A DNA stretch of 32,507 nt from Chloroflexota bacterium (GTDB lineage Bacteria; Chloroflexota; Dehalococcoidia; UBA2247; RBG-13-53-26). Position 1 is the stretch's first letter, and each line of letters starts with the position of its first letter. Under the pieces are notes generated by a model. It saw only the letters and a program-made list of their open reading frames with translations. It was not told the DNA's origin and did not search any database. Positions 1-32,507 of the stretch are shown here, one piece after another. The DNA lies in contig VGOE01000023.1 in assembly GCA_016876035.1 (NCBI GenBank), forward strand, positions 1-32,507. Direction: 5' to 3'. The translations under genes and the position numbers were made by a program.

Positions 1-43
1 ACACAATATGTTACGCTACCGCCCTCGCCTTGCCCCTTCTTAT

Positions 44-140
44 GCCTAAACAAAACACAAAACAGAGAGCTTAGGCGCGGGAAACTCCAAAACGTGGAGG
101 TTCTAGGCGTGGCGGTCGGCTGCTACTCGTCGCCAGCCGA
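44..140. other. Cluster of three hairpins upstream of the small-ORF operon
   Basis: Three potential stems lie in a row: GCCTAA (44-49) with TTAGGC (71-76); GAAaCTCC (81-88) with GGAGgTTC (96-103), one internal mismatch; and TCGGCTG (116-122) with CAGCCGA (134-140). The middle hairpin is bracketed by near-identical direct repeats TAGGCGCGG (72-80) and TAGGCGTGG (104-112). No T-tract follows, so a simple terminator is unlikely. It could be a structured leader or non-coding RNA, or a recombination or replication site. No coding region was recognised in 1-215. Confidence 0.35.
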
Positions 141-215
141 GTTGCATTATGGTCATGTATCTCCTAAGATGCTATCGTGCCTGGCAGACAGGTACAGAAA
201 GGGAGGTAGAACAGA

Positions 216-509
216 ATGACCGAAGGTAAGCATATTCAAAAGTGGATTGGTTGTCCGGTAAGCGATGAGGAGTTTGAGAGGCACAACGAGCGCCGGAAGC
301 AGCTTGGCATGACGTGGGCACAATACATCATGCCGGCGGTAAACGCACAGCTTGATACTGTACAGGTTAGCGTAGAGGGGCCGGCCAAGGCGGAGGCCCC
401 AGCACCGGAGCTAGTGGACGATTATGTATGTGCCTACCCAACTCCTGAGGCGATGGGCATCAAGAAGGCCAAGAAGAAGGCCTGCAAGGTCAAGCGGAGC
501 AAGGTGTGA
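216..509 (+). CDS. Small hypothetical protein, first of two tandem paralogues
   Basis: This is a 97-residue protein of unknown function. A good ribosome binding site (GGGAGGT around 201-207) precedes ATG 216. The first half carries a helical-looking segment with the pattern R-R-K-Q-L-G-M-T-W-A-Q-Y-I (about residues 26-38). The same pattern recurs in the next gene as R-K-A-L-G-E-T-W-T-T-Y-I, so the two are paralogues from a tandem duplication. The C-terminus is very lysine-rich, which suggests nucleic-acid contact. The middle (about 55-70) is rich in Ala, Pro and Glu and is probably a linker. Small basic proteins of this sort are common in phages and plasmids; that link is only inference. No signal peptide or membrane segment is visible. 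Confidence 0.6.
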   Translation: MTEGKHIQKWIGCPVSDEEFERHNERRKQLGMTWAQYIMPAVNAQLDTVQVSVEGPAKAEAPAPELVDDYVCAYPTPEAMGIKKAKKKACKVKRSKV

Positions 510-564
510 CCAGGGGTCGCCAGCCTGGGGCTAAAGAGTACAAGCGGGAAAGGAGATGATTACA

Positions 565-831
565 GTGACAAACGAGGGACGTGAGCAGGCGGTACAGCCA
601 CCACAGAGGGAACGCAAAACACCACCGTACATCCAGACACCCTGTAGCCAAGAGGTGTTTGATATGTACCAGGCACACCGCAAGGCCCTGGGGGAGACGT
701 GGACGACGTACATCCTTGAGGCGCTGGCATTGCGGAGGGAGACGTTAGAGAAGCGGGAGGCATGGAGGGAGGCAAAACGGAAGCAGAAGCAAAACAAGAC
801 TAGTCAGCCGGTAGAGGCTAAGGAGGGATAA
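565..831 (+). CDS. Small hypothetical protein, second tandem paralogue
   Basis: About 88 residues, function unknown. I start it at GTG 565, not at ATG 556, because AAAGGAG (549-555) runs directly into that ATG and would leave no spacing, while it sits 9 nt before GTG 565. The segment R-K-A-L-G-E-T-W-T-T-Y-I matches the preceding gene. The C-terminal third is a highly charged helix rich in Lys, Arg, Glu and Gln. It follows the first paralogue by 55 nt on the same strand and is probably co-transcribed. A role in nucleic-acid binding is a guess from composition. Confidence 0.55.
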   Translation: MTNEGREQAVQPPQRERKTPPYIQTPCSQEVFDMYQAHRKALGETWTTYILEALALRRETLEKREAWREAKRKQKQNKTSQPVEAKEG

Positions 832-834
832 ACG

Positions 835-1020
835 GTGACTGATGTTATAGAGCAAAACTACGCTGGGCTAACCTTGGAGTTTCCCACATCAATAGCTAGT
901 AGCATACACTCCTCACGGCAACCATTCTACCACAGCCTAGCAGGATCGCCAATTGCGTTTGGGTTGCGAGCCTATCCCTCAATTTACACATTCCTTCTGA
1001 CAATACTCCCAAGCTTTTGA
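835..1020 (+). CDS. Possible short ORF following the paralogue pair (doubtful)
   Basis: A 61-residue frame opens at GTG 835, with a strong AAGGAGG (820-826) 8 nt upstream that overlaps the end of the preceding gene. This is the only support. The residue composition after about position 12 (Ser, Pro, Thr and aromatic residues) looks like translated non-coding DNA, and nothing was recognised. It may be the 5' remnant of a third gene cut off by a rearrangement before purC, or a chance frame. Confidence 0.2.
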   Translation: MTDVIEQNYAGLTLEFPTSIASSIHSSRQPFYHSLAGSPIAFGLRAYPSIYTFLLTILPSF

Positions 1021-1197
1021 GCCACGCCCGTCTCCTCGAACAAAAACAGCCCTTTTCTGCCACAAACTGTGGAATTTCGGTTCAAGCATCCGTTGAAGGC
1101 ATGTCACAGAGCTTCATTGACACCTACATCAACTCATGCTACAGTTATAGCCAGGTACCCCCATTTGCGAACTCTCGTCCCTTTGGAGTGATAACTA
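1021..1197. other. Intergenic stretch before purC, nothing recognised
   Basis: With the doubtful ORF above, 832-1197 is about 370 bp without a confident gene. I see no riboswitch consensus, tRNA or terminator. GGAGTG (1185-1190) serves as the purC ribosome binding site. Confidence 0.4.
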
Positions 1198-2103
1198 ATG
1201 GCTGTTGTTATGGAAACCAATCTAAATTTCCCTCTCTTTCACCGTGGTAAGGTGCGGGATAACTATGAGCTGGGGGACAAGCTACTCATAGTTGCCACTG
1301 ATCGCATTTCTGCCTTCGATGTGGTTCTGCCTTGCGGGATTCCTGGAAAAGGAGCAGTGCTCAACCAGCTATCCGCTTTCTGGTTTGAGAAGACGGCCCG
1401 CATTATGCCCAATCATCTGGTGGAAGCCGTCAATAATGTAAGCCAGCTCAGCAGATACCAGCCCACAGGGAACTCGCATCCCTCCTTTCTAGCTGGCAGA
1501 TCCATGATAGTCAAAAAGGCAGAGCGCATTCCCGTTGAATGCGTGGTGCGTGGCTATCTCTCTGGCTCGGCATGGGCGGAATACCGTCAGAGTGGCACCA
1601 TCCATAGCCTCCCTGCGCCCGCTGGTTTGAAAGAATCGCAGCAACTATCGCCGCCTATTTTTACCCCTACCACTAAGGCAGATTCCGGGCATGATGAACC
1701 TCTCTCGATGGGCGGTGTAGCTCAACTGGTGGGGAAATCTCTGGCCGAGGAGCTGAAAGCAAAGAGCCTGACCATTTACAGCTTCGCCGAAGAATACGCC
1801 CGATCCAGGGGCATTATCATTGCTGATACCAAGTTCGAGTTTGGGCTTCTGGATAATCAGGTCATTTTGATCGATGAGCTTCTTACTCCCGACTCCAGTC
1901 GTTTCTGGGATGCCAGCGACTACAAGGTTGGCCAGCCTCAGCCCGCCTTTGACAAGCAAATGGTTAGGGACTGGTTGACATCCTCAGGTTGGAACAGGGA
2001 ACCGCCTGCTCCTATGCTCCCTGACGATCTTATTCAGAGGACAGCGGAGAGATATCGGGAGGTATATCGAAGGCTGACAGGTATGGCGATACGCCAGTAT
2101 TAG
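1198..2103 (+). CDS. purC: Phosphoribosylaminoimidazole-succinocarboxamide synthase
   Basis: SAICAR synthase, the purine-biosynthesis ligase that joins CAIR and aspartate using ATP in the cytosol. At 301 residues it matches the longer bacterial/yeast-type PurC. Visible family motifs are the N-terminal GKVRDNYE (ATP loop), ATDRISAFDVVLP, the IPGKGAVLNQLS segment, ECVVRGYLSGSAW, TKADSGHDEP, IADTKFEFG and the late LIDELLTPDSSRFW. ATG 1198 has GGAGTG (1185-1190) 7 nt upstream; ATG 1210 is an internal alternative. purS follows after 11 nt, so the two form a purine operon. The purQ and purL genes usual after purS are not here. Confidence 0.96.
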   Translation: MAVVMETNLNFPLFHRGKVRDNYELGDKLLIVATDRISAFDVVLPCGIPGKGAVLNQLSAFWFEKTARIMPNHLVEAVNNVSQLSRYQPTGNSHPSFLAGRSMIVKKAERIPVECVVRGYLSGSAWAEYRQSGTIHSLPAPAGLKESQQLSPPIFTPTTKADSGHDEPLSMGGVAQLVGKSLAEELKAKSLTIYSFAEEYARSRGIIIADTKFEFGLLDNQVILIDELLTPDSSRFWDASDYKVGQPQPAFDKQMVRDWLTSSGWNREPPAPMLPDDLIQRTAERYREVYRRLTGMAIRQY

Positions 2104-2114
2104 GAGAGTGGTCA

Positions 2115-2369
2115 ATCTTTTTAGCCAAGGTCTACATCACCCTCAAGCCGACAGTCAATGATCCCCAAGGGCTCACCATCAGAGGAGCACTGCATGAGCT
2201 GGGCTTCCGGAATGTCACCACCGTGCGGGCAGGTAAGTACATGGAGATAAGGATGGATGAGGAGGATAAGGCCAGGGCTGAGAAACAATTGCAGGAAATG
2301 TGTCGGAAGCTTCTGGCTAACCCAGTGATCGAGAATTTCCGCTTTGAGCTGGAGAAAACCAGCCTCTGA
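2115..2369 (+). CDS. purS: FGAM synthase subunit PurS, with no canonical start codon
   Basis: The open frame from 2115 to TGA 2367-2369 encodes about 84 residues beginning I/M-F-L-A-K-V-Y-I-T-L-K-P and continuing V-N-D-P-Q-G-L-T-I-R-G-A-L, the hallmark of PurS. PurS is the small subunit that bridges PurL and PurQ in formylglycinamidine ribonucleotide synthetase. The length fits the family (about 80-85). There is no ATG, GTG or TTG in frame near the start. A strong AGGAGAG (2102-2108) lies 6 nt before ATC 2115, so initiation at AUC is possible. Alternatively GTG 2108 would read M-V-N-L-L-A-K-V if the T5 run at 2118-2122 were one base shorter, implying a sequencing indel or slippage. The product is certain; the start is not. 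Confidence 0.85.
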   Translation: MFLAKVYITLKPTVNDPQGLTIRGALHELGFRNVTTVRAGKYMEIRMDEEDKARAEKQLQEMCRKLLANPVIENFRFELEKTSL

Positions 2370-2402
2370 ACTTTAGCTTCGTCGCCTTTACGGCAAGCCT
2401 TC

Positions 2403-3137
2403 TCAGGCAGACTTCACGGCCTTGTGAACAGCGGCCGCTCCCAGCGCCAAACGCTGAAAGCTGACCTGGGCAAAACCAGCCTCTCTCATGATATCCGCCA
2501 GTTCCTCAGCGGTGTAAAAGCTCTGTATTGTATGTGACAGATAGGCATAAGCGGCTCTCGACCCCGAAATGGCGTATCCCAGCGGTCTGACGACCAGCCG
2601 CACATATAGATGGAATAGCTTTCTGATAAGGCTTGATGGTGGCTGGCTGGTTTCCAGACTCACATAGCGCCCACCGGGCTTGAGAATCCGGCGGAACTCA
2701 CCGAAGGACTCAATTAGACGCTGCCGGTTAACATTGAGATTTCGCGTGGCAAAAGAGGTGGTCACCAGGTCAAAGGTATCGTCGGCAAAGGGTAGCCGCT
2801 TTGCATCTGCCAGGACAAAGGCTATTTCCCGCGCCTCCCGCTTTTCGATGGCTTTGTGAATCATTGGAGAGGAGAAATCGGTGGCTATCACGACTGCCTC
2901 GTGTTTTGCTAGCCGGCCCAGATGGATAGCCATTTCACCGGTGCCGGTGCAAACGTCCAGCCACCTGCTGCCGCCTTCATTGGCAGCCACTCGAGCTGTC
3001 TTCCTGCGCCATAGGATGTCCAGGCCCAGGGTCATGGCATGGTTCACCAGCTCATAGGTGCGTGCCACCTCAGGAAACAGTCTCTGGACGCCTTCGCTCA
3101 TCGCTTCTTCTGTTTTCGTAGTTGGCTGCTCTGCCAA
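2403..3137 (-). CDS. UbiE/COQ5-family class I SAM methyltransferase
   Basis: A 244-residue Rossmann-fold methyltransferase. Motif I is LDVCTGTGEM (60-69), motif II is the acidic ATDFS segment, and motif IV/post-motif is DLVTTSFATRNLNV. The YELVNHAMTLGLDILWRR segment (about 28-45) and the SFATRNL signature are typical of UbiE/MenG, which C-methylate quinone precursors (demethylmenaquinone or demethoxyubiquinone). No other quinone genes are nearby, so the substrate is not established. The frame opens at TTG 3137 without a clear ribosome binding site; ATG at residue 13 (about 3101) is a serious alternative. It converges on purS with a 33-bp gap. Confidence 0.8.
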   Translation of the reverse strand: MAEQPTTKTEEAMSEGVQRLFPEVARTYELVNHAMTLGLDILWRRKTARVAANEGGSRWLDVCTGTGEMAIHLGRLAKHEAVVIATDFSSPMIHKAIEKREAREIAFVLADAKRLPFADDTFDLVTTSFATRNLNVNRQRLIESFGEFRRILKPGGRYVSLETSQPPSSLIRKLFHLYVRLVVRPLGYAISGSRAAYAYLSHTIQSFYTAEELADIMREAGFAQVSFQRLALGAAAVHKAVKSA

Positions 3138-3350
3138 CCGCTAAACCTGGGAGTTCCAATAGCTGATTTTGCCACAGGTTGCGTCTATTAGCAAAAGGAA
3201 ATACAATGAGTCTGATAGCGGGATGAGGATCGCCCTGGCCGTGCTATGGTGCTCCAAGTGGCTGGTTTCGTGTCTACAGATGATGAAGACGGCGTGACCC
3301 ATGGGTGATTGGCTTGAAGTTCATTTCATGCGTGAGGTAGCAATATAGTT

Positions 3351-4235
3351 ATGCCGAAGGAAATTAACCTATACAAGAAGCCTGATTTGAGGAATCCGAG
3401 GTTAATAATGGCGTGGCCGGACATCGGCCACGTTGGCTTAAGAGTGGTGGACTATTTGAAGAACCAGCTAGGCACCCAAAGGTTTGGCAGAATAGAGCCT
3501 TACGAGTTTTCCCTGGTTCCCTGGATTTCAGTCAAGGATGGTTTGATAGAGAAGCTGGAGTTGATGAAGAACGAATTCTATTACTGGAAAGACCCCAAGG
3601 GTGGCAGCGATTTGATCATCTTCAAGAGCGATCAGCCGGCGACCAAGACCTATGACTATGTTGGTCTCGTCCTGGACGTTGCTAATCAATTTGGGGTCAA
3701 GAGGCTTTACATGGCAGGGTCCTTTGGGGCTACAGGGATTGTCCATTCAGATGAACCTCTGGTGTTTGGGGTAGTTAACCACCCTGATTTGAAGGAATTT
3801 GTGGAAAGCCACGATATCAAGCTCTACCCAGAATACCAGGGGATTGGCAACATCCAGTCCTCATTCTTGTGGTTCGCCAGGGACAGGAATATCGAAGCCG
3901 TCAGCCTGTGGGCGCCCATGCCTTATTACATTGCCAGGCTCCCGTTGCCCTGGAGCAACTACCCCAAGTGCTCCCTGGCTATTTTGCAGAGGCTGATCAA
4001 GATGGAGAATATCCCGGTGGGTACCAGGGAGCTTGAAACTCTAGCCAAACAAACAGAAACGGAGATGGGGAAGATCTACGACGAGTTATATGAGGAGGCC
4101 AAGAAGGAGTTTGCCTACCCCACCGCCGAGCTGCCTCCAGCCTACACGGATGACGCTGCTGGACCCATAAGTGATGATGACCTCAGGCGGATGATCAAAG
4201 ATATAGATGATTTCTTCAAAAAAGGGAAACAGTGA
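3351..4235 (+). CDS. PAC2 (proteasome assembly chaperone-like) family protein
   Basis: A 294-residue protein of the PAC2 superfamily. The N-terminal beta-alpha unit reads LIMAWPDIGHVGLRVVDYL; a central glycine-rich turn, AGSFGATG, and an IPVGTRELETLAKQ helix follow. The C-terminus (about 225-294) is acidic and helical. In archaea and actinobacteria such proteins are found with 20S proteasomes, but bacterial members also occur without them and their biochemical role is unknown. GAGGT (3334-3338) lies 12 nt before ATG 3351. It is the first gene of a tight rightward run with NAD kinase, acetyltransferase and Nudix hydrolase. Confidence 0.8.
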   Translation: MPKEINLYKKPDLRNPRLIMAWPDIGHVGLRVVDYLKNQLGTQRFGRIEPYEFSLVPWISVKDGLIEKLELMKNEFYYWKDPKGGSDLIIFKSDQPATKTYDYVGLVLDVANQFGVKRLYMAGSFGATGIVHSDEPLVFGVVNHPDLKEFVESHDIKLYPEYQGIGNIQSSFLWFARDRNIEAVSLWAPMPYYIARLPLPWSNYPKCSLAILQRLIKMENIPVGTRELETLAKQTETEMGKIYDELYEEAKKEFAYPTAELPPAYTDDAAGPISDDDLRRMIKDIDDFFKKGKQ

Positions 4236-4242
4236 TTCACCC

Positions 4243-5103
4243 ATGAGGCGGGTTGGCGTTATCTACCATCCGAAGATTGACGCCGCCAGAACCATGGCCA
4301 GACGGCTGTCCGAGTTTCTGGCCTCTGTCAATATCGCTACCTGGACATGCTCTGCCTGGGATGAGGAAGGGATGAAAGCCCAATGCCCAGACGCAGACCT
4401 GGTTCTTAGTGTCGGAGGCGACGGCACTATTTTGCGGGTTGCCCGCGTCACCAGTGCCGTGGGAATCCCTATCCTGGGCGTGAATCTGGGGCATCTGGGA
4501 TTTATGACCGAGCTATCGGCTGACAAGATTATGGAGATATTGCCATCGGTGCTGGATGGCAACGGCTGGCTTGACCAGCGCACCATGCTCCAAGTGGAGA
4601 TGTCCTTCAAAGATAAGGGGGCGCCTCGCGGCAGGCCGACTGGGCCGCTGCACGCCCTCAACGAAGCATTGTTGGGCAGGGGAGCCGTATCCAGGGTAAT
4701 CTATGTACGGGCCAGCGTCGATGGCGAAGTCCTGACTACCTATAAAACCGATGGAGTCATTGTGGCTACAGCTACCGGCAGCACCGGCTATTCTCTGGCT
4801 GCCGGAGGCCCTATCCTCCATCCGCAGTCTGAGGAGATTCTGCTTAAGCCCGTCTCAGCTCACCTGACCATGGCCTATGCTTTGGTGCTGCCGCCGACTG
4901 CCATAGTAGAGCTGGAGGTGCACACCGATCACCAGGCGATGCTCAGCATCGATGGTCAGGTAGAGTTTGCCCTTCAGGACGGAGACAGGATTACAGCCAG
5001 GCGAAGCTCCCGCGTGGCGCGCTTTCTGAGGATTTACCCGCCGACTTCCTTCTACAGCGCGTTGGAGCAGAGGCTAAAGGTGAGAAATTGGGGGACGAAG
5101 TGA
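4243..5103 (+). CDS. nadK: NAD kinase
   Basis: ATP-dependent NAD+ kinase producing NADP+ in the cytosol. With the start at ATG 4243 it is 286 residues. The phosphate-binding GGDGTILR (58-65), LGHLGFMTE, and the GATP-like KTDGVIVATATGSTGYSLAA block that forms the NAD site are all present. ATG 4207 in the same frame would add 12 residues and overlap the PAC2 gene by 29 nt. I prefer 4243, seven bases after the PAC2 stop, because the fold begins immediately with VGVIYHPK. Overlap and spacing imply co-transcription with its neighbours. Confidence 0.95.
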   Translation: MRRVGVIYHPKIDAARTMARRLSEFLASVNIATWTCSAWDEEGMKAQCPDADLVLSVGGDGTILRVARVTSAVGIPILGVNLGHLGFMTELSADKIMEILPSVLDGNGWLDQRTMLQVEMSFKDKGAPRGRPTGPLHALNEALLGRGAVSRVIYVRASVDGEVLTTYKTDGVIVATATGSTGYSLAAGGPILHPQSEEILLKPVSAHLTMAYALVLPPTAIVELEVHTDHQAMLSIDGQVEFALQDGDRITARRSSRVARFLRIYPPTSFYSALEQRLKVRNWGTK

Positions 5104-5567
5104 GACAGAAAGGGATGAAGGTAGAGAAAGCCATAGTGAGCGATGCCCCTCAGATACACAAGCTGGTGAACGACTTCGCTGACAAGGGGCAGATGTTGCC
5201 CCGTGCCTTGAGCGAGGTCTACGAGAACATCAGAGATTTCTTTGTGGTCAGAGACGAAGGACAGGTAATTGCCTGCGCTTCTCTGCACATATACTGGTCC
5301 GATCTGGCCGAGATCAGGGGGGTGGCCGTCAACGAGAGTTGGCAAGGCCAGCAAATAGGGAGAAGGCTGGTGCAAGCCTGCCTCCGAGAGGCGAAGAGGC
5401 TGGAAATAACTCAGGTTTTCTGCCTTACCTATAGGCCAGCCTTTTTTGAGAAGCTGGCTTTTCGCCGGGTGGATACCATGGAGCTCCCGCGCAAGGTCTG
5501 GGCGGAGTGCTACCGATGTCCCAAGTTCCCCAACTGCGATGAGGTGGCACTGATTCACCGTAGCTGA
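5088..5567 (+). CDS. GNAT N-acetyltransferase, ArgA-like
   Basis: A 159-residue GNAT-fold acetyltransferase. The acetyl-CoA loop is seen as VAVNESWQGQQIGRRLVQAC (the Q/R-x-x-G-x-G/A region). The C-terminal ECYRCPKFPNCDEVAL, with three Cys, is characteristic of the short N-acetylglutamate synthase-like family, so a role in the first step of arginine synthesis is plausible but not proven. TTG 5088 lies 5 nt after AAGGTG and overlaps nadK by 16 nt. ATG 5115 (starting M-K-V-E-K-A) is the alternative; its AGAAAGG is almost adjacent to the codon. Confidence 0.8.
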   Translation: MGDEVRQKGMKVEKAIVSDAPQIHKLVNDFADKGQMLPRALSEVYENIRDFFVVRDEGQVIACASLHIYWSDLAEIRGVAVNESWQGQQIGRRLVQACLREAKRLEITQVFCLTYRPAFFEKLAFRRVDTMELPRKVWAECYRCPKFPNCDEVALIHRS

Positions 5568-5617
5568 TTGGCTTGGAGGGGCGAGGCACGGCATCATCAA
5601 CGGGCTCGGGGGATACC

Positions 5618-6184
5618 TTGAATAAAACCCGAAATGAGCGGTTACTAAGCCGGCAGTGGGTGTACCGGGGGCGGGCGGTGAGCCTGCGGCTAGACACTGT
5701 CGAAAAGCCCAGCGGCAGGAAGACCACCCGCGATGTCGTGGAACACGAGGACTGCGTTGTCATTGTCCCTATCGACGCTGAAGATAACATCATCCTGGTC
5801 CGCCAGTATCGCCATGCTGTAGGCAAGGAGCTTCTGGAGATCCCTGCTGGAGGTATCCAGCCAGGCGAGACCCCTGAGCAAGCGGCCTGCCGTGAGCTGC
5901 AAGAAGAGACGGGTTACTTTCCGAATAAGCTTAAGAAACTGGGGGGCTTCTACGCTGCCCCCGGCTACTGCACAGAGTACCTGCACCTCTACCTGGCTAC
6001 TGACCTGGTTTTGCGCCCTTTACAAGCTGAGGATACCGAGAGCATCGAACCGATGCGGGTGCGCCTGGCCGACATCCCTGGCCTCATCGCCGAAGGCCGG
6101 ATCTGCGATGCCAAGAGCATTGCCGGGCTGCTAACCGTCTCCCTCCTGGGATTGGTAGCCGGCTATCTCAAAATGCTGTCTTAA
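5618..6184 (+). CDS. Nudix hydrolase, ADP-ribose pyrophosphatase type
   Basis: 188 residues when started at TTG 5618 (GGGGGA at 5608-5613). An in-frame TTG at 5573 would instead overlap its own GGAGGGG site. The Nudix box GGIQPGETPEQAACRELQEE followed by TGY is intact, including the RELQEE metal-binding glutamates. Upstream IPIDAEDNIILVRQYRHAV and the GGFYAAPGYCTEYLHLYLA segment after the box are typical of ADP-ribose pyrophosphatases, which cleave ADP-ribose to AMP and ribose-5-phosphate. It is the last gene of the nadK run, so both NAD-related enzymes may be co-expressed. Confidence 0.9.
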   Translation: MNKTRNERLLSRQWVYRGRAVSLRLDTVEKPSGRKTTRDVVEHEDCVVIVPIDAEDNIILVRQYRHAVGKELLEIPAGGIQPGETPEQAACRELQEETGYFPNKLKKLGGFYAAPGYCTEYLHLYLATDLVLRPLQAEDTESIEPMRVRLADIPGLIAEGRICDAKSIAGLLTVSLLGLVAGYLKMLS

Positions 6185-6506
6185 TAATATCTCTATTGCG
6201 TTGTTCCTGCGGAAATGCGGTCTTGCACTTATTGGGGTGCTTCGTTCCTGTGAGCGTCATGTTCCCTAACGAGAAGATCCGGGGTTGTCATCATTCTTGG
6301 TCATGGGAAGGACCGACCTGACCTGTAACTCATGTGCATACCTACAGACTATGAGCACAATGCTCAAGTATGCTGTACTTGGGTCAACAGTAGTTCGAAT
6401 CTCCGCCCGGGGAGCTCTGATTCTACCAGGCTAACGGCGGAGAGTGTATCTTTGCCCATGTCACTTGCTGAAGCTGGCTTCCGGTTTGCGGTTCAACATC
6501 TGTCTC
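6185..6506. other. Intergenic stretch between nudix gene and TA promoter
   Basis: About 320 bp without a supported gene. A short tRNA-like T-arm string around 6391-6412 has no matching acceptor or anticodon arms and is not called. No clear terminator with a T-tract was seen. Confidence 0.4.
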
Positions 6507-6558
6507 TTGTCCCGGCGAATTATGTGTGGTAAGATTTCATTGAACAATGATTCAATGA
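6507..6558 (+). promoter_or_regulatory. Promoter and palindromic operator of the toxin-antitoxin pair
   Basis: A sigma70-like promoter reads TTGTCC (6507-6512), 17-bp spacer, TAAGAT (6530-6535). Immediately downstream is a perfect 8-bp inverted repeat, TCATTGAA (6537-6544) and TTCAATGA (6551-6558), separated by 6 bp and overlapping the expected start of transcription. This is the usual layout for autorepression by an antitoxin or antitoxin-toxin complex. GGAGG (6567-6571) is the antitoxin ribosome binding site. Confidence 0.6.
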
Positions 6559-6581
6559 GCCAATGATGGAGGAAAACTTCA

Positions 6582-6866
6582 ATGGGTACTCTGACAAAGC
6601 TAACCAGTGGTGGGCAGGTCACTCTCCCCAAGGAAATCAGGATAAAAACTAACATGCAGCCTGGTGATTTTGTCGAGGTCAAGCTTGACGAGGAGGGGCG
6701 CATAGTACTGACGCCGAAGAAGCTTGTGGACGCGAGCCAGGCTTACTTTTGGACTGAAGAGTGGCAAAAGGGGGAACGTAAGGCAGACGAGGATATAAAA
6801 GCTGGCCGAGTGAAGCGGTTCAAGTCAGCGGCTGATGCAGTCAAGTATCTTGAGGACAAAACATAG
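6582..6866 (+). CDS. AbrB/MazE-type antitoxin
   Basis: A 94-residue protein with an N-terminal swapped-hairpin AbrB DNA-binding domain: TLTKLTSGGQVTLPKEIR, then PGDFVEVKLDEEGRIVLTP (residues 3-46). The remaining charged tail (about 50-94) is probably the toxin-neutralising, partly disordered part. ATG 6582 is preceded by GGAGG. The toxin gene begins 2 nt after its stop. It should bind the palindrome at 6537-6558 and repress its own operon. Confidence 0.85.
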   Translation: MGTLTKLTSGGQVTLPKEIRIKTNMQPGDFVEVKLDEEGRIVLTPKKLVDASQAYFWTEEWQKGERKADEDIKAGRVKRFKSAADAVKYLEDKT

Positions 6867-6868
6867 CT

Positions 6869-7129
6869 GTGGAGATCTTCTTCACTGAGCAGTTTGAACA
6901 GGCATATGAGAAGCTCACCAGTGCCGAGACACGGAGCGTCCGCAAGGCACTTGCCCTGTTGGGTGATAACCCAAGATACCCCAGCCTTCGTGTCAAGAAA
7001 ATGGAAGGCACGAAGAACATCTGGGAAGCTCGTCTTTCAAAGAGGTTGCGCATGACTTCTGAGATGGTTAGGCAAACAGTCTTCATGCGCAATGTGGGTG
7101 AACATGATAAGGTATTGAAAAGGCCTTGA
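6869..7129 (+). CDS. RelE/ParE-superfamily toxin
   Basis: An 86-residue protein with the small RelE fold. It begins I-F-F-T-E-Q-F-E-Q-A-Y-E-K-L and has the central W-E-A-R-L-S-K-R-L-R-M strand typical of RelE-like mRNA interferases, ending in a V-G-E-H-D-K-V segment resembling the H-D-x-V/Y C-terminus. GTG 6869 follows the antitoxin stop by 2 nt, so the pair is translationally coupled. The predicted activity is ribosome-dependent mRNA cleavage; gyrase inhibition (ParE-like) cannot be excluded. An AbrB-type antitoxin with a RelE-type toxin is a mixed pairing. Confidence 0.82.
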   Translation: MEIFFTEQFEQAYEKLTSAETRSVRKALALLGDNPRYPSLRVKKMEGTKNIWEARLSKRLRMTSEMVRQTVFMRNVGEHDKVLKRP

Positions 7130-7180
7130 CTTAGCCCGAAATCGGCGATTGAGGGTTCAGTCTCGGCTGAAAGTCCGTAG

Positions 7181-7197
7181 GGTGGGCTCGGCCCACC
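7181..7197. repeat. Dispersed palindromic repeat, family A
   Basis: GGTGGGCTCGGCCCACC is a perfect 7-bp palindrome with a 3-nt loop, preceded by AGTCCGTAG. Related copies are at 11653-11674 (half), 26419-26436, 28070-28086, 28411-28427 and, diverged, 29211-29240. All are intergenic or at gene ends, as in REP-like families. Confidence 0.7.
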
Positions 7198-7232
7198 ACA
7201 TTCCTATACGAAGAAATCAGTCTATCTGGAAG

Positions 7233-10200
7233 CTACAGGGCTTTTCCGCTTCCCTGGTGGCAGAAGCGGAGGACTTCGGCGAAATTGTTGATCTTTGCCA
7301 GGTTAGTGGTCTCCAGGAAACCGTCGTAGGTCAGATTTATCCAGGGCTTACCGTATTCGGCGCTGAGCTTTTCCGACATGGCGGCTACGATTCCCCCAGG
7401 CATGCAGCTATGGGGCATGACCGATATCACGCCAGCGAACCTGGCATCCTCCAGCCACCCCACCCCCACCCCTATGCTAAGCACCGCCTCGCTCCCGCAT
7501 CTGGGTGACAGATAGCAGCTCGATACGGCCAGTACGTCCTTTATGGACGGCTCCCTGGTGTCCAGCAGAGCGGCATAATTGGCAGCCACAGACCTCTGGG
7601 CCCGTTCCTGCCAGAGCTGTTTCAGGTAGCCAGACACCACCTTTTTCAGGTGCCTGTCTTTGATGCCATCCTCGATCTTCCGGTGTGTCAGGTACATCAG
7701 CCACTCTGACACCGGCGAGACGACCACCTCCAGCCCCGCTTTCTCGCACTCTCCCACCAGATTGCTGTTGCTGAACCTGTTGGACCGCAGAAAGATCTCG
7801 CCGTTGATGCCTACCAGCGGCCTCCTCGGCCTGTCGGGGTCTATCAACGACTTGAACCTGGCGGTGGCATCCCTCAGTACGCTGTCGAAGGCTTCCCGGC
7901 GGCGGACGCAGTTGACAATCCTGTCCAGGTATTCTCGCATCAGGGCGTCTGTGGCCCCTGGTGACTTCTCATAGGGGCGGGTGCGCCAGAGCAGCCTTTC
8001 CAGGTAGTCTACCGCCACGATCCCCTTCCAGGCCAGCTTTTCGAAATCCAGGCCTAGGCCCAGGTCACTGTAAGCGGTATTCGACACCGTGGTGCGGATG
8101 GTGAAATCGTAGCCGATTTCCTTGAGTATCCTGATTTGCTCTACAGCGTATTTCCCAAAGCGACATGGCCCGAAGGCACTGGCCATGAATCCCTCGGCGT
8201 CTTCTGGCTTGATCCCATCGCCGCCACCCTCATAGTAAAACCTCATGAAGTCGCCCAGGGTAACACGATAGGGCAGGCATTCCCTTCCTGAGGTCACCTT
8301 GTTGCTGTAGAGAAGGTTCCTTTCGTCTGGCTCGGGGAGCACCACCGCGTTAACCCCGAAGGCTTGCATGGCGGCCGCCAGCACCTCGGCACCGGTGGCC
8401 ATCCTCGGTATCAGGATGGCCTTCTTGTTGGTATGGAAGGATACCGGCGCGCTGCGGTAGATGTCCTCCTTCGGCTTCGGGATGTAGTGCGCCCTGGACG
8501 ATCGGGCGAACCCCTTGATGGTGTCTACGTAGGCTTCCAGGCGTGTGATAAGGCCGGCCTCGGCGGCGTGCTCGTCTATTTCCAGTTGACCCAGGGGCTT
8601 ATCGCCCATGATATCGGCCACGATATTGAGGATGAAGGAATTCGGCCCGCAACCGAAATTGGTCAGCACTAGACCATACAGCAGCGGGTCCTGCGCTGTG
8701 ATAGCGGCGCCAGCTATGTGTTTGCTTTCGCATATCCAGTAAGGTCGGTCTGAATATTCCCTGACGTTGACTGAGTCCAGGGGCAGGAAGTCCAGGGGTA
8801 CGGGTACGACACCCAGGTGGGCCAGCTCTTCAGGCACGCCGAGGTTTGCCCCAGAGTCCTGTGACATATAGGATCGAGCCAACAGCACCACCCCCAACTG
8901 GTTATTCTCGTGGATTTGCGCCAGCAGCTTCCTCCCCTCCTCCAATCGTGCCGCCTCAAATTCACGCAGGGATTGAAGGCCAGCCAGGGCTGCCTGCCTG
9001 CCTCGTCTCTTGCTGAACCCCAGCCGCACAGCGATGTCTGTCAGGCTGTTGATCACCTCGTCATTGCCACGGCTGAAGTCGATCACCGGTATCAAAAGCC
9101 GCTGCTCCAGATCGAGGACCTGGCGGATGATGAAGGGCGATGCCTGAACCAGCGGACAGGAGTACTTCTGGTTCTCGTCCCCTTCTTTCAAGCCCAGCCG
9201 AATGGCGCAGGGGTAGAGAAGGTAGTCCACCCCCTCTAGGCTTGCCGCATGACCGTGAAGCAGCTTGAGAGGGAAGCAGCTATCGGCATAGCTCAGCTCC
9301 GTAGCCCGCTCCATGATCTGTTTATTCGTTTTGCTGGACAGCACCACCTTCGCCCCCAGCGCATTTAGAAAGCCGATAAACAACGGGGCGTAGTCATATA
9401 CCAGTAGCGCCCTGGGGATTCCCACTGATGGACTGCCGTCGCTCTCTTTGTATCCCGCCAGCAGCAGCCTCTCTCGCACATCAAAGGCGGTTTCCACTCT
9501 TTCGCGGCTGACGGTGCTGTCATACTTGTCGCACCGGCTGCCATAGAAGGTGGGCTTCTCGTGAGGTATCTCCAGGCGGCTGATGGTGCAGTTGTTCTCA
9601 CACCCCTTGCAGGTGAAAGTGGCCAGGTTATGGTCACTCTCGATCACTTTGCGCAGTCCCTTGAACTTCGAGGTTCTGCCCTCCATCTCCTCCTTCGCCA
9701 GCAGCGCCACGCCTATAGCCCCGCTGACCTCTTTGTGCTCCGGAACGATAATTGTTCTCTCTGGCAGTGCTTCCTTGAAAGCAGAGACCACAGCGTCGTT
9801 GTAGAACACGGCGCCGGTCAAGATCACCTTACTGCCCAGCTTCCTGGTTTCTACCACCTTGGAGAGATAGTTCCCGGCAATCGAGTTGGCCAGGCTGGCA
9901 GCTATAACTGGCAGCAGGACGCCCTCTTGCTGGGCTGAGGCCACCGCTTGCCCCATAAAGGCAGCGCACCTTGTCCCCAGATCAATGGTATGCGGGGCTT
10001 CGAAGGCTAGCTGGGCGAATTCGCCGTTCTGAACATGTACACCCAGTTGTTCCGCCAGTTCATCGATAAAGCTGCCCGTGCCCGCAGCGCACGCCTTGTT
10101 CATCTGATAATCAACGACCACGCCGTTCCGCTTGATGACCAGCTTTGAATCTTGCCCCCCTATCTCGATAATGTCCGCCTCGGCGTCCAGTTCGGCGGCA

Positions 10201-11390
10201 GCCCTTGTCTGAGCCGTGATCTCGTTCTTGATCAGGTCCGCACCAATAAGGCTGCCAATAAGGTATCTTCCTGAACCGGTCACCCCGGCGCTGGCTATGT
10301 TAGCGTAATCGCCGACGTCTCGCAGAATGTTGCGAAAGACCTGCTTCACAGCATCGATCGGCCTTCCGGCGGTCATCAGGTAGCTCTTGGCTACCACCGT
10401 CTTGCCGGTTTCATCCAGTATCACTGCCTTCGTGCTGGTGGAGCCAACATCGACCCCAAGATGACCGGCAAAAGGCGCAGTTATCGTCGGCGCTGCCCAG
10501 TGGCCATCGGGCGCGATGTCTTTCTTCAGTGCCGGCATTTCAAAGCAGAACTGCCTCACCTCGTCTCCCGCAAAGGCCGTCACCCTGCAAGTCCTGTTGG
10601 ACTCTCTCGCCAGCACCGCCGCCCCTAAAGCCTCGATGTGGAGGTAATTTTCGGGGATGGCGATATTTACCTGATAGCCATTTCTGGCGGAGAGCGCCTC
10701 TTTGAGGGCCTTCAAGATAGCGCCGTTGGCAGCCACGCCGCCAACAAAGTAGATTGGCTCGTCGAAGTCCCCTTTCTTCAGCGAGACAACCATGCGGGCG
10801 ATGCTGCCACAGAGAGCATAAAGCATGGCTGCCATCGGCACGCCCTTCTGCTGTAGGTGGATAAGGTCGGTCTTGGCAAAAACGCTGCACCTGGCGGCTA
10901 TCCTCGGGGCAACGTCTTCAAACTCCAGTGCCAGACGGGAGAAGTCTTCCAGGCTGATCCCCAGCCTGTATGCCTGCTGCTCCAGAAACCTGCCGGTGCC
11001 GGCAGCGCACAGTGGATTTGATACCACCTTCCAGGGCTTTCTCAGACCATCCTCTAGAGTGATCACAAAGGAGCTTTGACCGCCAATCTGGATGATGGTT
11101 TTCGCTCCCGGGTGGGAGCGCAGCAGTCCAGAAGCGATAGCCAGTGAACTGCTGTATTCCGCCCAGTTCAGCTCTTTGGGTATTATGCCCCTGCCCGAGC
11201 CGGATGCCCCGGCAGTGGAGATGTCCTGAAGGTTGAAGTCCTTGCCCAGCCTGGCCAGTAGCGAAGCGACTGCGTACCTTGGGCTGGAGGTTATCTTTTC
11301 GCTATCAAGCAGGGCCGTCTTACCATCACCGCCGAGTAGCGCTAGCTTGACAGCGACGGAGCCAATATCTATACCCAGAGAGTAGCTCAT
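7233..11390 (-). CDS. 2-hydroxyacyl-CoA dehydratase activase, long fused form
   Basis: A 1385-residue fusion. Two BadF/BadG/BcrA/BcrD-type ASKHA ATPase domains come first (about 3-262 and 308-565). They have the phosphate loops GIDIGS (6-11) and GVDVGSTST (312-320), and cluster cysteines C128 (CAAGTG) with C168, and C434 (CAAGTG) with C475. In dimeric activases these pairs hold one [4Fe-4S] cluster that drives ATP-dependent one-electron reduction of the dehydratase. After a linker with F-T-C-K-G-C-E-N-N-C comes a DUF2229 region and a dehydratase-subunit-like C-terminal half with several Cys. Proteins of this 1400-residue type are widespread in anaerobes, but their substrate is generally unknown. 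No separate dehydratase genes are adjacent. ATG 11390 has no strong ribosome binding site. Confidence 0.88.
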   Translation of the reverse strand: MSYSLGIDIGSVAVKLALLGGDGKTALLDSEKITSSPRYAVASLLARLGKDFNLQDISTAGASGSGRGIIPKELNWAEYSSSLAIASGLLRSHPGAKTIIQIGGQSSFVITLEDGLRKPWKVVSNPLCAAGTGRFLEQQAYRLGISLEDFSRLALEFEDVAPRIAARCSVFAKTDLIHLQQKGVPMAAMLYALCGSIARMVVSLKKGDFDEPIYFVGGVAANGAILKALKEALSARNGYQVNIAIPENYLHIEALGAAVLARESNRTCRVTAFAGDEVRQFCFEMPALKKDIAPDGHWAAPTITAPFAGHLGVDVGSTSTKAVILDETGKTVVAKSYLMTAGRPIDAVKQVFRNILRDVGDYANIASAGVTGSGRYLIGSLIGADLIKNEITAQTRAAAELDAEADIIEIGGQDSKLVIKRNGVVVDYQMNKACAAGTGSFIDELAEQLGVHVQNGEFAQLAFEAPHTIDLGTRCAAFMGQAVASAQQEGVLLPVIAASLANSIAGNYLSKVVETRKLGSKVILTGAVFYNDAVVSAFKEALPERTIIVPEHKEVSGAIGVALLAKEEMEGRTSKFKGLRKVIESDHNLATFTCKGCENNCTISRLEIPHEKPTFYGSRCDKYDSTVSRERVETAFDVRERLLLAGYKESDGSPSVGIPRALLVYDYAPLFIGFLNALGAKVVLSSKTNKQIMERATELSYADSCFPLKLLHGHAASLEGVDYLLYPCAIRLGLKEGDENQKYSCPLVQASPFIIRQVLDLEQRLLIPVIDFSRGNDEVINSLTDIAVRLGFSKRRGRQAALAGLQSLREFEAARLEEGRKLLAQIHENNQLGVVLLARSYMSQDSGANLGVPEELAHLGVVPVPLDFLPLDSVNVREYSDRPYWICESKHIAGAAITAQDPLLYGLVLTNFGCGPNSFILNIVADIMGDKPLGQLEIDEHAAEAGLITRLEAYVDTIKGFARSSRAHYIPKPKEDIYRSAPVSFHTNKKAILIPRMATGAEVLAAAMQAFGVNAVVLPEPDERNLLYSNKVTSGRECLPYRVTLGDFMRFYYEGGGDGIKPEDAEGFMASAFGPCRFGKYAVEQIRILKEIGYDFTIRTTVSNTAYSDLGLGLDFEKLAWKGIVAVDYLERLLWRTRPYEKSPGATDALMREYLDRIVNCVRRREAFDSVLRDATARFKSLIDPDRPRRPLVGINGEIFLRSNRFSNSNLVGECEKAGLEVVVSPVSEWLMYLTHRKIEDGIKDRHLKKVVSGYLKQLWQERAQRSVAANYAALLDTREPSIKDVLAVSSCYLSPRCGSEAVLSIGVGVGWLEDARFAGVISVMPHSCMPGGIVAAMSEKLSAEYGKPWINLTYDGFLETTNLAKINNFAEVLRFCHQGSGKAL

Positions 11391-11514
11391 TTTGCGTCGT
11401 GCAAATCTAACCTTCCTTGAGGCAGGCTTTCAAGGATTATACCACGCACGGCCTGGATGTGTCACCGATTTGATGCCGTCCGAGATCAACCATTCAGATC
11501 ACAGTGCTCTCCAT

Positions 11515-11552
11515 GTCATTGCGAGGTCGCCGCAGGCGACCGTGGCAATCCC
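11515..11552. repeat. Dispersed repeat, family B
   Basis: The segment begins GTCATTGCGA, ends GGCAATCCC and contains a perfect hairpin, GGTCGCC (11525-11531), loop GCA, GGCGACC (11535-11541). It matches the layout of a second copy at 28215-28268. The attgcga...gcaatccc frame resembles a short dispersed repeat found in many bacterial genomes. It lies in the 250-bp gap upstream of the activase gene; no gene was seen in that gap. Confidence 0.65.
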
Positions 11553-11641
11553 GGGGTAGCGGATAGGTTGGAGCATCTGCACTCACCATTATGTAGATGT
11601 GGGACAGGACTTCAGTTCCGTCTGCCTGGTTCGCGCGGGGT

Positions 11642-11833
11642 CTAAGAAAGGGAGTCCGTAAGGTGGGCTCGGCCAGTCATTTTCCGCTTCGTAATTGGAT
11701 AACCTGACCCTGGACAAGTTATATGAGGCAAGCCTTTGTTTGGGCGCTTTGGTACTTTGGTTGCTTCTACGTTTACTTTTATTTCCATCCCACAATAGGG
11801 GCACTCTATTACTTTAGTATTTGCTTTGGCCAT
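11642..11833 (-). CDS. Small zinc-ribbon protein at the end of the R-M operon
   Basis: 63 residues. C11-P-Y-C14-G, H37 and C40 in an H-I-T-C-P-G-S-G-Y-P stretch form a likely C2HC zinc ribbon. Similar C-P-x-C-G ... C-P-G-S-G proteins are often small accessory or mobile-element genes of unknown function. AAGGGA lies 6 nt before ATG, and the gene starts 27 nt after the restriction gene on the same strand. The last dozen residues are encoded by the family A repeat (11653-11674), so the original C-terminus appears to have been replaced by repeat DNA. Confidence 0.6.
   Translation of the reverse strand: MAKANTKVIECPYCGMEIKVNVEATKVPKRPNKGLPHITCPGSGYPITKRKMTGRAHLTDSLS
11653..11674. repeat. Dispersed repeat family A, partial copy inside a gene end
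   Basis: AGTCCGTAAGGTGGGCTCGG with following CC matches the left arm and loop of the copy at 7172-7193 but lacks the right palindrome arm. It lies within the 3' end of the zinc-ribbon gene. Confidence 0.6.
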
Positions 11834-11860
11834 TTCGTTCCCTTTTCTTCAAAGGTCAAG

Positions 11861-12592
11861 TCAATGTGATATATCAAGCTTATCGGACACAAGGCCAGCC
11901 AAATATTGGATTCCTTCTGGAACAGACTTGAAAGTTGAAAGCAACATCTCGTTGCGGTCAGTTTTTAGTAGGATTTCCACCTGCGATACTCGTTGAGGAA
12001 TAGTAGTCACATCCATATCCAACACTTCTGCTACTTGTTTGCGTAAGACCGGCATTAACGGATTTGTGATGTCAGTTATGATTTGCTGCTTCAAAAGCTC
12101 GTCCATTGAGGAAAAGGTTTCCCAAGCTTTAACAGAAGCAGGTCGGTCTTTTTCAGCCCAGTTGAAGTTAATGTTATACTTTGTAAGCGCGGTAACAAAT
12201 TCAGAGAAGGGTACTTCAATGACTTCCACACCGAAGCTCTTTATAAGTGCGACCGATGGTTTAGACCATCGTCCTGCCAGAATTGCAATGGATTTACGAA
12301 TTGTAGGGAAGGTTTTCCGCAGGTTATAATGTGCAACACATAGCCAACTGCCTTTGTCGCGATTGTGCTTAGTATATCTGATGTACTTTGGGTCAACGAT
12401 TACAAGCGGGTCTTCATTCTTGTTGAATATAACAGCATCAATCTGATAAACGTTACCGGTGCCGTTCTTCATCTTCCGCGGGCCTATTGTACATCCCCTG
12501 GCGTTGACATCGGCGACTAGACCTTCAACGATGGCGCGCTCAAAGAGTGTCCCTATGGCCTCCCCAAATGCGGCTGCTGCATTAGTCGGCAT
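11861..12592 (-). CDS. Putative type II restriction endonuclease, PD-(D/E)XK
   Basis: 243 residues. The predicted nuclease core is D52 in Y-Q-I-D-A-V-I-F followed by V-I-V-D67-P-K69-Y-I, i.e. the D...(D/E)-x-K pattern in two beta strands, with E18 in the preceding helix as a possible further ligand. No close named family is recognised from sequence alone, so the assignment rests on this motif plus position directly downstream of the methyltransferase (17-nt gap). GGGAGGG gives a strong ribosome binding site. Codon and base use look more AT-rich than flanking genes, consistent with acquisition. The recognition site is unknown. Confidence 0.72.
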   Translation of the reverse strand: MPTNAAAAFGEAIGTLFERAIVEGLVADVNARGCTIGPRKMKNGTGNVYQIDAVIFNKNEDPLVIVDPKYIRYTKHNRDKGSWLCVAHYNLRKTFPTIRKSIAILAGRWSKPSVALIKSFGVEVIEVPFSEFVTALTKYNINFNWAEKDRPASVKAWETFSSMDELLKQQIITDITNPLMPVLRKQVAEVLDMDVTTIPQRVSQVEILLKTDRNEMLLSTFKSVPEGIQYLAGLVSDKLDISH

Positions 12593-12609
12593 CGGCTTTT
12601 CCCTCCCTA

Positions 12610-13935
12610 TTATTTAGTCAGAGTCACGATGCTTTCACGCAGAGGCACTCTGTGCCTTTGACTATTATTGGCCCACTTTTCCCCACGTGTTCTGATAACT
12701 TCAAGGTCATAATCTCGAAAACCAACAGACAGACCTAATCGTCCAATAATCTCGTCGGTGGCAATATGAACTCCATAAGGCGCGGAATCTCCCAACACGA
12801 GAACAAATTGTGCTTTTGGTTTGAGCACCCTGAATGCCCCTTGGATCACTTTAAGCATATCCTCAAAATATCCTGCGGTAACGCTATCATATGTCTTTTT
12901 CCCAGGTTTGACCTTTCTCATCTCGGCAAGCGATTCAATAATTGTTTCTAGCTCGGCATGTACTTCGGGGTCAACGGCTTCAATGTTTGGACAGTTACGA
13001 GTTCCGTTCATCTGGGTAATTCTAACTTGGGTAGTTGCAGCCATTATCAAGTGATCTCTAACTTCCCTCGTTATGTCCCCCCAGTTCTGGTAAATCCCCC
13101 AAAAATAGGTCTCTAATCGTGTTCTGTCAGCATAATCATAATTATTCATATAAGGTGGGGATGTAACGATCAAATCAACGCTTTCTGGTATGAGGTATTC
13201 ATCGAAATGCCGAGCATCGCCCCGCTCTACTCTGTAAGATGCTAGCGTAGGGTATAAATACTGTACCACCCGCACGTCATTCATCATCATAACGCATGTC
13301 TTTTCAAAGGCTTGCATGGCATCGTGGTCAACAACTTTGGCCTGATACTTACTAGGAGCGATGTATGGCCAACCTGCCCCTGCCGTTGTCGCAATCCGCA
13401 ACGTAGCAGTCAATGCAAGTTTAAGGAAATCAATGCAAGGTGTATTCTGATTCTCCGCCAAGAGCAATCGGCGCAAGGCAGCCAATTTTCTCAAGTTGTC
13501 ACCGGTAAAGCATTTATAGACCAAATCTGGCCATAGTCCCTCAATGTCAATCTCGTTTGCGAGAATGTAAGCATCCTGCAATAGGTGCCGTAGGCACTCG
13601 TCGATAGTTTCTAGGTCGTGAAGAACAAAAAGCTTAACCATTGAGACCCAATAGACAAATGGATGAGCCTCTACCCCGAATGAAGGTATTCCCAGGAGTC
13701 GCGCAGTCAAACTAGTAGTGCCTGTTCCGAGAAACGGGTCAGCGACAAGTGATTCACCATTAAGATGGTTTTCTGCAATCTTGGCCGAGACCAGTTTGTG
13801 TGAATACCCTGCGGGATATGCAAACCATCTATGGATCGGCGACCTCAGAGAATCATGGAAAGAGCCGTAGTCATGCAAGGGATGACGCACAGACAACTTC
13901 GTGGCCTGTGCTGCTGGTCTGGTATCTTCTGGCAT
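12610..13935 (-). CDS. Site-specific DNA methyltransferase (probably N4-cytosine)
   Basis: 441 residues. The SAM-binding motif I is V-A-D-P-F-L-G-T-G-T-T (64-74), followed by acidic motif II G-V-E-A-H-P. The catalytic motif IV is T-S-P-P-Y (258-262), and later L-V-L-G-D-S-A-P-Y resembles motif V/VI. T/S-P-P-Y is typical of N4-cytosine enzymes, though some N6-adenine enzymes have it. Motif I precedes motif IV, with a roughly 180-residue segment between that may hold target recognition. AGAGGT lies 7 nt before the ATG. It protects host DNA against the adjacent nuclease; specificity cannot be read from the sequence. Confidence 0.85.
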   Translation of the reverse strand: MPEDTRPAAQATKLSVRHPLHDYGSFHDSLRSPIHRWFAYPAGYSHKLVSAKIAENHLNGESLVADPFLGTGTTSLTARLLGIPSFGVEAHPFVYWVSMVKLFVLHDLETIDECLRHLLQDAYILANEIDIEGLWPDLVYKCFTGDNLRKLAALRRLLLAENQNTPCIDFLKLALTATLRIATTAGAGWPYIAPSKYQAKVVDHDAMQAFEKTCVMMMNDVRVVQYLYPTLASYRVERGDARHFDEYLIPESVDLIVTSPPYMNNYDYADRTRLETYFWGIYQNWGDITREVRDHLIMAATTQVRITQMNGTRNCPNIEAVDPEVHAELETIIESLAEMRKVKPGKKTYDSVTAGYFEDMLKVIQGAFRVLKPKAQFVLVLGDSAPYGVHIATDEIIGRLGLSVGFRDYDLEVIRTRGEKWANNSQRHRVPLRESIVTLTK

Positions 13936-14007
13936 AGTATACCTCTAACTTCACAAACTCAAGCCGACTCTTGGCCATTTATAGCCATTCCACTGTACCA
14001 CGATACG

Positions 14008-14172
14008 CTAGAGCATCTTCTTCTGCTCGCTCTGGCGAGGTTCCTTCCAATAAGGGCTATGGCATTTAGGACAAACCTTCGGCTCCTTGTCCGGATCACG
14101 TGGAATCCATTCGTGCGCACACCGCGAGCAGCGGAACAGCCAGACATTTCTCTGTTCTCGGTACATGGCCAT
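14008..14172 (-). CDS. 54-residue zinc-ribbon protein leading the R-M operon
   Basis: Reading the minus strand from ATG 14172 gives 54 residues with W-L-F-R-C-S-R-C-A-H-E-W near residues 11-22 and V-C-P-K-C-H-S about 32-38, a compact CxxC/CxxC zinc ribbon with a basic tail. The next in-frame ATG is 14166. A strong promoter abuts the start codon, so the message could be leaderless. It ends 72 nt before the methyltransferase. Small first genes of R-M operons are often controllers, but controllers known to me are helix-turn-helix proteins, so a regulatory role here is speculative. Confidence 0.65.
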   Translation of the reverse strand: MAMYREQRNVWLFRCSRCAHEWIPRDPDKEPKVCPKCHSPYWKEPRQSEQKKML

Positions 14173-14224
14173 AATATATCACTAATACTGTATGGTGTCA
14201 AGTGTGTTGTTGTCAATATATCAC
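14173..14224 (-). promoter_or_regulatory. Strong promoter with paired direct repeats for the R-M operon
   Basis: On the minus strand TTGACA (14201-14196), a 17-bp spacer and TATATT (14178-14173) form a near-consensus sigma70 promoter ending directly at ATG 14172. A second TTGACA at 14216-14211 has an 18-bp spacer to TACAGT. The decamer GTGATATATT occurs twice (14182-14173 and 14224-14215), exactly 42 bp apart, about four helical turns, covering the -10 box and the region upstream of -35. This is suggestive of operator sites. Confidence 0.65.
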
Positions 14225-14353
14225 GTGTATTGACGCCAACGTCTTCAACTTCAAGGGCCACTATGTAACCAAGATGCAGAGACAGAGTTCAGCTCTCTCC
14301 GCCTGGTTCGTAGGGATCCGAGGAACCCTGCCTATTCTCCGTGCCCCTATTGT

Positions 14354-15283
14354 CTACGCTCCGCCTGGCTTATGGCGACGACCGGTCTTCTTCTTTGGGG
14401 TTTGGCCGCTTCCTGGGGATGTAGCTTCGTTAGTGGGCAGAAACACCGCCTCTGCTCCCTCCTCGTATCGGGGATAAGAGCCGAAGACCTTGAAAAGGGA
14501 GGTCTTGGCCTTCACCCTGCTCAGCACCCGACTGATAACGGGGTCTTTGCGATGTCCTTCCAGATCCACAAGGAAGACGTACTTGCCCAGGCTTTCCTTC
14601 GAGGGACGGGATTCTACCTTTGCCAGATTGATATGGCAATCGGCGAACTCCTTCAGCACGTCATGAAGCAGTCCAGGTCGGTCCTCATCAAAAGAGAAGC
14701 AAAGGGACGTCTTGTCGCGACCTGTCGGCGGGTGGTCTTGTCGGGCCAGGACGACGAAGCGGGTGAGGTTCGGAGAGCGGTCCTGGATATTTCTGGCCAG
14801 TATCTCTGATCCGTATATCTCGGCTGCCCGCTGGTTGCCAATGGCAGCCGCCGGGGTGGGGGAGGACATCATCTGCTCTACGGCTGCTGTAGTGCTGAGT
14901 GCTGCCACCACCTGGGCTTTCGGGAAGCACCGCTCCAGGAAACGGCGGCATTGGGCCAAGGCTTGAGGGTGGGAAAAAACAGCCTCTATTTGCAGAGCTG
15001 TGGTTCCTGGCTTAACTAGCAGGTGGTGTTCGATAGGAAGCACCAGTTCCCTCCGGATGAGGAGCTTTGACTCATGGATGAGAAGGTCCAGAGTATCGGT
15101 CACCGATCCTTCCAGGCTGTTCTCAATAGCCACCACCCCCTGTTCTGCCAGACCGGTTTCCACAGCGGCAGCCACAGCCGGAACACTGTAAAAGGGAACC
15201 AGCTCGGCTTTGTCGTCGTATTTCAGAGCAGCTTCCTCAGAGAAAGTGCCGGGCGGCCCCAGGTAAGCTAGCTTCCTTGCCAT
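14354..15283 (-). CDS. pheA: Prephenate dehydratase
   Basis: 309 residues. It converts prephenate to phenylpyruvate in phenylalanine synthesis. The catalytic domain (about 1-180) shows Y-L-G-P-P-G-T-F-S-E-E-A, V-V-A-I-E-N-S-L-E-G-S-V and the signature L-T-R-F-V-V-L. It is followed by an ACT regulatory domain (about 192-275) with the phenylalanine-binding E-S-R-P segment, implying feedback control. The C-terminal 35 residues are rich in Pro, Lys and Arg and exceed the usual family end. No chorismate mutase domain is fused. It stands alone between the R-M island and tRNA-Arg. Confidence 0.95.
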   Translation of the reverse strand: MARKLAYLGPPGTFSEEAALKYDDKAELVPFYSVPAVAAAVETGLAEQGVVAIENSLEGSVTDTLDLLIHESKLLIRRELVLPIEHHLLVKPGTTALQIEAVFSHPQALAQCRRFLERCFPKAQVVAALSTTAAVEQMMSSPTPAAAIGNQRAAEIYGSEILARNIQDRSPNLTRFVVLARQDHPPTGRDKTSLCFSFDEDRPGLLHDVLKEFADCHINLAKVESRPSKESLGKYVFLVDLEGHRKDPVISRVLSRVKAKTSLFKVFGSYPRYEEGAEAVFLPTNEATSPGSGQTPKKKTGRRHKPGGA

Positions 15284-15496
15284 CTTTAGTTTCCACCCAG
15301 AACGGCACGCAACTTTTGTTCTGTATCAGCATTAGCCACGGCAATCACCCACTCCTCATTTTAAGAGGAGACATCTCGGCTATTATATCAATAACCTTGA
15401 TCTTTGCAAAAGCACTAAACCCCTTTCTCCGCAACGGCCATGAGAGCGTCTGCTTGTTAATTCATGCCTCAGGGGTTATCATTATCCTAGCGTGAT

Positions 15497-15569
15497 GCCC
15501 CTGTAGCTCAGGTGGATAGAGCACCAGCCTCCGGAGCTGGGTGCGGGCGTTCGAGTCGCCCCAGGGGCG
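15497..15569 (+). tRNA. tRNA-Arg, anticodon CCG
   Basis: A full cloverleaf can be drawn: acceptor GCCCCTG/CAGGGGC, D stem GCTC/GAGC, anticodon stem CCAGC/GCTGG with loop CTCCGGA (anticodon CCG), a 4-nt variable loop, T stem GGGCG/CGCCC with loop TTCGAGT, and discriminator G at 15569. The CCA end is not encoded. The 3' end lies 2 nt from the convergent stop of the NuoG-like gene. Confidence 0.95.
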
Positions 15570-15571
15570 TT

Positions 15572-16300
15572 TTATTTGCAGTTAGGGCAGGTATCGAAGA
15601 AGTCTTCAGGAAGGTTCGACTTCTTCCTGATGTATTCCAGTTGCTTTTCCGGTGCGAAGTAGTTCCCGCACACTTTGCATTTCTTAAGCTTGAAGTCTAC
15701 CTTCCAGTTGTGTATCGTCCGGATGTCGCCCTTGTCTTCCATCTTGATGCACTTGGTAGGGCAGATGAAGACACAGGAGCCGCAACCTATGCAATCGGGG
15801 GCTGTCTCCAGAAAAGGTGCGGCCACCTCGCGATTGACTCCCCGGTTAACCAGGCTGATGGCGCTGGTGCCCACTACTTCTCGACAGGCGCGAACACACA
15901 GCCCACAGAGAATGCATTCGTTTTTCTCCAGATACTCTGGCTTAAACGATGGTTTCTCCACCCCCATCTTTCGCGCCAGATCCTCTATCACCTTTACCCC
16001 TGAGCACCTCGCCAGCAGTAGCTCCATGAGCATCTTGCGGTTGGCCATTACCCTTTCGGAGGCGGTATTGATCACCAGGCCTTCCTCAATGGGGTACAGG
16101 CATGAGGTCACCAGTCTGGTGTGACCGTTCTTGCTAATCTCCACCAGACAAAGGCGACAAGCCCCATAAGGCTCGACTCCCTCATTGTAGCAGAGGGTAG
16201 GTATGTCAATACCATTATCCCTGGCTACCTCCAGGATAGTTTGCCCTTGTTCAGCCTGCAGCTTGCGCCCATCGATGGTTAAGTTGACCAGGTCTTTCAT
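15572..16300 (-). CDS. NuoG/HoxU-like iron-sulfur subunit
   Basis: 242 residues. An N-terminal plant-type [2Fe-2S] domain uses C37, C48, C51 and C67. The His/Cys [4Fe-4S] motif normally found near residue 95-110 is absent; the segment reads L-L-L-A-R-C-S-G instead. Two [4Fe-4S] ferredoxin motifs follow: C129/C132/C135/C139 and C170/C173/C176/C180. The C-terminus adds C208/C211 and C238/C241, a rubredoxin-like or zinc ribbon. It resembles the electron-wire subunit of NAD-linked hydrogenases and formate dehydrogenases but has no H-cluster or molybdopterin domain. It overlaps the nuoF-like gene by 4 nt and is last in the por operon. Confidence 0.85.
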   Translation of the reverse strand: MKDLVNLTIDGRKLQAEQGQTILEVARDNGIDIPTLCYNEGVEPYGACRLCLVEISKNGHTRLVTSCLYPIEEGLVINTASERVMANRKMLMELLLARCSGVKVIEDLARKMGVEKPSFKPEYLEKNECILCGLCVRACREVVGTSAISLVNRGVNREVAAPFLETAPDCIGCGSCVFICPTKCIKMEDKGDIRTIHNWKVDFKLKKCKVCGNYFAPEKQLEYIRKKSNLPEDFFDTCPNCK

Positions 16301-18153
16301 TTCACTCCCACCGCTCCCATTTTGCAGATATCATAGCAAGTCCCGCACTTGATGCACTTCTCCTGGTTCAAGATGACCGGCTTCTTCTTTGCCACAAAGG
16401 TGATGGCCTCCGTGGGGCATGGCTTAACGCACAGACCGCAGCCCGGGCATTTCTCGTCAATGATGAAGTAGGTGATTAGCGCCTTACATACTCCCGCAGG
16501 GCAGCGTCCCTCTCTTATGTGTGCCTCATACTCCTCCCTAAAGTAGCGGATAGTGGTTAATACAGGGTTAGCCGCCGTACTTCCCAAAGCGCATAGGGAA
16601 CTGTCTCTGAGTGTGGCGCACAGCCGTTCGAGTAGGTCAATGTCCTCCTGTCTCCCTTTTCCTTTGGTGATGTCGGTCAGGATCTCCAGCATCCGCTTCA
16701 GCCCTTCGCGGCAGGGAAGACATTTGCCACAGGATTCCTCTTGCAGGAATCCCACGAAATACTTGGCCAAATCCACCATACAGGTTCTCTCATCCGTCAC
16801 AATCATGCCGCCTGAGCCCATCATCGAGCCAGCGCGAGTCAGTTCATCAAAGTCTACTGGCAGGTCAAGCAGACTCTCAGGGATAACCCCTCCTGAAGGA
16901 CCACCGGTTTGCACAGCTTTGAATTTCTTGCCGCCTTGGATACCACCGCCGATGTCATATACTATTTCTCTCAAGGTCATGCCCATAGGGACTTCCACCA
17001 GACCAGTATTATTGACCTTGCCCACCAGGGAGAAGATCTTTGTCCCCTTACTTCCTTCAGTGCCAATTCTGTTGAACCAGTCGGCGCCTTTGAGAATTAT
17101 GAGCGGGATGTTCGCCCAGGTCTCAACGTTATTCAAGTTGGAGGGTCGATCATAAAGCCCTTTTTCCGAGGTGTGGACATATTTGGCCCTGGGCTCTCCC
17201 ACTTTGCCCTCCAGGGATGCCATCAGGGCTGTGGATTCTCCGCAGACAAACGCCCCACCCCCCCTGCTCACCTTAACCCTGAAGTCGAAGCCGCTTCCCA
17301 AGATGTTTTCTCCCAGGAAACCGTATTCCTCGGCCTGCTTGAGGGCTATGGTCACGTTATTCACTGCCAGAGGGTACTCGTTACGAACGTATACGTATCC
17401 CAAACTCGACCCAATGGCATAGGCCCCAATTATCATGCCTTCCAAGATACTGTGAGGGTTGCCTTCCATGAGGCTTCTGTCCATATAAGCACCTGGATCA
17501 CCCTCATCGCAATTGCAGATGACGTATTTGATATCGCCTTCCGCTCGCCGCGTGGACTCCCACTTACTCCCAGTGGGGAATCCACCGCCTCCCCGCCCTC
17601 GCAATCCAGACCTCTTGACCTCCTCAATTATCTCTTCCGGCGACATATGGAATAAGGCCTTGCTCAGAGCCGCATATCCACCGATGGCAAGATAATCCTC
17701 GATCGAACTGGGGTCAATCTTATTGTTATTGCCAAAAAGGAGGCGCTGCTGTCTCTTATAGAAAGGTATATCATCTTCTTTTGCGAACCGCTCACCCGTA
17801 TTCGGATCAGTGTATAGCAGCCTGTCAAGAACCTTTCCTTTCATGATAGTCTCTGAGACCACCTCAGGGACGTCCTCTATCTTTACCCGCTGGTAGAATA
17901 TCTTTTGAGGGTACAATACCATCAGTGGGCCACGTTCACAGAAACCATGGCACCCCGTTACCTTCAGTTCAACCTGGCCAGTGAGACCCTGCTGCTCTAT
18001 CTCCTCCTTGATAGCATCGGCCACATCTTCGCTTCTGTAAGCATGACACCCGGTGCCAGCACAGATCGAGATCAGAGGTTGTTGGGGGTTGCGTTTGGCC
18101 AGAATCCTGATCCGCAACTCCTCTAGGGCAGCCGCTGATCTCAACTTATCCAT
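16297..18153 (-). CDS. NuoF/HydB-like flavoprotein subunit, NADH-binding
   Basis: 618 residues from ATG 18153 (in-frame GTG 18177 adds 8). The N-terminal thioredoxin-like [2Fe-2S] domain has C31, C36, C68 and C72. The central NuoF domain shows the FMN/NADH-binding G-L-R-G-R-G-G-G-G-F-P-T-G-S-K-W and the C-G-E-S-T-A-L segment, followed by the cluster motif E-S-C-G-K-C-L-P-C-R-E-G. Two [4Fe-4S] ferredoxin motifs form the C-terminus (C-P-G-C-G-L-C-V-K-P-C and C-I-K-C-G-T-C-Y-D-I-C). This domain order is that of the flavin subunit of electron-bifurcating or NAD-dependent hydrogenases (HydB/HndC). ATG 18153 lies in an 8-nt overlap with the nuoE-like gene. Confidence 0.92.
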   Translation of the reverse strand: MDKLRSAAALEELRIRILAKRNPQQPLISICAGTGCHAYRSEDVADAIKEEIEQQGLTGQVELKVTGCHGFCERGPLMVLYPQKIFYQRVKIEDVPEVVSETIMKGKVLDRLLYTDPNTGERFAKEDDIPFYKRQQRLLFGNNNKIDPSSIEDYLAIGGYAALSKALFHMSPEEIIEEVKRSGLRGRGGGGFPTGSKWESTRRAEGDIKYVICNCDEGDPGAYMDRSLMEGNPHSILEGMIIGAYAIGSSLGYVYVRNEYPLAVNNVTIALKQAEEYGFLGENILGSGFDFRVKVSRGGGAFVCGESTALMASLEGKVGEPRAKYVHTSEKGLYDRPSNLNNVETWANIPLIILKGADWFNRIGTEGSKGTKIFSLVGKVNNTGLVEVPMGMTLREIVYDIGGGIQGGKKFKAVQTGGPSGGVIPESLLDLPVDFDELTRAGSMMGSGGMIVTDERTCMVDLAKYFVGFLQEESCGKCLPCREGLKRMLEILTDITKGKGRQEDIDLLERLCATLRDSSLCALGSTAANPVLTTIRYFREEYEAHIREGRCPAGVCKALITYFIIDEKCPGCGLCVKPCPTEAITFVAKKKPVILNQEKCIKCGTCYDICKMGAVGVK

Positions 18154-18622
18154 GGTTGTCGTCTTGTGATACTTCACTGTATTGCTTCAGGGTTTTCTTC
18201 GCCTTCACGGGACTCATCTGTCCATGGTATTGACCGTCCATGACCACAATAGGCCCCAAGGCACATGCCCCGAGGCAGTTCACAGTCTCTAGAGTGAACT
18301 GCATATCTTCCGTCGTTTTGCCCGGCTCAACGCCCAGTTGTCTTCCTAACTCATCAAGTACTGCAGGCGCACCTCTTACGTGGCAGGCGGTGCCTAGACA
18401 AACAGTGACCACATGCTTCCCCCGCGGCGTCAGGCTGAAGGCCCTAAAGAAACTGGCCACGCTGTATACCTGACTCAAGGGGATGTGCAGAACCCGACTG
18501 ACCTCCTCTAACGTTTCCTTTGGCAGGTAACAATACTCTGCCTGAACATCTTGCAGTATGGAGACAAGCTGTCCCTTATCGCCTCCGTACTTATCCACTA
18601 TTGCCTGAATGGTCGCTGCCAC
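18146..18622 (-). CDS. NuoE/HydC-like [2Fe-2S] subunit
   Basis: 158 residues. The helical N-terminal part (L-Q-D-V-Q-A-E-Y-C-Y-L-P) and the thioredoxin-like domain with C75, C80, C116 and C120 as [2Fe-2S] ligands match the 24-kDa subunit of complex I and HydC/HoxE. It pairs with the flavoprotein encoded next in the operon. It directly follows porB, with its start adjacent to the porB stop, so diaphorase and PFOR genes are one transcription unit. Confidence 0.92.
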   Translation of the reverse strand: MAATIQAIVDKYGGDKGQLVSILQDVQAEYCYLPKETLEEVSRVLHIPLSQVYSVASFFRAFSLTPRGKHVVTVCLGTACHVRGAPAVLDELGRQLGVEPGKTTEDMQFTLETVNCLGACALGPIVVMDGQYHGQMSPVKAKKTLKQYSEVSQDDNHG

Positions 18623-19543
18623 CTATGCCTCCAACTTCTTTTTCAACTTTTCGTATTCCCGTTTAACCCCTTCCTGTATCCGGTCAATTTCCTCCTCAGG
18701 AAGGTGTCGAAACCTCCCTTGCAGCTTCAGATAATCTCGGACCGGTCGCAGCTTAGGGAAGTCCATGCTTAGCTTGTATTTGCCGTTTTCTACCTCATAG
18801 AGAGGGAATACCCCCGTCTCTACAGCTAAGCGTCCCATCCTGATAGTCAAGTCGGTTGGGTGACGCCAGCCAGTAGGGCACACCGATAGGATATGCAGGT
18901 AGGTTGGCCCGTGGATGGACGCTGCCTTGCTCACTTTATCAATCAAATCGAAGGGATAGCTCGGGCAAGCTGTAGCCACATAAGGGATGTCATGGGCTAC
19001 GGCAATGGCCGCCATATTCTTCTTCCAGGTGGTTTGCCCGATGCTGAGTTTTCCGGCAGGAGAGGTGGTGGTGGATGCGCCGAAGGGGGTAGCACTGGAG
19101 CGCTGAATGCCGGTGTTCATGTAGGCTTCGTTGTCGAAGCAGACGTACAGGAAATCGTGCCCCCGTTCCCAGGCTCCTGACAGGGCCTGGATACCTATGT
19201 CGCTCGTCGCCCCATCACCCCCCATGGCTACCACCTTGGGCTTCGCGGTCGCCTTGCCTTTCCTTTCCAGTATCTTCAACGCCCGCTCGATACCCGAGGC
19301 AACGGCAGCAGCATTCTCGAAGAGGGTGTGTATCCAGGGGACCCGCCATGAGGTAGTGGGGTACGGCGAAGACACTATCTCCATGCACCCCGTTGCATTG
19401 GAGATGATCACGTCTCTGCCCAGTGTCTTGGTCACCAGCCTCAGAGCCAGTGCTTCTCCACAGCCGATGCAAGCGCGGTGACCGGGGATGAAAAAGTCCT
19501 TCTGGGGCAGAAGCCGCGGCACATATATGGCAAAGTTTTCCAC
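18623..19543 (-). CDS. porB: Pyruvate:ferredoxin oxidoreductase, beta subunit
   Basis: 306 residues. This is the thiamine-diphosphate subunit of the four-subunit enzyme that oxidises pyruvate to acetyl-CoA and CO2 with ferredoxin, or runs in reverse for carbon fixation. The TPP motif is G-G-D-G-A-T-S-D-I-G (108-117) followed by D-N-E-A-Y-M-N-T-G. Cluster cysteines C25 and C28 (C-I-G-C-G-E), C53 and a late Cys (S-V-C-P-T-G-W) bind the [4Fe-4S] centre. GTG start with AGGT 5 nt upstream; 3 nt after porA. Confidence 0.94.
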   Translation of the reverse strand: MENFAIYVPRLLPQKDFFIPGHRACIGCGEALALRLVTKTLGRDVIISNATGCMEIVSSPYPTTSWRVPWIHTLFENAAAVASGIERALKILERKGKATAKPKVVAMGGDGATSDIGIQALSGAWERGHDFLYVCFDNEAYMNTGIQRSSATPFGASTTTSPAGKLSIGQTTWKKNMAAIAVAHDIPYVATACPSYPFDLIDKVSKAASIHGPTYLHILSVCPTGWRHPTDLTIRMGRLAVETGVFPLYEVENGKYKLSMDFPKLRPVRDYLKLQGRFRHLPEEEIDRIQEGVKREYEKLKKKLEA

Positions 19544-19546
19544 TTT

Positions 19547-20716
19547 CTACCTGACTCCAATCATCTGCGTCTCTTCCTCTCCACCCCTGGCGACCGCTTC
19601 CCGCCCTCTCGCCACCATTTCCCTGAACTGCTCCACCGAAATGTCCCTGCCACCCAGCCCCCCGATGAACCCAACTACCTTCGGTCTCTTTTCCAGGGAA
19701 TACAAGGCGGCCTTCACCTCAGAGCACAGGGGGCCTGGCGGCCCTCCGAAGGAAATACACCTATCCAGAACGATTAGGATTTCGGCGTTCCCAACTGCTT
19801 GGCGCAGCTCCTCAAAGGGGAAAGGACGCCAGAGTCGCAACCTTATCAGTCCTACTTTCTCACCCCGCTGTCGCAACTCGTCCACTGCTACCATAGCGGT
19901 TTCACCGAAACTCCCCATCATTAGGAGTAACACCTTGGCATCTTCTGATTTGTACTGTTCCACCGGTTGGTAGTATCGCCCACTGATGTCGCCAAACTCT
20001 TTCCATGCCTGCAGAATGGCTGGTTTAGTTGACGCAAAGGCCTCGCTCTGAGATTTCTTCACCTCTGAGAATATAACGGGAACAGCAAAGGCTCCCAAGG
20101 TTGCTGGTCTGCCGGGGTCCAAAGAATAAGGACGGTGATATGGAGGCAAGAATTTATCAACCTGCTTCTTCTCCAGCAGAAACAGAGGTTCTACTACGTG
20201 AGACACGTGAAAGCCATCCATATGAACCATTACCGGGAAGAGGACATTGGGATCTTCCCCGATACGAAAGGCACATAGGGTGAGGTCAAAAGCCTGTTGC
20301 CCATTCTCGGCAAACATCTGAATCCAGCTACAGTCCCGAACTGCCATAGCATCGGAATGATCGCCCCATACACTCAGAGGCGCCGACAGCGCCCTGTTGG
20401 TCACAGCCATGACTATCGGCAGCCTCATGGAGGAAGCTATGTACACCACCTCGTGCATCAGCTCCAACCCCGGCCCCGCCGTGGCGGTGAAAGTCCTGAC
20501 CCCTGTGGCCGATGAGCCTAAACAGGCACTCATGGCAGAGTGCTCAGACTCTACTGGAATATACTCCGCATCCAGTTCACCGTTGGCCACCATCTCGGCC
20601 AGCCGTTCCACAATATGGGTTTGCGGGGTGATGGGATAGGCAGCAATCACCTCAGTATCAGCCAGCTTAACAGCCTCAGCTACCGCGTGAGCGCCCTCCA
20701 TTCCTATCATTTTCAC
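19547..20716 (-). CDS. porA: Pyruvate:ferredoxin oxidoreductase, alpha subunit
   Basis: 389 residues, the usual length. It starts with G-M-E-G-A-H-A-V-A-E-A-V and A-A-Y-P-I-T-P-Q-T (substrate-binding T/Q region), then V-E-S-E-H-S-A-M and T-A-T-A-G-P-G-L-E-L-M-H-E, the pyrimidine-side signatures of 2-oxoacid oxidoreductases. The second half contains the G-S-F-G-E-T-A transketolase C-terminal-like domain. The pyruvate assignment follows from the gamma/delta/alpha/beta layout; other short 2-oxoacids are not excluded. Confidence 0.94.
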   Translation of the reverse strand: MKMIGMEGAHAVAEAVKLADTEVIAAYPITPQTHIVERLAEMVANGELDAEYIPVESEHSAMSACLGSSATGVRTFTATAGPGLELMHEVVYIASSMRLPIVMAVTNRALSAPLSVWGDHSDAMAVRDCSWIQMFAENGQQAFDLTLCAFRIGEDPNVLFPVMVHMDGFHVSHVVEPLFLLEKKQVDKFLPPYHRPYSLDPGRPATLGAFAVPVIFSEVKKSQSEAFASTKPAILQAWKEFGDISGRYYQPVEQYKSEDAKVLLLMMGSFGETAMVAVDELRQRGEKVGLIRLRLWRPFPFEELRQAVGNAEILIVLDRCISFGGPPGPLCSEVKAALYSLEKRPKVVGFIGGLGGRDISVEQFREMVARGREAVARGGEEETQMIGVR

Positions 20717-20720
20717 GGCA

Positions 20721-21020
20721 TCATTCCTCTTCTGGCACCATCTTTATTGCCTGTGTCCAGCACTCCCTGGCACAGATCCCGCAACCTTTGCAATAGTAGG
20801 GGTCTGCCGCAAAGTATCCTTCATTGTTCTGGCGGATGCATCCCTCGGGGCAATAAATGTAGCAAATCCCGCATTTTATGCATCTTTCTTTGTTCAAAAC
20901 CGGTCTCTCCGATCTCCAGTCACCAGTCTTGTACTCAATGGCATTCCCTGCGTCGGTTATCACCGCACCAATATCTATGTCTCGCCAAGTCAGATCAGTT
21001 TCTTTGCGTTTAGCGCTCAA
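20721..21020 (-). CDS. porD: Pyruvate:ferredoxin oxidoreductase, delta (ferredoxin) subunit
   Basis: 99 residues with two [4Fe-4S] motifs in the C-terminal half: C-I-K-C-G-I-C-Y-I-Y-C-P and C-K-G-C-G-I-C-A-R-E-C-W. They transfer electrons from the beta-subunit centre to soluble ferredoxin. The N-terminal 40 residues match the PorD leader segment (T-W-R-D-I-D-I-G-A-V-I). It lies 4 nt upstream of porA and 11 nt downstream of porC. Confidence 0.93.
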   Translation of the reverse strand: MSAKRKETDLTWRDIDIGAVITDAGNAIEYKTGDWRSERPVLNKERCIKCGICYIYCPEGCIRQNNEGYFAADPYYCKGCGICARECWTQAIKMVPEEE

Positions 21021-21031
21021 GCCGCTCTCCT

Positions 21032-21583
21032 TCAGGCCATGACAGTCATCTCGAAGGCCTTCTTACACGCTTCCAGATTCCTGCCAGCCCTTTCTCCAAA
21101 ACGGTGCTTCAGAGGTTCCTCAAGCGAGCTGATTTCAACTACACTGGTTGCCTTGATTATTGCCCCCAGCATAGTCGTGTTCACAATAGGTACACCCAGG
21201 GTTTTGAGGGCAATAGTGGAGGCGTCAACTGTAGCCACAGACCACCTGTTTCCAAAGAGGGATTTTATTTGCTCTGGGGTCTTCTTGGTATTGACTATCA
21301 CTATGCCTTTTTCCTTCAAGCCGGAGCTTACATCCACAATGTTGAGCAAACCAGGATCGAGGACAACCACCGCGTCGGGCTGCCTGACCTCTGCCCTGAT
21401 CCTGATCGGCTTATTGTCTGTTCTCACAAAAGCCTGGACAGGCGCTCCTCTTCTCTCCGGGCCAAAGGTAGGGAAGGCCAGCGCATATTTACCTTCAGCA
21501 ATAGCGGCCAGGGCTAGCAACTCTGCTGAAGTGACCGCTCCCTGGCCGCCTCTACCGTGAAGTCTTAGCTCAAGCATTCTCAC
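21032..21583 (-). CDS. porC: Pyruvate:ferredoxin oxidoreductase, gamma subunit
   Basis: 183 residues with the family start L-R-L-H-G-R-G-G-Q-G-A-V-T-S-A-E-L-L-A and F-G-P-E-R-R-G-A-P-V-Q-A-F-V-R. This subunit completes the CoA-binding side of the heterotetramer. It is the first gene of the seven-gene leftward operon. The start is ATG 21583 with a weak GAGTGAGA upstream, which may indicate another leader feature in the divergent region. Confidence 0.93.
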   Translation of the reverse strand: MRMLELRLHGRGGQGAVTSAELLALAAIAEGKYALAFPTFGPERRGAPVQAFVRTDNKPIRIRAEVRQPDAVVVLDPGLLNIVDVSSGLKEKGIVIVNTKKTPEQIKSLFGNRWSVATVDASTIALKTLGVPIVNTTMLGAIIKATSVVEISSLEEPLKHRFGERAGRNLEACKKAFEMTVMA

Positions 21584-21887
21584 TCTATAATCTTATTATT
21601 GTAGTCGTCTAGTGGATTGTTTAGTATATTACCAGAACCAGGGACACCATGTCCACAACAAACCGACACAGAAGAAAATGACCAAGAATCCAGCCCAATT
21701 TGCTTCTGGTCTTCTGCCAGGACTCCAACGCTGAAGAGCTGTCTTTCAGTTATAGAATGGCGTAGTGTCATTGTTCGCTTCAGAAGTCAATCTGGGGTAT
21801 ATTTTCTTGCCAACAAATGCCCTGCCATATTACACTATGACCAGAGTCGAACCGAGGCCCAAGTATTCAAATTCAAGGAGAGCTTGT
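21584..21887. promoter_or_regulatory. Divergent control region between por and hydrogenase operons
   Basis: About 300 bp from which both metabolic operons must be transcribed in opposite directions. It is more AT-rich than the flanking genes. Candidate -10-like boxes occur on both strands (for example TACAAT read leftward near 21600-21610 and TATATT read rightward near 21798), but none pairs with a convincing -35 at proper spacing, so I assign no exact promoter. A redox or substrate regulator could act here on both operons. Confidence 0.4.
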
Positions 21888-22781
21888 ATGGTTGAAAGAG
21901 GCAAAGGAGGCACTGTGGAGTACCCTCTCATCTGGTTCGCAGCCAGTGCTTGCACTGGCTGCTCTGTCTCTGTACTCAATTCAGTCAGCCCGACCATCAA
22001 GAACGTCCTGATTGACGAAGTGGTGCCTGGAAAGCATATCAATTTAAGGTATCACGCCACCGTCATGGCAGGACAGGGCGACGCCGTAATTGAGGAAATG
22101 GAACACACTGCAAGAAGCAAGAAGGGCGGTTACATCTTGGTGGTGGAAGGTGCTATACCCACGGCGGCTGAAGGCGCGTATGGTACTATGGGTGAAAATG
22201 GAGGAAAGCCTATTCCCATGGCTTCGCGGCTGGAACACGTGGCTGGGAATGCTCTGGCGATCATCGCCTTGGGCACCTGCGCTTCCTTCGGGGGCATCGC
22301 TGCCGGGGCACCTAATCCCAGCGGCTGCATCAGCGTGGACCAATTTCTAAAGCAGCACCGCATCAACGTGCCCCTAATAAACATTCCTGGTTGCGCACCA
22401 CACCCCGACTGGTTCGTGGGCACCGTGGCTGCTATCCTGCTCAAGGGCCTGCCGAAACCGGAGGAACTGGATGAACACAAGAGGCCCAAAGCCTTCTATG
22501 GCAAGCTGATCCACGAAAATTGTCCTCGACGGGCCTACTTTGAAGAAGGGAAATTCGCCAGAAAGTTTGGGGGTCCCGGATGCCTGAATGAGCTAGGCTG
22601 CAAAGGTCCCGTGACCTATGCTGACTGCCCTCTGAGGCTCTGGAACCACAGCACAAACTGGTGCATTGGCTCTGGGGGCTCCTGTATTGGCTGCGTGGAA
22701 CCGGGCTTTCCTGATCTGCTGGCACCCTTCTATCAGAAACTAAGCGACGACGCTCTGCCAGCAGTTGGAAAGGGACAGTAA
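21888..22781 (+). CDS. [NiFe] hydrogenase small subunit, cytosolic
   Basis: 297 residues from ATG 21888, with AAGGAG (21875-21880) 7 nt upstream; the same frame stays open further 5' but has no second site and no twin-arginine signal. Proximal cluster ligands are C22, C25, C131 and C169. Distal cluster ligands are H209, C212, C232 and C238. The medial cluster has four Cys, C247, C259, C266 and C269; C259 stands where standard group 1 enzymes have Pro, so a [4Fe-4S] rather than [3Fe-4S] centre is expected. The absence of a Tat signal and of a cytochrome b gene suggests a soluble cytosolic enzyme. The exact hydrogenase group is not resolved. Confidence 0.92.
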   Translation: MVERGKGGTVEYPLIWFAASACTGCSVSVLNSVSPTIKNVLIDEVVPGKHINLRYHATVMAGQGDAVIEEMEHTARSKKGGYILVVEGAIPTAAEGAYGTMGENGGKPIPMASRLEHVAGNALAIIALGTCASFGGIAAGAPNPSGCISVDQFLKQHRINVPLINIPGCAPHPDWFVGTVAAILLKGLPKPEELDEHKRPKAFYGKLIHENCPRRAYFEEGKFARKFGGPGCLNELGCKGPVTYADCPLRLWNHSTNWCIGSGGSCIGCVEPGFPDLLAPFYQKLSDDALPAVGKGQ

Positions 22782-22798
22782 AAGGGAGGTCATGATCA

Positions 22799-24358
22799 GT
22801 GGGTAAGATTATTATTGAGCCGGTAACCCGGATTGAAGGACATCTCAAGATCGAAGCAGTGGTAGAGAACGGAAAGGTGAAGGATGCCAGAAGCTCTGGC
22901 ATGATGTTCAGGGGGTTGGAGATTATTCTGCAGGGCAGAGACCCCCGTGATGCACAACGCTACACCCAGCGCATCTGCGGGGTGTGCCCCACCAGCCACT
23001 CCACAGCAGCTACCCTTAACCTGGACAGCGCCTTCGGGATCTCTGACAAGATTCCTGACAATGGCCGAATTATGCGTAACCTCATTCTGGGCGCAGCTCA
23101 CATCGCTGATCACATATTGCACTTCTATCACTTGGCCGCTTTAGATTATGTCGACATCACGGCGGTGGCCAAATACGACGGCAACGACCCCGTTCTGAAT
23201 TCGGTGAAAGCCTTTGCGGAACGAGGTGAACTGGGACCGTTCGTCCCGCGATATGAAGGCGACTACCGCCTATCAAAGGCAGCTAATATTGAAGCGCTGG
23301 CCCACTATGTCAAAGCTCTGGAGATGAGACGCAAAGGCCAGGAGTTGACTACCATTTTTGGCGGCAAGCTGCCCCACGATAGTGTCATCGTGCCCGGGGG
23401 CGTCGCTGAGGTCCCCACGGTAGACAAGATTGCCTCCTTCCTGTGGCAGCTAAATGAACTGCGCGACTTCATCAACAACGTCTACCTTCCCGATGTCATG
23501 ATGGTGGCCGAGGCCTATAGCGACTACTTTGGGATCGGCGCTGGCTGTGGCAACCTGCTTTCCTATGGCAGCTTCGACCTGGATGGCAAGAGCCCCGACC
23601 TTGCCCGCAGGGAAAGATTTATGAAGCAGGGAACAGTCTCTGCTGACCTCAAGCTGGGTCAATTGGATACCCAGAAAATAATGGAATACGTCAAATACTC
23701 CTGGTACGAGGACTCGACTTCGAGGAAACATCCCGCCAGCGGTGAGACCCGCCCTGATCTGAAAAAGAAAGCAGGCTACTCCTGGATAAAGGCACCGCGG
23801 TACGATGGCAAGGTATACGAGGTAGGCCCGCTGGCCCGAGTAGCGGTTACCTATGCCAGTGGCAATCCCACAGTGAAAGCCCTGGTGGACTCCACGCTAT
23901 CACGGTTTAAGGCGTCGCCAAAGGCCCTATTCTCTGTGCTGGGCCGCCACGCCGCCAGAGCGCTTTACACCAAGGCATTAGCTGACTCAATGCCTGCCTG
24001 GTTGTTGCAGCTCAAGCCGGGTGAACCCGCTTACATTGACTACCAGATCCCAGAGCAAAGCACGGGCATGGGTCTGATAGACGGGGCCAGGGGGGCACTG
24101 GGGCATTGGGTAGAGATAAAGGACAAGAAGATCGCCAACTACCAGTGTGTTGTTCCCTCTACCTGGAACCTCTCTCCGCGGGACGACAATGAGCAACCTG
24201 GGCCGGTAGAACAGGCCATTATCGGCACGAAGGTCAAGGACGAAAACAACCCCTTTGAGATCGTGCGTATTGTCCGCTCCTTTGACCCGTGCATTGCCTG
24301 CGCTGTTCATCTGATAACACCTAAGGGAAGCGAACTTGGCCGATTCAGAGTGTCGTAG
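22799..24358 (+). CDS. [NiFe] hydrogenase large (catalytic) subunit
   Basis: 519 residues. The Ni-Fe ligands are C60/C63 in R-I-C-G-V-C-P-T-S-H and C498/C501 in D-P-C-I-A-C-A-V-H504. The 15 residues after H504 form the C-terminal peptide normally removed by a maturation endopeptidase after cofactor insertion; the protease gene follows directly. GTG 22799 has GGGAGGT upstream. It catalyses H2 oxidation or proton reduction. No redox partner subunit (HdrA, MvhD, cytochrome b) is encoded in this operon; the nearest candidates are the divergent NuoEFG-like proteins or MetV/MetF. Confidence 0.95.
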   Translation: MGKIIIEPVTRIEGHLKIEAVVENGKVKDARSSGMMFRGLEIILQGRDPRDAQRYTQRICGVCPTSHSTAATLNLDSAFGISDKIPDNGRIMRNLILGAAHIADHILHFYHLAALDYVDITAVAKYDGNDPVLNSVKAFAERGELGPFVPRYEGDYRLSKAANIEALAHYVKALEMRRKGQELTTIFGGKLPHDSVIVPGGVAEVPTVDKIASFLWQLNELRDFINNVYLPDVMMVAEAYSDYFGIGAGCGNLLSYGSFDLDGKSPDLARRERFMKQGTVSADLKLGQLDTQKIMEYVKYSWYEDSTSRKHPASGETRPDLKKKAGYSWIKAPRYDGKVYEVGPLARVAVTYASGNPTVKALVDSTLSRFKASPKALFSVLGRHAARALYTKALADSMPAWLLQLKPGEPAYIDYQIPEQSTGMGLIDGARGALGHWVEIKDKKIANYQCVVPSTWNLSPRDDNEQPGPVEQAIIGTKVKDENNPFEIVRIVRSFDPCIACAVHLITPKGSELGRFRVS

Positions 24359-24821
24359 AAAGGGTCCCAAAATCGCGGTAGTTGGCATGGGCAACCTGCT
24401 GCTGAAGGACGAGGGGATCGGGGTTCACGTGGCTCAGGCATTGCAGGAGATGGCGCCTGAAAACGGGAGCAACTTGCAGATAGTAGATGGGGGAACGTCT
24501 CCAGACGTTCTCCTATCTCTTGATAAGGTGGACAAGCTGATCATAATTGACGCTGTCAAGGGAGACTGTGAGCCAGGGACCATCTACCGCCTTGGCCCTG
24601 ATGAGATACCGGAAAATGGCGCAGAGGCGACCTCCCTGCATCAGGTAGGCCTGATGCAATCGTTGCAGATACTGGACAAGTTCGGTCTTAAGCCCCCGAA
24701 AGTAGTTATTGTTGGGATCCAGCCCAAGGAGATAGACTGGGGTACAGAGCCTTCGGCAGAGCTTGGCCAGAAGATCCCTGAAATGATGAGATTAGTATTG
24801 GAGGAAGCGAGAAAATGCTAG
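24336..24821 (+). CDS. Hydrogenase maturation protease
   Basis: 161 residues of the HyaD/HybD/HycI endopeptidase family. The N-terminal V-V-G-M-G-N-L-L-L-K-D-E-G-I-G-V carries the first nickel-sensing acidic residue (E after K-D), the second lies in L-I-I-I-D-A-V, and T-S-L-H-Q-V-G-L supplies the His. It cleaves the C-terminal peptide of the large subunit. TTG 24336 with AAGGGA 7 nt upstream overlaps the large-subunit gene by 23 nt. It overlaps metV by 7 nt. Confidence 0.92.
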   Translation: MADSECRRKGPKIAVVGMGNLLLKDEGIGVHVAQALQEMAPENGSNLQIVDGGTSPDVLLSLDKVDKLIIIDAVKGDCEPGTIYRLGPDEIPENGAEATSLHQVGLMQSLQILDKFGLKPPKVVIVGIQPKEIDWGTEPSAELGQKIPEMMRLVLEEARKC

Positions 24822-25507
24822 TTTCGGAGTTGAAACCCTTTGAAGAAATCCTGGGTTACCTGGACGGCGAAAACAAGGTCTTCATTGTCGGCTGCAAAGG
24901 CTGTGCCGAAGTCTGCCAGACGGGTGGAGAAGCACAGGTACTGGAAATGAAGCAGAAGCTGGAGGGAAAGGGTAAGGCAGTCACCGGCTACACCGTAGTC
25001 GACTTCCTGTGCGACAGGGCCCTGGTGAAGCTGCGGCTCAAGGCCCGCGAGGCAGATGTCGCCGCCGCCGATTCGCTCCTGGTAATGACCTGCGGCGTCG
25101 GAGTCCAGGCAACGGCAGCCGTGGTAGACAAGATAACTCACCCGGCCTGCAACACCATGAACCTGGGGGGCGTGCGTGGGGAGTGGCGGGGCAGTGAGCG
25201 TTGCCGGGAGTGTGGCGACTGCCTTCTGGATGTCACCGGGGGAATATGCCCGTTGACCGCCTGTAGCAAATTCCTGATCAACGGCCCGTGCGGTGGCGCC
25301 AAAAGTGGCAAATGCGAGGTGGAGCCTGACGTTAGAGATTGCGGCTGGCACCTCATCTATCAGCGGCTCAAGAAGCTGAACCGGCTGGACAAAATGACTG
25401 AAATCGTTCCTCCGAAAGCCTTTAGTAAAATGGAACCTCCTAAACATCTCAGGTCTACTATCATGTGGGCGCTGGAGCAACGAGAAAAGGAGGTAGCAGC
25501 ACGATGA
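24815..25507 (+). CDS. metV: MetV-like methylene-THF reductase partner protein
   Basis: 230 residues. The N-terminal part has C-K-G-C-A-E-V-C-Q-T-G-G. The C-terminal zinc/Fe-S-binding region has C-R-E-C-G-D-C, G-G-I-C-P-L-T-A-C-S-K, G-P-C-G-G and G-K-C-E-V. This is the MetV (methylene-THF reductase C-terminal) family that complexes with MetF in acetogens and related anaerobes and delivers electrons to it. It overlaps the protease gene by 7 nt and metF by the four-base ATGA, so stoichiometric co-translation is likely. Placement behind a hydrogenase makes H2 a candidate electron source. Confidence 0.92.
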   Translation: MLVSELKPFEEILGYLDGENKVFIVGCKGCAEVCQTGGEAQVLEMKQKLEGKGKAVTGYTVVDFLCDRALVKLRLKAREADVAAADSLLVMTCGVGVQATAAVVDKITHPACNTMNLGGVRGEWRGSERCRECGDCLLDVTGGICPLTACSKFLINGPCGGAKSGKCEVEPDVRDCGWHLIYQRLKKLNRLDKMTEIVPPKAFSKMEPPKHLRSTIMWALEQREKEVAAR

Positions 25508-26370
25508 GTCTGAAAGAGAAGATCGCCAGCAGCAGGTTTGTGATAACCGCCGAGGTTGGCCCTCCAAAGGGGGTGGACATTGAGGAGATGAAGAAAAACA
25601 CGGAGGTGCTCAAGGGCAGGGTGGACGCGGTGAACCTCACTGACCAGCAGAGTTCGGTCATGAGGCTGGGCTCTCTGGCTGGCTGCCATCTGCTCAGGCA
25701 GTGGGGAGTAGAGCCTGTTTTGCAGGTCACCTGTCGCGACCGCAATCGGCTGGCTTTGCAGTCTGACCTTCTTAGCGCCTACGTCATGGGAGTTGAGAAT
25801 GTCCTCTGCCTTACCGGTGACCACGTCTCCTTAGGTGACCACCCTGATGCCAAGCCGGTGTTTGACCTCGATTCAGTTTCCCTGTTGCAAGCTGTCAAGG
25901 GACTGGAACAGGGACGCGACCTCGGTGGGAAGGAGCTGAAGGGTTCACCACGCTTCTTTGTCGGGGCCACCGTTGCTCCCGGAGCCGATCCTTTAGAACC
26001 ACAAATCCTCAAGATGGAGAAGAAGGTCAAGGCGGGAGCCCAGTTCTTCCAGACCCAGGCGATGTATGAACCAAAGCAATTCGAAGAGTTTATGAAATCT
26101 GTCAAGCACCTCAATGCGGCCGTGCTGGTGGGCATTGTGGTTCTCAGATCAGCAGCCATGGCACGCTTCATGAACAAGAATGTCGCCGGGATACACGTCC
26201 CTGACAACCTGATCGAGGAAATGGACAAAGCGGAGAAGAAGGCCGCCAAAGGCATAGAGATCGCCGCCCGGTTGATCAGAGAGATGAGGGATATGTGCCA
26301 GGGAGTGCATATTATGGCCATCGGCATGGAGGACAGGGTTCCCGCCATACTAGACGCCGCGGGGATGTGA
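25504..26370 (+). CDS. metF: 5,10-methylenetetrahydrofolate reductase
   Basis: 288 residues from ATG 25504, preceded by GGAGG. It reduces methylene-THF to methyl-THF, in the Wood-Ljungdahl methyl branch or for methionine. Visible features are the catalytic glutamate in V-I-T-A-E-V-G-P-P-K-G, the flavin-binding N-L-T-D-Q-Q-S-S, and L-C-L-T-G-D-H-V-S-L-G-D-H-P. The start lies inside the metV stop (ATGA). It is the last gene of the hydrogenase operon. Confidence 0.94.
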   Translation: MSLKEKIASSRFVITAEVGPPKGVDIEEMKKNTEVLKGRVDAVNLTDQQSSVMRLGSLAGCHLLRQWGVEPVLQVTCRDRNRLALQSDLLSAYVMGVENVLCLTGDHVSLGDHPDAKPVFDLDSVSLLQAVKGLEQGRDLGGKELKGSPRFFVGATVAPGADPLEPQILKMEKKVKAGAQFFQTQAMYEPKQFEEFMKSVKHLNAAVLVGIVVLRSAAMARFMNKNVAGIHVPDNLIEEMDKAEKKAAKGIEIAARLIREMRDMCQGVHIMAIGMEDRVPAILDAAGM

Positions 26371-26418
26371 AACCTGGGGAGAAATAGCCTAGGGCATCCG
26401 GACTCCGACAGCGAAATC

Positions 26419-26436
26419 GGTGGGCCGAGCCCAACC
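26419..26436. repeat. Dispersed repeat family A, inverted copy
   Basis: The reverse complement reads GGTTGGGCTCGGCCCACC, one base different from the 7181-7197 palindrome plus one inserted base. It lies 50 bp after metF, where it could also act as a transcript 3' end. The rest of 26371-26499 holds no gene I can support. Confidence 0.65.
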
Positions 26437-26499
26437 TACTGAGCTCAAGTACCTGAAGAGGTAGTATGCAATAGATGCAAGTAAACGGGCATAGAAGAG

Positions 26500-26585
26500 T
26501 TACTAGAAGTCTCAAAATAGAATGGTCTCATTTTAATGCGGGGCAAAGCAAAACGGTGCATCAGACTATTATGAGACCATTAGTA
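26500..26585 (+). mobile_element. MITE-like element, left copy of a perfect inverted repeat
   Basis: These 86 bases are identical to the reverse complement of 27940-28025. The element has its own imperfect terminal repeats: the first 20 bases after 26500 (TACTAGAAGTCTCAAAATAG) and the reverse complement of the last 20 (TACTAATGGTCTCATAATAG) agree at 16 of 20 positions. Both ends carry TA, as expected for IS630/Tc1-mariner-type target duplication. The motif GTCTCA occurs three times. No transposase is encoded, so any movement would be in trans. Confidence 0.75.
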
Positions 26586-26630
26586 TCTCATACACCACAA
26601 CGAATCTGAGAAGGAGCTGACATAGAGAAA

Positions 26631-27797
26631 ATGGGGCTGGCGCTTGATGGCGTAAAGATAATGAATATGTGCTGGACCGGCCCTGGTGCTTTTTGCACTG
26701 AGATGCTGAGTGACCTGGGTGCTGATGTAATCAGAATCTCCGATGTCAATCCGGAGACCCATGGTGCGCTAACCATGATGGTGTTCAGTGACTATCCAGG
26801 TCTGCGCAACTGTCGGACATTCGGCGTCAATCTGAAAACGGAGGCGGGTAGAGAGGTCTATAAGGACTTGGCGAAGAGCGCCGATGTTGTGATGGAAGGA
26901 TTCCGCCCCGGTGTGGTCAAGCTCCTGGGTATTGACTACGAGACTATTAAGGGAATCAACCCGCGCATCGTCTATACGTCCTTGTCTGGCTATGGGCAGG
27001 ATGGACCCTACCGGGACATAGTTGGGCATGAATTGAACTATTTGGCGATCAGTGGTCTTCTGGAGTTGACCGGGCCGAAGGGTGGGATGCCTGCCATACC
27101 GGGCGCAGTTGTTGCTGATTGGTGTGGGGGTATGTCCGCCGGAGTGGGCATTTTGGCGGCGCTCATGGCGCGGGAGCGAACGGGGGAGGGCCACTTCTTG
27201 GATGTTTCCATCACAGACGCTATAACTGAAGTGACATCCATGCAGACAAACCCCTATCTCTACAAACGCGGAACAGTCCCAAAGAGAGGCGAGACTATTT
27301 GGAACGGGAAGTATCCCTGGTACAACGTCTATGAGACAAAGGACAAGAAGCATATTACCATTGCCACGCTTGAGCCGAAGTTTTTCGCTAACCTGTGCCG
27401 GCTTCTGGGCTGTGAGGAGTTCATCCCGCATCAGTTCGACGAGGGAGAGAAGCGGGATGAGATATCCAAATTCTTTACGGAGAAATTTCAGACTAAGACG
27501 CGGGGTGAGTGGGCAGCACTGCTGATGTATGCCGATACATGTTTTGCGCCAGTTCTGGGTATTGATGAGGTGGAATTCGATCCCCAATTGATTGCGCGGC
27601 AGATGATACTGGAATCTGATCATCCCGCCGCAGGCCGGCTGAAGCAGATTGGCTCAATGCATAAGCTCAGTGATTCCCCCGTAGAGGTGAGGAACTGGGC
27701 TACCAGTTTTGGGCAGCACACCAATGAGATTCTACGTGAGATAGGTTACACCGATAACCGTATCAGTGAACTGCGAGAAATAGGAGCGGTTGGTTGA
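26631..27797 (+). CDS. Family III CoA-transferase / racemase-like (CaiB/BaiF)
   Basis: 388 residues. Signatures include L-D-L/S-D-L-G-A-D-V-I-R-I, V-N-L-K-T-E-A-G-R-E, E-G-F-R-P-G-V-V-K-L-L-G-I-D-Y and S-G-Y-G-Q-D-G-P-Y. H133 (G-H-E-L-N-Y-L-A) and D163 (V-A-D-W-C-G-G) have the same 30-residue spacing as His126/Asp156 of alpha-methylacyl-CoA racemase, so an epimerase-type role is possible. The position after the His is Glu where many racemases have Asp. AAGGAG (26611-26616) is 14 nt from ATG 26631, rather far. The gene with its flanks is framed by the two MITE-like copies, an unusual cassette. Confidence 0.88.
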   Translation: MGLALDGVKIMNMCWTGPGAFCTEMLSDLGADVIRISDVNPETHGALTMMVFSDYPGLRNCRTFGVNLKTEAGREVYKDLAKSADVVMEGFRPGVVKLLGIDYETIKGINPRIVYTSLSGYGQDGPYRDIVGHELNYLAISGLLELTGPKGGMPAIPGAVVADWCGGMSAGVGILAALMARERTGEGHFLDVSITDAITEVTSMQTNPYLYKRGTVPKRGETIWNGKYPWYNVYETKDKKHITIATLEPKFFANLCRLLGCEEFIPHQFDEGEKRDEISKFFTEKFQTKTRGEWAALLMYADTCFAPVLGIDEVEFDPQLIARQMILESDHPAAGRLKQIGSMHKLSDSPVEVRNWATSFGQHTNEILREIGYTDNRISELREIGAVG

Positions 27798-27939
27798 TGG
27801 CACCGACCTTGACCATTGTGCAGCCAGACCTCAGAAGGTAGATATTTGTAAAGCTTTTCTGGAATAATGCCTTAATGTTGTTTCTCAGGTCAATTTGGCT
27901 ACCCTTTATCACCTTAATGTTCCACCAACTTCCTCGAGT

Positions 27940-28025
27940 TACTAATGGTCTCATAATAGTCTGATGCACCGTTTTGCTTTGCCCCGCATTAAAATGAGAC
28001 CATTCTATTTTGAGACTTCTAGTAA
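27940..28025 (-). mobile_element. MITE-like element, right copy of a perfect inverted repeat
   Basis: Exact reverse complement of 26500-26585 over 86 bases. The 1354 bp between the copies hold one complete gene (26631-27797). Both copies are preceded on their outer left side by GAGT. Identity of a non-coding repeat suggests recent duplication or ongoing gene conversion, and inverted orientation would allow inversion of the gene by recombination. Confidence 0.75.
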
Positions 28026-28453
28026 TTGACTGACGACACTCGGGTGCGCTACTGTTGATAGCCAGGCATGGTGGGCAGAGCCCACCGATCCAGTCAGCAG
28101 GCCAACCTACCCCTACTTACCTTTCTCTCCCCCCACCTTCTTCCGGGGTGTATCCGGGTGGTGGGTTTCGCTGCGCTACACCCACCCTACGACTGCTACT
28201 ACCCTGCTTGTGTTGTTATTGCGATCCTTCCCAATGGGAAGGACGCCGTAGGCGATCACGGCAATCCCAGGGCGGTGGGACACCACCCTATCTCCAGGTG
28301 CCGGTCAGGTCCCTGACCTGACGGGGTTATCGGGAACCGACCAAGTGTGCCTATTTCCAGCCGGCACGACAGACAGAAGATGCAAACGGGCGCACGCAGC
28401 CAAGGAAATTGGTGGGCCAAGCCCACCCTACTTCTGGCTGGATTTTTCTAGTA
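28026..28453. repeat. Cluster of short palindromic repeats, no gene
   Basis: This 430-bp gap is nearly all repeat. It contains family A at 28070-28086 (GGTGGGCAGAGCCCACC) and 28411-28427 (GGTGGGCCAAGCCCACC). A related GGTGGGTTT...ACCCACCCTAC unit lies at 28160-28190. Family B lies at 28215-28268 with an internal CCTTCCC/GGGAAGG hairpin. A further hairpin pairs GTCAGGT (28304-28310) with ACCTGAC (28316-28322). I see no coding sequence or T-tract terminator. Confidence 0.7.
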
Positions 28454-29167
28454 TTAACCGAGCGATGCCCATTGCGCAAGGGTTTCCGATGAGGGAAGTT
28501 TAACCTTCCGTGTCTCGGTAACCCAGATATACTCGTTGACAAGTGCCAGCACTGTAGAATCTGGTCGCCCCAGTTTGTTGGGAAGGTCGTCAACTTGGAA
28601 GCCTTTGTCCCTGCATAGGTTCCCGATGTGTGAAGTAAAGTCTCTGATTTCCCTTAGATATTTGAAGTATGATTCAAAACTACCATCACATTCGAAGCTA
28701 GTTCGCATTGCGTTATCCCAAGGCATCAATGCTTTCGGCCTGATGGCGTAGAGGATCTTAGAGGCTGCAGTTGGGCCAATATGAACCTCCTGTTGGCTGC
28801 GGCCGTGAACACGCCAAGCCCCCGTCTTGTCCTTAAGAGAACCATATGCACGAGCGGCTACTTTCAGCTCACCATCCCCCAGGTCCCAGAGAGGTTTCTC
28901 TCTCGCAAATAAACTGGCCCCTTCTACCCGGTACCAGTTCAAGATACTTTTTGCCGCAACATCATGTTGATCCTCTGGAAGATGCCTGCATCCCCAATCA
29001 TTTAGCCATTTCATGAGACGACAGCAATGCCTGGAATTCCTCAGGTCTATGCTACCGCCCGTATCATCGTTCAAACCTTTGAGCGAGCTATTGAAAGGCG
29101 TAAGGGAATTGTACATGGTACTGGCAACAGCCAGCTTAGCTAGTGTCACACTCTGGCAATTCAGCAC
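28454..29167 (-). CDS. Hypothetical protein with ASK...WDNAMR motif
   Basis: 237 residues from GTG 29167; GTG at residue 7 and ATG at residue 18 are alternatives, none with a good ribosome binding site. The function is not recognised. The middle holds the clearest conserved-looking block, G-P-T-A-A-S-K-I-L-Y-A-I-R-P-K-A-L-M-P-W-D and N-A-M-R, seen in uncharacterised bacterial proteins. The N-terminal part is rich in Cys and Trp (C-C-R-L-M-K-W-L-N-D-W-G-C). There is no signal or membrane segment. It is isolated between repeat clusters, so acquisition is possible. Confidence 0.55.
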   Translation of the reverse strand: MLNCQSVTLAKLAVASTMYNSLTPFNSSLKGLNDDTGGSIDLRNSRHCCRLMKWLNDWGCRHLPEDQHDVAAKSILNWYRVEGASLFAREKPLWDLGDGELKVAARAYGSLKDKTGAWRVHGRSQQEVHIGPTAASKILYAIRPKALMPWDNAMRTSFECDGSFESYFKYLREIRDFTSHIGNLCRDKGFQVDDLPNKLGRPDSTVLALVNEYIWVTETRKVKLPSSETLAQWASLG

Positions 29168-29210
29168 TTAGAAACCTCCCACTATGTTGTGCAACGATCA
29201 CAGTCCGCAG

Positions 29211-29240
29211 GGTGGGCATAGCGAAGGTCGGCTCACCACC
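29211..29240. repeat. Dispersed repeat family A, diverged copy
   Basis: CAGTCCGCAG followed by GGTGGGCATA and GGCTCACCACC keeps the outer arms of the family A palindrome and the AGTCCG lead-in, with an enlarged loop. It lies between the hypothetical gene and comM. Confidence 0.5.
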
Positions 29241-29269
29241 ACCACGCCCCCCCAAGAACAACATCCCAC

Positions 29270-30793
29270 TTACAAGCCCACCCGCGGCCTGTACTGCAAT
29301 GCCTCAGCCACATGCTGGGCCTGGATGACGGCGGCACCCTCGAGGTCGGCGATAGTCCGGGCCAGCTTGAGTATCCGGTGGAAGGCCCGCGCCGAGAGCG
29401 ACATCTGCTTCATGGCCATCCGCAGCAGACCCTGAGCGGAGGACTCCACCTGGCAGAACTCCCTCACCTCTACCGCCGTCATATCGGCATTGGTGATCAA
29501 CCTCGTCCCTTTGAACCGCTCCCGCTGGACTTGGCGCGCCCTGGCCACCCTGCCACGCACCTCCGCCGAGCCTTCAGCACAGTCACCTTCCGTCAGCTTC
29601 TCGTAATCTACCCGGGGAACATCCACGAATATATCAATTCGATCCAGCAAAGGGCCACTGATCCTCTTCTGGTATCGGGTAACATCGGCAGAGGAGCAGC
29701 GGCATTCCTTGACTGGATCGCCATAATAGCCGCAGGGACAGGGATTCATCGCCCCCACGAGCATGAAATTGGCTGGGAAGGTGACGCTCCCCTGTGCCCT
29801 ACTGATGGTGACCACCCTGTCCTCCAGAGGCTGGCGCAAGACCTCCAGGGTGGTGTGACCGAACTCAGGGAACTCATCAAGGAAGAGCACACCTCTGTGG
29901 CTGAGGCTTATCTCGCCGGGCTTCGGCCACCGCCCCCCTCCCACCAACCCCACCTGGGAGATGGTGTAATGAGGCGACCGGAAAGGCCGCTGCTTGACGA
30001 GAGGCATATCTGAAGGCAGGAGACCACTGACACTGTATATCTTGGTCACCTCCAGTATCTCGTCCATGGCCATTTGGGGAAGGATGGAAGGCAGGGAACG
30101 GGCCAGCATGGTCTTGCCGCTGCCCGGCGGCCCATTCATGATCATATTGTGTCCTCCGGCAGCCGCCACTTCTAGCGCTCGCTTGGCGTGCTCCTGGCCC
30201 TTTACATGAGCCAGGTCAGTCACGTGCCATACTATGCTCTCTGCCTCCTCCAGGCTGGACGACACACAGCCAGGAATAGGCTTGTCCCCTCTCAGATGAT
30301 CGACTAGCTCGGCCAGAGAGGCAACAGGAATAATCTGTATGCCTTCAATCAGGGCAGCCTCCTTAGCGTCGCTGGCCGGAACGAGGACAGAAGAAAGCCC
30401 CTTCTCACTGGCCAGAGCCACCATCGGCAGGATACCGTGGGTGTGCCGCAGGCTTCCGTCAAGGGAAAGCTCCCCCAGAAACATGATCTGGGAAACATCC
30501 GCTATCAATTGCTCCGTGCTCAGAAGGACGCCCACCGCAATGGGAAGGTCGTAAGCCGGGCCGCCTTTCTTCAGGTCGGCCGGAGCCAGATTAACGGTGA
30601 TTCGCTTGGCAGGGAAGATGAAACCCGAGTTGCGGACAGCAGCTCGAACCCGTTCCCTGGCCTCCTGTACTGCTGTGTCAGGCAGGCCAACAACGGTCAT
30701 AGAGGGTAACCCGCCGGAAATATCCACCTCCACCTCCACCAACTGACCATCAAGGCCCACCGTCGCCGCAGAGTACACCTTAGCCAGCGTCAC
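29270..30793 (-). CDS. comM: YifB/ComM-family Mg-chelatase-like AAA+ ATPase
   Basis: 507 residues, standard for the family. The N-terminal Lon-protease-like domain starts T-L-A-K-V-Y-S-A-A-T-V-G-L and has V-E-V-D-I-S-G-G-L-P. The AAA+ core has Walker A G-P-P-G-S-G-K-T (221-228) and Walker B V-L-F-L-D-E-F-P-E-F. A Cys cluster M-N-P-C-P-C-G-Y-Y-G ... C-R-C follows, and a C-terminal four-helix region completes it. ComM is a hexameric branch-migration helicase that promotes integration of DNA taken up by transformation. AGAGGAT lies 6 nt before GTG 30793. It stands as a single gene. Confidence 0.92.
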   Translation of the reverse strand: MTLAKVYSAATVGLDGQLVEVEVDISGGLPSMTVVGLPDTAVQEARERVRAAVRNSGFIFPAKRITVNLAPADLKKGGPAYDLPIAVGVLLSTEQLIADVSQIMFLGELSLDGSLRHTHGILPMVALASEKGLSSVLVPASDAKEAALIEGIQIIPVASLAELVDHLRGDKPIPGCVSSSLEEAESIVWHVTDLAHVKGQEHAKRALEVAAAGGHNMIMNGPPGSGKTMLARSLPSILPQMAMDEILEVTKIYSVSGLLPSDMPLVKQRPFRSPHYTISQVGLVGGGRWPKPGEISLSHRGVLFLDEFPEFGHTTLEVLRQPLEDRVVTISRAQGSVTFPANFMLVGAMNPCPCGYYGDPVKECRCSSADVTRYQKRISGPLLDRIDIFVDVPRVDYEKLTEGDCAEGSAEVRGRVARARQVQRERFKGTRLITNADMTAVEVREFCQVESSAQGLLRMAMKQMSLSARAFHRILKLARTIADLEGAAVIQAQHVAEALQYRPRVGL

Positions 30794-31004
30794 AAGATAT
30801 CCTCTTCAAAGTCTTGACTCCCGCCCGATTATAGCAAGGGGCGTGTCACAGGACAAGCGCCCCCTTCATGAGGTCATTGATCAACGTGTTTGTCCTTCCG
30901 CGAGCAAGGGCGAATCTGTTGGCACGCAATCCCAGAGCAAAGGCTCTGAAGACAGGAAAGACATGCAGGAGCACCCACCACTCAGAAAGCGGCTATGTTG
31001 CTCC

Positions 31005-31148
31005 CTATCTGGTAAGAATCACCCAGATGAAGACCACGAAAAGGGCCACAAAGATCAGGGTTTCGACCGCCACAACGATAATCAGAGTCCTCATGGGGCG
31101 ATCGCGAACCCAGCCCACAAATTTCTCTAGCTTATCAAGCAAGGCCAT
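31005..31148 (-). CDS. 47-residue single-helix membrane microprotein
   Basis: The minus strand encodes 47 residues: a charged amphipathic start (L-L-D-K-L-E-K-F-V-G-W-V-R-D-R-P-M-R) and then one long hydrophobic helix (about 21-45, T-L-I-I-V-V-A-V ... F-I-W-V-I-L) ending T-R. ATG 31148 overlaps the stop of the metallo-hydrolase gene as TGATG, so translation is coupled. The positive N-terminal segment predicts the N-terminus in the cytoplasm. The function is unknown; membrane recruitment of the hydrolase is one idea. Confidence 0.6.
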   Translation of the reverse strand: MALLDKLEKFVGWVRDRPMRTLIIVVAVETLIFVALFVVFIWVILTR

Positions 31149-32194
31149 CACCGTGAGCGATACTTCACTATTCCGTCCTCGATGCTGGCCACCGTCATTC
31201 TTTCCTCTTCCAGCAGGTACTCCACATGAGCCTTGATCTCTTCCAGGGCCAGGATCTTCTCATCCACCGCCAGTTCTTCAATGCTCGAGGCCTGGATAAG
31301 GTCCGGGTGATGCCGATAGTATTCGGTAGTCAACTGATATAGATTCTTCTCGTCCAGGCACAGCTCCATGAGTTCTCCCAGGCGCTGGTGATGAAAGGTC
31401 TCTATCTCCTCTGCCCTGCCTTTAACGGAATAGATGGTATCCTCATGTGCCGCCAACCCCACTTTCACTTCCAGGCCAGCAACCTTCTTCAGCGAGCCAA
31501 GATAAGTCCGCAATCCCGCTCCTTGCCAGCTACTCTTCGGGGTCTGGTGGGGCGTGGTGATAGAAAGCATGTGATCCCCCAGGAAGAGTACCGGGCCAAC
31601 CTTCAAGCAGATTTCCCCCGGGCTGTGTCCCGGGGCATGACACACCTCATAACCATTAACAATACGCTCCCCGTCAATTACCTCTATTATCTCGTAGTCT
31701 GTCGAGTGAAAGCCCAGTTGATCCACCGAGAAAATGGCTTCCGGCTCAACATTGCATCCAGCCTCCCTTACCAACTGCACCGCGTGTTCTTTCCAATCAA
31801 CGTACTCCCTGGTGTAGTCCTTTATTATGCCGCTATCCAGTCTGTGAATATACACCTTCCTGCCCTTCAGCCTGTCATCCTCCAGCATTCCGAAGTGGTC
31901 GCCATGCCCGTGGGTGATAATGATGCTGGCGATATCCCCAAACCCAACCTTCTCCTCAAACTCTCTGTTTACGATCTGGAAGCCCCTTTCCAGATCAGCC
32001 CTGGCCTTTTCTGCATTAAAACCCACATCTACCAGGCTCGCCTCACCATCCAGAATCAGGTACATGTTGGTTACGTGATTGGGAAAACTCTCCACGCCCA
32101 CTCTGTATATCCTGGTATCACCAAAGGCATACCTGGTCACTCCCTCTATCTCGGTCTGCATTATCGTCATGTCATCTCTGCGAAACATAGTCAT
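31148..32194 (-). CDS. Metallo-beta-lactamase-fold hydrolase
   Basis: 348 residues. The metal-binding motif is T-H-G-H-G-D-H (H95, H97, D99, H100), with H190 in H-A-P-G-H-S-P-G-E, D207 in L-G-D-H and a late A-H-E-D, giving a complete binuclear site of the glyoxalase II-like group. The C-terminal 100 residues form a helical domain similar to those of MBL proteins with a winged-helix-like tail. GAGGTG lies 7 nt before ATG 32194. The substrate cannot be inferred; thioesters and lactones are common for the fold. The microprotein gene is coupled to its 3' end. Confidence 0.85.
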   Translation of the reverse strand: MTMFRRDDMTIMQTEIEGVTRYAFGDTRIYRVGVESFPNHVTNMYLILDGEASLVDVGFNAEKARADLERGFQIVNREFEEKVGFGDIASIIITHGHGDHFGMLEDDRLKGRKVYIHRLDSGIIKDYTREYVDWKEHAVQLVREAGCNVEPEAIFSVDQLGFHSTDYEIIEVIDGERIVNGYEVCHAPGHSPGEICLKVGPVLFLGDHMLSITTPHQTPKSSWQGAGLRTYLGSLKKVAGLEVKVGLAAHEDTIYSVKGRAEEIETFHHQRLGELMELCLDEKNLYQLTTEYYRHHPDLIQASSIEELAVDEKILALEEIKAHVEYLLEEERMTVASIEDGIVKYRSR

Positions 32195-32400
32195 TAGCTA
32201 CACCTCACTTCGGTCACCCATTTCTCATTGTAGGTCATGTTCATCTCCAAGGGCAACTCATATCATTTGACCAATTCAAACAAAAGGACTAACATTTCCC
32301 CCAGATGCTGATTCATTTCGTGAAATGAGGGAAGCGCTACAAGGTTGTTCCTCCGTATTCTAGGTCATGCCTCTCAAACGGTGATCGAGAAGGGAGTCCT

Positions 32401-32507
32401 ATGAAAAAGGCCTTCATCTTATTCTATGTAGCGTTCAACATGGCACTAATCCATGGCCAGTTTGTTAGGCTTTTCAGAGCTCCCCTGTTGGATGCTAGGT
32501 TGGCTAA
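32401..32507 (+). CDS. 5' end of an unidentified gene, cut by the window edge
   Basis: An open frame begins at ATG 32401 with AAGGGAG (32389-32395) 5 nt upstream and runs off the window. The 35 visible residues begin M-K-K-A-F-I-L-F-Y-V-A-F-N-M-A-L-I, a short basic start followed by a hydrophobic stretch that could be a signal peptide or first membrane helix. Identity cannot be given. The 200 bp before it, shared with the divergent hydrolase gene, hold no other feature I can support. Confidence 0.5.
   Translation, partial: MKKAFILFYVAFNMALIHGQFVRLFRAPLLDARLA

Follow-up and report, generated by a model that had tools for sequence, protein, structure and literature searches.

A CoA-transferase gene in a Dehalococcoidia genome lies between two inverted copies of a miniature inverted-repeat element (MITE), and this arrangement raises the question of whether the pair renders the gene mobile or switchable, as the initial annotation had proposed, or whether the gene merely stands between two separate insertions. 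The window, i.e., the whole 32,507 nt stretch of DNA that was analyzed, carries the following features around the gene, two of which are defined by comparison with a related genome, G006:

26448..26502, + strand: flank outside the left MITE, homologous to the leader that the CoA-transferase gene natively has in G006; left half of an empty site
26501..26585, - strand: left MITE plus its flanking TA dinucleotides (element proper 26503-26583); its double-GTCTCA end points outward (left)
26586..26630, + strand: remaining CoA-transferase leader; right half of the empty site, G006 homology resuming exactly at 26586
26631..27797, + strand: CoA-transferase family III gene (388 aa; PF02515, E 3e-86); the sole gene between the MITEs
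27880..27941, no strand assigned: IS21-type terminal repeat relic, the third unit of which is interrupted by the right MITE and resumes at 28025-28030 (ATTGAC)
27940..28024, + strand: right MITE plus its flanking TA dinucleotides (element proper 27942-28022); same sequence as the left copy, in inverse orientation

Positions 26500-26585 match the reverse complement of 27940-28025 at all 86 bases, and the match ends exactly there on both sides, confirming the perfect 86 bp inverted repeats of the initial annotation. An ungapped repeat search of the whole window returned the two MITE copies as its longest inverted pair (90 nt, 99%). While the annotated identity stands, the annotated size of the element does not, as the base at 26500/28025 is flanking sequence that matches by chance and lies outside the element, which is thus one base shorter: 85 bp including the flanking TA, or 81 bp for the element proper. 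The remaining anatomical details had been correctly noted. Read from the TA at 26501, the termini agree at 16 of 20 bases; GTCTCA occurs three times per copy, twice on one strand and once on the opposite strand; and TA is found at both ends of the left (26501-26502 and 26584-26585) and right (27940-27941 and 28023-28024) copies. Within the window, the end motif occurs only in these two copies, and none of 100 shuffled sequences gave two matches. The interior, enclosed by the terminal inverted repeats, contains no transposase gene and has no coding capacity. An RNA hairpin is predicted for the element (z -3.9) because of its inverted repeats, and since the family alignment has no two-sided compensatory change at any pair, this hairpin cannot be taken as a sign of an RNA function; a comparison of the MITE with Rfam gave no match.

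Counting copies of the repeat in the host and its relatives, as the initial annotation had suggested, revealed nine in the host and a family dispersed among other Dehalococcoidia, Lentisphaerae and Nitrospirae. The host genome is an assembly of 159 contigs, in which a DNA search found four copies (the window pair, one on contig C80 and one at C1:15946, the latter two at 84% identity), and an end-based pattern added C1:39579-39664, C7:46671-46764, C1:1533-1626 and C1:3117-3210. A covariance model brought the total to nine, including a diverged copy on C36, and found none in 15 relatives. At least two types can be recognized among the nine, one of 85 bp (the window pair, C80 and C1:15946) and one of 94 bp (C7, C1:1533 and C1:3117), with the copies at C1:39579 and on C36 more distant from both. 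TA is present at both ends in nearly all of them. Across the class, exact MITE ends were detected in 8 of 393 genomes, and a scan of public genomes returned 67 stretches, mainly from Dehalococcoidia/Chloroflexi and Lentisphaerae. In one metagenome-assembled genome (G071/JACQTY01; loci L044, L055, L060 and L069), many contigs stop inside or just past a longer MITE with the same type of end, so the family is abundant in that genome and breaks its assembly.

An autonomous relative with the same ends was located in another Dehalococcoidia MAG (L059:2244-3355). The element is 1.11 kb long, and its ORF is that of an IS630-type transposase by domain make-up (DDE_3, 4e-33, together with HTH_29, HTH_32 and HTH_33). 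At one terminus, GTCTC boxes lie at positions 9 and 25, the second box being 16 bp inside the first, and this spacing recurs at the equivalent terminus of all MITEs tested; a second box is missing from the opposite terminus. Because of the shared ends and box spacing, the MITE appears to have arisen from this type of IS630 element by internal deletion. Several contigs of the Lentisphaerae genome GWF2_49_21 stop just inside such an end, within what reads as the beginning of a transposase gene of this kind. A transposase with matching ends, which the initial annotation had suggested looking for, was found in L059, but not in the 159 pieces of the host assembly, where the L059 transposase as query gave no matches. 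Two PF13358 matches in the host were considered and rejected, one on C18 that belongs to the IS630 family but has no matching ends nearby, and one on C30 that is broken. Because the family is dispersed, both window copies end in TA on either side and an autonomous IS630-family element shares their termini, the view that each copy is a complete non-autonomous element holds. A literature search returned no paper in which Dehalococcoidia and miniature inverted-repeat elements are both named, and the present analysis adds an IS630-derived MITE family that is common to Dehalococcoidia and some Lentisphaerae and Nitrospirae, along with its autonomous partner.

The history of the left copy can be read from G006, one of only two genomes with close orthologues of the CoA-transferase (92% identical in G006 and 87% in G001). 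DNA homology between the host and G006 is 88.7% over 26586-27802, and starts at the first base past the left MITE. When the MITE and one TA are removed, 26448-26502 aligns directly upstream in G006 with a local score of 34, compared to a maximum of 31 in 1000 shuffles, and the junction reads GAGTTG|TCTC in G006 versus GAGTTA[MITE]TCTC in the host. The empty site was seen by excising the element and then aligning the two sequences, as a three-way MAFFT alignment had smeared the 83 bp insertion over gaps. The site in G006 reads TG rather than TA, and requires one substitution. The evidence for this empty site is strong, and the comparison indicates that the left MITE entered the leader of the CoA-transferase gene itself, and did so alone. 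The adjacent MTHFR gene is only 77-78% identical to that of G006, compared to 92% for the CoA-transferase, and such a difference may reflect either transfer or strong constraint.

At the right end, a query with the right-hand region found a 62 bp match in G048 that, when followed further, continues through the insertion point, the window reading CTCGAGTTA[MITE]ATTGAC and G048 CTCAAGTTAATTGAC. The match in G048 consists of three similar units in a row adjoining istB (PF01695, E 4e-63), which identifies them as the terminal repeats of an element of the IS21 family. The rejoined third unit scores 28 against 16 for the MITE-filled sequence, and past ATTGAC the right outer flank aligns weakly to G048, with 74 of 2000 shuffles as good. 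Of the TA expected at empty sites, the right one in G048 is present, in contrast to the TG at the left site in G006. The evidence for the right empty site is fair, and the alignment suggests that the right MITE split a relic of an IS21-family end, a target unrelated to the left one. Beyond this site, parts of the non-coding region 28080-28390 recur at 78-92% identity on C15 (8380-8501, 12189-12336 and 12896-12960), and short matches to about 28157-28200 recur across many genomes of the class. A dispersed repeat of the type GTAGGGTGGGC(T)CGGCCCACC is found in the window at 7172-7204, 11653-11685, 26419-26442 and 28403-28431. No orthologues of the downstream gene (28454-29167), by which the right insertion might have been dated, were detected in 40 relatives.

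The history that in all probability applies is that two copies of one IS630-derived MITE inserted separately, and that the CoA-transferase gene is a bystander. The MITE would have arisen from the termini of an insertion sequence of the IS630 family, and its two copies would have inserted at TA sites about 1.4 kb apart, the left one into the CoA-transferase leader, about 45 bp before the start codon, and the right one into the IS21-family end relic downstream of the gene. An IS630-type transposase supplied in trans would recognize the TACTARNNGTCTCATAATA ends and act by cut-and-paste. The two window copies are identical because they probably stem from a recent and immediate common source, given that no other copy in the host comes closer to them than 83-84% identity, and the simplest account is that one copy could be a local hop of the other to a nearby TA. 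We infer both the trans supply and the local hop, the former because no cognate transposase was found in the host.

The initial annotation had observed that the pair encloses exactly one metabolic gene, which is correct (26631-27797), and that it could move this gene as a cassette. A trans-acting IS630 transposase would then use the outer MITE ends to carry the CoA-transferase gene as a 1.5 kb unit, and several observations are in keeping with this: identical inverted MITEs about 1.4 kb apart bracket a single gene, the neighbors of that gene differ among the host (G000), G001 and G006, and the same layout is known for Tn3-derived MITEs (TIME-COMPs, PMC13367494). Such a history is nevertheless very unlikely, because a composite hop would have placed foreign DNA at 26500, where the native leader is found; with native sequence still outside the left copy, joint movement of the pair after that copy's insertion can be discounted. 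The right copy, for its part, splits an unrelated IS21-type repeat. Both G006 and G001 lack a MITE at the gene, although the gene sits elsewhere in those genomes. The limits of the homologous CoA-transferase unit (about 26448-27807) do not coincide with the MITEs, as homology to G006 and G001 stops about 10 bp past the stop codon, leaving the right MITE outside, about 135 bp beyond its end. In addition, a 2 bp TA duplication cannot mark a composite hop, and no close MITE pairs were seen at the other loci examined.

A second inverted MITE pair around one gene, in this case for a Peripla_BP_6 protein, was observed at C1:1533-3210 (L025 of G000). The copies of this pair are 91.5% alike (eight differences), and C1:3117 is nearer to the C7 copy (four differences), so the C1 pair is not a simple local duplication. 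With eight copies, the probability of two MITE pairs within 1.7 kb arising by chance is about 7e-4, and their placement is non-random. That two close pairs exceed chance weighs against separate insertions placed at random; local hopping would account for the window pair, but the two members of the C1 pair are not most closely related to one another. It is very unlikely that a trans-acting IS630 transposase is able to mobilize MITE pairs of this kind, in the window or at C1:1533-3210, as transposase-free composites. The Peripla_BP_6 protein (L025:1729-3054) has 32 matches in the host at E below 1e-60, compared to 0-2 in each of 40 relatives, and this family has undergone a large lineage-specific expansion in the host.

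An artefact, in which the repeat was duplicated or misjoined in a metagenome-assembled contig, has to be considered for a genome in 159 fragments, as repeats this long can confuse assembly, but it too has very little chance of being correct, given that an independent genome (G006) has the same order of sequences across the left junction, an IS21-type end repeat can be followed through the insertion point at the right junction, and the flanks of the two copies differ. Least credible is the proposal that recombination between the MITEs inverts the CoA-transferase gene and so alters its promoter context, for although inverted repeats of 90 bp and 99% identity, 1.35 kb apart, could recombine in principle, inversion would have broken the adjacency of leader and gene, which is intact relative to G006 and makes the present orientation the ancestral one, while neither a recombinase gene nor a recombinase site was identified beside the repeats, and outward promoter-like matches from the MITEs are at chance level (2 found versus 1.9 expected). 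A mobile or switchable metabolic gene is, accordingly, not supported.

The MITE in the window is IS630-derived and of a known kind, and its nearest known counterpart is RUP of Streptococcus pneumoniae, a non-autonomous element of 107 bp with a TA target and IS630-Spn1-like ends, on which the IS is presumed to act in trans (PMC2229807). Both are short and non-autonomous, with TA and IS630-family ends, and RUP, present in 108 copies alongside its IS in the same genome, is often inserted in other IS elements (PMC2229807). The sequences are unrelated, and in place of 108 copies and its own IS, the family described here has nine copies in the host, where the search for a matching transposase gave none.

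The Correia/NEMIS elements of Neisseria are far more abundant than the family described here, and differ from it in sequence and in host. They are about 107-155 bp long, with TIRs, TA termini and hairpin-forming transcripts (PMC2229807). Closer in layout are the Tn3-derived TIME-COMP/IMU units, in which two inverted MITEs surround a passenger gene without an internal transposase (PMC13367494), but these have Tn3 IRs and 5 bp repeats rather than IS630-type ends and TA, and joint movement is unsupported for the window pair, against which the native left flank argues. In Acinetobacter, identical 439 bp MITEs lie at both ends of a class 1 integron segment that is suspected to move as a unit (PMC3934969); target repeats flank that unit as a whole, whereas each copy in the window has its own empty site. 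Both TIME-COMP (PMC13367494) and Acinetobacter (PMC3934969) units were recognized by target repeats that lie outside the unit as a whole, and the window pair shows the opposite. The layout of this pair is that of a composite, but its history is not, and a single empty site at an orthologous locus is enough to tell whether two MITEs form a cassette.
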